In this document: piece by piece, positions 1-64,000 of the stretch
Position numbering within the stretch: position 1 is the stretch's first letter
Layout of the letters: each line of letters opens with the position of its first letter
NCBI RefSeq assembly: GCF_026627925.1
Contig: NZ_JAPNLE010000007.1
Location: forward strand, 124,001 to 188,000
From: Cupriavidus sp. D39
GTDB lineage: Bacteria > Pseudomonadota > Gammaproteobacteria > Burkholderiales > Burkholderiaceae
Length of the DNA stretch: 64,000 nt
Direction: 5' to 3'
Notes under the pieces: model-generated
Database searches by the model: none
What the model saw: only the letters and a program-made list of their open reading frames with translations
What the model was told of the DNA's origin: nothing
Program-made: the position numbers and the translations under genes

Positions 1-2
1 GG

Positions 3-185
3 CCGCAAGTTCCGACCGCCGAGAAGGCGGAAATCTGGCAGAACTTCCTCTCCGATGAGGCTAGCGTTGCTGTGATCGGCAAGCGCAAGCTGAAGAACGA
101 TGCGCCGGAATTGACTCATCCTCTTGTTCAAAGCACCTTCCTTGCCTTCGTAGCTAAGGTTGGCCTGATTCCGAATATAGCCTGA
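3..185 (+). CDS. C-terminal end of an unrecognised protein (partial)
   Basis: An open frame enters from the left edge and runs for 60 codons to a TGA at 183-185. The peptide is mixed and globular in composition and ends ...VAKVGLIPNIA. I do not recognise the family. Because it lies beside a partition locus it could be the end of a replication initiator or another plasmid backbone protein, but that is position-based inference only. The base composition is more moderate in GC than the catabolic genes further right. Confidence 0.45.
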   Translation, partial: PQVPTAEKAEIWQNFLSDEASVAVIGKRKLKNDAPELTHPLVQSTFLAFVAKVGLIPNIA

Positions 186-312
186 TGGGCAGGACCAAGG
201 TTTGCGTCTCGGCCCAAAATGAAGATCGAGCGGACCGCGGCATCCGCTGGTAGTGATTGAGCAATGCTCACTCAAGCCCATGGATTGACGACAGGTAGCG
301 TTGTAGTTACTG

Positions 313-342
313 ATAGGTATCTGGTAGCTACCAGATACCTAT
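313..342. promoter_or_regulatory. Perfect 30-bp palindrome built from two partition-type boxes
   Basis: The half-site ATAGGTATCTGGTAG is followed directly by its exact reverse complement. Its core TATCTGGTAG is the same as the boxes of the large array at 2.9-4.85 kb, here placed head to head. Probably a binding site for the same DNA-binding protein (partition or replication factor); the function is inferred. The bases around it (186-312 and 343-700) contain no convincing gene. Confidence 0.6.
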
Positions 343-702
343 AGGCCAGGACGCAAGGTAGATCCTAGCCCCTCTAACTCAAGGTCCCGCGCCACGCCCG
401 TTCGGGCATCGACAGCTCTGTCACTAGCGCGGGCTACTGCGGCGACAGCAGTGCACCAGTCGGATCGATTATTTTGATCCGGTGCGCGGCAAACCTCTTC
501 CTTTCAAGGGGAGGAAGGATAGCGAGGACGGCATAGCCGTCCTTGCACGCGTGAAAGCTGCTGCTCGGCTGCTGCCTGAAGAGTTGTTGCATCCTACACC
601 CCGGCCAACGCCGAGCCATGCAGCGACTGCAAGTCGTCGGACGGCGACGCTTGCGGCCCCCTCTGACGGGCCAGAAGAACGGCCGGAACAACGCAGCCCA
701 AA
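343..702. other. Non-coding stretch with no supported gene
   Basis: Short open frames exist on both strands, but they overlap each other and their translations are rich in Arg, Ala and Pro as expected of chance frames in GC-rich DNA. No ribosome-binding site or recognisable domain was seen. Confidence 0.4.
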
Positions 703-733
703 ACAACAAAGCCCCGCGCGGAGGCGGGGCGGA
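703..733 (-). terminator. Rho-independent terminator for leftward transcription
   Basis: The arms GCCCCGC (711-717) and GCGGGGC (724-730) enclose a 6-base loop. Read on the minus strand, the hairpin is followed by a T-rich run (TTTGTTGTTTT). It would stop leftward transcription coming from the parA operon. Confidence 0.6.
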
Positions 734-837
734 TGGCGCCACGCCGACGGCCGGCTGCTGGCGCGCGGATCGGCGTTTTAGGCCAAATTATCTACCAGCA
801 ATAGTTATTGATTTTGCATAATTGCTTTATAGCGCCC

Positions 838-1330
838 TTTTAAGGGCGACCAGGTGGCAGCGCGCTCTGGCGCAAGACGCTCGAGGACCGCGCTCGCCGG
901 CGCCACTATCCGCCGCAAGCTCTCCGCGCTGTCCAGCCTCTATGACTACCTGTGCGAGCGCCACGCGGTCGAAGGCAATCCGGTCGCAGGGACCAAGCGG
1001 CCGCGCATCGACAGCCACGAGGGCAAAACGCCGGCGCTGGGCGATGGTCAGGCGCGCACGCTGCTCGACGCGCCGGATCCCGCCACGGGCGGCAGGCCAC
1101 GCCGAACTGCCCACCGCCCCGCTCTTCCAGCCCCTGCATACCCGCGCGCGCGCCGGCGCGGCGCTCAGCCCAATGGCGTCTACCGCATCGTCGGGCAAGC
1201 CGCGGCGGCCGCCGGCGTCAACGCAGAATCGGCCTGGGCGTGCACGGGCTGCGCGCCACGTCGTCCGACTGGCGGCGCCCGTGCGGTGACCGCTGATCGC
1301 CCGGGCGCCGGGCGGTGTAGCCCGAGTCAA
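838..1330 (+). pseudogene. Tyrosine recombinase (XerC/D-like) remnant
   Basis: The translation contains the typical N-terminal SAM-like core-binding segment (ATIRRKLSALSSLYDYLCER, then GNPVAGTKRP) and the start of the catalytic domain (ALGDGQARTLL). It then jumps to a piece that looks like the end of the catalytic domain (GVYRIVGQAAAAAGV, with LGVHGLRAT in a neighbouring frame). The middle of the catalytic domain is missing and the frame is broken, so it is not a working integrase. Intact relatives have about 300-350 residues. It sits between the terminator and the partition operon and probably marks an old insertion. Confidence 0.6.
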
Positions 1331-1350
1331 CAAAGTGACCGTTACGAGAA

Positions 1351-1376
1351 TGGTAGCTGGTAGCTATCAGATAACC
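1351..1376. repeat. Isolated TAGCTA-type boxes left of the partition operon
   Basis: Two adjoining copies of the GGTAGC/TAGCTATC motif (TGGTAGCTGGTAGCTATCAG) match the boxes of the main array. With the palindrome at 313-342 they show that the binding sites flank the par operon on both sides. Confidence 0.5.
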
Positions 1377-1395
1377 AAGCTAGAAGACCGGTTGT

Positions 1396-1730
1396 TTAGC
1401 GCTCAGCATCCTCTAGGGCGGCGAGAGCTTTTTCCAGGAGCGCTCCGGCCGGAATACCCAACGCCTCTGCCTTGGCATTGAACCGAGCGATCGTGTCGGC
1501 GGTAGCCTTGATGTTAATTTGCTGGTTACGGCCAGTCGTATAGCGTCGGCGGCGCTTTACTGCCGGTAGTGAGTCCATTGGCTGCGGTTCTTGCTTTTTG
1601 GATCCCGGCTAACGAAACCGTTCTCTTTAGCCATCTTCTCCACATCAGCGCGGTCGGACCGCGGCCTCTTATCTTTCGCCGGCTCCAGCTCGAAGGCGTC
1701 GAGGGCTGCCAGGGGATCTACTCGGGTCAT
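1396..1730 (-). pseudogene. Ribbon-helix-helix partition/stability protein, apparently frameshifted
   Basis: The second gene of the parA operon. Its ATG overlaps the parA stop as ATGA (1727-1730). The first frame gives an N-terminal piece beginning MTRVDPLAALDAFELEP and containing the KMAKENGFVSRDP segment; it stops near 1560. The C-terminal part continues in the -1 frame from an ATG at 1578 and contains YTTGRNQQINIKATADTIARF, a basic ribbon-helix-helix strand and helix typical of plasmid stability/partition determinants. The two frames would join across a run of five A residues near 1598, giving about 110 residues, normal for the family. Either a one-base indel or sequencing error splits the gene, or the 60-residue C-terminal form is made alone. 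As ParA's partner it would bind the boxes nearby (inference). Confidence 0.6.
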
Positions 1731-2437
1731 GCTGCGCCCTCCTCCGTTGTCTGTGCGCGGGCTTTCAGCAGAAGCCCAATGAGTTCGCCCGCGAATGCCT
1801 CGGCATTCTCGATTGCTTTTTCTACATTCGATACTTCTGACCGTCCCAATTTGTCGAGTGTTTGACGATACGAGAACATTGCCTTAAAGGCCGCGCGCTC
1901 ATTCAATTCTGTGTTGAACACTGGAATTCCTGCGGCAGCGAAGCTCTTCCGAATATGCGCCGTGTCCCTGCTCTGAATTGCTACGGACGTCCTAGTGAAT
2001 AGAACGGCGTAGGGAAGCTTATAGTCCGGTTTGTGTTTTTGAATACCGCGCTCATGCGCTCGGATCAGCCGAAATGCTCTGCCGGCTTGCTCCGCGTCTA
2101 ACTGAGACCCTTGCGTAGGGACGACCACAAAATCCGCCTCGTTGATGGCATGGGCGACGATTGTCGCGGCGGTGCCCTCCAGGTCGACAATCACAAAAGC
2201 GGATTTTCTGGCAGCCTCTTCGATGCTGTCGGCGATGGTCTCTTCTGTCACGTCCGAGACGACGCTCAAGCTCGGCGGCGCGGCACCATCTTGAGCCCAG
2301 GTCTTCACCGGATGATTCGGGTCGGCATCAATGATGGTGACGCTTTTATCGCGGAGCGCAATCTGCGTCGCCAGAACCAATGCGGAGGTGGTTTTTCCTG
2401 CGCCACCCTTCGGGCTTACAAACACGACTGTCGGCAT
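1727..2437 (-). CDS. parA: ParA-family partition ATPase
   Basis: A 236-residue ParA/MinD-type ATPase of the small class lacking an N-terminal DNA-binding domain. The deviant Walker A motif KGGAGKTT follows the first beta strand (PTVVFVSPKGGAGKTT), a Walker A' aspartate sits in TIIDADPNHPVKTW, and a Walker B-like strand is FVIVDLEG. The start at 2437 is chosen because the P-loop strand begins right there; upstream in-frame codons have no family similarity. It drives segregation of the replicon by ATP-dependent, nucleoid-associated movement of the partition complex. It is co-transcribed with the overlapping ribbon-helix-helix gene and lies between two groups of TAGCTA-type boxes, which are the likely centromere. 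Confidence 0.88.
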   Translation of the reverse strand: MPTVVFVSPKGGAGKTTSALVLATQIALRDKSVTIIDADPNHPVKTWAQDGAAPPSLSVVSDVTEETIADSIEEAARKSAFVIVDLEGTAATIVAHAINEADFVVVPTQGSQLDAEQAGRAFRLIRAHERGIQKHKPDYKLPYAVLFTRTSVAIQSRDTAHIRKSFAAAGIPVFNTELNERAAFKAMFSYRQTLDKLGRSEVSNVEKAIENAEAFAGELIGLLLKARAQTTEEGAA

Positions 2438-2499
2438 ATGAGTCCTCGACTGTACGGTTGGAGACTTGGAGCAATGCTGCAAGATGGGCAAACGGCTGT

Positions 2500-2550
2500 C
2501 GGCTACCATTTGGGTAGCCGAAATATACTAGGTAGCTACTATGCTATCAA
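2500..2550 (-). promoter_or_regulatory. parA promoter with overlapping inverted-repeat operator
   Basis: On the minus strand a -35 box TTGATA (2550-2545) is separated by exactly 17 bases from a -10 box TATATT (2527-2522), a near-ideal sigma-70 promoter pointing at parA. The inverted repeat CGGCTACC (2500-2507) and GGTAGCCG (2513-2520) covers the predicted start point. Its GGTAGC arms resemble the array boxes, which suggests autorepression by the partition proteins. Confidence 0.65.
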
Positions 2551-2929
2551 GATGGTAGCTGTTTAGTATCGGCTGGATGTTGCCTCGGCGCCACGAAAGA
2601 TCGTCCTCCGCCCGTCGCGGAGGAGGCCAGGGGACAGCAGTGCCCAGGGCGGAATCGGCTGCTTGAATAGTCGTGCGGCGGATGCCAACGACGCTTGCTG
2701 CTACCAGATAGCTATCCATGAAGGGGCGATATGGGACACCCCCGCCCCCTGGCAGATCCTACGATAGCTACCAGATGGGTATCCGCGACTAGAAAGCTAG
2801 CCGATATCGCGTCTAGGGTTCGTCGAGAGGTAATCTCGGGCGTAGGGCACACTGCCCTTCCCCGCTTTCACCTCACCAACGCTTGCAACGTGACCGCTCT
2901 TCTGGTGATCGTGAGCCTGCCTGGCCAAC
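2551..2929. other. Spacer between parA promoter and main repeat array, with scattered boxes
   Basis: No convincing gene is present. Single boxes related to the array occur at about 2553-2561, 2698-2718 and 2763-2782 (forms of GCTACCAGATAGCTATC), so the array thins out towards parA instead of ending sharply. Confidence 0.45.
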
Positions 2930-4855
2930 GGCTAGCTAACTAGTAGCTGACAAATAGCGGATAGCTACCGTAGGGGCCGCTGGGAATCGGTGAGACTTAA
3001 ATCTAGGACGCGCTTTGATAGCTATCTGGTAGCAGTAAGAGTAGCTGGGAGCCGCACTATGCCATCACAACGAACCTCAGATCCGATAGTCGGCTTGCTA
3101 TCGATGCCAATGAATAGCTGGTAGCTACTAGCTACTGTTAGGGGCGGCCAGGAAGCCGAGATTGATCGCCGCGGCTTATCGGATAGCTATCTAGTAACCG
3201 TGAGGGGCAGGTATCCCTCAGGCGACTCCGATGGAGCGGATTGGCAAGCCATCTCTAGTTTCCAATGAGCAGCTACAGCAGAGCCTGCCAGAAGCCGAGG
3301 CTTATTGCCGGTACTTATCGGATAGCTGTTTGGTAGCCGTGACGGAGGTTTCGGCACGCAGGTGATTCCGATGGAGTTGGGGTATTGGCTAGCGATCTAG
3401 TAGCCAATGAATAGCTGGTAGCTACTGCGGTGGCAGCCAAGAGCCGAGGCGTATCGACGGTACTTATCGGATAGCTATCTGGTAGCTGTGACGGAGGTTT
3501 CGGCACGCAGGTGATTTCCGGTGGAGCTGGAGTATTGGTTAGCTATCTAGTAGCCAATGTGTCGCTTGTTGCTACTGCGAAGGCTGCCAAGAGCCGTGGG
3601 TCATTGCCGCCACTTAACGGATAGCTGTCTGGGAGCCGTGATGGAGGCGGGTAGCCCCGCATGCCAATTCCGATGCACGGACATATCGGCTAGCTATCTA
3701 GTAGCCGAGTGGCTTAGCTACTGCGATGGCGGCCAGAAGGCCCAGATTGATTGCCATGGATATCGGATAGCTATCTGATAGCCGTGAAGGCGGCAGTTTG
3801 CCCCGCAGGCGATCCCAAAGCATCGGGCGTATTGGCTACCTATCTAGTAGCCAATGAATAGCTGGTAGATACCGCGGTGCGGTCAGGCGGTCGAGAATGA
3901 TCCTGATGGCTATCCGATAGCTATCGGATAGCCATCTGGTTGCCTGAATGTGCAGGTACCCCGCAGGCGATTCGGATGCATCTGGCGTATTGGCTAGCTA
4001 TCTAGTAGCCGGGGAGTAGCTCTGCGGGGGAGGTGGCCAGGACGCCGAAGTGATCGCCATAGCTCGGATAGCTATCTTTAGCCGGCAGGGAGGCATATAG
4101 CCCCACAGGCGCTCGTGGGATAGCTATCTAGTAGCTAATGGATAGCGGGCAGCCACTGCCATGGCGCCCAGGCGGCTGAGAGCGTTTGCCATGGCTATCG
4201 GATAGCTATCCAGTAGCCCCGCAGACTGGCTTGTGGGATAGCTGTCTAGTGGCGGGGAGGGATGGCCCCGCAGGCGATTCAGATCGACCTGGTTTGTTGG
4301 CTAGCTATCTAGTAGCCAATAGATGCTGGTAACTGCGGTGGCGGCCGGGGGCCGAGAGTGATCGCCATGTCTTATCGGATAGCTATTTGGTAGCCGGGAG
4401 GCGGGCAGCCCTTCTAGCGATTCCGCTGGCCCTACTTATTTGGCGAGCTATCTAGTAGCCGATAGCTAGCTGGTAGCTACTGTGGTGGCGGCCGGGAGGC
4501 CAAGAGTGATCGCCATGGCTTATCGGCTAGCTATCTGGTGTTGGGTGGCAGGTAGCCCTGCAGGCGATTCCGCTGGACTGACCTGCTCGTTGGCTAGCTA
4601 TCTAGTAGCCAGTGGTTAGCTGGTAGCCACTGCGGTGGCGGCCGGGAGGCCGAGAGTAATCGCCACGGCTTATCGGATAGCTATCTGGTAGCGGGGAGGC
4701 AGGTAGCCCCGCGGGCGGTTCCGCTGGCTCATTGGCTAGCTATCTAGTACCCAGTGGATAGCTGGTAGCCAATGCGGTGGCGGTAAGGAGGCCGAGAGTG
4801 ATTGCAATAGCTTATCCGATAGCTATCTGGTAGCTGGAGGGGGCTGTAGCCCCGC
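2930..4855. repeat. Large diverged tandem array (about 148-bp period) of TAGCTA-type boxes; candidate centromere/iteron region
   Basis: The anchor GGATAGCTATCTGGTAGC or a close variant recurs at about 3181, 3320, 3469, 3619, 3765, 3915, 4066, 4200, 4377, 4525, 4675 and 4817, so most steps are 146-151 bp. Each unit also holds a second box (GGCTAGCTATCTAGTAGCC) about 70 bp later and a third (GAATAGCTGGTAGCTACTG) just after it. The DNA between boxes is also repeated but more diverged, for example the GGCGGCC-GG-GGCCGAGAGTGATCGCCATGG segment. The most conserved word is TATCT(G/A)GTAGC. No gene fits the region. Next to parA, arrayed short sites of this kind are normally the centromere (parS) or replication iterons. 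A 1.9-kb array is very long for either. Confidence 0.75.
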
Positions 4856-5460
4856 ACTTCCGACGGACCTGAGGGGCGAGGAGTCAACGAGGCTGGTCCC
4901 CAGCCTAGGAATGGCCGCTACGCTCGCTTGTGGCTGCTCATACCGACACCAAGCCACCGTGACGAACCCCGCGAGCGGCAGTCAGTTGCACCCCTGTCAG
5001 CCCAGGGTTGCGCCGTGTGGGGTCGTGGCGACCGGGGCTCCATCTACCCCTGTGGGCCGGCGCTCGCCGTGGCCATGGCTCGGCACGAAGGGGGCAGGGT
5101 ATGACGCCGAAACAAGCCAACGGCCCAGTTGCCCCGGCCCGAAGTCGTGGCTTGCCGCCAGTTCTGCTGGCAAGCTTGGGGCTACTACTCTTTCCCCACC
5201 GACTGGGGCGGAAACACCATCCGCTCCGTACAAACCAATGGTTCCGACCGACCGATGCGTCAACGACCTTCGAGGTCTATTTAGACCAGGTCAAACTCCA
5301 GGCAGCAGGACTACCTCAACTAGGCGACTGGTCAAGAAAAGTGGATAGTGCCTAGCAACGCCTCCTGCGCTAAGTGCTTGAATCTTCAGAAATTCGCTCC
5401 ATTGAAATAATCAACCGGCCCAAATTGTACAGAAGTAGTTAATGCCGATAATCTTCCAAG
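4856..5460. other. Non-coding or unrecognised stretch right of the repeat array
   Basis: Open frames of about 115-145 codons exist on both strands (for example around 4911-5355), but they overlap each other and their Pro/Ser/Thr/Arg-rich translations match nothing I recognise. No box of the array is seen after about 4840. A conjugation origin or untranslated RNA cannot be excluded. Confidence 0.3.
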
Positions 5461-5494
5461 GCCATCCGCCCGAGCAGCCAACCACCGCCGCGTG

Positions 5495-5604
5495 CAGGCT
5501 GAGCCTGAGGCCAGCGCCGCTGCACGCAGCAGCGCTGGCCTCGCGCCTGGGCATCCGCCGCGTGATCGTGCCGCAATCGGCCGGCGTGGGCTCCGCCCTC
5601 GGCT
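5495..5604 (+). pseudogene. Fragment of a hydantoinase A / 5-oxoprolinase family gene
   Basis: The frame reads PLHAAALASRLGIRRVIVPQ and then SAGVGSALG before losing similarity at about 5604. This is the conserved glycine-rich segment near the end of the HyuA/acetone-carboxylase-beta ATP-dependent hydrolase family, whose members are about 690 residues long. Only some 35 residues remain, cut off where the ISL3-like sequence begins. Confidence 0.5.
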
Positions 5605-5778
5605 GTGAAATGGAGTAAAGGTGCGACCTCAGGGCTTGAGCGAAAATCTCAACAAATCAATAAGTTAGCGATCCCTGCGAGGGCGTTGGTATCAACATTA
5701 CGGGTCTTCCGCACTTTGTGTGACGGCCGCGTCGAGGGCTTGATTTCGTGCCGATCTAGCCCTACGTTGATCGTTACC

Positions 5779-6718
5779 ATGAGCCAAGTTCTCGGTGGGA
5801 TCGATCGTATTCTCGCCCGTGTGGGTAAGCGCGTCGTCTCCAGCGACGCGCGAGGGGAGACCATCACTGTCGAAGCCTGCAGTACGGTTCGCGCGGCACC
5901 TTGTCCTGCCTGCCGTCGTTGGAGTAACCGACTCCACGGCAGCTATGTGCGCAGGCTGGAAGAACGTCCGATGCTTGAGCAGCGGGTCGTTCTCGCCGTG
6001 GAGGTGCGTCGCTTCAAGTGTGCGAATGCCGGCTGCCCCCGTCGTACGTTTGCCGAGAACATCCACGCCTTGGCCGGTCGGCATCAACGTCGAACGCGAT
6101 CACAGGCTCGGGCGTTGCACGCGCTGGGCCACGCCCTCGGTGGTGAGGCGGCAGCCCGGCTTGCTAACGTCTTGGGCTTGCGCACCAGTGCCGACACCGT
6201 GCTGCGGGAGTTGCGAAGAGCTCCTGGGCGCAAGCGCAAACCACGACCGCGGGTCGTCGGCATCGATGACTGGGCGATCGCGCGCGGTCACCAGTACGGA
6301 ACGATCATCGTCGACCTGGAGCGACGTGAGCCGATCGAAGTGTTCGCCGGCAGGGAAACAACTGCGGTGACCGCGTGGATGCGTGCGCACCCATCGATCG
6401 AGATCGTCGCCCGGGACCGGGCGAGGGCCTACTCCGAGGCGGTCGACATCGCGCTGCCGGCAGCCAAGCAAGTCTCCGATCGCTGGCATCTGCTGTGCAA
6501 CCTGCGCGACAACGTCGAGAGGCTGCTGTACCGACTCGGACCGCAACTGCGCCAAGCCGCGCAGCAAGTCGAGGTGGGTGGCGTGACCCTGGGCACTCCG
6601 GTCATGGCAGCGCCTGAGCGATCAGCGACGCGCCACGCGGCTGGCGCTGTACGAGCGGGTGATGGCGCTACGCGCCCAGGGCGGCACGATGAAGGGAATC
6701 GGGCGCGAGCTCGCGGCG
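5779..6718 (+). pseudogene. ISL3-family transposase, frameshifted and truncated
   Basis: The reading frame begins at the ATG at 5779 (MSQVLGGIDRILARVGKRVV). It shows the ISL3 zinc-ribbon (CPACRRWSNRLHGSY and later CANAGCPRRTFAE), then the DDE domain with VVGIDDWAIARGHQYGTIIVD, and IVARDRARAYSEAV with the second acidic residue, followed by QVSDRWHLLCNLRDN. Near 6605 the frame shifts by one base and similarity continues as QRRATRLALYERVMALRAQG. It ends at about 6718, where an oppositely oriented IS5-type sequence begins, so the last part of the DDE domain is absent. Sequence from about 5605 probably belongs to the same element, but I could not define its inverted repeats. Confidence 0.75.
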
Positions 6719-7070
6719 AAACTTCAACAGCGTCGTTGCGTCCGGCACTGCTTCGACCGCCAGGTCGATCCCGGCAAAGGTCCGCATCGCCAGGCTGTCG
6801 TACAGCGCGTCTTCCAGCGCCTCGTCCGACAGTCCGTACCACTGCTGAAGGAAGTAGATGCGCAGCATCCGCTCCAGTCCAATCGGTGGCCGCCCACGTC
6901 TGCCCTTGGGGCTCGACCACCGCAATCAGGCGCGACCACGGCACCACGGTTTCCATCTCCGTCAGGAAGCGCTGGCGGCGTGTCACTCGCTTCCTGCCGT
7001 GGCTTTCCGCTTCCGCAAAACTGATCTGTCGATTCATCTCCGACTCATCTCTTGGGCATACACATGACAA
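6718..7070 (-). pseudogene. IS5-family transposase, N-terminal fragment
   Basis: Read leftwards, the frame starts MNRQISFAEAESHGRKRVTR near 7034 and, after a one-base shift near 6925, continues PKGRRGRPPIGLERMLRIYF, LQQWYGLSDEALEDALYDS and AVPDATTLLKFRR. These are the N-terminal DUF772 helices of IS5-group transposases. The sequence stops at the ISL3 junction near 6718, so the catalytic domain is missing. Probably inserted into or recombined with the ISL3 copy and then truncated. Confidence 0.7.
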
Positions 7071-7109
7071 CGCTTACAAGCCACTCAGCGATGACTGTCG
7101 TGCTGAATT

Positions 7110-8012
7110 AGCGGGTAAGGAGGCGGCATCACTGCCGCCCCCTCCCCAAAGAACCGCCCAAGCGACTTTCACCGCAAACGGCTCAAGCACAGCTAAAGCA
7201 TCATCCGTTGATACCGGTCGCGCCAGACTGCACAAGACCTTCGCAAACGCCATTTCATTGGTCCATCCCATTGCTGAGACGAGGGCGCCGAACTGCACAA
7301 TACAGCAGTCTCTTCCAAGCTTCCCTACGTCGAACCTCAAATATGGGCCTGCGACAGCCGCACCACGCGGAAGTCTGCGCCTTTTCGGGCTGGGGCAAAG
7401 TTCGAACCCCTATCCGTTCCATTACAGAGCGGCATTCGCTTTTTCCGCGTTCTCTTACCCGCTTCCCCAACAGCTTCCCTCGCGGGTCGCCTGCCACCGA
7501 TTCGATGTTCTGAACCGTGGCAGAGAATCGGGCTTACCACGTTCCCGTTCTTGCCGGCCCGACCGTTCCCGGGCCTATCCGTTTAGCGTCTGTCTTTCCC
7601 CCGGCAGCGCTTGTGACGACGTGCTCCTTCTGATTAGAGGAGCAACCGGCTGCACACCTTTTGGTCAGGGCCTGTCAGCCGTTTTGGCCCTTCGGAAATG
7701 ACGAGGTTTATCAACAATTCACTTACGTTACGCACGCGGAACTTGCCAGGCACCTCACACCGCACGGCGGCTGGCAGTGTCGACCCTCTCCGTCACCGGG
7801 GTGAGCCGTCAATCGAGAGGCACGTTGTCTCCAAAGCTTCATACCCAGCCGTTACCAGTTGAGCATGTCTGGATAGGCAACTGTTGGTCGCACAACAGGT
7901 CGCAGTTCCAAACGCTTTCCTTCGGCGCTTGGGATGCGACAAGACAAGAACGAGCTTTGCTGCCCTTACTACTTGGCGTTCGACACGCTATGGGCAGCAG
8001 CACGTGTCGCAC
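7110..8012 (-). mobile_element. ORF-less group II intron (minus strand)
   Basis: On the minus strand the sequence opens with GTGCGAC at 8012, the conserved GUGYG 5' end of group II introns. About 900 bases later it shows a 34-base domain V (7151-7184) followed by a domain VI-like hairpin (GGCGGCA/TGCCGCC) and an end near 7110-7116. The space for domain IV contains no reverse transcriptase frame. The 5' part contains the long structured segments expected of domain I. It must be mobilised in trans by a maturase, or be dead; the intron at 19.6-21.5 kb encodes one but appears to be a different intron. The exact 3' end is uncertain by several bases. Confidence 0.7.
7151..7184 (-). ncRNA. Group II intron domain V
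   Basis: Exactly 34 bases. The ends GAGCCG and CGGTTC pair, the AGC catalytic triad is at positions 2-4, and a GAAA tetraloop caps the upper stem. This is the diagnostic catalytic hairpin of group II introns. Confidence 0.75.
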
Positions 8013-8267
8013 AATCAGTCTTTCCCTAGTCAGAGGCAGAGCCGCGGCGGGGGCGGCCGCCGTCATGTATTTGGCGGGCCGGGCGGGCGTCACCGGTAGA
8101 TCCGGGTGTGTCCTATTGGGTGCGGGCCTGATGATACTTGTCGGTCCCCGCTAATTACCTACAATGATTTCGCGCAGTGGTCGCGCGGCGCCCGCCCCAG
8201 AGTAGGGGAGGGGCTCGCCAGTATCGATAGTTATGTTTGGGGCACATGACAAGATCTGGAGGCAACT
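8013..8267. other. Intergenic stretch next to the intron
   Basis: This is the 5' exon side of the minus-strand intron. A short Ala/Gly-rich frame (RGRAAAGAAAVMYLAGRAG) resembles the beginning of the holin-like gene at 8622 and may be a second decayed copy. The last 110 bases are probably the promoter region of the gene at 8268; no clear promoter boxes were found. Confidence 0.3.
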
Positions 8268-8534
8268 ATGTATCGGCATGAGCGCACGCTGGTGGTGATC
8301 TATCCACTCGAAACGGGCGAATGGTTGTTCGCTGAAGTCACCGGGCCAGATGTAATTCACTTCGGGCCATTCGAGTCCGAAGATGTTGCGAAGGTTCTAC
8401 TCTCGGATATGTATCCGGAAACGCCGATTGTGGAGCTGCCTGCGCAATCCACGAAGCTAGACAACGACGGTGTGACGATCTTGGGATACGCCGCAGCACA
8501 GCAGCCAATGGTTCAAGAGGAAGCCGGCGAGTAG
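8268..8534 (+). CDS. Small hypothetical protein
   Basis: An 88-residue acidic soluble protein beginning MYRHERTLVVIYPLETGEWLFAE. It has a beta-rich N-terminal half and a low-complexity tail. A GGAGG box lies six bases before the ATG. I do not recognise the family. It precedes a good terminator and a phage lysis remnant, so it may be a phage accessory gene. Confidence 0.6.
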   Translation: MYRHERTLVVIYPLETGEWLFAEVTGPDVIHFGPFESEDVAKVLLSDMYPETPIVELPAQSTKLDNDGVTILGYAAAQQPMVQEEAGE

Positions 8535-8558
8535 CCGCGGCAGCAGCCCTAGTCCACC

Positions 8559-8580
8559 AGCCACCTTCGGGTGGCTATTT
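8559..8580 (+). terminator. Terminator hairpin after the 8268-8534 gene
   Basis: AGCCACC (8559-8565), loop TTCG and GGTGGCT (8570-8576), followed by ATTTC. The T tract is short, so efficiency is uncertain. Confidence 0.5.
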
Positions 8581-8621
8581 CATGCCCGCCGCGAGCGGGC
8601 TTCCTTCTTTGGGGGGCACAT

Positions 8622-9063
8622 ATGTCGGAACCAATCAGCGGCAGCGCCGCAGCGGGGGCCGCGGGCGCGGCCGCATTCAAGGCGATCGGCGGCACAGCCG
8701 GCATGGCGGCCGGCGCCAGCGGCCTGGCGGCGATCGTCGTGAAGATCAATATGCTGCCACGCAGCACAGCGGAATGGGCCGTGGCGCTCATCTCGACGGT
8801 GGTGTCGAGCGTTGGCGGCGGCGGCGGTGATCCAGCACTTCAGCCTCCATGCCTGGGCGGGCGACTAAATCGGGCTGGTCTTCGCCTGCGGGCTGCGCAG
8901 CTGGGCGATGGTGCGCCGGCTCTTCAACTTCATCGAGCGGCGCCGAGACAAGGACTTGGCCGACATCTGGGCCAGCCTGCCGGGCGCCGGCTACGGGCAA
9001 AACAAGCACTCGCTGGACTACCTGCGCGGGGTGTATGTGGCAGCGGGAGGTGTGCTGGCATGA
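8622..9063 (+). pseudogene. Phage holin-like gene, frameshifted
   Basis: The ATG at 8622 starts MSEPISGSAAAGAAGAAAFK, an Ala/Gly-rich helix, then AAIVVKINMLPRSTAEWAVA and LISTVVSSVGGG. This order is seen in holins of Burkholderia phages. After a glycine run at about 8820 similarity moves to another frame (GLVFACGLRSWAMVRRLFNF, then RRRDKDLADIWASLPG), and an in-frame TAA at about 8864 interrupts it. The frame ends at 9063, overlapping the next start. The first membrane segments survive, but the product is broken. Confidence 0.55.
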
Positions 9064-9342
9064 AGACGATCAACTGGGGCGCTTGCGGTCTGTCGGCGCT
9101 ACTCGGCGCCGTGCTCGCCCCGATGCTGGCCTACCTGCTGTATTTCGCACCGCGGGCGGACGCAGACGAAGACGAAGACGGTCGAGGTGCCTGTGGCGCT
9201 ACCGTGCTAGGTGCAGCGCATCGAGCGGCCCGTGTGGGCGCTCGGTCCGGGACGATACCCGTATGAGTCAAACACCGGTTCCACGATCGGCACATCAGGC
9301 GATCAACGTGGCTCGGCACAGATGTTGGGAGTACGAGTGATG
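9060..9342 (+). pseudogene. Rz-like spanin remnant of the lysis cassette
   Basis: The ATG overlaps the holin stop. MKTINWGACGLSALLGAVLA continues as a membrane anchor, followed by a charged stretch. In a second frame the sequence reads QTKTKTVEVPVALPC, a stop, then VQRIERPVWALGPG, which resembles the periplasmic part of Rz-type spanins of Burkholderia phages. A frameshift near 9165 and a stop break it. With the holin it identifies a short prophage lysis remnant; no endolysin is present. Confidence 0.45.
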
Positions 9343-9513
9343 CTAGATGTCGACATCAAGAATTTCTTCGGCGGTATCGCATAAAATGGCAATGCTTGTG
9401 CGCATGACCCCTTGCCCGCCGAGCCAAAATCCGTTCGGCCCCCTGCGCCAAGTCCTCGCATTCGAGAGATAGGGGCGGCTAGATGCCTTCAAGAGGAAAT
9501 TGAATGCCTCCTC

Positions 9514-9542
9514 CTTGAAAACCGGCAACAGATTGCCTATTT
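9514..9542 (+). promoter_or_regulatory. Candidate heat-shock (sigma-32) promoter
   Basis: CTTGAAA (9514-9520) is followed after 14 bases by GCCTATTT (9535-9542). These are close to the sigma-32 -35 element and the CCCCATTT-type -10 element. It lies about 120 bp ahead of the first Hsp20 start, leaving a long leader. Confidence 0.5.
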
Positions 9543-9559
9543 TAATTTTGCTCAGGCAG

Positions 9560-9662
9560 TCGCGTTGTTGCGCGCTGCGTGTTTCTGTTTGTTTGCCAGC
9601 GGCTTGGCAGGCGGGTGGGAGCGCGTTGCCCGTTCGCCTCCTTGCTGCATCAGGAGGATACG
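9560..9662 (+). promoter_or_regulatory. Candidate ROSE-like RNA thermometer in the hsp20 leader
   Basis: The Shine-Dalgarno AGGAGG (9652-9657) can pair with CCTTGCT (9640-9646) across a 5-base loop, leaving one bulged G. This is the UUGCU geometry that defines ROSE elements of alpha- and beta/gamma-proteobacterial small heat-shock genes. GC-rich segments upstream could form the additional hairpins. Translation would be blocked at low temperature. Confidence 0.5.
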
Positions 9663-9665
9663 ACC

Positions 9666-10106
9666 ATGAGTGATCTCTTTTTCGGAACCGATCTGTTCAG
9701 CGAGTTCGACCGCCTGCAACGGCAGATGGTGAGCTTGTTCGGCGGGTTCCCGTCCAGCATCCGCTCCGGCCGCTTCGGGGCATTCCCAGCCGTCAACATT
9801 GGCACGACGGACGACTCGATCGAAGTCGTCGCGTTTGCCCCGGGCATCAAGCAAGACAAGCTTGAGGTCTCGATCGACAAGGGGTTGCTGACGATCAGCG
9901 GCGAGCGCGAAGCGGCGCAGTCGGAGGATGACCCCGAGGCACGGCCGTACGCACAGGAGCGCTTCGTCGGCACGTTCCGGCGCGTCGTCGAACTGCCGCA
10001 GAACGCTGATCCCGACAAGGTGCAGGCGCGCTACGCCAACGGCTGCCTGTCGATCAGCATTGGCAAGCGCGAATCCTCGAGGCCTCGGGCGATCACCGTC
10101 CAGTAA
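9666..10106 (+). CDS. Small heat-shock protein (Hsp20/alpha-crystallin)
   Basis: A 146-residue protein. It starts at the ATG at 9666, eight bases after AGGAGG, with MSDLFFGTDLFSEFDRLQRQ, the usual N-terminal helix of class A bacterial Hsp20. The alpha-crystallin domain spans about residues 40-130 (FPAVNIGTTDDSIEVVAFAP onward, and GLLTISGERE), with the conserved A-x-x-x-NGxL sequence as ARYANGCLSI near the end. It is an ATP-independent holdase that keeps unfolded proteins soluble for refolding by DnaK/GroEL. It is first of three hsp20-type genes in the same direction and 15 bp ahead of the second, so probably co-transcribed. Heat-shock promoter and thermometer candidates precede it. Confidence 0.93.
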   Translation: MSDLFFGTDLFSEFDRLQRQMVSLFGGFPSSIRSGRFGAFPAVNIGTTDDSIEVVAFAPGIKQDKLEVSIDKGLLTISGEREAAQSEDDPEARPYAQERFVGTFRRVVELPQNADPDKVQARYANGCLSISIGKRESSRPRAITVQ

Positions 10107-10121
10107 TGTGAGGAGAAAGCC

Positions 10122-10529
10122 ATGAGCGACACTACCCAAGTCGTTGAACGCGACCAGAGCGCGGTTGCAAAACGCCAGGAAGACAGGCCAACGCCCAGAG
10201 TCACGCTGCTTCCCGCAGTTGACATCTTCGAGGACAGCAATGGTGTCACCGTCTGGGCCGACCTGCCGGGCGTCACCAAGGACAAGCTCAATGTGAATGT
10301 CCACGATGGCAACCTCCATATCGAGGCGGAAGCCGTGGTGCCGACACCGTCTGGCCTGCGGGTGCAACATGCGGAAATTCGCGAGCCGCACTTCGCACGC
10401 GCGTTTTCTCTGAGTCCCGAGTTCGATACGTCGAAGATTGACGCGCACCTGCAGGATGGCGTGCTGAAGCTGACGATCCCACGCCGTGACGAAGCGCGGC
10501 CACGTCGCATTGCGGTTACCGCCGGGTGA
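10122..10529 (+). CDS. Small heat-shock protein (Hsp20/alpha-crystallin)
   Basis: A 135-residue holdase of the short class. A polar N-terminus is followed at about residue 30 by the crystallin domain (LLPAVDIFEDSNGVTVWADL, PGVTKDKLNVNVHDGNLHIE). The C-terminal motif is HLQDGVLKLTIPR, with the IPR tail that plugs into neighbouring subunits. A GGAG box stands nine bases before the ATG. It pairs with the class A gene just upstream; such two-gene sets form mixed oligomers in related bacteria. Confidence 0.93.
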   Translation: MSDTTQVVERDQSAVAKRQEDRPTPRVTLLPAVDIFEDSNGVTVWADLPGVTKDKLNVNVHDGNLHIEAEAVVPTPSGLRVQHAEIREPHFARAFSLSPEFDTSKIDAHLQDGVLKLTIPRRDEARPRRIAVTAG

Positions 10530-10728
10530 ATGCTGGAGGGCCATCCGCGGCACTGGAAAAGGTGGCGTCCGGGTGGGCGCCACCGTCGCCCCCAAGAAGA
10601 CGCGGATGACCATATCGGCGGCCCCACCACCATGGCTGGGCCTTGCGGCGTCGCCGATGGCCGGGCGCGACCGGTCGTTGCCGACAGTCATTCGTACCCA
10701 TCAAATGAGCATTTGGCAGGAGGGTAAG

Positions 10729-11295
10729 ATGAAAACGGAACTGGGCAAATGGAACCCCTTCAAGTTCCTACGGAAGACGACAACTGACAAGCAACCGATG
10801 GGGGATGCTTCCAACGTTTCCGCGCCGAGGCACGGCACGCCCGACTGGCCTGACGTTTCGCGGCTGTTTTTTAGCGATCCCTGGCGCGCGATGGGAGAAT
10901 TCCTGCACGAACCGTTCGCGGGCTTCGGTGGTTTGGATCGATGGTTCGGCGACTTCAGTTCGTCTCGCTTCCAACCTCGGATCGATGTGGTCGACGATGG
11001 CGAGGCCCTGAGGATCACGGCTGAGCTGCCCGGTATGGACCGCGAAGACCTGCAGACCACCATCGAAGATGGCGCACTGCTCTTGCGGGGTGAGAAGAAG
11101 CAGGACATTCGGAGCGAAGAGAACGGCTGCTACCGCCTGGAGCGAGCGTACGGCGCATTCATGCGCAGTATTCCTCTGCCGGATGGTGTCGACGTGGATC
11201 ACGTTGATGCGAAATTCGAAAGAGGACTGTTGACACTACGTCTACCCAAGACGGGGTCGTCGCAGTCTGCCGTGAGGACGATCGAAGTGAAGTGA
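10729..11295 (+). CDS. Small heat-shock protein (Hsp20), longer N-terminus
   Basis: A 188-residue Hsp20. The start at 10729 has AGGAGGG seven bases upstream; the open frame extends further but has no family similarity there. Residues 1-75 form a tryptophan- and phenylalanine-rich N-terminal arm (KWNPFKFLRK, DPWRAMGEFLHEPFAGFGGL). The crystallin domain runs from about residue 80 (FQPRIDVVDDGEALRITAEL) to KFERGLLTLRLPK. The 200-bp gap after the second hsp20 gene may hold its own promoter. This third paralogue is typical of transferable heat-tolerance islands. Confidence 0.92.
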   Translation: MKTELGKWNPFKFLRKTTTDKQPMGDASNVSAPRHGTPDWPDVSRLFFSDPWRAMGEFLHEPFAGFGGLDRWFGDFSSSRFQPRIDVVDDGEALRITAELPGMDREDLQTTIEDGALLLRGEKKQDIRSEENGCYRLERAYGAFMRSIPLPDGVDVDHVDAKFERGLLTLRLPKTGSSQSAVRTIEVK

Positions 11296-11566
11296 GCTGA
11301 TGTCTGCAATCCTGAGGCATCGCATGTATTTGCAGCGAAGCTGCTGCCCGCAGCCGGGCAATCCTTGCGGTCGTGGAAGGGGGCGGCTGACGCGGAACGC
11401 CAGAGGCGGGCGCAGCCCCTTTGGCGTGCGCGGTGCTTGGGGGCTGCACGCTACTGGCTTCCAATGGGGCTCATTGCAGCGGCGAACGTAGGCGCGACGT
11501 TGCGTTCTTGAAATCGCCGGACTCGCCCCTATTTTGGCGGCAATGTACTGTCGGATGGAGACTTCC
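11296..11566. other. Intergenic stretch between hsp20 and the next gene
   Basis: No supported gene. GC-rich sequence with short chance frames on both strands. A leader for the following gene is likely, but no promoter could be assigned. Confidence 0.3.
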
Positions 11567-11950
11567 ATGGAGTTCGATTCTGAGTGGCTGACGCTGGGCA
11601 AGCATCGGGTGCAGCTCAAGTGCGCGCGCGGCTTCCCTACCGAGCGAACGCGGAGTGTGGCGGAGCTGGCCAAGATGGCCATTGAGAACAACCTGAGCGC
11701 GGGGGCCCGCTTGGTCGAGGTCACCGCAGAAGGCGAGAAGGCCTATGTGATCAGTGTCGGCACGACCTTCGCGAAAGACAGGGAGGCGGCGCCCCACCTG
11801 GAAGTGGCATTGGCCACAATGTTCGGCTTAGCGCCCGAGCAGGTCAACATAGACGTCGTCGTGGTCAGTCAAACGGAGGTGGATATGCACTTTGGCGTGT
11901 ATGAGCGGATGCTGGCTGAAAAGCTTGGCGCCGTGCCACCAATCCAGTGA
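11567..11950 (+). CDS. Conserved-looking hypothetical protein in the heat-shock island
   Basis: A 127-residue soluble protein. The start at 11567 is chosen because GGAG lies six bases before it; ATGs at 11534 and 11555 are alternatives. It opens with MEFDSEWLTLGKHRVQLKCA and contains SVAELAKMAIENNLSAGARL and KAYVISVGTTFAKDREAAPH. The mixed alpha/beta pattern shows no signal peptide or membrane segment. I do not recognise a domain. Codon use matches the flanking chaperone genes, and it lies in the same direction between hsp20 and groES, so a stress role is plausible but unproven. Confidence 0.65.
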   Translation: MEFDSEWLTLGKHRVQLKCARGFPTERTRSVAELAKMAIENNLSAGARLVEVTAEGEKAYVISVGTTFAKDREAAPHLEVALATMFGLAPEQVNIDVVVVSQTEVDMHFGVYERMLAEKLGAVPPIQ

Positions 11951-12114
11951 AGCGCGGTCCTGGCATCCGGCGCTACCTGCTGCGCGCCGAGGATCGGCTC
12001 GTTGTGTGCACGCGGCCGTGCATTGTGCTATCACAACAGCGCGGCGGGGATGAACAGGCGCCGGTCTGGCTGGCCGAGTCAAGCTCGTCATTGCGCTGAA
12101 TGGGGAACAAGGCC

Positions 12115-12402
12115 ATGAACATTCGTCCTTTACACGATCGCGTGATCGTCAAGCGGCTGGACGCAGAACATAAGACTGCTGCCGGCCTCGTCATTCCCGA
12201 TACCGCCGCGGAAGAGCCGGATCAGGGCGAAGTCCTGGCGGTCGGCAGCGGCAAGCGGCTGGGCGATGGTGGTGTCAGCGCACCCAGCGTGGGGGTCGGC
12301 GAGCGCGTGCTATTCGGCAAGTATGCGGGCACCACCGTCAAGCTCGAAGGCGCGGAACTGCTGGTCATGCGCGAGGAAGACATTCTGTGCGTCGTCGAAT
12401 AG
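12115..12402 (+). CDS. groES: GroES co-chaperonin
   Basis: A 95-residue Cpn10. The full family pattern is visible: [20 protein letters not shown], the mobile loop ([17 protein letters not shown]) that docks on GroEL, the G-E-V-L-A-V-G-S-G segment, [12 protein letters not shown] and the terminal [10 protein letters not shown]. It caps the GroEL cage and regulates its ATPase. An upstream ATG (12100) is possible, but the family start is at 12115. Normally followed by groEL, but the groEL here is broken, so this GroES would have to work with a chromosomal GroEL. Confidence 0.94.
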
Positions 12403-12441
12403 AGAAAGAGAGAAACCTAGAATCTCGCGAGGAGTTTCATC

Positions 12442-12705
12442 ATGGCAGCCAAGGAGATCCGATTTCAGGAGTCCGCGCGCAGCCGCATCGTGGCGGGTGT
12501 CAACCTGCTGGCCAACGCGGTCAAGGTAAGCTTGGTCCCAAGGGACGCAATGTTGTTCTTGAGCGGTCGTACGGGGCCCCGCTGATCAATAAGGATGGCG
12601 TATCGGTCGCCAAGGAAATTGAACTGCGCGACAAGTTTGTGGTTCAGGAAGGCACAAAGGACGTGGTGATGGGCCTGAACCCGATCGGATCTGAAGCGCG
12701 CATGG
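12442..12705 (+). pseudogene. groEL: groEL remnant (internal deletion, frameshift, 3' truncation)
   Basis: The sequence begins [20 protein letters not shown] at 12442, 39 bp after groES. Immediately after NAVK a base is missing, and the family sequence [20 protein letters not shown] resumes in another frame. After [10 protein letters not shown] the text jumps to [16 protein letters not shown], so about 33 residues of the normal GroEL, including the DGTTT ATP-binding motif, are deleted. Similarity ends at about MDLA near 12705; some 430 further residues are absent. Not functional. Confidence 0.85.
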
Positions 12706-13269
12706 ACCTGGCCCATCTTTTCGCGCAGGCAGCCGTGGTCTGCACCGAGGTGGCCCAGCAGTGCTTGGGCGGCGGGCAGCGGCACCTGGTGGTCGACCAC
12801 CAGCATCGCCTTGACTTCACACGGTACAGCCCCCGCGGCCTGCGGCTGGGCGAAGCGCCCCGCGCGCGCCAGCCACGCCAGCGTGTGCGCGTCCTGGGTC
12901 ACGAGCCACGGGCGCGGTGGAGCTGGGGCGGACGGGTCGACCGTAGCGGTCGGCGCTGCGGCCCGTTGGAAGCGACGCCGGTGGGCGTACAGCAGCCGTG
13001 CCCGCAACGTCTCCGGGCGCGGCGTCTGCCCGGCCTGCACTGTGCGTAGGTGGCCGCGCTCCCAGTACTCGACCGCGGCGTCATGCGCCAGCAGGAGCTT
13101 GAGCATGGCCGGCTGCGCGGCCTTGGCCTTGGCCTCAGCGAGCGATCCGTAGCGGCGCTTGACGCGCGCCAGCGTCCAGTGCGCGTAGACCGGGTAACGC
13201 GCCGTCGACGGTCGGCGGCAGGTGTCGCGTCGGCACGGTCGCCGTGTCGACCCAGTCGGCGGGGTTCAT
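12706..13269 (-). pseudogene. Broken unrecognised gene downstream of the KfrA-like remnant
   Basis: An ATG at 13269 overlaps the stop of the preceding frame (ATGA) and starts MNPADWVDTATVPTRHLPPT. After a short frameshift near 13195 the text continues RYPVYAHWTLARVKRRYGSL and then [33 protein letters not shown] and [20 protein letters not shown], until it meets the groEL fragment near 12706. I do not recognise the family; the overlap with the upstream frame suggests a plasmid gene pair. Confidence 0.35.
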
Positions 13270-13836
13270 TCCCGCCTCCCGCGCTTGGTGCCTGTCTTGG
13301 TCGCCGCCTTGGTTGCAACTTTGACCGGGGCTTTGGCCGGTCCGGGCTGGGCGGGGGCGCTGCGGCCGCCAGCGTCGCGCGCAGCAGCTCGTCGAACTGG
13401 GCGCGCTGGCTGGCATTGACCGCCTTGAGCGCGCTCGCCTCGCCGGCAGCGTTCTGGCGCGCGGCGCGCTCGCTCGCCAGCTCGGTCTCGATCCGGCTGC
13501 GCTCTTGCTCGAGCGCCCCAATACGCCGCCCGGCGAACTTCAACTGCGAGGCGTGATGCTGCCCACGCCGGCCTGGATCGCGTCGCGCTGGTGCGCGGTT
13601 TCCTGCAGCAACTGTAGTTTGGACAGGGCCTCGTAGCGCGCCTACACGGTGGCGATGGCCTCGGCCTGGGCGCGTTCCTCGGCCGCAAGCTGCTCGTGCG
13701 CGGCGGCCAGCGCCGCTTTCAACTCGCCAGTGCGCACGACCGACCTTTCCGCGCGGGCCTGCCGGGTCGCCAGGACAGCGCGGGCCTCGGCCAGCTCCGC
13801 TCCAAGCCAACGGAAAGTGAACCTGTCGGCGCGTTA
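13266..13836 (-). pseudogene. KfrA-like coiled-coil plasmid protein, C-terminal remnant
   Basis: Read leftwards it contains long alanine- and glutamate-rich heptads (ELAEARAVLATRQARAERSV, ELKAALAAAHEQLAAEERAQ) interrupted by an in-frame TAG near 13640. Then comes ERSRIETELASERAARQ in one frame and the Lys/Thr/Ala-rich tail APVKVATKAATKTGTKRGRR in another. This coiled coil plus basic tail is the layout of KfrA-type plasmid nucleoid/partition accessory proteins. The N-terminal HTH domain is absent and at least two frameshifts occur in GC-dinucleotide runs. Assignment is by layout only. Confidence 0.4.
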
Positions 13837-13848
13837 GCGGCCGCCGTA

Positions 13849-15054
13849 CTAAAGGCAGTAGGGGAAGCGGATTTCGAAGGTCGTGCCTTGCCCTTTCCGG
13901 GATTCGAAATGGATTTCGCCATTCAGGACGCGACAAAGTTCCTTGACGATAGAAAGCCCAAGGCCCGCACCGGGTATTTCGTCCCCTGCGGCGCGCTCGA
14001 ATTCGTCGAATACGCGTACCTTATCTGAAGACGCAATGCCAATCCCGGTATCGGAAACGCGCAGGTACCAGTGGCTCCCTTCGCATCTACCCATCGCCAA
14101 TTCGATCTCACCAGCCCCCGTGAATTTTGTCGCGTTCGACAGCAGATTCAGCGCAACCTGTTTGAGCTTCAGGCGGTTCGACATCACTGATGTCAGGCTT
14201 GCATCAAAGACTCCTGCCAGATGCAGCCCTTTTGCCTCGACACTCGGCCGCGACGCCGCAACGAGTTCGTCAAACAGCGCCCTAAGTTCGACCTGCTCCA
14301 CGGACAGCGGATTGCGGTCTCCCAGGATAATAGAATATTCCACCATTTCGTCGACCAGTCGCTTCATGTCCTCAGCCTGTCGGGTAGCCAGCGCCAAGCC
14401 GACTTCCGCCTTCGACGGGGCAAGCGCGATCAATTGTAGTGCGGTCGAAAACGCGTTGAGGAAGTTGCGCAGGTCGTGCACCACGCTGCGGGTGATCTGC
14501 ATCCGCGATTCATACAAACCGCTGACCAGCCGCTGCTTCTCGGTTAGCTCATGATTGGCCTGCTCCAGCCTGCCGGTGTATTCGTTGATCTTTCGATTCT
14601 GCTCGTCGATGACTTCGCGAATCGACGTCAAGGTTACGAAACTGAGTGCCTCATCGATCAAGTGTTGGGTGCGCGCCTCGTGGTGCCTTGTGAAATAGCT
14701 GTGGGTTTCTGCGAACTCCAGGACGGCACCGGTCAGCACCTGCCGGAACAGGTCCAATTCGCGCACCAACTCATCAAGGTGATAGCCCTGTTGCCAGCGC
14801 ACTTCGCCATGCTTCTTTGCGTTGCGCTCTATCGCCCCCTCGACCCGTTCGAGATCCCCTTCGTCGAGAGCCGTGCAGATCCCTTCGAGGATGGCCGGAA
14901 GATGGTCGGCAAGCTGTTCATGTGTCAGCTTGTCGGCCTCCACGAGGTCGGCATCGGCGCAAACTATCGCCATCCATTTTGCTGTCAGGCGGGCTTGCTC
15001 GTGGCGGAGAAACACGGCAAAGGCGCGCAGCGGTTTCACTTGCGTGTCAATCAT
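13849..15054 (-). CDS. Sensor histidine kinase with RsbRD-type N-terminal domain
   Basis: A 401-residue cytoplasmic kinase. The start at 15054 has GGAGG five bases upstream. Residues about 10-150 form a helical RsbRD-like sensory domain (LRHEQARLTAKWMAI to HEARTQHLIDEALSF), then a coiled linker (NEYTGRLEQANHELTEKQ). The phosphoacceptor box is SVVHDLRNFLNAFSTALQ, with HDLRN in place of the common HELR. The ATPase domain follows with N box LNLLSNATKF, G1 DTGIGI and G2 GAGLGLSIVKELC. No membrane segment is seen. No response regulator is adjacent, so it is an orphan. Its closeness to heat-shock genes suggests stress signalling, an inference. Confidence 0.88.
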   Translation of the reverse strand: MIDTQVKPLRAFAVFLRHEQARLTAKWMAIVCADADLVEADKLTHEQLADHLPAILEGICTALDEGDLERVEGAIERNAKKHGEVRWQQGYHLDELVRELDLFRQVLTGAVLEFAETHSYFTRHHEARTQHLIDEALSFVTLTSIREVIDEQNRKINEYTGRLEQANHELTEKQRLVSGLYESRMQITRSVVHDLRNFLNAFSTALQLIALAPSKAEVGLALATRQAEDMKRLVDEMVEYSIILGDRNPLSVEQVELRALFDELVAASRPSVEAKGLHLAGVFDASLTSVMSNRLKLKQVALNLLSNATKFTGAGEIELAMGRCEGSHWYLRVSDTGIGIASSDKVRVFDEFERAAGDEIPGAGLGLSIVKELCRVLNGEIHFESRKGQGTTFEIRFPYCL

Positions 15055-15259
15055 AGTTCCTCCGGATAGCAATCTACAGCGATAGGGGGGCTTTCACCGC
15101 TTTTAGCAAGGCGGGCAGCGCGAAATAATGTGCATAAAGGGACTTATTGTCAGCAGTATGGACGTCCGGGAGCAAGACTTGCGATCCAGCAGTCATGGGC
15201 ATTCGCGCCTCGCGACGTTGGGTGAGCCATCTGGCTTACGCCGCGAAGCATCGTGATGG

Positions 15260-15496
15260 TCAGACGGGGTAGCTGCCGGGCTCGATGCCGATCTGTACCA
15301 AGCCTCTGGTCTTGATTCGTTGGGCCCAGGTATCCGCGTCCAGTTCGACGCGAATGCTGTCTACCTTGAACCGGTCGCCATACGCCACCAGCGTCACAGA
15401 CCAGGGTTCAGGGCCATCATCTTCCACTCGTGTGATGATGAAGCGGTCCCGCGCGCGGTCCCTCCATACCGAATGAAGTTCAGGTTTTCTGGCCAT
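15260..15496 (-). CDS. Small hypothetical protein
   Basis: A 78-residue protein starting MARKPELHSVWRDRARDRFI; an ATG four codons upstream (15508) is an alternative. It has a beta-strand-rich pattern (RFIITRVEDD, WSVTLVAYGDRFKVDSIRVE) and no signal peptide. Proteins like this occur widely in Cupriavidus and Burkholderia accessory DNA without a known role. It ends 205 bp before the kinase start, in the same direction. Confidence 0.6.
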   Translation of the reverse strand: MARKPELHSVWRDRARDRFIITRVEDDGPEPWSVTLVAYGDRFKVDSIRVELDADTWAQRIKTRGLVQIGIEPGSYPV

Positions 15497-15695
15497 GGCA
15501 CATTCCATTCTCTATTGGTCGAATTGAACCATGCTCGAATAACGGGCGGTGGCGCGAGACGGTGGCCGTCTGCTGCCGATGTAGTGAAAACGCATCATAG
15601 CGCGCCGGGTCGCGCATCTCACGATATTTAGTATAGAGATTGGCGACCACGGTAACGAACAGATGCGATCGGCGCGGGGGAGGGCTACCCGCAAA

Positions 15696-16130
15696 CTACG
15701 AGCGATATCGAAATCCGCGCGTGCGCCGAGGCGCGAGCCACGCGGCTTTGGGCTGGCAGACCATGCACATGACAAGGGCGCCAACACTGTCGTGCTGGTG
15801 GAGCGGTGCAAGCGATGGAAGCTGCGAAGCATGGCAGGCAGCGGCACAGCGTTTGCGTTTCGTACTCGATTTCGCCTCCGCATCATTGCGGTCGTTCTTG
15901 TTCGTCTTGACGAACGGTGCGACATATCGCGGGCCGATCAGCCGGACTTCGAAGCCCAGCGACTGAAAACGTCGTGCCCAGTGGTGGGCCGTGCTGCACG
16001 CTTCCATGACCACCACCCTCGGCTTGAGGGTGCGCACGGATTCGAACGGCGAACCGCGGGAGACCTTCGCCCGGTGTACTGGTCGCCCGCGGCGAAAGAA
16101 ACTGGGGGAGGGCGCCACATTGCGACTAAG
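15696..16130 (-). pseudogene. IS110-family transposase fragment
   Basis: Contains VVVMEACSTAHHWARRFQSL, then EVRLIGPRYVAPFVKTNKND and RNDAEA, the highly conserved RuvC-like DEDD segment of IS110/IS1111 transposases. Upstream text (RAKVSRGSPFESVRTLKP) is partly altered, the first catalytic segment is missing, and after RNDAEA the similarity ends. About one third of a normal 340-residue protein remains. Confidence 0.65.
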
Positions 16131-16149
16131 GTGATGATGTGTCCTATGC

Positions 16150-16345
16150 CTTGCAGGCGCCTATCTGGATGTGTTCGCGCACGAGCCGCTGCCAGCGGAT
16201 TCGCTGCTGTGGACGCTGCCCAAGGTCATTGCCACGCCGCATAGCGCGGGCTTCTCGGATGGGAATGCCGCGCGCGTGGCGGGCATCTTTCTGGACAACT
16301 TGAGGCGCTGGCAGGCGGGCGAGGGGTTACGCAATCTGGCCTGCC
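16150..16345 (+). pseudogene. 2-hydroxyacid dehydrogenase C-terminal fragment
   Basis: The frame reads GAYLDVFAHEPLPADSLLWT, LPKVIATPHSAGFSDGNAAR and VAGIFLDNLRRWQAGEGLRN, the last 65 or so residues of a D-isomer-specific 2-hydroxyacid dehydrogenase, including the catalytic histidine in TPHSAG. The catalytic Arg/Glu region and the Rossmann domain are absent, cut at the IS110 fragment. A passenger left behind by IS-mediated deletion. Confidence 0.65.
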
Positions 16346-16829
16346 TGAGCTGGCAGGCTGGCTACAGGGCAGTCATTCGGAAGCGGGACACGCCTCGCGC
16401 GGGAGTGGCCAAAAGGAGGGGGAGGTCCGTCAGGAAGAGAGAGTATTGTCTACTGACACTACACAGAGCCTCCATGTTCATGTCGATCCGGGCCTGCATT
16501 GAAGGGGAGGGAACGCAGCCCTCCAAGATGATCACGGTCACAGTGATACGCCTGACAGGCGAATCGAGGGATTTGCGGCTTGAATCCCAGTGTCATAGAC
16601 GGCGTTCCCAGATTTGACCACTCCCCGCGCGTGCTTGGGTTGCGCGTACGTTATCGTCTGCTTGTCTGCACTCAAAGTAGCAGGGTAACGAAAACCAGCG
16701 GCCTCGGGGGTCAAGCCCTTGCCATGGTGACACGGGACATTGCGCTGCTTTGGGTTCGAGTCTGTACTCGCCAGCGTTTTCTGCACTAACGTGCCAAGTA
16801 CGGGGGCAGAGTGCCAAGGGGAAACGTGC
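16346..16829. other. Stretch with no recognisable gene
   Basis: Short frames on both strands only. One leftward frame (about 16538-16849) contains a regular-looking segment (GFRYPATLSADKQTITYAQP) but has no family match I recognise and no clear start. Confidence 0.25.
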
Positions 16830-17204
16830 TTACTCTCCCCATACCGCATCCACTTCCCGCATCAAGCGCCCGGCGAGAATGTAGTCTCCCAGTTTTGATG
16901 CCTTTGCCTCCAGACTCTCCAACTCATCTGCCGGCAGTTCGCTCAACTCAAACTGACAATAGAGGTTTCGCTGCCGGAAGGTCGCCTTTGGCCGCATCAG
17001 GCCGGCGACCAATGCCGTCGGCGATTTGACTGCGATGTTCTCTTGTCCGCGATATTCCACGCGTATTCCGGCCTTCTGACCGAGCCGACCCAGTTCAATC
17101 GCGTCCTGCCAGCCTGCCTCATAGTCCAGTTCCACCACCGTCACGCCTTCTGTCCCCAGGAGCCTTAGTGCCTCCCCTTTGGTGCCAGCTCGAGCTGTCG
17201 CCAT
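16830..17204 (-). CDS. Hypothetical protein
   Basis: A 124-residue soluble protein starting MATARAGTKGEALRLLGTEG; an ATG four codons earlier (17216) is possible. It contains TVVELDYEAGWQDAIELGRL and later LSELPADELESLEAKASKLG, an amphipathic C-terminal helix region. I do not recognise the family. It is bounded on the right by a gene-poor stretch (17217-17506) that should contain its promoter and that of the divergent H-NS-like gene. Confidence 0.55.
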   Translation of the reverse strand: MATARAGTKGEALRLLGTEGVTVVELDYEAGWQDAIELGRLGQKAGIRVEYRGQENIAVKSPTALVAGLMRPKATFRQRNLYCQFELSELPADELESLEAKASKLGDYILAGRLMREVDAVWGE

Positions 17205-17506
17205 TGACTTCTCCACTCACATTCTCGGCGCAGATAGGCCACATCCTACCCCCCCCAATATTGTAATCGCCGGCGGAGCCGTGAGCCCAATAGGGCTTTC
17301 CGGCGTTTGACCTCCGCGGGCGTGCGGAATGTGGGGGCGGATCGCACCCTTCCTGACAGGGAAGAATAGCCCGGAAGGATGCATTCACAGAAGGCTATTT
17401 CAGCACGGGCTTAATATCCTTCAGTCGGGGCTGGATTCACAGAGTCGCTGTAAATTCGGCGAAGTGCTGTAGGATATTAAATTGTGATTAATAGACGGAG
17501 ATTGAG

Positions 17507-17830
17507 ATGGCTACCTACAAACAATTGCTGGCAGATAAGGAAAAGTTGGAGGCCCAGCTTGCCGAGGTTCGTCAAAGCGAGGTCGCTGGCGTCATTGAGA
17601 AAATCCAGGCTTTGATGGCAGAGTACGAACTCACCGTCGATGACTTAGCGCCGAAACGACGCCGTGGACGCCCGGCTGCGAGTGACAAGCCCAAGGCTCC
17701 GACGAAAGAGAAGGCCTCGCTGCCGCCAAAGTACATGGACCCCAAGACGGGCGCCACCTGGACCGGACGTGGCCGGGCCCCGGCGTGGCTGGGGAAGAAT
17801 CGCGACAAGTTTCTGATTCCAGAGGCATGA
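17507..17830 (+). CDS. H-NS-like nucleoid protein (H-NS histone family)
   Basis: A 107-residue xenogeneic silencer. The N-terminal oligomerisation coiled coil (MATYKQLLADKEKLEAQLAE to about residue 45) is followed by an AT-hook-like segment KRRRGRPAASDKPK and the C-terminal DNA-binding domain YMDPKTGATWTGRGRAPAWL, GKNRDKFLI. The TGRGRAP signature is the H-NS minor-groove loop in its beta-proteobacterial form. Plasmid- and island-borne copies usually silence AT-rich imported DNA. The upstream 290 bp is AT-rich near the start, consistent with autoregulation. Confidence 0.92.
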   Translation: MATYKQLLADKEKLEAQLAEVRQSEVAGVIEKIQALMAEYELTVDDLAPKRRRGRPAASDKPKAPTKEKASLPPKYMDPKTGATWTGRGRAPAWLGKNRDKFLIPEA

Positions 17831-18254
17831 GCCGTTGGTGGGAAGATTTGGCGGGGCGAGGAGATGCAGAGTTTCCATGGACTAGCTTGGCGCGCAACGC
17901 ACTGGGATGAGCAAGTTTTCTTGCAAGTTAGTCGGATGGATAACCAGGAAATTGGACACGGTGCTCGCCAAGCCGGAATCTACATGGCATGATTCTCATG
18001 CATCGTTCATCATGACTGGGCGACAGCGGTGAGCCGGAAACTAGCGGGACACGGTCGCGGTGGCATCCGATTCGATGACTTGAATGCGGGCGAAGGTGAA
18101 ATGGCTTGGCGCAGGTCCGTGGTTGAGTCGGGCTACTGCCTTTGGCTTACTTCATGGGCGGCCAGCCACCGTGAATGATCCGTCGGACGGGGATCTGCCC
18201 CAATTTCGGTGTGTGCGGATAAACGTCCGCGGGCGATGGTAGACGCATACTCCA
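17831..18254. other. Intergenic stretch before the heptamer repeat
   Basis: No supported gene; short chance frames only. Confidence 0.3.
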
Positions 18255-18310
18255 GCCAAACGCCAAACGCCAAACGCCAAACGCCAAACGCCAAACGCCA
18301 AACGCCAAAC
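18255..18310. repeat. Eight perfect copies of the heptamer GCCAAAC
   Basis: The 7-bp word GCCAAAC repeats eight times without a mismatch. Seven is not a multiple of three, so copy-number change would shift any reading frame crossing it. It lies 15 bp before the earliest start of the 18325 frame, or in its leader if translation starts further in. Confidence 0.85.
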
Positions 18311-18324
18311 GCCGGAGGTGGCCG

Positions 18325-18822
18325 ATGGGAAGGCAGGCCGGATCATCAACGGCCGCCCGCAGCGCATTGATGTTGCCGGTGCAAAAGGCAGCATGGATCT
18401 TCTCAAATTGCCGGCGCGTATCACTCGAGGTACGGCGGCGCCTGCATCTGGGCATGAGGGTCAACTATGTCGGTGATGATCCGATGGGGCCGCTGCAACA
18501 CGGTAGCGTGATCGAACTCAGGCATACCCAGGCGGTGATCGAGGACACCTCGACACGGCGGCGCTGGGCTGTCCTGTATGCCGCCGTTGTTCTTGACCGC
18601 GATGGTGCTCCCGTGCAGCCAGAACCAGAACGAACGCCGCAGCGCGCGAAACGCGATGAGTTCTCCATTGGCGACACGGTCGTCTTCACTGACAAGTACC
18701 TGCACGAGCGCATTGGCACGATCGTCAGGCTCAACCAGAAAACCGCGTCGGTTGCCTGCAATGACACGGAAGGGCACTGGCGTATGTCTTATGCTCTACT
18801 GCGACGTATCGTCGATGCGTAA
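18325..18822 (+). CDS. Hypothetical protein next to CcbP-like gene
   Basis: Up to 165 residues. The first 40 or so are basic with no domain, and an internal ATG at about 18454 (MRVNYVGDDPMGPLQHGSVI) is a likely alternative start. The recognisable part is two similar beta-rich halves: MRVNYVGDDPMG...RRWAVLYAAVVLD and FSIGDTVVFTDKYLHERIGT...WRMSYALLRRIVDA. This looks like a tandem KOW/SH3-type barrel, possibly nucleic-acid binding. It is followed 24 bp later by the calcium-binding-type gene in the same direction. Confidence 0.55.
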   Translation: MGRQAGSSTAARSALMLPVQKAAWIFSNCRRVSLEVRRRLHLGMRVNYVGDDPMGPLQHGSVIELRHTQAVIEDTSTRRRWAVLYAAVVLDRDGAPVQPEPERTPQRAKRDEFSIGDTVVFTDKYLHERIGTIVRLNQKTASVACNDTEGHWRMSYALLRRIVDA

Positions 18823-18846
18823 CCCGCTCCATTGGTATCCTCCGTC

Positions 18847-19221
18847 ATGCCCAAGCCAAAGCCCAGATTCGACAGCAAGCGCGAACATCGGATCACGATG
18901 GAAATTGTCGTCGATGCCTACAACGAAGAAGAGCGAGCGATGGGGTGGTACTGCTATCTCGAAGAACAACTCAGGTTTCCATTCGAAGCTCGCATCCGCC
19001 AAGCCATGGCTGCTTCACCGCTGCGGCCCAGTGAAACGGTCTCGGTCACCGGACTTGCACATGATGACCTGTGTCGGGTTGGTATCTTCGTGTGGGTTCG
19101 GTGGAACCAGCGTGATCTGGTGGTGCCCTTAGCTCAGCTTGTCCCGCTGAAATCCGATGAGTCGACACGAGTGGCCGTCACCGACTGGCACTACTGGCAT
19201 GATCAAGGCTACGCGTTCTGA
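18847..19221 (+). CDS. CcbP-like calcium-binding family protein
   Basis: A 124-residue protein beginning MPKPKPRFDSKREHRITMEI. The family pattern is MEIVVDAYNEEERAMGWYCY, LEEQLRFPFEARIRQAMAAS, then a beta domain (VSVTGLAHDDLCRVGIFVWV) and the C-terminal DWHYWHDQGYAF. This is the layout of the Calci_bind_CcbP domain, first known from a cyanobacterial calcium-binding protein; whether this one binds calcium is unknown. It ends 68 bp before the IS3 element's left end. Confidence 0.7.
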   Translation: MPKPKPRFDSKREHRITMEIVVDAYNEEERAMGWYCYLEEQLRFPFEARIRQAMAASPLRPSETVSVTGLAHDDLCRVGIFVWVRWNQRDLVVPLAQLVPLKSDESTRVAVTDWHYWHDQGYAF

Positions 19222-19345
19222 CGTCCGGAATGTCACAGCTCTTGCACCACGTTCCCAGTCGAACGGGATTCGCTGATGGATACCTTTTGTGGAGTTGACC
19301 CGCTTTTTGGACACCGCCTATCTTGAATCGAAGGAGGTGCCCACC

Positions 19346-19613
19346 ATGCACAAGCATCGAATGCCGTATGCCGCGGCCTTCCGGCAACAGATGATTGACC
19401 TCGTCCATGCCGGCCGTACGCCGGAAGACCTGGCCAAGGAATTTGAACCCACCGCGCAGACCATTTACAACTGGGTCGCGCAAGCAGATCGCGATACCGG
19501 CAAGCGTCACGATGGCCTCACCACGGCCGAGCGCGAGGAACTGACGCGGTTGCGCCGCAAGGTCAAACAGCTCGAGGTGGAGAAAGAGATACTGGCAAAA
19601 GCCGCGGCCTGGT
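19346..19613 (+). pseudogene. IS3 transposase orfA (5' exon, interrupted by group II intron)
   Basis: Start ATG at 19346 after AAGGAGG. MHKHRMPYAAAFRQQMIDLV opens a HTH domain (EDLAKEFEPTAQTIYNWVAQ) followed by the leucine-zipper helix (LTRLRRKVKQLEVEKEILAK). The frame runs to KAAAW at 19613 and is then cut by the intron. Across the intron, removal of 19614 to about 21468 restores the usual W-(F/L)-A-R-E-T-G-T-V-P ending of orfA. Confidence 0.8.
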
Positions 19614-20138
19614 GTGTGTCACGAACGCAGGCGTGAGCCTGCGGTGCTGTACTGAAGATGGGAGTAGGCCTCCCGAAGCCGGCCTGCAGGGGCAGGCTTC
19701 AAACCGCCCGGTGCTGCTGCGTCCAAAATACGTGGTGGTGAGCGACCGTGGAAACGCTATCCGAGTCAGGGTGGCAGGTAAGGATTGGGAAGTTGAGCGA
19801 AAGCGAACCAGCCGATGACGCATCGTTAGTGCTACAAGGTACTGTCGAAACCGCAGCAGACCAGGTTCTGCGGGACAAACCGGGACGACACCTGCTTACG
19901 GGCCCGGTGGCAGTCGGTGTAAAGGCGGCAAGAGCCCAATTCAGGCTTCAGTATGGAACGTGAGAACCTTACTTCGGATGCGAAGGGAAATGACGAATGG
20001 CAAACACCATGAGGAAGAATACCGATGCCGGGGTGAGGGGCGGAGCTGCTCGTAGTAGTGACGAAGCCCTTGTAATGAGGGTGGAGCGAAGGGGCAGCGT
20101 TATCCCGTTGACGAAGGTCACCAACCTGCTAGGCGGGG

Positions 20139-21392
20139 ATGAGTGACATGACATCAACAAAACCTTATCGCATTGCAAAGCGAGCTGTGTGGGATGCGTA
20201 CCAGTTGGTGAAGGCCAATCGCGGTTCTGCCGGCGTGGATGATGAAACTATCGCCATGTTTGAGCAGAATCTCTCGGGAAATCTGTACAAGCTGTGGAAC
20301 CGGATGTCATCAGGGTCGTACTTCCCGCCGCCGGTTAAGCAGGTGGAAATACCCAAGGCGAAAGGCGGAACCAGAAAATTGGGCGTGCCCACTGTATCTG
20401 ACAGAATTGCTCAGACTGTTGCCAAGCTCATGATTGAGCCGATCCTCGATCCGATCTTCCATGAAGATTCCTATGGGTATCGGCCGGAGAAGTCGGCGAA
20501 ACAGGCGATAGCGGTGACGCGCAAGCGTTGCTGGCAGTATGACTGGGTCGTGGAGTTTGACATCAAGGCGGCGTTCGATCAGATCGATCATGCACTGTTG
20601 ATGAAGGCAGTGCGATGCCACATCAGGGAAGACTGGATCCTGTTGTACATCGAGCGGTGGCTGACTGCGCCGTTCGAGACGGCGGATGGGGAGATCCTGC
20701 CCCGGACGCGAGGGACACCCCAAGGGGGTGTCGTCAGTCCGATCCTGATGAATCTGTTCATGCACTATGCGTTCGATAGCTGGATGAGGCGGTCACATCC
20801 GCAATGTCCCTTTGCACGCTACGCCGATGATGCGGTGGTTCACTGCCGCTCGGAGGCACAGGCCAGGGCCGTAATGCAAGACATTGCTTCACGGCTGGGC
20901 GAATATGGGTTGACGATGCATCCGGAGAAGTCGAAGGTCGTGTACTGCAAGGACAGCAACCGTACGAAGGCGTATCCGACCGTGCAATTTACGTTTCTGG
21001 GCTTTACGTTCCGGCCCAGGGAGGCGCAGAGCAAGCAGGGCCGGCGCTTTACCAGTTTCCTGCCGGCGGTAAGCAGCGAGGCGCTTAAGCGGATGCGTGC
21101 GGTAGTGCGGGGGTGGCAGTGGTCGCGCCGAAGTCCGGCGACATTGGCTGAGCTTGCGGAGCAATCCAATCCGGTCATCCGTGGTTGGTGGAACTACTAT
21201 GGTGCTTTCTATCGGCGGGCGATGCGCGGCTTGTTTCGCTATATCGACCGCGGGTTGCAGCGATGGGCCCGGCGCAAGTACAAAACGCTAGTGCGGCGAA
21301 AGCAGCGCAGCGTGCAGTGGCTACGCACGATGAAGGAGGTCGAGCCATGGCGGTTCATCCATTGGGGATTGGCCGCAGCGACGGTTGGATAA
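20139..21392 (+). CDS. ltrA: Group II intron reverse transcriptase/maturase
   Basis: A 417-residue LtrA-type protein. RT blocks are visible in order: VPTVSDRIAQTVAKLMIEPI, FHEDSYGYRPEKSAKQAI (about 108), VVEFDIKAAFDQIDHALL (about 137), GTPQGGVVSPILMNLFM (about 192) and the catalytic YADD at 228-231. The maturase X domain follows with NPVIRGWWNYYGAFYRRAMR. No HNH endonuclease domain is present after it, so retrotransposition would rely on nicked or replicating DNA. It is complete with no broken motif, so the intron may be active. Start at 20139; an ATG three codons later is possible. Confidence 0.93.
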   Translation: MSDMTSTKPYRIAKRAVWDAYQLVKANRGSAGVDDETIAMFEQNLSGNLYKLWNRMSSGSYFPPPVKQVEIPKAKGGTRKLGVPTVSDRIAQTVAKLMIEPILDPIFHEDSYGYRPEKSAKQAIAVTRKRCWQYDWVVEFDIKAAFDQIDHALLMKAVRCHIREDWILLYIERWLTAPFETADGEILPRTRGTPQGGVVSPILMNLFMHYAFDSWMRRSHPQCPFARYADDAVVHCRSEAQARAVMQDIASRLGEYGLTMHPEKSKVVYCKDSNRTKAYPTVQFTFLGFTFRPREAQSKQGRRFTSFLPAVSSEALKRMRAVVRGWQWSRRSPATLAELAEQSNPVIRGWWNYYGAFYRRAMRGLFRYIDRGLQRWARRKYKTLVRRKQRSVQWLRTMKEVEPWRFIHWGLAAATVG

Positions 21393-21395
21393 CGG

Positions 21396-21429
21396 GAGCC
21401 GTATGACATGCGAGTGTCACGTACGGTTC
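21396..21429 (+). ncRNA. Group II intron domain V
   Basis: A 34-base hairpin GAGCCGTATG...CGTACGGTTC with the AGC triad, directly after the maturase stop. It matches the consensus more closely than the copy at 7151-7184. Confidence 0.88.
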
Positions 21430-21512
21430 TGCGAGAGGCTCGGGGTGCGACTCCCCGGGCCTACTCACCTTGCCCGGGAGACCGGAACAGTACCCGACAA
21501 GGGTTCGCATTC

Positions 21513-22168
21513 ATGAAGGCGAATCAGGCCACTTGGCCCTTGGCCACCATGGCACGGCTGCTCAAGGTCTCGCGCAGCGGGTTCCATGCGTGGTGTCATC
21601 ACGTGCCCTCGGCCCATGCACAACAGGATGCCGCACTGCTTACCCGCATCCGGGCCATTTACCTGCGATCGCACGGCACCTATGGCATGCCGCGCATTCA
21701 CGCGGTCCTGGCCCGCGAAGGCATCCACGTCGCGCGCAAGCGCGTGGCCCGACTGATGCGCGAAGTGGGCCTGCGCGGCGTCAGTCGGCGCCGCTGGGTC
21801 ACCACCACCCGTCGTGCCGCCCGTGCCCGCCCGGCGCCGGATCTGGTGCAGCGTCACTTCCAGGCTGAGGCGCCAGATCGGCTGTGGGTCGCTGATGCCA
21901 CCTACATTCCGACCGCTGCGGGCTTCTTCTATCTGGCTGTGGTGCTCGACGTGTACAGCCGCCGCATCGTCGGGTGGGCTATGGACAGCCACTTGCGTAC
22001 CGCCCTGATGCTGCAGGCATTGGACATGGCCCTCGCGCAGCGTCGGCCCGATGGCGTCATCCATCATTCGGATCAGGGATGTCAGTACACTTCGATCGCG
22101 TTCGGGCTGCGCTGCCGCGAGGCCGGTGTACGTCCCTCGATGGGCTCAGTCGGTGACGCGTACGACAA
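21513..22168 (+). pseudogene. IS3 transposase orfB (DDE domain), first part
   Basis: Begins near MKANQATWPLATMARLLKVS with the HTH_21 region (AIYLRSHGTYGMPRIHAVLA), then the rve integrase core: LWVADATYIPTAAGFFYLAV carries the first Asp and VIHHSDQGCQYTSIAF the second. It is interrupted after SVGDAYDK at 22168 by the serine-recombinase cassette. The catalytic Glu and the C-terminus lie at 25507-25821. Confidence 0.85.
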
Positions 22169-22183
22169 GGCTTGCGTTTCACA

Positions 22184-24266
22184 CTACACCTCCTCGCGTC
22201 GATCAGAAACGACGTCGGGATGGCGACGCCGGCAGGACATCTTGACGCCCATCGCCTTTCTGGGCGGGTTATTGCCCGGTGGGTCGTATAGGCACTCGTT
22301 CTTGTCGCTGTAGGCGTGACCGCGGATGAGTCCGCGACGGTTCCATATCTTCACGCTCGTCGGCGTGACGTGCAGCGCGTCGGCTATCTCCTGCAGCGTC
22401 AGGAGACCCGCTTCGCGCAACCGATCATAGCGTGGCTTCAGACCGTAGTTGCGCTGCAGGCGTGCGACCATTTTTGCATTGAAGGGCCTACCCGTTCCGG
22501 ACGGGACGCCACGTTCGTTCAGGATATTCGCGATCTGCAGAACAGTATGGTGATTGAGCAGTTCGTCAATCTCCTCGATCACCGTGGCGGGGGTGACCCA
22601 GCGCTGCCACGATTTCAGCGGCAACGGCAGCCTGAGGGTCCGGTGAGCGCCGCCCTTGAAGCGGATCTGTGCGGTAACCTGCTGGTCCCGGTTCAGGGTG
22701 ACGTCTTCCAGAAGTAGCCTGATCATGCGTTTGCGTTCCCGGTCGGGCGTGGCGGGATCACGCCATAGCCGGGGGAAGTTGGACGCCAGCGAGACGATGA
22801 CGGCGCGCTGCTCATCCGTCAGAATACGCGCGTCCTGTTCGCTGCGACGCCGATATTCCTCGTTAGCCTCAGTCAGTGCTCGAAGCTTATGGTTCCAGTC
22901 TGCTTCGAGTGAGTCGGCAACCAGCCGATTCTCCGGATCGACGCGCATGTAGCGGCGCTGCGCCAGATCGGCTTCGTACTGGGCGCGCTCCACCTGCTTG
23001 TGACGCAGACAGTCGGCTTCCTCGATGCGGGACTGGAGTTCGCGCTGAACCGCCAGGCTCACCTCAATAGCAAGCGGATTAAGCGCTTCGACGAGCAGTT
23101 CGCCAATGGCCTCGTCGATGGCAGCGCCGTGGATGCGCTGGCAGATCGGTTCGGCCTGCTCGATGCCTTCGCGCTGGCAGACGTACTCGGGACACAGGTA
23201 GCCCTGGCGGCTGTGGTAACGAACCGTCATGCGGTTCCCGCATCGACCACAGACCACGAGTCCCTGAAGAAGTGCTGGACCCTCACGCGGTGCGCCTCGG
23301 CGCCGGTCGGCTCCGATCGCCTGTGCGCTCTCATGCAAACGCTTCTGATTCTGCTCATACTCTTCCCAGGACAGATAACCGGCATGGGCGCCCGGAATCA
23401 GCGTATCCCACTGGTCCCGCGGGGCGCGAATCACACGCGTGCGTCCATCGACTGTCTTGCGTGTATGGGTGCGACCATAGACGAATGCGCCGGCATACCT
23501 CGGGTTGTGGAGAATGCGCACTACCTGGCTGTGCCCGAGGCTGCCCCACAGCAATTCGCCCTTGTGCGGACCTTTGCCACACCGTCGCGGAAACGCCAGC
23601 TCGAGATGATGCGCGGCGCGCGCGGTGGCCATCGCCGATCCCGTACCTCGGAAGGTGTCGAACAGCCACCTCAGGCAGTGCTGGACCTGCTGGTCCGGAT
23701 CGAGAACGACCGCGCCCGCGGCGTTGTACACGAAGCCGACGGGCAGGCGCATCTGCAGTTCACCGCGCCTGGCTTTGCTTAGGATTCCTCCTTGCAGGCG
23801 GGCCCGCAGCACGTGCAATTCGGCCTCGCTCATGGTGCCCTTGAGCCCCAATAACAGCCGGTCGTTGAAGTGAGCGGGATCGTACTACGCCATCCTCGTC
23901 AAGGATCAATGTGTCGGTGATTGCGCAGATCTCGAGCAGCCGATGCCAGTCGGTGGAGTTGCGCGCCAGGCGCGACACCTCCAGGCCGAGCACGATGCCG
24001 GCATGACCCACACCAACTTCGGCGACCAGACGCTGGAATCCTTCGCGGTCCGCCGATGACGCGCCGGACTGGCCGAGGTCGCTATCGATCACAATAATGC
24101 GATCCTCGGACCACCCCAGGGCGACCGCCCGTTGGCGCAGCGCATATTGGCGCTTGGTGCTCTCGGTGTTCTCGAACACCTGACGCAATGTGGATTGCCG
24201 GATATACAGATAGGCGTTGCGCTTCAGATGGCTCGCCTGGACCTTCTGATGAGGATCGCTCTTCAT
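22184..24266 (-). pseudogene. Large serine recombinase, one frameshift
   Basis: About 690 residues. The N-terminal resolvase domain begins MKSDPHQKVQASHLKRNAYL with the nucleophilic serine in YIRQSTLRQV, then TESTKRQYALRQRAVALGW, and LGLEVSRLARNSTDWHRLLE. Near 23885, after LDEDGV, one extra base breaks the frame; the family text resumes as DPAHFNDRLLLGLKGTMSEA. Then come a recombinase domain (PRYAGAFVYGRTHT), a zinc ribbon (LVVCGRCGNRMTVRYH, later CPEYVCQ) and a C-terminal HTH (LTLQEIADALHVTPTSVKIW). Its start overlaps the upstream stop (ATGA). It likely catalyses movement of the cassette. Apart from the single shift it appears intact, so a sequencing error is possible. Confidence 0.85.
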
Positions 24267-24556
24267 GCTGCTGCCTCCTGACACCGGTGTAAAAGCATTG
24301 AAGCCAGAATCAACGTCGCCTCCTGATGCAGCGTGAAGGGGATGATCTCTGCCTCACCAGGCGGCGGCTGCCGCCGTACAACCGTGGTCGCGCACTGGGC
24401 CCATGCCTGCATCCACGCTCTCATGCCGCTGCGCATCAACAGCACGAGGCCCTGGCCGCGAGGAATCTCGCACGGCAATCCAAGTGCCTGTTGCCTCAGA
24501 TCTTCATAACGCGAGATCAGTCCGTCATTGCACAGCGCACGGTCCGGCAATGACAC
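24263..24556 (-). CDS. Small unknown protein of the recombinase cassette
   Basis: About 97 residues from a GTG at 24556 (VSLPDRALCNDGLISRYEDL); an earlier start is possible because the frame is open further upstream. It contains GLPCEIPRGQGLVLLMRSGM and a C-terminal helix LHQEATLILASMLLHRCQEA. It overlaps the end of the HTH gene and the start of the recombinase, so the three genes are translationally coupled. Function unknown; probably an accessory factor of recombination. Confidence 0.6.
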   Translation of the reverse strand: MSLPDRALCNDGLISRYEDLRQQALGLPCEIPRGQGLVLLMRSGMRAWMQAWAQCATTVVRRQPPPGEAEIIPFTLHQEATLILASMLLHRCQEAAA

Positions 24557-25028
24557 GGACGGTTTCGTTACGGTTTTTTTGGCGCAGGAACTGCCGTTCG
24601 ATACTGCGCGGATGAACCTGTACGCCGAAGGTCTGGTGCACCAGACTCGCCAGTCGCTCCGCTCGCACAGTTGGCTCTGCAACCCGCGCCCGGTTCAGAA
24701 ACTCCATCACTGCTGGAGTCAATTTGTGGCCGCTGCGCGGCCCGGTCTTCTGCGGAATCAAAGCGGCCAGTCCGCCCTGTTCGAAAGCCGTCTGAGCCTG
24801 ATAGAACGACGGCCGGGAGAAGCCGAACGCCCGGGCCGCTTCGCTGATCGGCCGCTTGTCCACGCGTACCGCGCGCAGCATCTCGTACTTGACCTGCAGC
24901 AGATCGTGGGGATCGAAGAACTCTCCGTCCCGAAACAGCGGATGCGTCACGGCATCTGGACGCGGATTGAGGCTCGCCTGCTGCCGCAGCGCGCGATGCT
25001 TGTCCTCTTTGCGTCGGTCTGTCGCCAT
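24525..25028 (-). CDS. Helix-turn-helix protein of the recombinase cassette
   Basis: A 167-residue basic protein starting MATDRRKEDKHRALRQQASL. The middle holds an insertion-sequence-like HTH (VDKRPISEAARAFGFSRPSF, YQAQTAFEQGGLAALIPQK) and then HKLTPAVMEFLNRARVAEPT. It resembles the N-terminal part of transposases without a catalytic domain, so probably a DNA-binding accessory protein or regulator. Its last residues overlap the next gene in another frame across an A run near 24580. Confidence 0.75.
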   Translation of the reverse strand: MATDRRKEDKHRALRQQASLNPRPDAVTHPLFRDGEFFDPHDLLQVKYEMLRAVRVDKRPISEAARAFGFSRPSFYQAQTAFEQGGLAALIPQKTGPRSGHKLTPAVMEFLNRARVAEPTVRAERLASLVHQTFGVQVHPRSIERQFLRQKNRNETVRVIAGPCAVQ

Positions 25029-25213
25029 GCACGAACTCCAGAGAAAGTGGCCAAATCAGTGTAAATATAATTATGTACCATATTTCTGAAGATGCAAGTT
25101 AGATGTCTGGAATACTCGTGGAAATATAGCTGCCTTACGGCGATAACTCGGCTTGCTCGGCATAGTTAGCTTTACATCATCGGCGTATTTGGCTTTACAC
25201 ATACTCATGCTAT

Positions 25214-25483
25214 TCATGGCTCCAGCGTGGCGATCAAACGCCCCAGCTCAAGCAGCTCTTCCACGCGAAACAAGGCGCGTCCGGCAGCAACCGCGTTGAA
25301 TGGGTCCTCACCGACGACGCTCGTCCAACTGGCTGGCAGCGCCCGCAGTCGGCCATTCGCGTCGTGAAACCAAACTCTGTCCTCATGCCAGTTCTGGGCG
25401 TGGAGGACCAGTTCGAATTCTTGCAAATGAAGGGGATGGTACGGATGAGTTACCTGAAAACGTCGGCTTCCAGCGTCACTCAC
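25214..25483 (-). CDS. DUF5372-like protein of the recombinase cassette
   Basis: An 89-residue protein from a GTG at 25483 (VSDAGSRRFQVTHPYHPLHL). It contains QEFELVLHAQNWHEDRVWFH, LRALPASWTSVVGEDPFNAV and AAGRALFRVEELLELGRLI, the pattern of the DUF5372 family often found beside serine recombinases of this type. The frame continues past the cassette edge into the IS, but family similarity starts at the GTG. The role is unknown. First gene of the leftward unit. Confidence 0.7.
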   Translation of the reverse strand: MSDAGSRRFQVTHPYHPLHLQEFELVLHAQNWHEDRVWFHDANGRLRALPASWTSVVGEDPFNAVAAGRALFRVEELLELGRLIATLEP

Positions 25484-25506
25484 GGGCGCAGTTGTCTGCG
25501 GACTCC

Positions 25507-25821
25507 AATGCCATGTGTGAATCCTTCTTTGCCACGCTCGAGTGCGAACTGCTGGCACGTCGCCGCTTCGCTACGCACGACCAGGCGCGTCTGGCGTTGT
25601 TCACCTTTATCGAAGGCTGGTACAACCCACATCGCTTGCACAGTGCCCTGGGCTATCGTTCGCCACACGAATTTGAACAGATTCACCGCTGCGCACAATC
25701 CGACGCCATCGCCAGCGAGTTGCCCACCGCCGGGCGGCGTCGTGGGCGACACAGGCGCCCCGCCGCCCGCCCGTGGACAACTCGCACGACGCCATCAAAA
25801 GGAACCCAACTATCGACATAA
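25507..25821 (+). pseudogene. IS3 transposase orfB, C-terminal part
   Basis: Continues the DDE domain after the cassette: SNAMCESFFATLECELLARR contains the catalytic Glu region, followed by ARLALFTFIEGWYNPHRLHS and ALGYRSPHEFEQ, the conserved IS3 C-terminus. The remaining 40 residues are basic and less conserved. It ends 15 bp before the right inverted repeat. Confidence 0.85.
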
Positions 25822-25862
25822 AGTTCAAATGTAAGACTGTCCAACGAAGCGGGGTAACCTCA

Positions 25863-26321
25863 TTGTCGCCCTAGGGCGCCGGGCGGTCCGAAAATAATTG
25901 TTATTACAACGATTGATCCGGCAATCGAGCGACCTACGATCGGACTGGGAAGGTGCGGCGATTTATACCCGGTCCCTCAACAGGTAGTTTTAGGGAGTGG
26001 GAGTCGGGGTGACAATCAACGTAGCGATTTCGCCTGGCTCTGCGACCGTGGGCACGGCGAGCATAGTTGTGCATGGCGAGCATCCCCTTGATGCAGAAAA
26101 TGCAATTAATCGCATTTTGATGATCAAAGGATGCTCGCGCAGCCAAGCGGAAAAATCGCCGCGTTGATCGTCGCCCCGACGCTCTCTCCCGGAAGCTACA
26201 ATAGGGCCAGATCAGGCGACACGAAATGAAGAAGCCAGACATCAAGCGATGCGAGGGATACCGGCAGTACTGACCAGCATGAGAAGGGTGCGCGCTTGTT
26301 ACCCCACGCTGCGCAATGCAA
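25863..26321. other. Intergenic stretch right of the IS3 element
   Basis: No gene supported; a leftward frame of about 100 codons around 25934-26245 has no start signal or recognisable domain. AT content is higher around 25890-25915. Confidence 0.3.
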
Positions 26322-27692
26322 TCAGGGCGATGGTCGCGTTACTTGGGCTGTCTTCCAAGCGGTGAGCTCGGAGGGGCGCAAGCCGTAGCGGGCCAGCACG
26401 CCCTCGTGCAGTCGCCGGAGTTCTTCCACGATCAGTGCTTGTACGTTGTAACGATCAGCGTCCGGCACTTTTGCTATGACGGATTGCTGAATTACGGAAA
26501 ACGCATCCTGATTGGGCTGCATCACGACGTCCCGGATCGTCTGTTTGATCACATCACGCCAGGCAAGGCGCAGCGGGTCCGGTTCTGCCAGATCCTGCTT
26601 GATAGCCAGATACTCTTGCGTCGACCGCTCGTAGGCCCAAACATAGAGATCGCGCAGCAGCTCGACGCGGGTCATCTCATACATGCCGAGAATGGCGCGA
26701 CTGTAGGCGTGCTCCGGCACATCGAGGAAAGTGAGCGGACAAAGGTTTGCACGGAACAGCGGCAAATTGGCCACCAGGCGCGAGGTGCGTTTGTTGATGT
26801 CGGCGAATGGCTGCAAGTATGGCAGATGTACCATCACGAAGAATGACTGTTCGAAGGGATCGGCAATCTGATTGACCTTCTCGAGCAGGACATCTAGCGC
26901 CTGGTCGATCTGCTGTGGTGCCGACAGGGGACGGTAGACACTTCTGCCAATGTCCACGGCATGCTGGCGAATCCGGCCTTCATCAGCAGGGTTAGGCAAC
27001 AGGTTCTCCGACAAGGCGCTATGTAGGTTCATCAATGTGTAGCGGTCAAAACCGACCGTATCGATGTTCTCCACCAGCAACTCGATGGCGGTCTTGTGGT
27101 TGAGGATCATCTGGGTTTCGATGGCCGCCTTGCCTTGCGCGGCTTTCCCGTGCTCGATCAACTCACGGGTGTCCAGCCGGGAATAGGTGTTGCCCTCCAA
27201 ATGGCTCGACGCCCATGATAGGTCGATCAGGAGCCGGTTCAGAATTGCCCTGCTATAGGTTCCAGCGGGTGCATTAGCCTGCGTGGTCTTGCCCATCTTG
27301 TGTAGCTGACGCCGAAGCGATTCCGACAGATACCAAGTGACATTGGGCCGATAGGCGTCAAGAAATTCGCGTTGGTAACCGACGGGCTTCCGCGCCTCCA
27401 GAGGCTGCTCGATATACGCCACGATATCGCGGCTGTCGGCGGAAAGCGGGATGTAACTTGGGAACTGGTCTTCCTCTGTGGCAGCCGGGGCAATCGCTGC
27501 CGTTTGTAGCGCAAGATAACGGCGGGCGCGCCCTTCGCCGACCGCTCTGATCTGCCCACTCTCGATCAACTGGCTGATCCAGCGTTGTGCTGTCCGTCGC
27601 GCAACGTCTGGATGCTGTGCCAGCAACTCCGCGAGCATCAATCCCGCGGAGGCTTTCCGAACACTTTCTAGCAGTGCATTTGCGGTGGACAT
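26322..27692 (-). CDS. Fic-family protein with winged-helix N-terminus and altered active-site motif
   Basis: A 456-residue protein. Residues 1-65 form a winged helix (AELLAQHPDVARRTAQRWIS, QLIESGQIRAVGEGRARRYL). The inhibitory motif S-x-x-x-E-G-N appears as SSHLEGNTYS at about residue 161, placing it among Fic proteins with an internal inhibitory helix. The active-site loop reads LQPFADINKRTSR, so the position of the usual catalytic histidine (HPFxxGNGR/HxFxDxNKR) is Gln; the NKRTSR part is kept. Fic enzymes usually transfer AMP to target proteins; with Gln the activity may be reduced or different. The winged helix and the repeats upstream suggest autoregulation. Confidence 0.85.
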   Translation of the reverse strand: MSTANALLESVRKASAGLMLAELLAQHPDVARRTAQRWISQLIESGQIRAVGEGRARRYLALQTAAIAPAATEEDQFPSYIPLSADSRDIVAYIEQPLEARKPVGYQREFLDAYRPNVTWYLSESLRRQLHKMGKTTQANAPAGTYSRAILNRLLIDLSWASSHLEGNTYSRLDTRELIEHGKAAQGKAAIETQMILNHKTAIELLVENIDTVGFDRYTLMNLHSALSENLLPNPADEGRIRQHAVDIGRSVYRPLSAPQQIDQALDVLLEKVNQIADPFEQSFFVMVHLPYLQPFADINKRTSRLVANLPLFRANLCPLTFLDVPEHAYSRAILGMYEMTRVELLRDLYVWAYERSTQEYLAIKQDLAEPDPLRLAWRDVIKQTIRDVVMQPNQDAFSVIQQSVIAKVPDADRYNVQALIVEELRRLHEGVLARYGLRPSELTAWKTAQVTRPSP

Positions 27693-27698
27693 GTGGGC

Positions 27699-27782
27699 TG
27701 TGGCGCAGTTCGTTCAGGCGATGGCGCGATTGTGGCGCAGTTTGGCTAACTGCGCCACAAATTGGCGCAGATGTGGTGCAGT
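27699..27782 (-). promoter_or_regulatory. Operator repeats upstream of the fic gene
   Basis: A perfect inverted repeat with 13-base arms, TTGTGGCGCAGTT (27730-27742) and AACTGCGCCACAA (27748-27760), separated by 5 bases. Further half-sites TGTGGCGCAGTT (27699-27710) and TTGGCGCAG (27762-27770) lie beside it. The site is directly ahead of the start codon and is a likely binding place for the protein's own winged helix. Confidence 0.6.
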
Positions 27783-27882
27783 ACAGGCATCAGCGCCACT
27801 ATAGTGATGTTTGGCTTGCCTGACTCGGTCGCCGGGCCTTGTGTGAGGCTCAGGGGCTAGCGTGACGCGACGGCGGCCAGTG

Positions 27883-28330
27883 CTAGCGCTTCCAGCCAAT
27901 CCGATGGCGCTCCTGCGTGGCTTCGTGTCGCGCATCGTCTTCCGTATGCAGATAAGCGCTGGTCGTGGCGATGGAAGCGTGCCCGAAATTGTCCCTCACG
28001 AACCGCAGGTCCACCTGCTGGTCGGTCATATGCGAGCCCGCGGTATGGCGTAGCCAGTGCGCCGAGGCGCTGGCCAGTACCTCGGCCCGGCTTGCCCATT
28101 CGTGGCCGCGCGCGCGACCGCTGGGCGGATAGCGCAAAGATATTCTTGAGCGCCAGGTGCAGTGCGCCGCGCGACAAGGGCTTTACCTTGCCAATGATCG
28201 CTAGCCCGAACTTTGACGGGCTAGCACGATCGGGCGATCCTCGTCTGGCAATGGCATTGACGGCAGGCTGTATGCCTCGCGATAGCGCGCCAGTTCCGCC
28301 ATCCGCTCATCCGCGTTCGGCCTCCGTTTG
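27883..28330 (-). pseudogene. Tyrosine recombinase remnant (C-terminal domain)
   Basis: The leftward frame contains ASAHWLRHTAGSHMTDQQVD, then VRDNFGHASIATTSAYLHTE, the H-x-x-R, H and catalytic Tyr segments of a phage-type integrase. Upstream pieces (SRGALHLALKNIFAL; AELARYREAYSLPSMPLPDE) are in other frames, and the N-terminal half is missing. It marks an old integration at the left edge of the catabolic region. Confidence 0.65.
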
Positions 28331-28987
28331 CTAGGAGGCCTTGCTCAGCGCCTTCCAGACCACCTTGGTGGCCACGCGCAAGTCCTCGGGGTCAGGCGCG
28401 TTATGCCCGGCCCGGCGCGCATAGATCACAAGGCCCAGCAGGTGCGAAAGAATCAGCGCGCCACGAAGGGAGCATTCGGCCGTTGACAGCGACGGATTCA
28501 CCCTTGCCACCACGGTGGCGAAGATGTCCTGCAGTTCCGCGTTGATCTCCGCCACAGCCTCCCTTGCAAACTCCTCTTTCTCCGCCAGGCTCCAGCATTG
28601 CAGGGCAAACGCCCCCACGCTGGCATCCGAGCCGTCCAGCGCCGTGAAAACGTTGTCGACGATGGCATCGAGCAAGGTGTCCGGCGACCGGCTCCGGTCC
28701 TTGAGCAGCGTGCGGTAGAGCTCGAACGACCGCCTAGAGCGCGCTTCAATCGTGCTGCGCAACAGTTCTTCGCGTGTGCCGAAGTAGTGCTGAAGCGTGC
28801 TCAGCCGGATACCGGCTTCGCTGGCAATGCGGCGCTGCGTGAAGCCAGCACTGCCTTCCGCCGCGAAGACCCTGGTCGCGACCTCCAGGATTTCGGGGAC
28901 TCGGGTGTTCCTGTTGCCACGGCGCCTGGGCGCGTTGTCTTCCTTGTTGCCGAGGATATCGGCAGACGTGATCGTGAGTTCCTTCAT
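28331..28987 (-). CDS. TetR-family transcriptional regulator
   Basis: A 218-residue repressor. The N-terminal HTH spans about residues 28-75 (ILEVATRVFAAEGSAGFTQR, RIASEAGIRLSTLQHYFGTR), and a helical ligand-binding domain follows with no assigned ligand. It reads away from the catabolic operon at 30098, with an 1.1-kb gap between them, a normal arrangement for a repressor of divergent genes. The gap contains palindromes that could be its operator. The inducer is unknown; probably an intermediate of the pathway to the right. Confidence 0.9.
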   Translation of the reverse strand: MKELTITSADILGNKEDNAPRRRGNRNTRVPEILEVATRVFAAEGSAGFTQRRIASEAGIRLSTLQHYFGTREELLRSTIEARSRRSFELYRTLLKDRSRSPDTLLDAIVDNVFTALDGSDASVGAFALQCWSLAEKEEFAREAVAEINAELQDIFATVVARVNPSLSTAECSLRGALILSHLLGLVIYARRAGHNAPDPEDLRVATKVVWKALSKAS

Positions 28988-30097
28988 CGATTGAAATCCC
29001 AGTGTCCTCTCATCCCGGGCGGCCTATCAGGCCGTCGCGGCAAGCCTGAGTTGGCGTGCGTGATCGCGTGGCGCGTCCTCTTTTTCTTCGCAGGTTTCAA
29101 GCCATAGAGATCGTGCTCCGTGGCGCATGATCTTGGAGCCTAGCATAGGTCACGGAACCAAATAAATGTAGTACGGGAAGTACTAGGTAGCCCCGACATT
29201 GTCTGTTTTATTAAACACTTTTCTGTAAAATGTGTCGATATAAGCCAAAACATAGGGATTTCCCGGGCCAGTCCAGGCTTGATCTGGGTCAAAAACTCTC
29301 TATTATTGGGTCACCAGACCAATTATGCAGGCGCGCCGGCCACACAGCAGCGCAGGGGCAGCCGCTAGGAGGAGTCCAAGTGCCGAGCAGTACCCACCGC
29401 TCACATGGCCACGCGCAGCCAGGGTTCCAGGCCTTGCCGGGGCCGTGCTCGTCACGATCCGCCATCGGTCGTACCACATCGGATACGGTCATTGGTCTGG
29501 TGCTAGACAGCCATCGCTGCCGCGCTGTCCCTGGCCTCTGCGTTGGCCGCAAGCCGCCCTGAGCGGCAGGCCACACCAATTTTCCGTATCGCAGCCTTGT
29601 CTGTTGCGTGCCAAGCCGCTGGCATGCCGATGGCTTTCGTCCTTTGCACGTGGGAAAGCACTTGCGTGCCATCGTGAATGGCCAGCGGTCGATGCCATAA
29701 ACGGGGCGCGCATAGGCGCTCTGACTACGCGCGAACGGATGCAGGAGGCGTGGTGATATCGGTGGCGCGACACCTTGGGATTGGGTCAAAAGCCCCTTGC
29801 AAGATCTAGGTAAAAACTCGGGGTATCCTGCAAAAAATTCTAAAGTCAAAATTCGTATCGCACATTAGAATTTGTGTGGAGGGGCATCGAGAGCGGCGCG
29901 GCGGTCTTCCGGCGCGCCGCTGACAGGATCCGGGCCACCTCGATACGAGCTTCGCGCTGGCCACGGCAGTAGCAGGGGGAGTGGGGCTGGAAGCGAAAAA
30001 AGAGGACTCGGCACGATCCGGCCGCGCGCGACCGACACCTTGGTGCAGGCCCGGGTGCGAAGCGACCTCACAAAAGAAAACGGGATGGAGACGGCAG
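28988..30097. other. Long divergent regulatory gap between tetR and the DUF1302 operon
   Basis: No convincing gene in 1.1 kb. Two similar words, GATCTGGGTCAAAAACTC (29281) and GATCTAGGTAAAAACTC (29803), and a wide inverted repeat AAATTCTAA/TTAGAATTT (29835-29873) lie in it. The last is about 225 bp before the operon start in AT-rich DNA and may be part of the promoter. Open frames seen here are Arg/Pro/Trp-rich and unconvincing. Confidence 0.4.
29169..29185. promoter_or_regulatory. Palindrome TAGTAC-N5-GTACTA, candidate TetR operator
   Basis: Perfect 6-base arms with a 5-base centre, 182 bp upstream of the tetR start in an AT-rich patch. Size and symmetry fit a TetR-family operator, but no experimental link can be read from the sequence. 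Confidence 0.4.
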
Positions 30098-31735
30098 ATG
30101 AATAGGAGCAACAACGTTCGGTGCGCGGCCCTGGCGCCGCGGGCCATGGTGGTGGCCCTGGCCCTGGCATATGGCGGGAGCGCTGCAGCATTCGAAGTCG
30201 ATACGGGCAACACGGATTTCAAGCTGCGTTGGGACAACACCGTGCGCTACAACCTGGGCATGCGGATGGAAGGGCAGGACTCCAGGCTGCTGTCCAACCC
30301 GACCTACGACGAGTCGGACAGCAAGTTTGGCAAGCACTCGATCGTCACCAACCGCGTCGATCTGTTGAGCGAAGCCGACGCCAACTATAAAGGCCAGGTA
30401 GGTGCGCGCATCAGCGCCTCCGGCTGGTACGACGACGCCTACAGCGACCGCTCGGTCAAATCGCCCGCAGGCTTCCCGACCAGCTATTTCGGCAACAACT
30501 ACAACGCGCAGGTCGGGCGCTACATGAACGGGCCGTCGGGCGAGTTGCTGGATGCTTTTGCCTGGTCCAACTTCAACCTTGGCGATGTGCCGGTCAACGT
30601 CAAGGTGGGTCGGCACGCGCTCTCATGGGGCGAGGGCTTGTTGATTGGCGCGCACGCCATTTCGTATTCGCAGGCGCCGATCGACGGCGTGAAAGCGGTC
30701 AACAGCCCCGGCATCGAGACCAAGGAGGTCTTCCTGCCTCTGGGCCAGGTTTCGTTCAAGGCTCAGGTCACCGACAAGATCTCGTTGTTCGGCCAGTACT
30801 TCTACGAGTGGAAGCCGACGCGCGTTCCCTACGGTGGCACCTACCTGATGGGCGCGGATACGGCACCCTATGTCGATCGCGTTGGCGTGAGCCCCACCGC
30901 GTCCCTGAACAACGCGGGCGGCGGCAAGCCCGGCAACACCGGCAACTGGGGCGTGGGCGCCAAGTTCGACGTGGACCCGATCGATTCGAAGATCGGTGTC
31001 TACTATCGCCGCTTCAATGACTACACGCCGGAGACCGGTATTCAGCTCCTGCCGAACGGACAGTTCCGCTTCGACTATGCACAGGATGTGGAGTTGTACG
31101 GCCTGAGCTTCTCGCGCCAGTTTGGCTCCGTGATCGTCGGCTCCGACCTGTCGATGCGCAAGAACACGCACCTGAACTCGGCGACCACGATGACGACCGA
31201 TACCGGCGCGCGCGGCGATACCTTGCACTGGGTGGTCAACGGCATGTACGGCCTGCCCAAGACGCCGCTGTGGGACACTGGCGTGCTGGTGGCCGAGTTC
31301 GCTTATAGCCATCTGCTCAAGATCACCAAGAACGAGAACCTCTACCGGGGCGAAGGCTATAAGGGTTGCGAAACCACCGCGACGCCCAATGCCTGCTCGA
31401 CCAACAACTTCTACCAGCTAGCCCTGAATTTCACGCCGCAGTACTTCGCCGTCTTTGCCGGCTGGGACCTGAGCGTCCCGCTCACGGTCAACTGGGGCAT
31501 CAAGGGCAAGGCGCCCACCGGCGGCGGCGGCTTCGAGAAGGTGGTGTCCTATTCCGTCGGCGTAACCGCGACCTATCACTCCAAGTACGAATTTGGCCTG
31601 CGTTATTCCGACATGTTCGTGCCGACCCGCTACAACTCAGCAGGTACTACCGCGGTGGGTGGCGGCGCGCTCAACAGCGCCGTGGGGGCCACCGACCGCG
31701 GCTGGCTGGTCCTAACTTTCAAGACGGCCTTCTAA
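30098..31735 (+). CDS. DUF1302 family outer-membrane protein
   Basis: A 545-residue protein. A signal peptide (MNRSNNVRCAALAPRAMVVA, cleavage around AAAFEVD) is followed by FEVDTGNTDFKLRWDNTVRY, the DUF1302 opening. Alternating beta strands end in WLVLTFKTAF with a C-terminal Phe typical of outer-membrane barrels. The start at 30098 is supported by GGATGGAG about ten bases before it. DUF1302 proteins are next to DUF1329 proteins and RND transporters in clusters that handle hydrophobic substrates (steroids, fatty acids, aromatics), so it probably forms an uptake or export channel. First gene of the operon. Confidence 0.88.
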   Translation: MNRSNNVRCAALAPRAMVVALALAYGGSAAAFEVDTGNTDFKLRWDNTVRYNLGMRMEGQDSRLLSNPTYDESDSKFGKHSIVTNRVDLLSEADANYKGQVGARISASGWYDDAYSDRSVKSPAGFPTSYFGNNYNAQVGRYMNGPSGELLDAFAWSNFNLGDVPVNVKVGRHALSWGEGLLIGAHAISYSQAPIDGVKAVNSPGIETKEVFLPLGQVSFKAQVTDKISLFGQYFYEWKPTRVPYGGTYLMGADTAPYVDRVGVSPTASLNNAGGGKPGNTGNWGVGAKFDVDPIDSKIGVYYRRFNDYTPETGIQLLPNGQFRFDYAQDVELYGLSFSRQFGSVIVGSDLSMRKNTHLNSATTMTTDTGARGDTLHWVVNGMYGLPKTPLWDTGVLVAEFAYSHLLKITKNENLYRGEGYKGCETTATPNACSTNNFYQLALNFTPQYFAVFAGWDLSVPLTVNWGIKGKAPTGGGGFEKVVSYSVGVTATYHSKYEFGLRYSDMFVPTRYNSAGTTAVGGGALNSAVGATDRGWLVLTFKTAF

Positions 31736-31770
31736 GGCCGCTCTCTCGCAACAACAGACAGGAGACCCTG

Positions 31771-33138
31771 ATGAAACTGCACTATGCAATCTGCGCTGCC
31801 TTGATCGGTGCCAGCGGCGGTGCCATGGCGGCCGTGTCGGCTGACGAAGCCAAGCAACTCGGCACGACATTGACCGAGTTCGGCGCCGTCAAGGCCGGTA
31901 ATGCCGATGGCACGATCCCGGCTTATACCGGCGGCCTGACCAAGGCGCCCGCCGACTACAAGCCGGACAGCGGCTTCTGGCCCGACCCGTACAAGGACGA
32001 GAAGCCCTTGTTCCGCATCGACGCGAAGAACGTCGACAAGTACGCTGCCAAGCTTAGCGAAGGGCAGAAGCACCTGATCAAGAAGAATCCCGGCACGTAC
32101 TACATCGACGTCTACCCGACGCACCGCAGCGCGGCCTTTCCGGAAAAGATCCTGAAGGCGACCGTGCGCAACGCCACCGGATGCCAGACCATCAAGGATG
32201 GCCTGGCGATCGAGAGGGCTTGCCGCGGCGGCATGCCGTTCCCGATCCCCAAGACCGGCAATGAAGTGATGTGGGACCACATCCTGCGTTATATGGGGGA
32301 CACCGCCATGGTCTCCAACCATGGCTCGACCTGGGTGGTCGATTCCTCGGGCAAGCCGACCCAGGCCTCGGAACAGTACACATTCCAGGACTATGTCTAC
32401 TACCAGGTCGACCAGGCCGATCGCGACCCGGACATGATCTGGCGCACTTACTCCAACAACAAGGTGCCCGCGCGCCGCGCCGGCGAGATGACCGGCCTGA
32501 TCGACTACCTCGACCCGGTCGACAAGCCGCGAAAGGCCTGGAACTACCAGCCGGGCCAGCGCCGCGTGAAGCAATCCCCGGAGTTCGCATATGACACGCC
32601 GGTAGGCAGCATGGGCGGCGTGACGCTGTTCGACGAACTGTTCGTCTTCACCGGCAAGCAGGACCGCTTCGATTTCAAGCTGGTCGGCAAGAAGGAGATG
32701 TACATCCCCTACAACAGCTACAAGATGTACAACAGCTGCACGTCCGAGGACGCATTGCAGCCCAAGCACGTCAATCCGGCGTGCGAACGCTGGGAGCTGC
32801 ATCGCGTGTGGGTGGTCGAGGCGACGCTGAAGCCGGGCCAGCGTCACGTGTACTCCAAGCGCACCTACTACTTTGACGAAGACTGGTCTGGCGCATCGCT
32901 CTATGACGCGTTCGACCAGTCCGGCGAACTGTACCGGGCGCTGTTCCAGGGAACCATCCAGCTCTTCGGCAAAAACCTCCAGCCGTATGGCGTGAAGAAC
33001 ACGATCTACGACTTCAACAAGGGGATCTACGCCTATATCAATGATGCGTCGAAGTCCGGCTACTTTGTCCAGCCCTCGCGATTGAGCGAGCGCGAGCTCA
33101 ATCCCGAGGCCGTGGTAGCACGCGAGACCGCGCGTTGA
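31771..33138 (+). CDS. DUF1329 family periplasmic protein (LolA/LolB-like fold)
   Basis: A 455-residue protein with a signal peptide (MKLHYAICAALIGASGGAMA) cut before AVSADEAKQL. The DUF1329 body begins LGTTLTEFGAVKAGNADGTI and contains PAYTGGL and the conserved GMPFPIPKTGNEVMWDHILRYM and MYIPYNSYKMY segments. It lies 35 bp after the DUF1302 gene with AGGAG ten bases before ATG. The fold is related to lipoprotein carriers, so it may ferry a lipid-like molecule across the periplasm between the RND pump and the DUF1302 channel (inference). Confidence 0.9.
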   Translation: MKLHYAICAALIGASGGAMAAVSADEAKQLGTTLTEFGAVKAGNADGTIPAYTGGLTKAPADYKPDSGFWPDPYKDEKPLFRIDAKNVDKYAAKLSEGQKHLIKKNPGTYYIDVYPTHRSAAFPEKILKATVRNATGCQTIKDGLAIERACRGGMPFPIPKTGNEVMWDHILRYMGDTAMVSNHGSTWVVDSSGKPTQASEQYTFQDYVYYQVDQADRDPDMIWRTYSNNKVPARRAGEMTGLIDYLDPVDKPRKAWNYQPGQRRVKQSPEFAYDTPVGSMGGVTLFDELFVFTGKQDRFDFKLVGKKEMYIPYNSYKMYNSCTSEDALQPKHVNPACERWELHRVWVVEATLKPGQRHVYSKRTYYFDEDWSGASLYDAFDQSGELYRALFQGTIQLFGKNLQPYGVKNTIYDFNKGIYAYINDASKSGYFVQPSRLSERELNPEAVVARETAR

Positions 33139-33166
33139 TGCCCCGCCATTGACCAGGAGCCGCAAC

Positions 33167-34312
33167 GTGCAACCACTGCCTAGTTCCCTTGCCGCGCCAG
33201 AAGGGGCGCGATCCTCGCGCCGCCTCCCGTGGCGGCTGGCGGCTGCGCTTGGCGTCCTGGCTGCCCTGGGCGTCTATGCTAGCGAGAGCGTCCAGTACGC
33301 CCCGATGCGCGACGTGCTCGACCTACCTGTCCAACCAGGCAAGCTTAACAAGCGCGCTACCGCTAGCAGCGTGGCCCGGGAGGGCAAGCGGCTGGTAGCT
33401 GTTGGTCCGCGCGGCTTCATTGCGCTGTCTATCGACGGCGGCGCGCATTGGAGCCAGGTTGGCAGTCCGGTGCAGTCCGACCTGGTTTCGGTGAAGTTCA
33501 GCGGCGCGGGTATCGTCTGGGCCGTGGGGCACGACGCCGTCGCGCTGCGCAGCACGGACGGCGGCGCAAGCTGGCAGCGCGTGCTGGATGGGCGCGCGCT
33601 GCTCAAGCTGCTGCGCCAGCACTATGCTGAGGGCGCCGGCGCGCCCGATGCCGGCAAGATCCGCCAGGAGGTGGAGCGCTGGGCGGCGCAGTCGGCCACG
33701 CCGGACGTGCTGCCCACGCCGTTCTTCGATGCGTCGTTCACCGATGCCAACGAGGGCTTCCTGGTTGGCGCGTTCGGGCTGATCTTGCGCACCGGTGACG
33801 GTGGCAAGACCTGGACGCCCTGGATGGAGCACACCGACAACGACAGCCGGCTGCATCTCTACGCTGTGGCCGGTCACGATGCGCAGCGCTACATCGCCGG
33901 CGAGCAGGGGCTGCTGCTGAAGCTCGACCGCGCGAGCGACCGCTTCGTCAAGGTAAGCACGCCTTACGAAGGCAGCTTCTTCGGCCTGGATGCCAGCCCG
34001 GGCCGGCTGCTGGCCTACGGCCTGCGCGGCAATGCCTACATGAGTACGGACGAAGGACTAGCCTGGCACAAGGTCGAAACCGGCATCGACGCCAGCATGG
34101 TGGCCGCCGTGCCCACGGATCCCAAGGGGTTGCTTTTGGTCTCGCAGGCCGGACAGGTGCTTTCGGTTTCCGCCGATGGTCGCAAGGCGGTACCGCTGCA
34201 GGTGCCTTACACCAGCGAAGTGATGGGCGCCACGGCGTCGGAGTCGGGCGCCCTTGTGCTGGCGCTCGTCGACGGTCTGCGCGTAGTCGACATCTTGCCC
34301 TCGGCCCCATGA
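33167..34312 (+). CDS. YCF48/BNR-repeat beta-propeller protein
   Basis: A 381-residue protein from a GTG at 33167, seven bases after AGGAG. A hydrophobic N-terminal segment (RLAAALGVLAALGVYASESV) is a signal anchor or signal peptide. Propeller blades of the BNR/YCF48 type follow: FIALSIDGGAHWSQVG, AVALRSTDGGASWQRVLDG, LILRTGDGGKTWTPWM and NAYMSTDEGLAWHKVE. YCF48-like proteins assist assembly of photosystem II in cyanobacteria; in non-photosynthetic proteobacteria they accompany DUF1329/RND genes, perhaps as a periplasmic adaptor. Placed between DUF1329 and the RND gene, it is likely part of the same transport complex. Confidence 0.85.
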   Translation: MQPLPSSLAAPEGARSSRRLPWRLAAALGVLAALGVYASESVQYAPMRDVLDLPVQPGKLNKRATASSVAREGKRLVAVGPRGFIALSIDGGAHWSQVGSPVQSDLVSVKFSGAGIVWAVGHDAVALRSTDGGASWQRVLDGRALLKLLRQHYAEGAGAPDAGKIRQEVERWAAQSATPDVLPTPFFDASFTDANEGFLVGAFGLILRTGDGGKTWTPWMEHTDNDSRLHLYAVAGHDAQRYIAGEQGLLLKLDRASDRFVKVSTPYEGSFFGLDASPGRLLAYGLRGNAYMSTDEGLAWHKVETGIDASMVAAVPTDPKGLLLVSQAGQVLSVSADGRKAVPLQVPYTSEVMGATASESGALVLALVDGLRVVDILPSAP

Positions 34313-34346
34313 GCGCCGCATCTCGAATTAACCAAGGATCTCAACG

Positions 34347-36809
34347 ATGAGCGCACCCATCGGCAACCCCGCCATGCCGGTCATCCGTGACCTTCGCGAC
34401 TTCGATCCGAAGTCGGGCAATCTGGCGGAACGCTTCATCTTCAACCACCGCGCGGTGGCGCTGGTGTTTTGCCTAGTGGCGACGCTGGTGCTTGGATTGT
34501 TCGCATGGAAGATCCAGGTCAACGCCAGCTTCGAGCGGATGATTCCGTCCTCCAGCCCGTATATCCGCAACTACCTGGACAACAAGGCCGAACTGCCCGG
34601 GCTGGGCAACAGCATCCGCATTGTCGTGGAGAACAAGAGCGGCGACATCTACGACCCGGCCTACCTGGAAACGCTGCGCAAGGTCAACGACACGCTGTAC
34701 CTGATACCGGGCGTGGACCGCTCGTGGATGAAGTCGATCTGGATGCCGAGCGTGCGCTGGCGGCAGGTCACCGAGGAAGGCATCACCGGCGGCGCGGTGA
34801 TGCCTTCCGACTACGACGGCAGCAAGCGGGCCGTCGACCAGCTGAGATCCAATATCGGCCGCGCTGGCGTGGTCGGCAGCCTGGTGGCCAACGACCTGAA
34901 GTCGAGCATGATCGTCACGCCGCTGCTGGAGCGTCACCCAAAGACGGGCGAGCCCCTAAGCTATGGCGAGTTCTCCCAGTCGCTCGAGACCAAGATCCGC
35001 AGCTTCGAGAGCGACCGGGTGGGCGTGCATATTGTTGGCTTTGGCAAGATTGTCGGTGACCTGATCGCCGGACTGAAGCAGGTGATGCTGTTCTTTGGCA
35101 TCTCCGTGCTGGTAGCGGCGGTCTTCGTCTTCGTGTACACGCGCTGTGTGCGCAGCACCGTGCTGCTGGTGACGGTTGCCGTCGCGGGCGTGGTTTGGCT
35201 GCTTGGGCTGATGCAGATCCTGGGCTATGAGCTGGATCCGTATTCGATCCTGGTGCCGTTCCTGATCTTCGCCATCGGCCTTTCGCACGGCGCGCAGAAG
35301 ATGAACGGCATCCTGCAGGACGTAGGCCGCGGCACGCACAAGTACGTGGCGGCGCGCTATACCTTCCGCCGCCTGTTCATGGCGGGACTGACGGCACTGC
35401 TGACGAACATCGTGGGCTTTGCGGTACTGATCATCATTGATATCCCGGTGATCCGCGATCTCGCCATCACGACCAGCATCGGCGTCACGGTGCTGATCTT
35501 TACCAAGCTGGTGCTGATTCCGGTGGCGCTGTCGTATATCGGCGTGAGCCCGGGCGCCGCAAAGCGCGCGCTGGTGGATGAAGGCGAGGTGGCGCAAGGC
35601 AAGGGCCTGCTGGCCAGGGTGTGGAAGGGGCTCGACCGGCTGACCGAGCGCCGGGCGGCGCTTGCGGTCATCAGCGTGACTGCGGTGCTGACGGTGGTCA
35701 GTGCGTTCGTGATGCGCGACCTGCGCATCGGCGACCTGGATCCCGGCGCGCCGGAGTTGCGCACCGAGTCGCGCTACAACCGCGACAACGCCTATATCAC
35801 CCAGCACTACGGGTTATCGAGCGACCAGTTCGTGGTGATCATGAAGACCGCCGAGGATGGCTGCCGCTACTACGAATCCCTGCAACTGATGGACCGCCTG
35901 GCGCAACGCCTGCGCCAGACCCCCGGCGTGCAGGGCACCAGCTCGCTGGCCGAGACCACGCGCTTCATCACCGCCGGCCTGGCCGAAGGCAATGGCAAAT
36001 GGATGACGCTCAGCCGCGACCAGCAGATCACCAACGCGGCGGTCTCCGCGGCGATGATCGCCACGCCCGATATCACCAATCGGGATTGCTCGGTCACGCC
36101 GCTGATTGCCTATCTTGGCGACCACAAGGCCGACACCCTGGCCCGCGTGCTGCGCACGGCCAATGACTTCGCGCTGCAGAACAATACCCCGGCGGATGCC
36201 AAGAAGCCCACGCGCTTCCTGCTTGCCGCCGGCAGCGCGGGCATCGAGGCGGCTACCAATATCGAGGTCGAGCACGGCATCGTCACCATGTACCTCGCGG
36301 TGTATGGCGCCACCGCCTTGCTTTGCCTGCTGACCTTCCGGAGCATCCGCGCCACGCTGGTGGCCATGATCCCGCTGGTCATTACCACCGTCCTGTGCAA
36401 GGCGCTGATGGTATGGCTGGGCATCGGCCTGAAAGTGGCCACGCTGCCGGTGATCGCGGTCGGGGTGGGTGTGGGCGTGGACTATGCGCTGTACCTGCTC
36501 AGCGTCCAGATCGCCATGCAGCGGCGCGGCGCCACGCTGGCGCAGGCCTACCGGCGCTCGCTCGATTTCACCGGCCGCGTGGTCGCGCTGATCGGGCTGA
36601 CGATGGCAGCCGGGGTGATCACCTGGGTCTGGTCGCCCATCAAGTTCCAGGCCGACATGGGCATCCTGCTGACGTTCATGTTCCTGTGGAACATGCTTGG
36701 CGCGCTGATCCTGATTCCCGCGTTGTCGCATTTCCTGCTCAATCCGAAGCCGCCCGTGCCGGCTCCCGCGCCGCAACCGCGGCCGCAGCCGCATCACGTG
36801 GCCAACTGA
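34347..36809 (+). CDS. RND-superfamily (MMPL-type) transporter
   Basis: An 820-residue inner-membrane protein with twofold internal symmetry: a first helix (AVALVFCLVATLVLGLFAWK), a periplasmic loop, helices around residues 235-400 (QVMLFFGISVLVAAVFVFVY; VPFLIFAIGLSHGAQKMNGI), a second periplasmic loop and helices around 640-805 (LPVIAVGVGVGVDYALYLLS). GLSHGAQKMNG and GVDYALYLL are the charged/polar helix-4 motifs of the MMPL/HpnN class. The Pro-rich tail ends PQPRPQPHHVAN. Driven by proton motive force, relatives move lipids and hydrophobic compounds. AAGGATCTC precedes the ATG. With the previous three genes it forms a trans-envelope set. Confidence 0.92.
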   Translation: MSAPIGNPAMPVIRDLRDFDPKSGNLAERFIFNHRAVALVFCLVATLVLGLFAWKIQVNASFERMIPSSSPYIRNYLDNKAELPGLGNSIRIVVENKSGDIYDPAYLETLRKVNDTLYLIPGVDRSWMKSIWMPSVRWRQVTEEGITGGAVMPSDYDGSKRAVDQLRSNIGRAGVVGSLVANDLKSSMIVTPLLERHPKTGEPLSYGEFSQSLETKIRSFESDRVGVHIVGFGKIVGDLIAGLKQVMLFFGISVLVAAVFVFVYTRCVRSTVLLVTVAVAGVVWLLGLMQILGYELDPYSILVPFLIFAIGLSHGAQKMNGILQDVGRGTHKYVAARYTFRRLFMAGLTALLTNIVGFAVLIIIDIPVIRDLAITTSIGVTVLIFTKLVLIPVALSYIGVSPGAAKRALVDEGEVAQGKGLLARVWKGLDRLTERRAALAVISVTAVLTVVSAFVMRDLRIGDLDPGAPELRTESRYNRDNAYITQHYGLSSDQFVVIMKTAEDGCRYYESLQLMDRLAQRLRQTPGVQGTSSLAETTRFITAGLAEGNGKWMTLSRDQQITNAAVSAAMIATPDITNRDCSVTPLIAYLGDHKADTLARVLRTANDFALQNNTPADAKKPTRFLLAAGSAGIEAATNIEVEHGIVTMYLAVYGATALLCLLTFRSIRATLVAMIPLVITTVLCKALMVWLGIGLKVATLPVIAVGVGVGVDYALYLLSVQIAMQRRGATLAQAYRRSLDFTGRVVALIGLTMAAGVITWVWSPIKFQADMGILLTFMFLWNMLGALILIPALSHFLLNPKPPVPAPAPQPRPQPHHVAN

Positions 36810-36837
36810 CTATCCCTGAAAACGACTGGAGAGAACA

Positions 36838-37803
36838 ATGTTCGATTTGCTGATGAGCGCCGACATGATGATGCCGGACCCGGATGGCATGACGGAACTG
36901 CTGGTGGCCAAGCTTGGCATCCACAGCCACCCGCGCTGGCGCCAGGCGTTCGATGACCATCCCTACATCGCGCACTTCCTGCGCGTGCACAAGTCGCTGG
37001 CCATCTCGCCGACCCGCATCGAGCCGCAATGGCACCTCGACAGGCCGAACCAAGGCGACCCGATGTTCCACACCTTCCTGGATAGCCTGAAGGCGTACCA
37101 GGGCGAGCACCGCCCGATGCTGACGCACTCCATCGTGCTGACCCTGCCCAGCGAGCGCCTGGCCGTGCTGGTGGACAAGCTGATGCGCCGCAAGTTGCGC
37201 TTCCGGCTGGCGCAGCGCACGCCGGACATGCCGTTCGACAGGCTGTGGCTTGGCGTCACGCCGGAGGATCCTCACTATGAGCCGTCCGTGGACGGTGGCC
37301 TGTGCATCGAGGTGATGGCAAACGAGCCGCTGCAACTGCCGCCCGAGACGTTTACCGTACCCGCGCCGCAAGTGGTCAACCCGGAGCCGGGCCAGATGAT
37401 CCGCGTGTCCGCGCGCGGCTACCTGGTGCGGGACCTGGACGAAACCCTGCGCCTCGTCTCCGCCAATCTCGACTGGGAGCCCAGCGGCCCGGTGCAGGAA
37501 CTGACCAAGGAAGGCTACCGCAAGGCGACCATGAAATGCGCGCTGGCCAATAGCGCCACGCTGGACGTGATCGAGGCCACGCGCTGGAACAGCGATGCCG
37601 GCCTTTACCTGAATTCCTGGGGCCCCGGCCCGTACTACATTCGCATCGCGGTGAACGGGCTGGCGGCCAAGGCGGAAGACCTGCGCGCGCGCGGCACCCG
37701 CTTCACCTGGATCGAGGAATGCGAAGCCGTGGGCGGCAAGTCGCTGATCCGGGTCGATCCGGCGGACGTGCGCGGCCAGTTGTTTGAATTCCACGAGTTG
37801 TGA
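36838..37803 (+). CDS. VOC (glyoxalase/dioxygenase fold) family protein
   Basis: A 321-residue cytoplasmic protein. The C-terminal half has the VOC-like segments LDVIEATRWNSDAGLYLNSW, GPYYIRIAVNGLAAKAEDLR and RVDPADVRGQLFEFHE, the last ending with the metal-binding Glu pattern of extradiol dioxygenase-like folds. The N-terminal half (MFDLLMSADMMMPDPDGMTE) is a second, weaker VOC module. The family includes isomerases, epimerases and ring-cleavage dioxygenases, so the exact reaction is open. Within the operon it follows the RND gene by 28 bp and overlaps the enoyl-CoA hydratase start. Confidence 0.8.
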   Translation: MFDLLMSADMMMPDPDGMTELLVAKLGIHSHPRWRQAFDDHPYIAHFLRVHKSLAISPTRIEPQWHLDRPNQGDPMFHTFLDSLKAYQGEHRPMLTHSIVLTLPSERLAVLVDKLMRRKLRFRLAQRTPDMPFDRLWLGVTPEDPHYEPSVDGGLCIEVMANEPLQLPPETFTVPAPQVVNPEPGQMIRVSARGYLVRDLDETLRLVSANLDWEPSGPVQELTKEGYRKATMKCALANSATLDVIEATRWNSDAGLYLNSWGPGPYYIRIAVNGLAAKAEDLRARGTRFTWIEECEAVGGKSLIRVDPADVRGQLFEFHEL

Positions 37804-37808
37804 GCATC

Positions 37809-38654
37809 ATGAAAGCCATCAGCGAAAGCGAGGCCAAGGCGGCATCGGGTGCCGCACTGCCAGGGGCCGCCACGGAGCCGGCGGTACGGCTGGAACGCGA
37901 AGGCAGGATCGGCTGGATCGTGCTGAACCGGCCGGGGCAGATCAATGCCATCAACGACGAGATCCGGCGCGGTGTGCCGCTGGCCCTGGCCGAGTTGGAT
38001 GCCGACCCCGGTATCGGCGTGATCGTGATCCGCGGCGAGGGCGATCGGGGCTTCTGCGCCGGTGCCGACATCAAGGAGCGGCGCGGCGACGAGACCTCGC
38101 TGCAGGTGCGGCGGCGGATGGAACGGGCGCGCTGGATCGAGGCGCTGGACAGCACCGAGAAGCCGGTGATCGCCGCCATCCATGGCTATTGCATGGGCGG
38201 CGGCATGGAGCTGGCGCTGGCGTGCGATATCCGCTTTGCCTCGCCGGATGCCACCTTCGCGCTACCGGAGACCGGACTTGGCCTGATTCCCGGCGGAGGT
38301 GGCACGCAACGCCTGCCCCGCCTGGTTGGGCACGGCACAGCGATGGACCTGCTGCTGACGGGCGAGCGCATGACCGCCGTGCAGGCACGGGACATCGGCT
38401 TGCTGACGCGCATCGCCAGCGCAAACGATCAACTGTTGGTGGAAGTGCGCGCCCTGGCAACGCGCATCGCCGCCCGGCCTCCTATGGCCACCGCATTCGC
38501 TAAGCAAGCCACGCGTGCGGCGAGCCGCGTGGACCTGAAGAGCGGCCTCGACCTGGAGCTGGAATTGTTCTCGCTGCTGGCGCCGATGCAGGACGTCAGA
38601 GAAGCAGCGCAAGCCTTCAGCGAGAAGCGCCCGCCGCAGTTCTCGGGCCATTAA
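37809..38654 (+). CDS. Enoyl-CoA hydratase/isomerase family protein
   Basis: A 281-residue crotonase. The oxyanion-hole segments are RGFCAGADIKERRGDE and AIHGYCMGGGMELALACDIR; the catalytic Glu region is FALPETGLGLIPGGGGTQRL. The start may also be the GTG at 37800, which overlaps the preceding stop. Residues 1-30 are extra compared with the usual 260-residue family and probably disordered. It hydrates trans-2-enoyl-CoA in beta-oxidation of a side chain or dicarboxyl-CoA intermediate. Translationally coupled to the VOC gene. Confidence 0.92.
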   Translation: MKAISESEAKAASGAALPGAATEPAVRLEREGRIGWIVLNRPGQINAINDEIRRGVPLALAELDADPGIGVIVIRGEGDRGFCAGADIKERRGDETSLQVRRRMERARWIEALDSTEKPVIAAIHGYCMGGGMELALACDIRFASPDATFALPETGLGLIPGGGGTQRLPRLVGHGTAMDLLLTGERMTAVQARDIGLLTRIASANDQLLVEVRALATRIAARPPMATAFAKQATRAASRVDLKSGLDLELELFSLLAPMQDVREAAQAFSEKRPPQFSGH

Positions 38655-38671
38655 AAAACAAGGAGCAGGAA

Positions 38672-39502
38672 ATGGCACAGGAAAAACTGGCCGGCAAGGT
38701 AGCGATTGTGACCGGCGCGGGCAACGGCCTCGGCGCTGATTGCGCCAAGGTCCTGGCCGGGCACGGCGCCAAGGTGGCGGTCGTGGATATCAACTTCGGC
38801 GCGGCCCAGGAAGTGGCGGCCAAGATCGAGGCGCAGGGTGGGCAGGCGATGGCCGTCAAGGCCGATGTGAGTGTCGAGGACGAGATCAAGGCGATGGTCG
38901 CCGCGGTCGACGGGCGCTGGGGCCGTATCGACGTGCTTCACAACAACGCCGCGGCGCTGGACTTGAAGACACGCTACGCGGACCGCGACGTCTGCAACGT
39001 GGAGGTAGAGGCCTGGGACCGCTCGATGAACGTCAATGCGCGCGGCGCCATGCTGTGCTGCAAGCACGTGATCCCGGTGATGCTGCGCGGCGGCAACGGG
39101 TCGATCATCCACAGCTCATCGGGATTCGGGGTGATGGGCGATGCCACGCTGACGTCCTATGCTTGCTCCAAGGCAGCGCTGCTTGCGCTGAGCCGCATGG
39201 TGGCGGCTCAGTACGGCAAGCAGGGCATCCGCTCGAATGCCATTGTCATCGGCTTCGTGCTTAACGAGCATGCACAGAAGGAAGTGGCGGACGAGATCAA
39301 GCAGATCCTGCTGGACCAGCATTTGACGCCGGCGCTGGGCAGCCCGCGCCAGATCGCCGATGTGGTGGCTTTCCTTGCCAGCGAGGAATCCTCCTTCGTC
39401 ACCGGCCACGCCATGATGGTGGACGGCGGCTTTACCAGCCACGCACCGTCGCTGGTGCCGATCCGGCAATTCTTCGAGCGCAAGGGCGATAACAAATGGT
39501 GA
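38672..39502 (+). CDS. SDR-family oxidoreductase
   Basis: A 276-residue classical short-chain dehydrogenase. The cofactor motif TGAGNGLG is at residues 14-21, acid VDINFG after beta-2 suggests NAD(H), NNAAA follows beta-4, the catalytic Ser lies in IIHSSSGFGV and the Tyr-x-x-x-Lys is YACSK. MMVDGGFTSHAP closes the domain, and a 12-residue tail follows. AAGGAGCAGG precedes the ATG. It probably oxidises a hydroxyl group formed by the hydratase or by ring hydroxylation. Confidence 0.93.
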   Translation: MAQEKLAGKVAIVTGAGNGLGADCAKVLAGHGAKVAVVDINFGAAQEVAAKIEAQGGQAMAVKADVSVEDEIKAMVAAVDGRWGRIDVLHNNAAALDLKTRYADRDVCNVEVEAWDRSMNVNARGAMLCCKHVIPVMLRGGNGSIIHSSSGFGVMGDATLTSYACSKAALLALSRMVAAQYGKQGIRSNAIVIGFVLNEHAQKEVADEIKQILLDQHLTPALGSPRQIADVVAFLASEESSFVTGHAMMVDGGFTSHAPSLVPIRQFFERKGDNKW

Positions 39503-39509
39503 ACACGCA

Positions 39510-40016
39510 ATGACTCTTTCCATTCATTCCGCCATTGTGGGCGACTACATCAAGATGCTGCGCAATATGCGGGCGTGGCTGGACAAGGCGCAGGCGCATG
39601 CCGATGCCAGGAAGTTCGACAGCGCTGGCTACTTGTCGATGAAGCTGGCGCCGGACATGCTGCCGCTCTCCGGGCAGGTGTTGATCGCGGGAGAGATTGC
39701 CAAGGTGGGCGTGGAGCGCTTTGCCGGACTAACAGCGCCCAAGGTCGAGCACGAGGATGCGAGCGTGCAGGATTTGCGCCAGCGCGTGCAGGGCGTCATT
39801 GACCATCTCGCGGCCTGTACGCCGGCGCAGATCGACGGCAGCGCGGTGACGGAGCTGGTGGTGCCGCAGCGCGGCAAGGCCCCGCTCGTGTTTGACCGGC
39901 AGGGCTTTGCGCACTGGTCGCAGGCGAACTTCTTCTTTCACGTGACGATGACCTATGCGTTGCTGCGGCACGCGGGCGTGGAGTTGGGGAAGGCGGATTT
40001 CCTCGGCTTGGGGTGA
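39510..40016 (+). CDS. DUF1993 family protein
   Basis: A 168-residue helical protein starting MTLSIHSAIVGDYIKMLRNM, with the DUF1993 segments DMLPLSGQVLIAGEIAK, FAGLTAPKVEHEDAS and FFFHVTMTYALLRHAGVELG near the end (DFLG terminus). The family is a four-helix bundle related to DinB-like folds, without an established reaction. It is the last gene of this operon, seven bases after the SDR gene, and is followed by a good terminator hairpin. Confidence 0.88.
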   Translation: MTLSIHSAIVGDYIKMLRNMRAWLDKAQAHADARKFDSAGYLSMKLAPDMLPLSGQVLIAGEIAKVGVERFAGLTAPKVEHEDASVQDLRQRVQGVIDHLAACTPAQIDGSAVTELVVPQRGKAPLVFDRQGFAHWSQANFFFHVTMTYALLRHAGVELGKADFLGLG

Positions 40017-40039
40017 ATGCGGTAGCCGTGCGCTGCGTA

Positions 40040-40076
40040 CAAAGGGCGGCTCCGAAAGGGTCGCCCTTTGTTGTTG
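40040..40076 (+). terminator. Terminator after the DUF1302-DUF1993 operon
   Basis: CAAAGGGCG (40040-40048) pairs with CGCCCTTTG (40062-40070), followed by TTGTTGG. The stem is perfect; the convergent gene on the other strand ends 95 bp further on, so it may serve both directions. Confidence 0.7.
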
Positions 40077-40164
40077 GACCGTTTTCCAAAGTAAAACACC
40101 CCGACGGCGTGGAGCGCGGGGTGCTGGAAATACAGTCTCACAGCGCGCGGAACTGGCGCGGCGC

Positions 40165-41402
40165 TCAGGCGACTTCCCGCGTGGAGGCCTCGTAGGCCTT
40201 CAGGTCAAAGCCTGGCTCGGCCGCCTGTTGCGATGTGAGTGGCGCCGCGCGTGCCAGTACCTTCCGCGCTGCCATGTGATCGGCGGGACGATTACACGAC
40301 TCGACGGCAACGAGGCGTCCCTGCCGGAAGCACAGCACGTTTAGTTGCCGGGTCTCGGCATTGCCCACCAGCACGGTTTCGTCATGCCCATCCGACAAGC
40401 CGGCAATCTGCAATTTGAGATCCACCTGGTCCGTCCAGAACCAGGGCAGCGCGATGTAGGGCAGGGGCTTTCCCATCAGCCGCGCGGCGACGTTGCGGGC
40501 CTGGTCGACCGCGTTCTGCACGGACTCCAGCCGGATCGGCGCGCCGCAGTGCGGGCTGGGGAAGCTCACCGCATCGCCGATGGCCGAGATCGCGGGGTCG
40601 GCGGTCAGCAGCTGCGCATTGACACGGATGCCGTTGTCCACCACAAGCCCTGCGTCGGCCGCCAGCTCCGCGTTCGGTATCACGCCAATGCCGTAGACCA
40701 CGAGATCGGCGGGCAGCCGGCGGCCGTCGCCGGTTTCCACCGCGGTGACCTTGCCGTCGGTGCCGACGATATTCGCCACCGTCTGCCCGAAATCCAGCGT
40801 GACCCCCAGCTCGCGTGCGCGGCGCTGAACAGTTCGGACATGGGCGCGGACAGTGCCCGCGCCATGGGGCGCGTGCCGAGTTCCACGACATGCGCCGCCA
40901 CCCCTTTTGCTGCCACCACCGCGGCGAACTCGAGGCCGATAAAGCCGGCGCCGATCACCACCACGTGGCGGGCCGCGGCGACGCGCGGCGCTAGCGCATC
41001 GGCATCGGCCAGCGTGCGGATGCCGAAAACCCCGTCGAGATCGGCTCCAGGGATGACGGGCACACGGTTGCGCGCGCCCGTGGCCAGCACCAGGTGGTCG
41101 TAGAGCATGCGCTCGCCGCTGGCCAGTTCCACGCAGCGCGCGCCACGGTCGATCATGGTCACGCTGCCTTGCACGCGCTCCACGCTTTGCTGGTCGAACC
41201 ACTCCGGCGGGCGGAAGCGCAGGGCCGCGGAGCCGACCTTGCCGAGCAGGTAAGCCTTGGACAGCGGCGGGCGTTGGTAGGGCACGCCGGCCTCATCGCC
41301 GATCAGGGCGATATGGCCAGCAAAGCCTTCCTGGCGCAGCGAAGCCGCTACCTGATAGCCGGCCTGGCCGGCGCCGACGATAACCACGTTGTTCAGTGAC
41401 AT
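40165..41402 (-). pseudogene. Ferredoxin-reductase-type FAD oxidoreductase, one frameshift
   Basis: About 412 residues from the ATG at 41402 (MSLNNVVIVGAGQAGYQVAA, FAD GxGxxG motif). It continues with VPYQRPPLSKAYLLGKVGSA and the NAD(H)-binding HVVVIGAGFIGLEFAAVVAA. Near 40838, after PMSELF, one C is missing and the rest (RARELGVTLDFGQTVANIVG, ISAIGDAVSFPSPHCGAPIR, WTDQVDLKLQIAG) is in another frame. It belongs to the class that reduces ferredoxins for Rieske oxygenases or P450s, and would be the natural electron donor for the Rieske pair at 53.8-55.8 kb. Everything else is conserved, so sequencing error is possible. Confidence 0.85.
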
Positions 41403-41407
41403 GACAA

Positions 41408-42688
41408 TTACGAAAGTTCGCTCGCAAGGTTGCGGGTGGTAAAGCTCGGATAGCGGCCAAGCGGCAACAGCAGCATGGGCCCGATCAGGAACGCCGTACC
41501 GCAGATGGCGAGCATGGTCGTGTAGGAACCGGTGGCGGTATAGATCAGTCCGAACAGCCACGGCGCCAGCGCCGCGGCAATGGTGATCAGCGCGACATGC
41601 ACGCCGAACAAGCGGCCATAGTCGCGCATGCCGAAATATCGGGCCATCAGGTAGGCGGCAATATCGAACTCCGCGCCCGCGCCAATGCCGATGAGCAGCG
41701 TTGCCAGCGCCAGGGTGCCGGGCTGGTTCGCGCCGGTCGCGGAGAGCAGCAGGCAGCCTAGCGCCGGCATGATGAGAGCGACCGCCGCCACGCCGGGTGC
41801 CCACAAGCGGTCGATCAGGTAGCCGACCAGCACACGGCCGCCGATGAGCGACAGCCCGAAGCTGCCGAATACCTGGCTGGCCTCGGCCGCGCTCAGCCCC
41901 TTGTCGCGCAGCAGCGGCACCGTGTTGCTCACCATCGTGACCATGGCTGCCACTACCATCGCCAGCGCGATATTGATGGTCCAGAAGCGCGCCGAGCGCA
42001 TGGCGTCGCGATAGGCCATGCCAGATGCCGGCGTCTGCGCAACAACGGTCTCCTTGGATGCCGCTTGCCGGTCTTGCGGCGTTTCCAGCCAGCGCAGCGC
42101 CAGCGGCACCACCAACACCAGCGGCAGAAGCGCCAGCAGCAGGAAGACCGCCTGCCAGCCCCAGCGCGCCACGCTCCAGGTCACGGCGGAAGGGATCAGC
42201 GACGCGGACAGGCCGGTGCCCGACAGCATCAGCGCGAGTGCCAGGCCGCGATTGCGATCGAACCAGAGGTTCACCAGGTGTGTCCAGGTGATATGCATGG
42301 TGCCCATGCCCGCAATCGGCAGCAGCGCGCACATCAGGTAGAGCCACCAGATGGAGCGGCCCATCAGCAGCATCAGCGCGAAGGTGACGGAGAGGGCGAT
42401 CAGCGACAGCACCGTCACGCGCCGCATGCCCCAGCGCTGGTTGAACCAGCCTACCAACTGGGCGCCAACGACCGCGCCGCCGAACAGGAAGCTGATGGCC
42501 GGCTGCAACTCTCCGCGACTCCAGCCAAATGCGTTCTGCAATGGAATTACCAGCGCGCCGAAGGCATAGAGCAGCGAGGCGTTAGCGGCCACTGCCAGGC
42601 CAAGCATGGCGAGCAGCACCACGCGCCAGCCGCGGCGGAATTCAGTCAGGTCGATCGCAACGGATCGGGTATTGCCAGAGTTGGACAT
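41408..42688 (-). CDS. MFS transporter
   Basis: A 426-residue, twelve-helix major facilitator. The start at 42688 (MSNSGNTRSVAIDLTEFRRG) is preceded by AGGAGACAG; an upstream in-frame ATG lacks a signal. The first helix is WRVVLLAMLGLAVAANASLL, the loop motif between helices 2 and 3 is NQRWGMRRVTVLSLIALSVT, and the family pattern resembles oxalate/formate antiporter or monocarboxylate carriers. It probably takes up an organic acid. It lies five bases upstream of the FAD reductase and is co-transcribed with it. Confidence 0.9.
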   Translation of the reverse strand: MSNSGNTRSVAIDLTEFRRGWRVVLLAMLGLAVAANASLLYAFGALVIPLQNAFGWSRGELQPAISFLFGGAVVGAQLVGWFNQRWGMRRVTVLSLIALSVTFALMLLMGRSIWWLYLMCALLPIAGMGTMHITWTHLVNLWFDRNRGLALALMLSGTGLSASLIPSAVTWSVARWGWQAVFLLLALLPLVLVVPLALRWLETPQDRQAASKETVVAQTPASGMAYRDAMRSARFWTINIALAMVVAAMVTMVSNTVPLLRDKGLSAAEASQVFGSFGLSLIGGRVLVGYLIDRLWAPGVAAVALIMPALGCLLLSATGANQPGTLALATLLIGIGAGAEFDIAAYLMARYFGMRDYGRLFGVHVALITIAAALAPWLFGLIYTATGSYTTMLAICGTAFLIGPMLLLPLGRYPSFTTRNLASELS

Positions 42689-42844
42689 CAACTGTCTCCT
42701 AGGTGAATGCGTACTGCCAGTGCCGCACCTTTCTTTGCCTTGGGTGATACAGCCGGGCAATTTCTGGAATTCTGTATTTAGATTAATATTCTACATATGG
42801 ATTCTAAGCCCGAGCTAGGTAGATGCCCTGAGGCACCCGCCTTG
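42689..42844. promoter_or_regulatory. Intergenic region upstream of the MFS gene
   Basis: 156 bp between two leftward genes with an AT-rich patch (about 42770-42800). It probably holds a promoter for the MFS and FAD reductase genes, but no single pair of -35/-10 boxes stands out. Confidence 0.35.
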
Positions 42845-44035
42845 CTACTCCCTGACCAGCAACACGCTGCCGCCCAGCGGTCCGCCGCCTGCCGCCGCTA
42901 TGGCTACCTGGTGCGGGGCAACCTGGCGTTCGCCGCCGCGTCCCCACAGCTGGGCGCAGGCCTCGTGGACGTAGCCCAGGCCGTGCGTGCGGCCGCTGGA
43001 CAGTTGTCCGCCGTTGGTGTTGACCGGCAGTTGCCCGTCGCGCGCAATGCGTGTGCCGCCTTCGATGAAAGCGCCGCTCTCGCCGCGCGGACAAAGGCCC
43101 AGTCCCTCCAGCCAGAGCATGGTCAGGATCGAAAAACCGTCGTACAACTGGGCACTGCCCACGTCCTTCGGCTTCAGGTCGGTGCGCGACCACAGCATGC
43201 GGCCCACGTCGAAGCAGGCCATCTCGGTCAGCGATATCTGGTCCCAGGACCAGGGCTGGTGCAACGCCGAGCCGATCGCTTCCAGCCGAATCGGCGCGTT
43301 GGGGCCATCGCGTGCAGCGTCGGCACGCGACAAGATGATCGCGGTCGATGCATCGCAGTGCACATCGCAATCGAACATGCGCAGCGGGGTCGAGATCATG
43401 CGCGACGCAAGATAGTCGTCCATCGTCATGGGCGTGCGGAATACGGCCTTGGGGTTGCGCATCGCGTTGGCGCGGCAGGTCAGCGCGATCTGCGCCATCT
43501 GCTCGCTGGTGGTGCCGTACTCAAAGAAATGACGCTGCGCGTAGAGCGCCATCAGGTTGATCCCCGACATCACATTGAACGGCGTATACCACTGCCAGAA
43601 ATAGCTGTTATCGCGGCCGACCGTCTTGTTGGTCAGCGCGCTGGCCGTTTTGTCCTTCTGCCGCGCGCTGGCTTCGGCGATGGTGCGAAACACCAGCACA
43701 TGCCTGCACAGGCCGGTGGCGATGGCCATGGCGCCGTTGATCAGCCCCGTCAGCGGACCGGGCCCTTCATAGCCGGCGCCATACCAGTTCACCTTGAGGC
43801 CCAGTGCGCTCATCAGTGCGTTGGGACCCACCGGGGAAAAGGGGTTGCCGTTGTCGTTGTCGCCGGGCCAGCAGGCGATGCCGTCGATGTCGCTGCGTTG
43901 CAGCCCGGCGTCGGCAATGGCCTCCAGCGCGGCGTCGATGGACAGGCGCATGGCCGAGCGGTTCGACGGGCGTCCCACCTCGGACTGGCCGATGCCTGTG
44001 ATGGCGACATGCTTCTCGAACAAGTCGGTCTTCAT
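42845..44035 (-). CDS. Thiolase-like protein (SCP-x/lipid-transfer type), likely retro-aldolase subunit
   Basis: A 396-residue thiolase-fold protein: MKTDLFEKHVAITGIGQSEV, LSIDAALEAIADAGLQRSDI, DVHCDASTAIILSRADAARD, and the C-terminal NTNGGQLSSGRTHGLGYVHE followed by QVAIAAAGGGPLGGSVLL. The usual nucleophilic Cys near residue 90 is not present (segment NWYGAGYEGPGPLTGLINGA), as in the Ltp2-type steroid side-chain aldolases. These form a complex with a DUF35 protein and cleave a beta-hydroxyacyl-CoA side chain without CoA transfer. The DUF35 gene overlaps its start by four bases, strongly supporting a two-subunit enzyme. Confidence 0.85.
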   Translation of the reverse strand: MKTDLFEKHVAITGIGQSEVGRPSNRSAMRLSIDAALEAIADAGLQRSDIDGIACWPGDNDNGNPFSPVGPNALMSALGLKVNWYGAGYEGPGPLTGLINGAMAIATGLCRHVLVFRTIAEASARQKDKTASALTNKTVGRDNSYFWQWYTPFNVMSGINLMALYAQRHFFEYGTTSEQMAQIALTCRANAMRNPKAVFRTPMTMDDYLASRMISTPLRMFDCDVHCDASTAIILSRADAARDGPNAPIRLEAIGSALHQPWSWDQISLTEMACFDVGRMLWSRTDLKPKDVGSAQLYDGFSILTMLWLEGLGLCPRGESGAFIEGGTRIARDGQLPVNTNGGQLSSGRTHGLGYVHEACAQLWGRGGERQVAPHQVAIAAAGGGPLGGSVLLVRE

Positions 44036-44445
44036 GCCTGGGCCTCCGCTTCATCGAGCACGAACAGCGGCAGCCAGACGTCCTCCACCTGCTCAAAGTG
44101 CACGCGCACCGGCATGCCGATGCGGATGTCCGCCGGCGCGGTGCCTACGATGTTGCTCAAGAAGCGCAGCCCCGGCTGCTCCGCGAGTTCGATGATCGCG
44201 ACCACGTACGGTACGGCCGTCTCGGGCGTCCAAGCCTGGTGGTTGACCGTGTAGCTGACCACCTCGCCACGGCCCGATACAGCGCGCGGGCCGACGTCGG
44301 GCGTCAGGCACTGCGGACAGACCGGTGCGGGCGGGTGGAAGAGGTGCTGGCATTTGGCGCAGCAGCAGATGTTCAGCATCCCATTGGCGCCGCCTTGCCA
44401 GAACGGCGCGGTGACAGGGGTGAGGAGGGGGAGTTTTCTCGGCAT
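44032..44445 (-). CDS. DUF35 OB-fold/zinc-ribbon protein (partner of the thiolase-like protein)
   Basis: A 137-residue protein from the ATG at 44445 (MPRKLPLLTPVTAPFWQGGA). The rubredoxin-like zinc ribbon uses four Cys in CCAKCQHLFHPPAPVCPQCL, and an OB fold follows (GRGEVVSYTVNHQAWTPETA to DVWLPLFVLDEAE). In steroid catabolism such a protein (ChsH2 C-terminal domain) activates the aldolase partner and channels acyl-CoA. It is first gene of the leftward unit, divergent from the SDR operon. Confidence 0.9.
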   Translation of the reverse strand: MPRKLPLLTPVTAPFWQGGANGMLNICCCAKCQHLFHPPAPVCPQCLTPDVGPRAVSGRGEVVSYTVNHQAWTPETAVPYVVAIIELAEQPGLRFLSNIVGTAPADIRIGMPVRVHFEQVEDVWLPLFVLDEAEAQA

Positions 44446-44495
44446 GGTCTGTCGGTGGTCGTCGTTTGTCTCTCGAATTTCTTCTCGTTGGGTGG

Positions 44496-44525
44496 TTGAC
44501 CGCATCCCGTCATCGATCATAATAT
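44496..44525 (+). promoter_or_regulatory. Sigma-70-type promoter for the rightward SDR operon
   Basis: TTGACC (44496-44501), an 18-base spacer and TAATAT (44520-44525), followed by an AT-rich tract about 85 bp before the operon start. The same AT-rich region (44515-44560) also separates the divergent DUF35 gene. Confidence 0.5.
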
Positions 44526-44610
44526 ATGAACAGAAAATAAAAAAATGTATTAATTTGGAAGCGGCCCTGTGCGGACCCGGCGGCAGCTTCCAGGAGACAA
44601 GCGAGACCCC

Positions 44611-45301
44611 ATGCCCTCACACCAGCTGCTTCACCGCCATCGTTACCGGCGGCCTTGGCGCGCTTGGGCGCAGCGTTGGCGCCGTCCTGGCCTCGCGCGG
44701 CGCGCAGGTCGCGCTGGTCGACCGCCTTGCACGGACCGAGGTGGCCGGCGTCGCCATGGTGGCTGGCGGCGTCGACCTGGGCGACTTGACCGGCACCGCG
44801 AACGCGTTTGCCGACGTGGCGCGGCATTTCGGCGGCATCGATGCCATCGTCAATATCGCGGGCGGCTTTCGATGGGAAACCCTGGAAGCCGGCAGCCCTG
44901 ACACGTGGGACACGCTCTACGCCATGAACCTGCGCAGTGCGGTGGTCGCCTGCCGGGAAGCGCTGCCGCACCTGTTGCGCCAGCCGGGCGGCCGCATCGT
45001 GAATGTCGGCGCGCTGGCGGCGGGCAAGGCCGCCCTTGGCATGGGCGCCTATGCGGCGTCCAAGGCTGGGGTGGCGCGCCTGACCGAATCCCTGGCCGAG
45101 GAGCTGAAGGACCGCGGCATCAATGTCAATGCGGTGCTACCTAGCATCATCGACACGCCGGCCAATCGCGCAGACATGCCGGATGCGGACGCATCGCGCT
45201 GGGTGTCCACGGAGGCGCTCGGCGCGGTCATCGCCTTTCTGTTGTCGGACGATGCGAGCGCCATCACCGGCGCCTGCCTGCCCGTGGCCGGGAGAGTGTG
45301 A
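44611..45301 (+). pseudogene. SDR-family oxidoreductase, frameshift near its start
   Basis: A GGAGACAAG box precedes an ATG at 44611 that gives MPSHQL, after which one extra base (near 44630) shifts the frame. The family text FTAIVTGGLGALGRSVGAVL then runs unbroken to ACLPVAGRV. The cofactor motif is TGGLGALG, the catalytic Tyr-x-x-x-Lys is YAASK, and NIAGGF follows beta-4. About 229 residues in total. The only defect is one base in the first seven codons, so an error is as likely as decay. First gene of the rightward operon. Confidence 0.8.
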
Positions 45302-45798
45302 TGGTGACGAGCCCCAATCCTGCCGTGGCCGAAGCGCCGATGCGCTGGCGCGACGATTACCTGCTCGGCTATGCCGCGATGGATGCCACGCACCAGGAGT
45401 TCGTCGAATGCGTGGCCGCGCTGCAAACCGCAGCCGACGCCGAACTGCCGGCAAGACTGGCCGAATTCGCACAGCATGCCGAAGCGCATTTCGGGCAGGA
45501 GGAGCAGTGGATGCGCACCACGGGCTTTCCCGCGGCGCAATGCCATGCCGACGAACACGCTGCGGTGCTGGGATCGGTGCGCGAGGTGCAGGCGCTGCTG
45601 CAGCAGGGCGCCGCGCAGCAGGTCGTGCGCGACCTCACGCAGGCACTGGCCGACTGGTTCCCGGGGCACGCCGACTACATGGATGCGGCGCTGTCCCACT
45701 GGATGAGCAAGCGTGCCCATGGCGGCGCGCCGGTGGTGTTGAAGCGCCGCCTGGCGCAACCGTCTTCCGAACCTTCCCACGAAACGAGATCAAGCTGA
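45301..45798 (+). CDS. Bacteriohemerythrin-like protein
   Basis: A 165-residue four-helix bundle. Iron ligands are in order: His in DATHQEFVE, HAEAHFGQEEQWM, CHADEHAAVL and HADYMD, matching the H...HxxxE...HxxxH...HxxxxD pattern of the di-iron hemerythrin domain. It may supply, store or sense O2 for the oxygenases. GTG at 45298 or ATG at 45301 overlaps the SDR stop, so the genes are coupled. A hemerythrin inside a catabolic operon is uncommon. The tail after residue 130 is unstructured. Confidence 0.88.
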   Translation: MVTSPNPAVAEAPMRWRDDYLLGYAAMDATHQEFVECVAALQTAADAELPARLAEFAQHAEAHFGQEEQWMRTTGFPAAQCHADEHAAVLGSVREVQALLQQGAAQQVVRDLTQALADWFPGHADYMDAALSHWMSKRAHGGAPVVLKRRLAQPSSEPSHETRSS

Positions 45799-46801
45799 TG
45801 AGACTCATCACGTATCAGGCCACCGATGGCTTCCAGCGTGCCGGCGCACTGTTCGATGGCGACCAGGCGGTACTGGACCTGCGCCATGCCAGCCAGATCG
45901 TGCGCGGGGAGATGGCGCCGGCATGGCCAGCGTGCAGACGCTGATCGAAGGCGGCGACGCCGCACTTGCCGAGGCGCGCGCACTGCTGGCCCGCGCGCCG
46001 GGCGAAGCGGTACGAGAGCGCGCCACGGTCAAACTGCTGGCGCCGGTGCAACCGCCCACCCAGATGCGTGACTGTTCCTGTTTCGAGTTGCACCTGAAGC
46101 AGTGCTTCGCCGCGGCGCGGCGCGCGCGTGCCTTGCGCACGCCGGATCCCGAGGCCACGCTGAAGGCCATGAACACGCGTGCCGACGACCGCGTGATCGA
46201 CACCTTCAACCGCCAGCCCATCTACTACAAGTGCAACCGGTTCGCGGTGATCGGCCCGGACGACGACGTGATCTGGCCGGACTACAGCGAGCTGCTGGAT
46301 TTCGAGCTGGAGTTCGGCTGCTATATCGGCGGCCGCGCCAAGAACGTGCCGCGCGAGAAGGCCCGCGAGCATATCTTCGGCTACACGATCTTCAATGACA
46401 TCAGCGCGCGCGATGCCCAGGGCCTGGAGATGGGCGGCATGCTCGGCCCGGCCAAGGGCAAGGACTTCGACACGGCCAACGTGATGGGGCCGTGCCTGGT
46501 CACGGCGGACGAGCTGGAGGATCCGTACAACCTGACAATGATCGCGCGCGTTAATGGGGAGGAGTGGGGGCGGGGCAATACGCGCGACATGCGCTGGCAC
46601 TTCGAGGATGTCATCGCGCATATCTCGCGCTCGGAGACGCTGCACCCCGGCGAGTTCCTGGGCTCGGGCACCGTGGGCAACGGCTGCGGCATGGAGCAAC
46701 TGCGCTACCTGAAGCCGGACGATGTGGTGGAACTCGAGGTCGAGGGCATCGGCATCCTGCGCAGCCGCATCGTGCGTCCGGCCAGCGGCGCGGAGGAATA
46801 G
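45798..46801 (+). pseudogene. Fumarylacetoacetate hydrolase (FAH) family protein, one frameshift
   Basis: The ATG at 45798 gives MRLITYQATDGFQRAGALFD and runs to GEMAPA, where one base is missing near 45920. The text continues in another frame from MASVQTLIEGGDAALAEARA to the end. FAH-domain metal ligands are visible in DFELEFGCYIGG (E-x-E), and the segments FGYTIFNDISARDAQGLEMG, FDTANVMGPCLVTADEL and EFLGSGTVGNGCGMEQL are conserved. About 334 residues. The family hydrolyses C-C bonds of beta-diketone-like ring-cleavage products or decarboxylates them. Confidence 0.85.
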
Positions 46802-46804
46802 ACC

Positions 46805-47794
46805 GTGCTTAAGGCCGTGCTCAACGTTGCGCCGCGCGGGGCAATTTCCGCTGTCATCGCCGCGCTCGGCGCGGCCCTCGCCACCGGCACAACGGCCGCC
46901 GCGTATCCGGCCAGGCTGATTACGTTCGTGGTGCCCTTCACCGCGGGCGCCGGTCCGGATGTGTTCGTGCGGGCCATCGCACAGGAGGTGGCAAGGGCCA
47001 CCGGCGTGCCGGCCATCGTGGAAAACCGGCCCGGCGCCGGCTCGGCGCTGGCCGCCCAGACCGTGGCCAAGGCCAGGCCGGACGGCTACACCGTGCTGGT
47101 CACGGGGAACGTGGCGTTCACGGGCAACCTCTACACGCTCAAGAAACTGGCGTATGACCCGGTGGCGGGTTTCACGCCGGTGACGACTTTGGCCAAAGGG
47201 CCGATGTATCTCTACACGAACCCGCAGAAGCTGCCGGTGGCGAATATCGCCGAGCTGCTGCAACTGATACGCAAGAACCCGGGCAAGTACTCGTTCGGCT
47301 ACACCAGCATCACCAGCCGCTTGCCGGCGGAGGTGTTGCAGCAGTCGGTGGGGCTCAGGATCCTCGGCGTGCCGTACCGCAGCGGCGCGGCCGCCGTGCC
47401 GGATCTGGTCGGTGGCCAGATCGACATGATGTTCACGGACTTCGCTCCCTGGCCGCACGTGGCGTCGGGCAAGCTGCGGGCGATGGCCGTCACCGACCCG
47501 AAGCGTAGCCCTTACGCACCGAAGCTGCCCACCTTCGAAGAGTCCGGCGTCAAGGGCATGAACATTGGCTTCTGGCTCGCCGCCTACCTGCCCGCGGGTG
47601 CTTCCCCGCAGGTGGTGACGCAGCTCCAGGGGCTGCTGGCCAAGGCGGTCAGGACATCCGAGGTCAAGAGCGTCTACCAGGCCACCGGCACGTTCGAGTT
47701 TGTCGTCCCAGGCACGGAAATGGCGAAGTTCCAGGCGAATGAAAGCGCGGCCTGGGGGCGGATCATCCGCGCCGCCGGCATCCAGCCGGAGTAG
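46805..47794 (+). CDS. Bug-family (TctC-like) periplasmic solute-binding protein
   Basis: A 329-residue protein from a GTG at 46805. The signal peptide (RGAISAVIAALGAALATGTT, cut near AAAYPAR) and the family segments PARLITFVVPFTAGAGPDVF, PAIVENRPGAGSALAAQTVA, PYRSGAAAVPDLVGGQIDMM and FEESGVKGMNIGFWLA are all present. Bug receptors bind carboxylated small molecules; no TctAB membrane genes are in the window, so it may be an orphan receptor or feed a distant transporter. Very many paralogues are a hallmark of Cupriavidus and Bordetella. Confidence 0.94.
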   Translation: MLKAVLNVAPRGAISAVIAALGAALATGTTAAAYPARLITFVVPFTAGAGPDVFVRAIAQEVARATGVPAIVENRPGAGSALAAQTVAKARPDGYTVLVTGNVAFTGNLYTLKKLAYDPVAGFTPVTTLAKGPMYLYTNPQKLPVANIAELLQLIRKNPGKYSFGYTSITSRLPAEVLQQSVGLRILGVPYRSGAAAVPDLVGGQIDMMFTDFAPWPHVASGKLRAMAVTDPKRSPYAPKLPTFEESGVKGMNIGFWLAAYLPAGASPQVVTQLQGLLAKAVRTSEVKSVYQATGTFEFVVPGTEMAKFQANESAAWGRIIRAAGIQPE

Positions 47795-47855
47795 GGCGGC
47801 CCATGCGCAGGCACGAACGCACGAATCGAAAGCGACAGGAACGGAGACACAGGCA

Positions 47856-48592
47856 ATGAACGAACTGGATTTCTCGAACAAGACAGTGCTGGTGGTGGGC
47901 GGCTCCAGCGGCATCGGCAATGGCATTGCCCATGCCTTTCGCGAACGCGGCGCCGCCGTGCACGTGTGGGGCACCCGTGCATCGGCCCTCGATTACACGG
48001 ACTCTCCGGACTCCCGCCTGGACGGATTGGGTTACACCCAGGTCGACGTGTCGGACGCGGCCAATATCGAGCGATGCGCGCTGCCATTCGACCGGCTCGA
48101 CGTGCTGGTGCAAGCGCAGGGTACCGTGCTTTACGACCGCCAGGAGTTCAAGACGCCGGGCTTCAGGAAGGTGCTCGACATCAACCTGACCAGCCTGATG
48201 GCCTGCGCCGACAAATGCTACGGGCCGTTGAGGAGGCGCGTGGCGCCATGATCGTGGTCAGCTCCGCCGCGGCGTTTCACTCCACCCGTGGCAATCCGGC
48301 CTACAACGCCTCCAAGACCGGCGCCTTTGGCCTGACCCGCACGCTCGGCGAGGCCTGGGCGCGCGAAGGCATCCGCGTCAACGGCATCGCGCCGGGCCTG
48401 GTCGATACCAAGCTGACCCGCGTCACGATCGGCAATCCGAAACGGTTGGAGGGCGCGCTGCGCAACATCCCGCTGGGGCGCCTGGGTACGCCGCAAGACA
48501 TGGCAGGCGCGGCGCTGTTCCTGGCGTCGCCGCTCTCGGCCTATGTGCTTGGCCAGACCCTGTTGGTGGACGGCGGCATGTTGCTGGCCTGA
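47856..48592 (+). pseudogene. SDR-family oxidoreductase, one frameshift
   Basis: The ATG at 47856 gives MNELDFSNKTVLVVGGSSGI (cofactor motif GGSSGIG) and continues to LMACADKCYG. One G is missing in a G run near 48228. The frame then resumes as VEEARGAMIVVSSAAAFHST, with the catalytic Tyr-x-x-x-Lys YNASK, and ends LVDGGMLLA. About 245 residues, normal for the family. Directly followed by the acyl-CoA dehydrogenase gene. Confidence 0.85.
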
Positions 48593-48616
48593 TGCGCACT
48601 CGATAAAGGAAGCAGC

Positions 48617-49890
48617 ATGTCTTGGGAATTTGAAACCGATGCCGGGTTCCAGGCCGAACTCGACTGGATCGAGGCCTTCGTCCGTGATGAGGTCGAACCG
48701 CTGGAGCACGTGCTGGGCAGCCCGTGGGATATCCACGACCCGAGGTTCCAGGCGCTGGTGCGGCCCCTGCAGCAGCAGGTCAAGGCGCGCAAGCTGTGGG
48801 CCTGCCACCTCGGCCCTGAACTGGGCGGCGCCGGCTATGGCCAGGTCAAGCTGGCGCTGATGAATGAGATCCTGGGCCGCGCGCTGTTCGCGCCCATCGT
48901 CTTTGGCTGCCAGGCGCCCGACTCCGGCAATGCGGAAATCCTCGCGCACTACGGCACCGCCGAGCAAAAGCAACGCTTCCTGGCGCCGCTGCTCGCCGGC
49001 GAGATCGTGTCGTGCTTCGCCATGACGGAGCCGCAGGGCGGCGCCGATCCCAAGGTGTTCACCACCAGCGTCGTGCGCGACGGCGATGACTGGGTGATCA
49101 GCGGGCAGAAGTGGTTTGCCTCCAACGCGCGCTACGCGGACTTTTCATCGTGATGGCGATCACCGACCCGGAGGTTTCTGCCTACAAGGGCATGTCGATG
49201 TTCATCGTGCCGGCGGGTACGCCTGGGCTGAACATCATCCGCAACGTGGGTATGGCCGATGAGCCGGCGGCGACGCATGCCTATCTGGAGTTTGACAGCG
49301 TGCGCGTGCCGGCCAACCACATGCTGGGCGCGCCGGGCGAGGCCTTCGTGGTGGCGCAAGTGCGCCTGGGCGGCGGCCGTGTGCATCACGCGATGCGCAC
49401 CATCGGCCTGGCGCAGAAGGCGCTCGATGCGCTGTGCCAGCGCGCGTTGTCGCGCCAGACGCAAGGCGGGCTGCTGGCGGACAAGCAGATGGTTCAGGAG
49501 AAGATCGCCGATTCCTGGCTGGAGCTGGAGCAGTTCCGCCTGCTGGTGATGCGCACCGCGTGGCGCATCGACAAGTACCAGGACTACCAGAAGGTGCGCA
49601 AGGACATCGCCGCGGTAAAGGCCGCGATGCCCAAGCTGCTGCACGATATTGCCGCGCGGGCGCTGCACGTGCACGGCTCCATCGGCACCTCGACAGAGAT
49701 GCCTTTCGCCGGCATGATCTCGCGCGCGTTCCAGATGGGCCTTGCCGACGGCCCCACGGAAGTGCACAAGGTCACGGTGGCCAGGCAGTTGCTGCGCGAG
49801 TACCAGCCCTGCGAGGACCTGTTCCCGGCCTATCACCGCCCCACGGCGGCAGTGGCGGCGCAGAAGAAGTTTCGCGCACAGCTCAGCTGA
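48617..49890 (+). pseudogene. Acyl-CoA dehydrogenase, one frameshift
   Basis: The ATG at 48617 (MSWEFETDAGFQAELDWIEA) leads through KLWACHLGPELGGAGYGQVK and the substrate/FAD segment CFAMTEPQGGADPKVFTTSV to KWFASNARYADF. One T is missing in a T run near 49142 and the rest (IVMAITDPEVSAYKGMSMFI to QKKFRAQLS) is in another frame. The C-terminal helix LHVHGSIGTSTEMPF and the final FAD contact are kept. About 424 residues. It resembles the long class (ACAD10/11, LvaC-like) found beside APH-type kinases, and such a kinase gene follows directly. Confidence 0.88.
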
Positions 49891-49902
49891 ATGGAGCCAT
49901 CG

Positions 49903-50958
49903 ATGACGAATACTGCATGGCAGGCCGCGGTGGACCTGGATAGGCTCACGCAATGGATGGATGCGCAAGGACTGGAGGAGGGGCCCATCACCGGCGCGGT
50001 GCCGCTCACCGGCGGCACGCAGAACGTGCTGCTGCGCTTCTTTCGCGGCGCGCGCGAATTCGTGCTGCGTCGTCCGCCCTTGCATGCACGGGCGGAGGTG
50101 TGCGCCACCATTGCCCGGGAAGCGCGCGTGCTGGCGGCGCTGGCGGGCAGCAAGGTGCCGCATCCGGCGCTGTTTGCTGCCTGTGTCGACGAGCAGGTGC
50201 TGGGCGCGCCGTTCTACCTGATGGCGCCGGTGGACGGCTTCAACGCCTCGGCCGGGCCGCTGCCGGCGCCGCATGCCGTCGACTCGGCCATGCAGCGCCG
50301 GATGGGCTTTGCCATGGTTGACGCGCTGTTGCGCCTGGGCGAGCTGGATCCGCTGGCTGTCGGGCTGGGAGACTTCGGCAAGCCGCAAGGCTTCCTGGCG
50401 CGGCAGGTGACGCGCTGGTGCAGCCAGCTGGAGCAATACCGGACCCATGCCGGCTGGCCGGGGCCGGCCTCCTTGCCCGGCGTGATTGAGGTGGCGCGCT
50501 GGCTTGAGGCCAACCGGCCCGAGCCTTCTCGCATCGGGATCCTGCATGGGGACTTCCACCTGGCCAATGTGATGTTCCGCCCGGACAGCGCCGAGCTGGC
50601 GGCCGTAATCGACTGGGAGCTGACGACGGTCGGGGATCCGCTGCTCGACCTGGGCTGGCTGGTGGCCACCTGGCCCGATGCCAGCGGGCAGGGCGCGGGC
50701 ACCATCCGCGTGGCGCCGTGGCAGGGCTTTCCCACCGCCGCAGAGCTGGTGGTGTACTACCGGGACCGTAGCCAGCGGGACCTGTCATCGATCGACTGGT
50801 ACGTGGTGCTGGCGCGCTTCAAGCTGGGCATCCTGCTTGAGGGCAGCTTTGCGCGTTCCTGCGCCGGCAAGGCGAGTGCGGAGCTGGGCCAGAGGCACCA
50901 TGCCTCGGCGCTGCGGCTGCTGGGGCAGGCCAGAGACCTGATCGCGGAACTCGCATGA
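49903..50958 (+). CDS. APH-family kinase (ACAD-associated, LvaA-like)
   Basis: A 351-residue protein of the aminoglycoside phosphotransferase fold. GGAG lies six bases before the start at 49903. Motifs: the nucleotide loop region GGTQNVLLRFFRGAREFVLR, the catalytic HGDFHLANVMF and the metal-binding VIDWELTTVGDPLLDLGWL. Next to an acyl-CoA dehydrogenase, such proteins phosphorylate the hydroxyl of 4-hydroxyacyl-CoAs so that the dehydrogenase-type partner can eliminate the phosphate, as known for levulinate catabolism (LvaA/LvaC) and mammalian ACAD10/11. Not an antibiotic resistance gene. Confidence 0.87.
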   Translation: MTNTAWQAAVDLDRLTQWMDAQGLEEGPITGAVPLTGGTQNVLLRFFRGAREFVLRRPPLHARAEVCATIAREARVLAALAGSKVPHPALFAACVDEQVLGAPFYLMAPVDGFNASAGPLPAPHAVDSAMQRRMGFAMVDALLRLGELDPLAVGLGDFGKPQGFLARQVTRWCSQLEQYRTHAGWPGPASLPGVIEVARWLEANRPEPSRIGILHGDFHLANVMFRPDSAELAAVIDWELTTVGDPLLDLGWLVATWPDASGQGAGTIRVAPWQGFPTAAELVVYYRDRSQRDLSSIDWYVVLARFKLGILLEGSFARSCAGKASAELGQRHHASALRLLGQARDLIAELA

Positions 50959-51008
50959 GTGCGGCGGTCCTGCCAAGAATGACAAGAACGAACGACAAGG
51001 AGACAAGC

Positions 51009-51779
51009 ATGGATATCCATGGCAAGCGCGTGATCGTCACCGGTTCGGCTAGCGGCATCGGCGCTAGTGCGCTGAAAGCGCTCGTAGCTGCCGGCGCCAG
51101 AGTGGCCGGCCTGGACCTGACCGACGAGGCCGGCGCCGCCATTGCGGCGGCAGCCTCGCGCGGCGGCCCCGGTGAGGCGCATTACTTCCGCTGCGACGTG
51201 AGCCAGCGGCATGAGGTGGAAGAGGTATTCAACGCGGTGGCGCAGCAGCTGGGTGGGCTGGATGCGCTGGTCAATATCGCCGGAGTCGAGCGCAAGTCGC
51301 CCGCGGAGTCCATCTCGCAGGCAGAGTGGGACCTGATGTTCGACGTCAACGCCCGCGGCACCCTCAATACCAACCAGGCCGCCTTTACGCATTTGCGTGC
51401 CAACGGTGGCCGCATCATTAATTTTGCCTCCGCCGCGGGGGTGATGGGCGTGCCAGGCCTCGCGCACTACTCGGCATCCAAGGCGGCTGTGCTGGGCTGG
51501 ACGCGCACGGCTGCCAAGGAGTGGGGCAAGCACGGCATTACAGTGAATGCCGTCGCGCCCGCCATGTGGACGCCGATGTACGAGACCTTTCGCTCCCGGC
51601 TGGATGCCGCCCAGCTCAAGGCGCACGACGAGATGATGGCCGGGCTGATTCCCCTTGGCGGGCGGCTAGGCGATCCGGATCGCGCCATGGCGCCGGTGCT
51701 GCTGTTCCTGGTCAGCGACGGCGCGCAGTTCATCACCGGACAGACGCTCGCCGTCGACGGCGGCCTGATGATCCCCTGA
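51009..51779 (+). CDS. SDR-family oxidoreductase
   Basis: A 256-residue classical SDR: MDIHGKRVIVTGSASGIGAS (TGxxxGxG motif), CDVSQRHEVEEVFNAV, NIAGVE, catalytic Ser in IINFASAAGVMG and HYSASK for Tyr/Lys, ending LAVDGGLMIP. GGAGACAAG precedes the ATG. Intact. Likely 3-hydroxyacyl-CoA or alcohol dehydrogenase in the same pathway; the substrate cannot be told from the sequence. Confidence 0.93.
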   Translation: MDIHGKRVIVTGSASGIGASALKALVAAGARVAGLDLTDEAGAAIAAAASRGGPGEAHYFRCDVSQRHEVEEVFNAVAQQLGGLDALVNIAGVERKSPAESISQAEWDLMFDVNARGTLNTNQAAFTHLRANGGRIINFASAAGVMGVPGLAHYSASKAAVLGWTRTAAKEWGKHGITVNAVAPAMWTPMYETFRSRLDAAQLKAHDEMMAGLIPLGGRLGDPDRAMAPVLLFLVSDGAQFITGQTLAVDGGLMIP

Positions 51780-51798
51780 ACCCGCAAGGAGCCGCACG

Positions 51799-52617
51799 GT
51801 GGAACGTTTAACAGAGCGCGTGGTGCTGGTCACCGGCGCGGCCAGCGGGATCGGCGCGGCAACCGCCCGCGCCATGGCGGCCCAAGGCGCCCGCGTGGTG
51901 CTTGCGGATATCGACGAGCAGGGCGGGCAGGCACTGGCGCGTGAGCTGGCCGGCGCCAGCTTCGTGCGTACTGATGTCAGCGTGGAAGCACAGGTGGCCG
52001 GGGCCGTGGAGCACGCGGTGCAGCTGCACGGCAGGCTCGATTGCATGGTCAACAACGCCGGGCTGGTCGGTGCCTTCGGGTCGATCCTCGAAACCAGCGG
52101 CGAAGCCTGGCACGCCACATTGGCGGTATTGCTCGACAGTGTGTTCTACGGCATCAAGCATGCCGGCCGGGTCATGGCCAGGCAGCGCAGCGGCTGCATT
52201 CTTTCGGTAGCGAGCACGGCCGGCGTGATCGGCGGCCTGGGCCCGCATGCATACACCACGGCCAAGCACGGCGTGATCGGGTTGACGCGCTCCGCAGCCT
52301 CGGAACTGGCACCGTTTGGCGTGCGCGTGAACGCGGTGGCGCCGGGGACCACCGTCACCAACATGATCGTGGCCGGGCGCGGCAGCCTTGATGCGGCGCT
52401 GGACGCCGCCGCGAAGGCTTCGCCGCTGGGCACGCCGCTGATGCCCGAGGAAATCGCTGCGGCGCTCGTCTATCTGGCGAGCGACGATGCACGGCATGTG
52501 ACGGCGCACACGCTGGTCGTGGACTCCGGCGTGACCGTGGCCGGCGCATCCGGCAGCGGGCAATTCCACTGCAGGCCGGCTGGCTTCATGGGGAAGATGC
52601 CCTTGGTTCCGACCTGA
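51799..52617 (+). CDS. SDR-family oxidoreductase
   Basis: A 272-residue SDR from a GTG at 51799, nine bases after AGGAG. Cofactor motif TGAASGIG, DIDE after beta-2 (NAD preference), NNAG, catalytic SVASTAGVIGG and YTTAK. The last 20 residues (after VVDSGVTVAG) extend beyond the usual end. A second SDR in tandem suggests successive oxidations or stereo-specific alternatives. Confidence 0.92.
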   Translation: MERLTERVVLVTGAASGIGAATARAMAAQGARVVLADIDEQGGQALARELAGASFVRTDVSVEAQVAGAVEHAVQLHGRLDCMVNNAGLVGAFGSILETSGEAWHATLAVLLDSVFYGIKHAGRVMARQRSGCILSVASTAGVIGGLGPHAYTTAKHGVIGLTRSAASELAPFGVRVNAVAPGTTVTNMIVAGRGSLDAALDAAAKASPLGTPLMPEEIAAALVYLASDDARHVTAHTLVVDSGVTVAGASGSGQFHCRPAGFMGKMPLVPT

Positions 52618-52741
52618 ACCGGGCCATTCAGGTTGTACGTTTGCTTCAAAGCTGTTCGCTACAAGACGGCCCGCACCAAACCATCCGGCGCAAGCCGGGC
52701 AGGCCGCCGTCGCGCCATATCCACTCAGGAGGAGACATCCC

Positions 52742-53764
52742 ATGCTGATCGACATCCACGCCCATCTATTCACCCCCGCATGCTCAAGTGCCATGAATTC
52801 TGGGGCCCGTTCATGAAGACCAAGGGCCTGACCGTGGGGCATTTCTCGCTGGGCACGACCCAGCCGTCCAAGGCAAAGGACGACGACGAAGCCGAGGCCA
52901 ATCTGCTGGCGCGCATGACGCACGCCGCGCGCCGCAAGCTGATGGCTGAGCGCGGTGTGGACAAACTGGTGCTGTCCACGCCTTCGCACGCTTTCATGTA
53001 CTGGGCCGGAGAATTCGGCACGGAGTACGCGCGGATCTGCAACGATGAACTCTCCGCCTTCTGCGCGGAGGATCCCGATCATTTCGATTTCTGGGCGCAT
53101 GCCAACCTGGCTCGCCCGGCGGATGCCGTGAAGGAGATCGAGCGCGCCGTGACCCAGCTCGGCGCCAAGGGCCTGTGCGTGGGGGGCTAACTTTGACGGG
53201 CTGGAGGCGCATAGCGAGGAGCTGTTCCCGGTGTGGGAGAAGCTGCAGCAGCTCGACGTGCCGATCATGGTGCATGGCTTCAACCAGTCCATCTACTGGG
53301 GCGAGAAGCACACCGACGACAAGTTCGAGACCACCTCGATCGTCGGCGATTGCTTCGACGAAACGCTCTTCTTCTGGAATCTGATCAACGGTGGCGCACT
53401 GGACGCGTTCCCGCAGCTCAAGACCTACATCACCCACGCGGGCGGCATGGCGGTATTCCAACTGGGCCGGTTGCACGACCTGAACCGGGTCATGGCACCG
53501 GATTCGCGCAACCAGCGCCCGCTGATGGATTATCTGCCGAACTTCTACTTCGACCTCGATATCCACACGCCCGGACTGCGCCGTGGCGTGGTGGAAGTCG
53601 TCGGCGTCGACAACCTCGTCTACGGCACCAACTTCGGCGGCGCCTACGATCATGGCGATCCGACCGAAGGCCTTGGCCTGTCCAATGCGGACCGCGAGAA
53701 GATCCGCAGCGGCAACGCCATCAAGCTGCTCAAGCTCGATGTGAAAGCGCCGGTTGCGGTCTGA
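52742..53764 (+). pseudogene. Amidohydrolase family (ACMSD/decarboxylase-like) protein, two frameshifts
   Basis: After GGAGGAG the ATG at 52742 gives MLIDIHAHLFTP with the metal-binding HxH. One C is missing in a C run near 52780, and the frame resumes RMLKCHEFWGPFMKTKGLTV. An extra G in a G run near 53187 shifts it again, and the rest (ANFDGLEAHSEELFPVWEKL, VPIMVHGFNQSIYWG, KTYITHAGGMAVFQLGRL, GVDNLVYGTNFGGAYDHGDP) is in a third frame. Metal/catalytic His and Asp positions of the amidohydrolase_2 fold are present. Relatives decarboxylate aromatic acids or 2-amino-3-carboxymuconate semialdehyde. About 340 residues. Confidence 0.85.
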
Positions 53765-53792
53765 CGCACAAGATGCTTTTCGGAGCCAAGCC

Positions 53793-54734
53793 ATGACAAA
53801 CGGTAGCTGGTGGGCAGTCGCGCTCTCCGAATCGGTCAGCGGGACGAAGCCCCTCGCGGTAGTCTGTAACGGACAAGAGTTGGTGGTCTACCGCGACGCG
53901 GCGGGCGATCTGTTCTCGCTGGAGGACCGGTGCCCGCACCGACGGGTGCCGTTGTCGCTGGGTACCGTCAAGCCCGGCGGCCTGCAGTGCGGCTATCACG
54001 GCTGGACCTTCGATGGTGCCACCGGAGCCTGCCTGGAGATTCCCAACTTGCATGCGGGCGAGCGGGTGCCGGCACGCTACGGCGCGAGGGCCTTCCGCGT
54101 GGCCGAGCGTAACGGCTTCGTCCATGTCTGGCTGGGAGAGGGCAGTCCCGATGGCGAGTTGCCTGCGGCGGCGTCCAAGCCGGGCGGGCGCGAGTTCACC
54201 GGCTCGGCGATCGTCAGCATCTCGTACGAAGATTACCTGGGCGTGATGCTGGACGGCCCAGAATGCCTGCTTGGTTTTGACGGCGTGCGCATCACGGACT
54301 TCTTCCTTGGCGATCCGCGCGTTGAGGGCACGCACCTGGTGCTCGAACGCGGTGCGGTCTGGAAGACGGCGATGCTGCCGCCTGCTTTCGTCACCGATCA
54401 CCCCCTCATCGTACGTACCGCCGTGCCTCTGGCCGGCGGCATGATTCGTGTCGATTTGCTGGGCGCCGACGAAACGCAGGTGCTTTCGATACGGATTGCC
54501 GCCAGCGCCAACCGGCGCGGCACCACGGGAATCTGCTGGCGCGGGTTCAAGCTCGGCAATGCACTGCGCGCAGCGCCGCGGCGCTGGCGCGCGGCGCGCG
54601 CGGCCGGCCGTGCGCCGTTCGCGCTGCTCGACAAGATCGACGGCGCGGCAATTGCCGCGCTGCTGGTCGCGCCATCGCGCGATCTTGCGGCTGCCCGCGC
54701 CGAGCGCGCTGCCTCTATGGATTCGGCGGCGTGA
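53793..54734 (+). CDS. Rieske oxygenase-like protein with Rieske cluster but altered catalytic iron site
   Basis: A 313-residue protein from the ATG at 53793. The Rieske domain is intact: Cys47-x-His49 in RCPHRRVPLS and Cys66-x2-His69 in CGYHGWTF. In the catalytic domain the position of the N-x2-D-x2-H-x4-H iron motif reads MLDGPECLLGF (residues 152-162), so Asp154 remains but the two His ligands are Glu157 and Phe162. It can therefore hold a [2Fe-2S] cluster but probably not the mononuclear iron. The next gene has the opposite set of losses. It probably passes electrons to that partner. Confidence 0.85.
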   Translation: MTNGSWWAVALSESVSGTKPLAVVCNGQELVVYRDAAGDLFSLEDRCPHRRVPLSLGTVKPGGLQCGYHGWTFDGATGACLEIPNLHAGERVPARYGARAFRVAERNGFVHVWLGEGSPDGELPAAASKPGGREFTGSAIVSISYEDYLGVMLDGPECLLGFDGVRITDFFLGDPRVEGTHLVLERGAVWKTAMLPPAFVTDHPLIVRTAVPLAGGMIRVDLLGADETQVLSIRIAASANRRGTTGICWRGFKLGNALRAAPRRWRAARAAGRAPFALLDKIDGAAIAALLVAPSRDLAAARAERAASMDSAA

Positions 54735-54784
54735 GCCAAGGCGCCGAACGGACTGAGATGGCATCGAATGCCAGGAGGATCGCA

Positions 54785-55831
54785 ATGAACGCCACGACAC
54801 TCGCAGCTACCGCGCCCGAGCCCCTGAAGAGCCGGCCGGCAAGACGCGACTGGCTCCCGGCCAACTACGACCTGCGCGACACGTGGTTCCCGGTCTCGCA
54901 TAGCCGCGACGTTACGGAACAGCAGCCGATCCGCCGCATCATCCATTCGCAGCCATATTTCCTCTGGCGCGAGAACGGCCGGCCGATGGCGGGCGAGTTC
55001 CATCCCCATCTGCTGTCAGGCCAGCGCCACCATGCAACGGCTTTCACAGGGGGGACGGGTCTTTACCCTGTGGTCGAGCGCTACGGCTATCTGTGGGTCT
55101 GGTACGGCAACCCGGACCAGGCCGATGCGCTGTTGCTGCCGCATATTCCCTTTCTGCCGCTGGATGGCAGCCTGCCGGGCTATACGCAGCGGACCGTCCG
55201 CTTCGATGCCGCATCCGCGCTGTCCGTGGAAAACCTGATCGATCTCACCCACGCGGATTTCCTGCATGCGGGGACCATCGGCGATGGCATTTCGGAGTCC
55301 GACGTAGTCGAGGTGGAATGGACCTCGGAGACCGTCACGCGCACCCGCACCGTGACCAAGAAATCGGTCGCACCGATCATGCGCTGGGTGGGCGGCGTGC
55401 GCGCCCGTTACCAGGACTTTCGCGCCGTGCTGCACGTCCATCTGCGCAGCAATGTCTGCATTTCCTATCCCCGCTTCCGGCCGGGCTACGATGTGCCCAA
55501 CCTGCAGCCCTTCCTGCCGGTGGGGCGGTACCGCTCACGCTGCGACGTCACCTTCAATACCACCGCGGCGCCCGTGCCTCTGCGCTACGTGATGCCGCGC
55601 ATCGCTTTTGTGATCCAGCCGCAGGACAATTCTGTGGTGCGCCCGCAAAACCAGCGCTATTTCGACCCGGATCAACCGCTGGACCTGCATTCGCGCTTCG
55701 ACACGCCCGGCACGCGCTACCGCTTCCAGATGGAGCAACTGGCGGCCCGGCAGCGCCGTGGTGATTTCTCCTACGGCGCGGATGCCGATCCGGGCCGCGA
55801 TATCAGCGGCCTGCTGGGGATGCTGGACTGA
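54785..55831 (+). CDS. Rieske oxygenase-like protein with catalytic iron site but no Rieske cluster
   Basis: A 348-residue protein from the ATG at 54785; AGGAG is ten bases upstream. The N-terminal half keeps the fold text of a ring-hydroxylating oxygenase (LRDTWFPVSHSRDV, VVERYGYLWVWYGNP) but has no Cys at all before about residue 230, so the [2Fe-2S] ligands are gone. The mononuclear iron motif is perfect: N150-x2-D153-x2-H156-x4-H161 in VENLIDLTHADFLHAGTI. It would need electrons from another protein's cluster; the upstream gene product is the obvious donor. Last gene of the operon, 16 bp from a convergent gene end. Confidence 0.87.
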   Translation: MNATTLAATAPEPLKSRPARRDWLPANYDLRDTWFPVSHSRDVTEQQPIRRIIHSQPYFLWRENGRPMAGEFHPHLLSGQRHHATAFTGGTGLYPVVERYGYLWVWYGNPDQADALLLPHIPFLPLDGSLPGYTQRTVRFDAASALSVENLIDLTHADFLHAGTIGDGISESDVVEVEWTSETVTRTRTVTKKSVAPIMRWVGGVRARYQDFRAVLHVHLRSNVCISYPRFRPGYDVPNLQPFLPVGRYRSRCDVTFNTTAAPVPLRYVMPRIAFVIQPQDNSVVRPQNQRYFDPDQPLDLHSRFDTPGTRYRFQMEQLAARQRRGDFSYGADADPGRDISGLLGMLD

Positions 55832-55846
55832 GCGTCGCGCTCCGGC

Positions 55847-56653
55847 TCACGCGCGCAGCGCGGCGAACTGGGGCGTGGTCGGGGAATGGGCGAAGAAGCC
55901 GCCGTCCACCGACCAGGTCTGCCCGGTAATCCAGGCCGCACGGTCGGATGCCAGGAAGCTCACCATCTCCGCGATGTCCTCGGGCTCGCCCAGCCGCCCG
56001 GGCAGCTTGTGCGCGGTGATGATGTCGCGCATCGGCTCGGGCAATGCCCGCTGCATCGGCGGCGTGAGCACGGAGCCGACCAGCAGCGCGTTGCAGCGCA
56101 CCCCTTGCTTGCCGCACTGCGTGGCTACGTAGCGGGTCAATGTGTTGATGGCGCCCTTGGACACCGCATAGGCGGTCTGGAACACGTCGCCGGCCAGTGA
56201 GGTTCCCGAGCTGATATTGATGATCGACCCACCGCCGCCCGCGATCATGGCTGGCAGGGCGTACTTGCACATCAGCATGGTGCCGCGCGCATTGACGCCC
56301 ATGACTTGGTCCCAGACTTCCGCCGACATCGACATCACGTCGGTGTCTTCGCGCAGCCCCTTCATGGCGGCATTGTTGTCGAGCACATCGAGGCGGCCAA
56401 AAGTGCGTATGGTGTGTGCAATCAGCTCGCGGATGCTGGTCTCATCGGCCAGGTCCAGCACGTAGGCGCTGACAGCCAGGTCCTCCTGCCGCATGGTCTC
56501 GGCAAGCTGTTCCGCGTTCGCGCCGGGCAGGTCCGCAATCACCACCTTGGCGCCGCAGGCCGCCAGCTTAAGCGCGGTGGCAGCGCCGATGGCGCCGGCG
56601 CCGCCACTGATCAGGGCGACTTTCCCGTTCAGGTCTTCGGATGTGACAGACAT
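55847..56653 (-). CDS. SDR-family oxidoreductase
   Basis: A 268-residue SDR: MSVTSEDLNGKVALISGGAG (motif SGGAGAIG), NNAAM, catalytic IINISSGTSLAG and YAVSK, ending WSVDGGFFAHSP. Intact. It is the most distal gene of the leftward operon, convergent with the Rieske operon. It resembles the SDR at 38672 (both keep NNAA and VDGGF), suggesting duplication within the cluster. Confidence 0.93.
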   Translation of the reverse strand: MSVTSEDLNGKVALISGGAGAIGAATALKLAACGAKVVIADLPGANAEQLAETMRQEDLAVSAYVLDLADETSIRELIAHTIRTFGRLDVLDNNAAMKGLREDTDVMSMSAEVWDQVMGVNARGTMLMCKYALPAMIAGGGGSIINISSGTSLAGDVFQTAYAVSKGAINTLTRYVATQCGKQGVRCNALLVGSVLTPPMQRALPEPMRDIITAHKLPGRLGEPEDIAEMVSFLASDRAAWITGQTWSVDGGFFAHSPTTPQFAALRA

Positions 56654-56703
56654 TCTGTATCTCGGTTAGCAGGCGAAGTCCATCGACGCAGGAAGCCGGC
56701 GGA

Positions 56704-57560
56704 CTATCGCGCGTGGATAAAGGCCAGCGCATCCTGGAAGAAGGGTGCGCTGGCTCGGCCAGCGCCTGCAGCACGTCGAAGTGGTCGCAGGCATCGACCC
56801 GATAGCGGGGCATGGCCCGCTTCGCGGTGGCGAAGGCCTGGGCGTAGTCGTCCGCTTGCCGATGGAACTCGCGTGACTCAGCCCCGCCGACTGCCAGCAG
56901 CTGCGGCGCATCGTCGACGGGAGGGTGCCGCAGTGGGCTGGCGGCGCGCGCCTGGGCGAGGCTCATTCGCAAGCCCTCGTTGTGCGTGGTTGCGCAGAGC
57001 GGTTCGAGGTCAAACAACGCGGAAACCAGGACCGCGCCGCTTAGTATGTGCCGCGGCAGGTCGTCGCCCAGTTCGGGCCATTGTGTAGCCATCATGCGCG
57101 CGGCGATCTGCCCGCCCGCGGAGTGTCCGCTGACCAACCAGCGTTCGCGCGAGCAGGACAGTTCCCCCGCATGGCGCCACAGCCACGCCAGCGCACGCTG
57201 CGCCTGCGCGACGATGCCGTCGACGCTGGCGGCCGGGCACAAGGTATAGTTGACCAGCGCCACCGACACACCATGGGCGACGAATGGCTCGGCTACGAAG
57301 CTGTAGACCGCCTTGTCGCCACGCTGCCAGAATCCGCCGTGGAAGAAGATCAGCAGCGGTGCGCCGGGTGTGCCGGCGGGGAAATAGTCAATACGCTCGC
57401 GCTCGTCCGGGCCATAGGCGAGGTCAAGGTGCGACACCGTTGCGCTGCGGAAAGCGGCTGAGCGGGCCAGCCATTGCTGCAGCATGCCGCGCTCGAAATC
57501 GGGCCGCAGGGCGCGGAGGTTGTACTGCGCCTCCAGTTCGGGGTGGATGCGGATTGTCAT
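56704..57560 (-). pseudogene. Alpha/beta hydrolase (arylformamidase-like), frameshift near the 3' end
   Basis: The ATG at 57560 starts MTIRIHPELEAQYNLRALRP. The oxyanion motif HGGFWQRGDKAVYSFVAEPF and nucleophile elbow SGHSAGGQIAARMM are those of kynurenine formamidase-like esterases, and DHFDVLQALAEPA carries the catalytic His. One base is missing near 56752; in the restored frame the protein ends PFFQDALAFIHAR at 56704. Without correction the frame would run into the SDR gene. About 284 residues. Probably hydrolyses an ester, lactone or formamide in the pathway. Confidence 0.85.
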
Positions 57561-57626
57561 GAAGCTTCCGGAGCAAGGCCGACGCGATCACCTTCGATCG
57601 CGCCGGCACGGGTTGGGGCGATCGAC

Positions 57627-58232
57627 CTAGAGCGGCGCGAAGCCCAGCGCTTGGCGGAAGCGGTTCTTCACATAGACACCGTCGCGCGGGGGCAGGGCGC
57701 GTGGCAGTTCATCGGCTTTCACATGAACCTGGGCGAAGCTCAGTCCGGCGCGTGCGTTGATGCGTGCCCCCAGTTCCTCCACGCCGTCCACGTGGTGGAT
57801 CTCGCTGGCTTGCTCGATGCCGCAAGCCTTCGCCACCTGCGCCAGCCGCGTGCCAAGGCTGGTGTGGCTGCGCTGCATGCCGGTCTCGCCAAAGTGGCCA
57901 TTGTCGAGCGCCACCAGGGTGAGGTTGGGTGGCTGCTGTGCACCCGCGGTGGCGAGGCTGCCGATGCCCATCAACTGCTCGCCGTCACCAGTGATCGCCA
58001 CGACGGGGCGCTCCGGTTGCGCAAGTGCGAGCCCCAGCGACATTGCGGTCGAGCCGCCCATAGCGCCCCACAGGTAGAAATAGCGGTCGGTATCGCCGGC
58101 AGCGAACACGTCGTAGCTGGGCGAGCCCAGGCCCGTGACGACCAGAGCGTCCGGGCACAGTGCCAGAAGCCTGGCCACGAACTCGCGGCGATCAATGGTG
58201 GCGGCGGTTTGCTTGTTGGCTTGCATGTTCAT
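57627..58232 (-). CDS. ThDP-dependent decarboxylase, C-terminal (PP-domain) subunit
   Basis: A 201-residue protein from the ATG at 58232 (MNMQANKQTAATIDRREFVA). The thiamine diphosphate/Mg motif is GDGEQL...LVALDN (from VVAITGDGEQLMGIGSLATA to LTLVALDNGHFGETG). It lacks the PYR domain, which is encoded by the overlapping upstream gene, the layout of sulfopyruvate/phosphonopyruvate decarboxylases (ComD/ComE type). Decarboxylates a 2-oxo acid; the substrate is unknown. The ATG overlaps the alpha-subunit stop (ATGA). Confidence 0.88.
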   Translation of the reverse strand: MNMQANKQTAATIDRREFVARLLALCPDALVVTGLGSPSYDVFAAGDTDRYFYLWGAMGGSTAMSLGLALAQPERPVVAITGDGEQLMGIGSLATAGAQQPPNLTLVALDNGHFGETGMQRSHTSLGTRLAQVAKACGIEQASEIHHVDGVEELGARINARAGLSFAQVHVKADELPRALPPRDGVYVKNRFRQALGFAPL

Positions 58233-58765
58233 TTGCGTTCCCACTTCTTGCGCCCGATCAGGCGTTGCGACAGCAGCACAGCGACTTGCTGGCCGCCTTC
58301 GAAAGCGGCATCCAGTCCGGCGGAGACCAGATCCTCGACTTCCTCGGGGGTCGAGGCGCGCAGTACGGTGATGCCCATCAGTTCCAGCGCCGCCTGCGTG
58401 GCCTGGCCCATGGGGCATTGCCACGGATTGAACTCCGCGTATTCGCCGCGCATAGTCACCAGTGTGAGGAACGGAAAGCGGCAGCCGCGCAGCAGCGAGA
58501 ACATATTGACGCAGTTGCCCACGCCGCTGCTCTGCATCAGCAGCACGGCGCGCTGGCCACCAAGCCACGCCCCGCTGACCAGCGCCACGCCTTCTTCCTC
58601 GGTGGTTAGCACGATGTCGCGCATCTGGGGATCGGCCTGGGCGCTGCGGATCACGTGTGAGTGGCCCGCGTCGGGTACGTAGGCGACCTGGCGGACGCCG
58701 CCTTCCTTCAGGACGGAGAAGATATTCTCCTGCCAGCCTGGTGCTGGCGAGTGGGTTGTGCTCAT
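58229..58765 (-). CDS. ThDP-dependent decarboxylase, N-terminal (PYR-domain) subunit
   Basis: A 178-residue protein. The start at 58765 (MSTTHSPAPGWQENIFSVLK) has GGAGAC three bases upstream; an ATG further up lacks a signal. It contains VAYVPDAGHSHVIRSAQADP and the catalytic Glu of the PYR domain in VLTTEEEGVALVSGAWLGGQ, then LLMQSSGVGNCVNMFSLLRG. The active site forms between this and the next subunit. Separate genes for the two halves are less common than fused enzymes. Confidence 0.87.
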   Translation of the reverse strand: MSTTHSPAPGWQENIFSVLKEGGVRQVAYVPDAGHSHVIRSAQADPQMRDIVLTTEEEGVALVSGAWLGGQRAVLLMQSSGVGNCVNMFSLLRGCRFPFLTLVTMRGEYAEFNPWQCPMGQATQAALELMGITVLRASTPEEVEDLVSAGLDAAFEGGQQVAVLLSQRLIGRKKWERK

Positions 58766-58886
58766 GTCTCCTCTGGCTTCGTTTGGTTGTGCTTGGGTGT
58801 AGAGCAATCGTAAGCGTTGATCCATGCCGATCTCAAATAACAAACATTGCTGGACGCATCAGCTTTCGTTATGTAGCCGGTTTGGC

Positions 58887-59786
58887 TCACCGACGTGCGT
58901 CGCTATCCTCCAGCAACGCTTCGACCAGCTCGCGTGCGAAGGGTGGAAGCTCGTCGCGGCTGCGCATGCAGAGCTGGATATTGCGCAGGGCCCAGTCATC
59001 TTCGAGCGCGAGCACGTGCAGCGCCATGCTGGCGCCGTAGCGGCGCGCGGCGGACTCCGGCATCAGCGAGACGCCCACGCCGGCCTCCACCATGCGGCAT
59101 GCCACTTCGAAATTTCTCACCTGGATGCGCAGCTTGACTGCCCGGTGTAGCTGCTGCGCTTGCCGCTGCACAAAGTTGTGGATGGCGTTGGCCTCCTGCA
59201 GGCCGATCTGGTCGAACTCCAGTGTGTCCCAGAACCGCACCGTGCGGAGCGCGCCCAGCGGATGCGCGACGGGCGCCGCCAGCACCAGCCTGTCCTGCCG
59301 GTAAGGCAACACCTCCAGCCATTCGGTGCTGACCAGCCCGGAGACAATGCCGATGTCGGTCTGCCCGTCGGCCACTGCGCGCACGATATCGCCGCTCAGT
59401 AGTTCATGCAGGTCCACGTTGACATCGGGGCGGCGCGCCAGGTAACCGCGCAGCACTGCTGGCAGGAACTCCGTGATTGCCGTGGTGCTGGCGGCGACCC
59501 GCAGATGGCCCTTGATGCCCTGTGCGTACTCCTGCATGTCGCCATCCAGGGCGTCCAGCTGCCGCAGGATCCGCCGCGCATGGTGTGCAAAGGCCTTGCC
59601 CGGCGGTGTCAATGTGACGCCCTGCGATCCGCGGTGGAGCAGTCGCGTGCCCAACTCGATCTCCAGGTGCTTGATGCGCCCGCTGGCCGCCGGCAGCGAC
59701 AATTGCGAGCGCTCGGCACCGCGGGTCAGGCTGTCGCCGTCGGCGATATTGACGAACAGCCGCATATCGGTGAGATCGATGCGCAT
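58887..59786 (-). CDS. LysR-family transcriptional regulator
   Basis: A 299-residue LTTR. The HTH is at the N-terminus (LTDMRLFVNIADGDSLTRGA, ERSQLSLPAASGRIKHLEIE), followed by LLHRGSQGVTLTPPGKAFAH and a two-lobed effector domain (LVLAAPVAHPLGA; EAGVGVSLMPESAARRYG). Starts at 59792 or 59819 are also possible; the chosen one has GGGA at good distance. Same direction as and between the ALDH and ThDP genes, so it may control both. LTTRs usually respond to a pathway intermediate. Confidence 0.9.
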   Translation of the reverse strand: MRIDLTDMRLFVNIADGDSLTRGAERSQLSLPAASGRIKHLEIELGTRLLHRGSQGVTLTPPGKAFAHHARRILRQLDALDGDMQEYAQGIKGHLRVAASTTAITEFLPAVLRGYLARRPDVNVDLHELLSGDIVRAVADGQTDIGIVSGLVSTEWLEVLPYRQDRLVLAAPVAHPLGALRTVRFWDTLEFDQIGLQEANAIHNFVQRQAQQLHRAVKLRIQVRNFEVACRMVEAGVGVSLMPESAARRYGASMALHVLALEDDWALRNIQLCMRSRDELPPFARELVEALLEDSDARR

Positions 59787-59830
59787 CCGCATTCCCGCGG
59801 GTGAGTTCGGCCTCGGCATGGTCGGCGCGC

Positions 59831-61309
59831 TTACCGCATCACGAAGGGATTGGCGCTGGCTGCGCCGGTATTGATCCAGACGCTCTTGGTTTGCAGGGAC
59901 TCGTGGATCGCCTGCGCGCCGTTTTCGCGGCCCAGGCCCGAATCCTTGTAGCCGCCGAACGGCGACATGAAGCTCACCGCGCGATAGGCATTGACCCATA
60001 CGGTGCCGGCCTGGAGCCGCTCGGAGACGCGAAAGGCGCGGCCGATGTCGGCGGTCCACACACCGGAGCCCAGGCCGAAGCGCACGTCATTGGCAATGCG
60101 CAGCGCGTCCTCTTCATCCTTGAATCGGATGATCGATAATACCGGGCCAAACACTTCTTCCTGCGCAATTCGCATGCCGTTATCGACCTCGCCGAAGATG
60201 GTCGGCTCGACAAACCATCCGCCCCCGCATTCCGGCAGCGTGCCCGCACTGCCGCCTAGCAGCAGGCGGGCACCCTCGTTCCGGGCCGTATCGATATAGC
60301 TCAGCACCTTCTCGTACTGCGGTCGCGTGGTGATTGGCCCCACCTGCGTGTCGGCAGACATCGGATCGCCCATGCGAGCACTACGTGCCAGCGTCAGCAG
60401 CCGCTCTACGAAGACATCGTGGATCGAGTCCTGCAGCAGCAGCAGCCGCGAGCCGGCGATGCAGGTCTGGCCCGTAGCGGCGAAGATGCCTGCCACCGCG
60501 CCGTTGACAGCATCGTCTAGGTTGGCATCTGCGAAGACGATATTAGGCGACTTGCCCCCCAGTTCCAGGCTGACATGCTTGAAGTGCCGCGCGGCCGCTT
60601 CGTTGATCGATCGTCCCGTGCTGTCGGCACCAGTCAACGTGATCTTCCGCACCAACGGATGCTCAACCAGCGCCGAGCCTACGTCGCGGCCAAATCCAGT
60701 CACCACGTTGACGACGCCGGGCGGGAAGCCCGCTTCTTCGAACAACCTGGCGAATTCCAGCGTGGAGGCGGAAGTGAACTCTGAGGGCTTGATCACCACG
60801 GTGCAGCCGGCGGCAAGTGCTGGCGCGATCTTCCAGGCGGTCAGCAGCAACGGCGAGTTCCACGGCGTGATTGCGGCCACCACGCCCAGCGGTTCGTGCA
60901 GCGTGAAATTGAAGTAGCCCTTCTTGTCCAGCGGGATGACGCGGCCTTCGATCTTGTCCGCCAGCCCGCCGAAGTAATAGAACCACTGCGGAATATAATT
61001 CAATTGCCCCCGCATCTCGGCCAGCTTGCCGTTGTCGCGAACTTCGATCTCGGCCAGCCGGCGGGCTTCGCGCGCGATCAGGTCGCCGACCCGGCGCAGC
61101 AGCTCGCCGCGCTGGGTGGCGGTCAGCTGTGGCCAGGCACCGCTGGTGAAGGCGCGGTGTGCGGCCTGCACCGCCAGATCGGCATCGGCGGCGGTGCCCT
61201 GTGCGATCTCGGCCCACGGCTCGCCGGTGAAGGGGTTGTGCGTGTCGAACCAGGCCTGGCTTTCCGGAGCCGCGTCGCGGCCGTCGATGTAGTGCAGGTA
61301 TCGATGCAT
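59831..61309 (-). CDS. Aldehyde dehydrogenase (NAD(P)+-dependent)
   Basis: A 492-residue ALDH. Visible motifs: the oxyanion Asn in ITPWNSPLLLTAWKIAPALA, the general base Glu in SLELGGKSPNIVF, the nucleophile Cys in FAATGQTCIAGSRL, and the cofactor-binding VEPTIFGEVDNGMRIAQEEV, FGPVLSIIRF. The C-terminal GGYKDSGLGRENGAQAI closes it. Intact, with family length. Likely oxidises a semialdehyde made by the decarboxylase or hydrolases of this cluster; closest in pattern to hydroxymuconic/betaine-type ALDHs. Confidence 0.95.
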   Translation of the reverse strand: MHRYLHYIDGRDAAPESQAWFDTHNPFTGEPWAEIAQGTAADADLAVQAAHRAFTSGAWPQLTATQRGELLRRVGDLIAREARRLAEIEVRDNGKLAEMRGQLNYIPQWFYYFGGLADKIEGRVIPLDKKGYFNFTLHEPLGVVAAITPWNSPLLLTAWKIAPALAAGCTVVIKPSEFTSASTLEFARLFEEAGFPPGVVNVVTGFGRDVGSALVEHPLVRKITLTGADSTGRSINEAAARHFKHVSLELGGKSPNIVFADANLDDAVNGAVAGIFAATGQTCIAGSRLLLLQDSIHDVFVERLLTLARSARMGDPMSADTQVGPITTRPQYEKVLSYIDTARNEGARLLLGGSAGTLPECGGGWFVEPTIFGEVDNGMRIAQEEVFGPVLSIIRFKDEEDALRIANDVRFGLGSGVWTADIGRAFRVSERLQAGTVWVNAYRAVSFMSPFGGYKDSGLGRENGAQAIHESLQTKSVWINTGAASANPFVMR

Positions 61310-61371
61310 GGCGTCTCGTTTTATTGGGAGGGGCGCTCCCTCTTTGTGGGGCTGCAGGCGGATCGGGTCGC

Positions 61372-62145
61372 TCAGGCGGCTTCGTCGACCACCGGGTTGC
61401 GCAATGTGCCGATGCCGTCGATGGTGATGTCGCAGACATCCCCCGCCAGCAGCGGCCCGACGCCGGAAGGGGTACCGGTCAGGATCACGTCTCCCGGCAG
61501 CAGGGTCACGGCCTGGCTCAGGTAAGAGATGATGAACGGCACGCTGAACAGCAGGTCGGAGGTATTGCCTTGCTGCCGCAGCACGCCATTGACGTGCGCC
61601 CGCACGTCCACGTTCGCGGGATCGAGGCCGGTGGCGATCACCGGGCCGAGCGGGCAGAACGTATCGAAGGCCTTGCCGATCATCAGGCAGCCATAGGGCA
61701 TTTCCCGGCCCTGGATAACCCGTTCGCTGACGTCATTGGCGCAGGTATAGCCAAGCACGTGATCGAGCGCATCTTCCTCGCGGATGCGGCGTCCTTTGCG
61801 GCCGATCACGATCGCCAGCTCCGCCTCGTGGTGTACCATTTGCGCCTCCAGCGGACGCACGATCGGCTCGTCCGGACCGATGGCTGCGGTGGTCGGCATC
61901 ATGAAGATCTGTGGGATCTCGGGCGTCCTGGCCCCGGCCTCTGCGATATGCCCGATGTAGTTCATGCCGACTGCGAATAGCCGCGGCGCGGGCAGCGGGC
62001 ACAGCAAGCGTGTATCGGCCAGCGCGTCGGTCTCGCCGCTGGGTGTCAAGCCGTCGAAGGGCGAGCCGGCCATGCGCTGCAGATGCTCGCCCTCGAGCGC
62101 GCCGTAATGGATGGCATCCTGTATTCGATATCGGGCGATTTTCAT
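61372..62145 (-). CDS. Fumarylacetoacetate hydrolase (FAH) family protein
   Basis: A 257-residue protein from the ATG at 62145 (MKIARYRIQDAIHYGALEGE). The FAH core has LFAVGMNYIGHIAEAGARTP, the metal ligands in MVHHEAELAIVIGRKGRRIR, LGYTCANDVSERVIQGREMP and PGDVILTGTPSGVGPLLAGD. The shorter class includes acylpyruvate hydrolases and oxaloacetate decarboxylases. A second FAH-type gene lies at 45798, so the cluster has two candidate C-C hydrolases. Eleven bases downstream of the RraA-like gene. Confidence 0.93.
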   Translation of the reverse strand: MKIARYRIQDAIHYGALEGEHLQRMAGSPFDGLTPSGETDALADTRLLCPLPAPRLFAVGMNYIGHIAEAGARTPEIPQIFMMPTTAAIGPDEPIVRPLEAQMVHHEAELAIVIGRKGRRIREEDALDHVLGYTCANDVSERVIQGREMPYGCLMIGKAFDTFCPLGPVIATGLDPANVDVRAHVNGVLRQQGNTSDLLFSVPFIISYLSQAVTLLPGDVILTGTPSGVGPLLAGDVCDITIDGIGTLRNPVVDEAA

Positions 62146-62155
62146 AGTCGTGCGC

Positions 62156-62806
62156 TCACAGTTTGCCGAATTCGACGAAGGCGTCGTATGGGTCGCGGCC
62201 GCCGCGGATCTCGGTGCGCATGCGTGAATCGGTCTGCATGGTCCTGACGGTCTCCGTGATGACGAACTCCGCATGCTCCTTGTCGATCAGCAGCGTGCCG
62301 TCGCGGTCTCCGAGGATGTAGTCACCCGGGTGGACGGGGACGCCTCCGATGACAACTGGTACGTCGGTCGCTTCCAGGCGCCAGCTGCCGACAATATCGA
62401 TCGGGCTGGTGTAGCGGGCGAAGACGGGAAAGCCGATCTCCAAAATCTCGTCCGCGTCGCGTGAGCCACCATCGATGTAGTAGCCGCGGACGCCGCGCTG
62501 CTTGAGTGCTTCGGCCGCCAGGTCGCCCATTGCCGAGCGGGCATGGTCGTTCGGTTGGCAGACCACCACATGGCCACGCGGCGCGCCGGACAGCACGCGG
62601 GAGATAAAAAGGTCCAGCGATTCATGGACGCTGATGGTCGGGTCGGGCCGCCCGGTGACAGTAAACACCGGCCCGGCGAGCTTCATACCCGGGGAGAGCG
62701 CACGGATCTCGCGTGACAGCTCGCGGACCGGCAGGCCGTGAATGCGAAGTACGTCGAACAGGCCAGGGGTATTGCAGGTTGCCAGTTGTTCAGCCAGGGA
62801 AGTCAT
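62156..62806 (-). CDS. RraA-family protein (HMG aldolase/oxaloacetate decarboxylase-like)
   Basis: A 216-residue protein: MTSLAEQLATCNTPGLFDVL, then LAGPVFTVTGRPDPTISVHE, the metal-site region LAAEALKQRGVRGYYIDGGSRDADE and PVVIGGVPVHPGDYILGDRD with GTLLID. The G-x-R-D/D pattern matches catabolic 4-hydroxy-4-methyl-2-oxoglutarate aldolases, not the RNase E inhibitor, but the two cannot be separated with certainty by eye. It would cleave or decarboxylate a 4-carboxy-2-oxo acid to pyruvate late in ring degradation. Confidence 0.88.
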   Translation of the reverse strand: MTSLAEQLATCNTPGLFDVLRIHGLPVRELSREIRALSPGMKLAGPVFTVTGRPDPTISVHESLDLFISRVLSGAPRGHVVVCQPNDHARSAMGDLAAEALKQRGVRGYYIDGGSRDADEILEIGFPVFARYTSPIDIVGSWRLEATDVPVVIGGVPVHPGDYILGDRDGTLLIDKEHAEFVITETVRTMQTDSRMRTEIRGGRDPYDAFVEFGKL

Positions 62807-63012
62807 GGTGGTTGCTCAGGGTGCTAGGGTTGGCGGAGGGCGGCGGCAGAGCAGGGTTGGCATTGCATGCACGGCTTACGCTACAGCTTGTCCCGGCGTT
62901 CTGCAGCCCACGTGGAACGCCGCACACGATTGGCCCATTCTAGATTTCAGTGTTCCGGCGTGTCGAATGACAAATGCTGATTGAGCTATCACGGCATGGC
63001 ATCGGCATCTAT

Positions 63013-64000
63013 TCATTGCAATTCGACTTTCGCTACCGCTGCCGCATCGGGTTCATGCTGTGGCGCGATCTGCACGGAGACATGGCGGCTCAGCCAAAGC
63101 ATGGCCAGGCTCAGCGCAGCAGAAGCTAGTAGCGCGATGCTGACTGAGGTGCGGCTAGCCACCTGGCCCCACAGCGCCGCGCCCGCCGCGCTGCCGCCCA
63201 TGATGGCCATCTGGTAGATCGCCATGCCGCGGGCGCGCATCGCGTTCGGCAGCACGACCTGGGCAGCCATGGTGAGGGTGTTGACCACGCACAGCCAGAC
63301 CCCGCCAGAGAGCGCCAGCGCCGGCGCGACCAGCCAGACCGAGGGCGCCAGCGCGGCGGTGAGGGTCGCCCCGGCATAGAGCAGCACGCCCGTTGCCACC
63401 ACATGATCCGGGGAAGCGGTGGCCGCAAGGCGCGGCAAGGCCAGCGCCGACAGGATGGCGCCCACGCCCATCGATGCAAGCAGCAGCGTGTAGGTGGTGG
63501 CGTTGGCCTGCAGCCCCTTCGCCACCAGCGGCAGCAAAGCGATCAGGCCGATGGAGTGCAGGAAGAACAGGAAGGTGCGCACCAGGATATTGCGCATGGA
63601 GGGCGATTGCCTCACATAGGCAACGCCGCCGCGCATGGTCGCCAACAAGCCCTGGGAGACGCGCGCGCTGTCATGCGGCGGCGTCTTGCACCGGAGGATC
63701 AGCACGCACGACAGCAGCGACAGCGCGGCATTGAGCGCGAACACGGCGCCCATGCCGAGCGATGCCATGACCACGCCCGCCAGCAGCGGGCCCGCAATGC
63801 GCGACACATTGATGGCCAGCGCGTTGAGCGTGAGGGCGGCGGGCAACTGGGCGCGCGGCACCAGGGTCGGCACGATCGCGGAGAACACCGGAAAGCGCAT
63901 GGCAAGGCCGATCCCGTTGGCAAAGCACAGCAGCAGCAAGCTGTTCGCGGTCATCCATCCGGCAGCGGCGAGCACCGCCAGCGCGATGGACACCAGCGCA
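63013..64000 (-). CDS. MFS transporter (partial, continues past the right edge)
   Basis: The C-terminal 328 or so residues of a major facilitator. Visible helices include LLLLCFANGIGLAMRFPVFS, SRIAGPLLAGVVMASLGMGA, IGLIALLPLVAKGL and SVSIALLASAALSLAMLWLS, with the loop RCKTPPHDSARVSQGL between halves. The pattern fits the MFS_3 group (DHA3-like exporters). The frame is open to the window edge, so the start is outside. It may export a pathway product or be unrelated. Confidence 0.88.
   Translation of the reverse strand, partial: ALVSIALAVLAAAGWMTANSLLLLCFANGIGLAMRFPVFSAIVPTLVPRAQLPAALTLNALAINVSRIAGPLLAGVVMASLGMGAVFALNAALSLLSCVLILRCKTPPHDSARVSQGLLATMRGGVAYVRQSPSMRNILVRTFLFFLHSIGLIALLPLVAKGLQANATTYTLLLASMGVGAILSALALPRLAATASPDHVVATGVLLYAGATLTAALAPSVWLVAPALALSGGVWLCVVNTLTMAAQVVLPNAMRARGMAIYQMAIMGGSAAGAALWGQVASRTSVSIALLASAALSLAMLWLSRHVSVQIAPQHEPDAAAVAKVELQ

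Follow-up and report, generated by a model that had tools for sequence, protein, structure and literature searches.

Gene pair A/B and its protein domains

Within the window, by which we mean the whole 64,000-nucleotide stretch of Cupriavidus sp. D39 DNA analyzed here, two genes for Rieske-type proteins, termed A and B, follow each other on the same strand (Table 1). Read from the ATG at 53793, A contains the pairs C47-x-H49 and C66-x2-H69, with Glu157 and Phe162 at the positions where the iron-binding histidines are expected. The iron-site sequence in B is NLIDLTHADFLH. A re-reading of the sequence bore out the coordinates and residues that had been given for both genes in an earlier, sequence-only reading. 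This reading had also stated that B is free of cysteine in its N-terminal 230 residues; the cysteine-free stretch comprises 224 residues counted from the ATG at 54785, and 242 counted from an alternative GTG start at 54731 that overlaps the stop of A. Of the two starts, ATG 54785 is the better one, with AGGAGG found six bases upstream.

Table 1. Positions of the A/B gene pair, its metal-site residues and the neighboring gene in the window
Feature	Position	Strand	Evidence
Subunit A, Rieske protein, catalytic-type domain without the two iron-binding His, 313 aa	53793..54734	+	PF00355, 75.4 bits
Subunit B, catalytic-iron oxygenase subunit without Rieske cluster, 348 aa	54785..55831	+	PF19112 VanA_C, 101.9 bits
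Cluster ligands of A: Cys47, His49, Cys66, His69	53931..53999	+	invariant, 31/31 A
Former iron site of A: V151 replaces N, Asp154 kept, E157 and F162 replace the two His	54243..54278	+	Asp in 31/31 A
AGGAGG, likely ribosome-binding site of B, 6 bases before ATG 54785	54773..54778	+	sequence
Iron site of B: Asn150, Asp153, His156, His161	55232..55267	+	invariant, 32/32 B
Asp281 of B, likely third iron ligand	55625..55627	+	32/32 B; aligns with Asp of 63/63 intact oxygenases
Amidohydrolase_2 gene directly 5' of A, broken by two frame shifts in the assembly	52743..53764	+	domain match and comparison with G038

In Pfam scans A matched Rieske models, PF00355 being listed in Table 1 and PF13806 remaining below the cut-off, and no reductase domain was detected in it. 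The sole Pfam match of B was the VanA-type catalytic domain, with the whole VanA_C model covered, and a Rieske domain was not detected. In NCBIfam both proteins share their best relative, a model of 4beta-methylsterol monooxygenase, at scores far below threshold for both: the match covers residues 9–130 of A with 72.5 bits against a cut-off of 600, and residues 111–180 of B, around the iron motif, with 32.1 bits. Comparison with PHROGs gave no match.

The predicted structure of A shows a Rieske-oxygenase fold with a mean pLDDT of 82.4 (19 of the 31 A rows used). Foldseek searches with this model returned GxtA, DdmC, KshA and others with E-values of 3e-16 to 7e-13, TM-scores of 0.44–0.68 and rmsd values of 4–12 angstrom among the 50 matches listed; given this range of rmsd the orientation of the domains in the model is uncertain. 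The AlphaFold model of B reached a pLDDT of only 36.3 (18 of the 32 B rows used). Profile-profile alignment joins A and B over the N-terminal domain only (101 columns, probability 88%). In this alignment the domain of B corresponds to the Rieske domain of A, but B lacks the second cluster loop and carries no ligands in the first.

Ligand conservation and distribution of the pair

Ligands were counted over 31 A and 32 B proteins, leaving out L090 and L091. The cluster ligands of A proved invariant, which agrees with the sequence-only reading, where the C-x-H...C-x2-H motif had been described as kept and the two histidines as replaced by Glu157 and Phe162. Across the 31 A proteins the first iron-histidine position, 157, is occupied by Glu (12), His (9), Asp (4), Asn (2), Gln (2) or Ser (2), and the second, 162, by Phe (24), Ile (6) or Leu (1) and in no case by His; a complete iron motif was found in none of them. 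The bridging Asp154 of A (54252–54254) is kept in 31/31 although the iron-binding His pair is gone, which is unexplained unless borders between A subunits exist. In B, Asn150, Asp153, His156, His161, Asp281 and Gln288 are invariant in 32/32 proteins, and the perfect N-x2-D-x2-H-x4-H motif that had been read from the sequence was confirmed, its four residues being among the invariant ones.

When aligned with 63 intact oxygenases, A and B fall into one register; these references had been picked for having both motifs, show the ligand columns by construction and serve only as a register. In this alignment the four cluster columns are gaps in 32/32 B, while in a smaller alignment with 12 B some proteins carry Pro, Ala, Glu, Asp or Gly at the first two of these columns. 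A CxH...Cx2H string contained in B of G572 is out of register with the cluster columns. Presence or absence of the third-ligand Asp in A depends on the alignment used, with Asp in 12/12 proteins of the smaller and gaps in 31/31 of the larger one. Taken together, the pair holds both the Rieske motif CxH...Cx2H, which A contributes (31/31) and B does not, and the iron motif Nx2Dx2Hx4H with a third carboxylate, which B contributes (32/32) and A does not (motif in 0/31). Homologues with the lost site intact, which according to the sequence-only reading would point to local decay, were not found: none of the 31 A has the iron motif and all 32 B have gaps at the cluster columns.

Scanning one genome per species for B yielded 24 loci with 76–84% identity, from Paraburkholderia, Burkholderia, Polaromonas, an Oxalobacteraceae MAG, Stutzerimonas, Pseudomonas, Halopseudomonas, Marinobacter and two MAGs named to order or class. 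A is located directly 5' of B on the same strand in 23 of the 24 loci, with 58–68% identity in A; the stop of A and the start of B, as chosen, are spaced by -8 to 66 bases. In the remaining locus (L091) lies only the other part of a B whose sequence is divided over two contigs of a single MAG. Among 59 genomes of the same genus the pair was found in one, G038, with 96% identity for B and 91% for A. In a plasmid collection, considering the best 30 of 36 records for B and the best 30 of 655 for A, the four best B matches (45–70% identity over 88–90%) are the same records as the four best A matches (36–63% identity over 77–78%), namely Massilia putida, Novosphingobium resinovorum and two of Croceicoccus marinus. 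The two genes are adjacent in three of these records and the matches lie about 0.3 kb apart in the fourth; the next A record among the matches listed (28.6% identity over 74%) is annotated as an ordinary oxygenase. Adjacent pairs also occur in four more divergent genomes of the window's family (G551, G572, G593 and G788). Conserved adjacency, which the sequence-only reading had proposed to look for, was hence observed in the species-level loci, in G038, on plasmids and in these four genomes, the hosts including both soil and marine bacteria. Recurring in 31 A and 32 B proteins, with the genes adjacent in 23/24 loci, the reciprocal pattern is far beyond chance.

Among 398 genomes of the window's family, B (E ≤ 1e-40) was found in 9 and full-length A (E ≤ 1e-80, a cut chosen in this analysis) in the same 9, three of which are the same assemblies as three of the 24 loci. 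In an even sample of the class B (E ≤ 1e-40) was found in only one of 369 genomes, the window's own, so the distribution of the pair is patchy; in both scans up to five candidates were scored per genome and absence is not absolute. Weaker partial A matches over the Rieske part (E 3e-37 to 9e-33) were obtained in 17 further family genomes. The one examined among these, G690, encodes an intact single-chain oxygenase (L148, 8475–9596) with the iron motif NMLDGAHAVFTH, having MLDG in common with A. In G788 we noticed a second B homologue (L146, 8828–9859), which is 46% identical and has an intact iron site. No A match was found in the 18 kb examined around this copy, and a full A/B pair is present elsewhere in the genome, whose A the second B might share.

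In FastTree trees of 12 A, 12 B and 63 intact oxygenases, A forms one clade and B forms one clade, and the two are not sisters. Trees of the Rieske part and of the catalytic part differ on the neighbors, with mostly modest support there. The nearest neighbor of A in the catalytic-part tree is the intact single-chain oxygenase of G690, which may resemble the ancestor of A. Going by these trees, the pair could have originated either by duplication in place or by two different oxygenases coming together. Over 31 loci the pairwise identities of A correlate with those of B (r = 0.97). For A, dN/dS ranged from 0.14 to 0.36 in seven close pairs, and for B from 0 to 0.15. For the iron-less part of A values of 0.18–0.44 were determined in four of the seven pairs, so selection maintains its empty catalytic-type domain. 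Judging by these comparisons, A and B are a conserved unit that is inherited together.

Ferredoxin genes and catabolic setting

A ferredoxin gene is located divergent to A in 7 of the 24 loci (L077, L079–L082, L088 and L089); for one of these, the Pseudomonas profundi copy, the Fer2 domain (plant-type [2Fe-2S]) was confirmed. Two sphingomonads possess a ferredoxin gene 1.3–2.3 kb upstream. Ferredoxins of about 50–55% identity are encoded in the same wider region of LB400 and of the window's genome, where the copy lies beside a P450, and no Fer2 ferredoxin gene was found within the window itself.

In 10/24 loci and in G038 the same-strand gene ahead of A encodes an amidohydrolase. Both frame shifts of the copy in the window coincide with runs of C or G, near 52775 and 53180, and the copy at the same place in G038 is intact and 91–99% identical by segment; the break reflects either a recent loss or a long-read assembly error. 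Two further genes, encoding an SDR (47700–48592) and an acyl-CoA dehydrogenase (48617–49890), each appear split over two frames, which suggests indel errors or decay of 47700–49890. On the complementary strand at 57627–58843 we noticed a two-subunit TPP enzyme resembling, according to NCBIfam, the alpha and beta subunits of sulfopyruvate or phosphonopyruvate decarboxylase; a gene for an aldehyde dehydrogenase lies close to it.

The pair is part of a large catabolic region in four of the hosts, namely LB400, Massilia, G038 and the strain of the window. Common to these four are genes for DUF1302, DUF1329, YCF48-like, MMPL and glyoxalase-like proteins, a hydratase, an SDR, FAH, 3-hydroxyacyl-CoA dehydrogenase, thiolase, a dioxygenase alpha/beta pair and P450s, without a single overall gene order. 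A block at 30107–39487 of the window (DUF1302, DUF1329, YCF48-like, MMPL, glyoxalase-like, enoyl-CoA hydratase and SDR), whose order is common to Massilia putida, G038 and LB400, is perhaps a transport module of terpenoid- or steroid-like catabolism. In LB400 the pair is carried on the 1.47-Mb replicon at a distance of about 42 kb from the dioxygenase. The resin-acid (dit) cluster of LB400 is an 80-kb stretch of this replicon, and the region holding the pair is possibly this cluster. For LB400, a dit cluster in which ditA1 is essential has been described, and the title of a cited work names two CYP226 P450s (PMC10710418, PMC6891630). Altogether the setting of the pair suggests catabolism of a terpenoid- or steroid-like kind. 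In other hosts the pair has different neighbors, with carboxylase and HMG-CoA-lyase-like genes in Pseudomonas profundi and F420 genes in the sphingomonads, and the substrate may therefore differ between hosts.

Proposed electron path and comparison with known systems

A and B are probably the two halves of one obligate heteromeric Rieske non-heme iron oxygenase, in which the cluster of A feeds the iron of B. An obligate split oxygenase had already been proposed by the sequence-only reading, and at the sequence level adjacency, co-occurrence and purifying selection all speak in favor of it. In the general scheme of the family, as given in a 2025 review, the iron of each subunit receives its electrons from the Rieske cluster of the adjacent one via a conserved Asp (PMC12445004). 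A and B would assemble in the head-to-tail ring usual for Rieske oxygenases, with the [2Fe-2S] cluster of A packing against the catalytic domain of the neighboring B. NAD(P)H would supply the electrons, which a reductase and then a ferredoxin would pass on to A and its cluster; from there they would cross the subunit border via Asp153 of B and reach the iron of B. This iron, presumably held by His156, His161 and Asp281, would activate O2 and oxidize a substrate of the large catabolic cluster, perhaps a polycyclic terpenoid.

Other explanations were weighed against this reading. An ordinary oxygenase tandem could have degenerated locally, or a sequencing error could mimic such a loss, and the genes just 5' of the pair are indeed frame-shifted in this assembly; as 30 further A and 31 further B proteins, encoded in alpha-, beta- and gammaproteobacteria, show the same losses, and dN/dS lies well below 1 in all seven pairs tested, we consider decay and assembly error ruled out. 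B might also be fed by another donor, receiving electrons straight from a ferredoxin or from a reductase that carries a Rieske cluster, as in NdmC/NdmD, and leaving A with a separate or regulatory role. NdmC is described as working with the Rieske cluster on its reductase (PMC4408171), a ferredoxin gene lies nearby in some genomes and one B copy has no adjacent A. However, the genome with this solitary copy also encodes A, the pair is adjacent in 23/24 loci and co-occurs in 9/9 family genomes, and the cluster ligands of A are invariant, which makes another donor quite unlikely.

Alternatively, A and B could form separate homotrimers that stack or meet transiently, A acting as a large Rieske electron carrier for B with no shared ring. 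The bridging Asp is kept in 31/31 A as if A-to-A borders still form, and known oxygenases also assemble as alpha3-alpha'3 hexamers according to the review (PMC12445004). On the other hand, the contact between cluster and iron is made between neighbors within a ring, and in stacked homotrimers no cluster would lie close to the iron of B; moreover, A is predicted to keep an oxygenase fold, which is more than a ferredoxin-like domain. We therefore regard separate homotrimers as unlikely. Counted against the heteromer are the His retained at the first iron position in 9/31 A and Asp154 in 31/31, which a pure electron donor would not obviously need, the B of G788 without an adjacent A, the lack of a Fer2 ferredoxin gene in the window, the profile alignment of A and B over the N-terminal domain only, and the fact that A and B are not sisters in the trees.

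For the heteromeric enzyme, the simplest working unit would be one in which the Rieske face of A abuts the catalytic domain of B. An ordinary oxygenase uses every subunit border, whereas here the A-to-B border alone could work. A three-membered ring would be either A2B or AB2, with one A-to-B border each. A2B would fit better than AB2, because at the A-to-A border Asp154, which is invariant in A, would be placed opposite a Rieske His. We tentatively suggest that complementary loss may have made the enzyme obligately heteromeric, probably as an A2B ring with a single working iron site, in which the A-to-B border would carry electrons and the A-to-A border, held by Asp154 of A, would only stiffen the ring.

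If the split reading is true, the pair would be a natural system with inter-subunit electron transfer as the sole possible route. Rieske oxygenases are thought to pass electrons between subunits and not within them, and one metal site per protein would isolate this step, as cluster and iron could be mutated, titrated and mixed separately. The pair also draws attention to an oxygenase that belongs to catabolic clusters and is unstudied, even though one such region lies in the well-studied LB400.

The principle of a split oxygenase has precedents in NdmC/NdmD and in the two-chain enzyme of Micromonas. NdmC, a non-heme iron oxygenase, has no Rieske cluster of its own and uses that of its partner (PMC4408171). 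One half of the logic of this caffeine N7-demethylase, NdmCDE, is common with A/B. The Rieske domain of NdmD is fused to a reductase and a GST-like protein is needed, whereas the Rieske domain of A is joined to an oxygenase-type domain, on an oxygenase-like subunit that has lost its own iron site. Single-chain Rieske monooxygenases such as DdmC (dicamba monooxygenase), SxtT/GxtA, KshA and NdmA are among the best relatives of A in sequence and fold, and of the four relatives of B with solved structures at E ≤ 1e-5, DdmC and SxtT/GxtA are again part; all these monooxygenases carry both metal sites on one chain, unlike A/B. Vanillate demethylase-type oxygenases have VanA_C in common with the catalytic domain of B, which differs in giving no Rieske domain match. 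In the literature searched, which comprised open-licence papers only and is thus weak evidence of absence, we found papers on these two precedents and no bacterial reciprocal Rieske pair, and the main text of the 2025 Rieske-family review, in its available part, makes no mention of NdmC or Micromonas (PMC12445004).

A closer precedent than NdmC/NdmD, absent from the sequence-only reading, is the chlorophyllide a oxygenase of Micromonas. In work of Kunugi from 2013, one chain of this enzyme is said to have the Rieske motif and the other the mononuclear-iron motif, and both chains were reportedly needed for chlorophyll b synthesis in a plant mutant. The enzyme has been described as one Rieske oxygenase in two polypeptide chains (PMC9615114). 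Chlorophyllide a oxygenase was not among the PDB matches (E ≤ 1e-5) or NCBIfam matches of A or B. The Micromonas enzyme is algal and acts on chlorophyllide, whereas A and B are bacterial, with their genes side by side in catabolic-looking settings. By anatomy the two systems are alike, one chain with the cluster and one with the iron, and a complementary split known from one algal enzyme would now be seen in bacteria.
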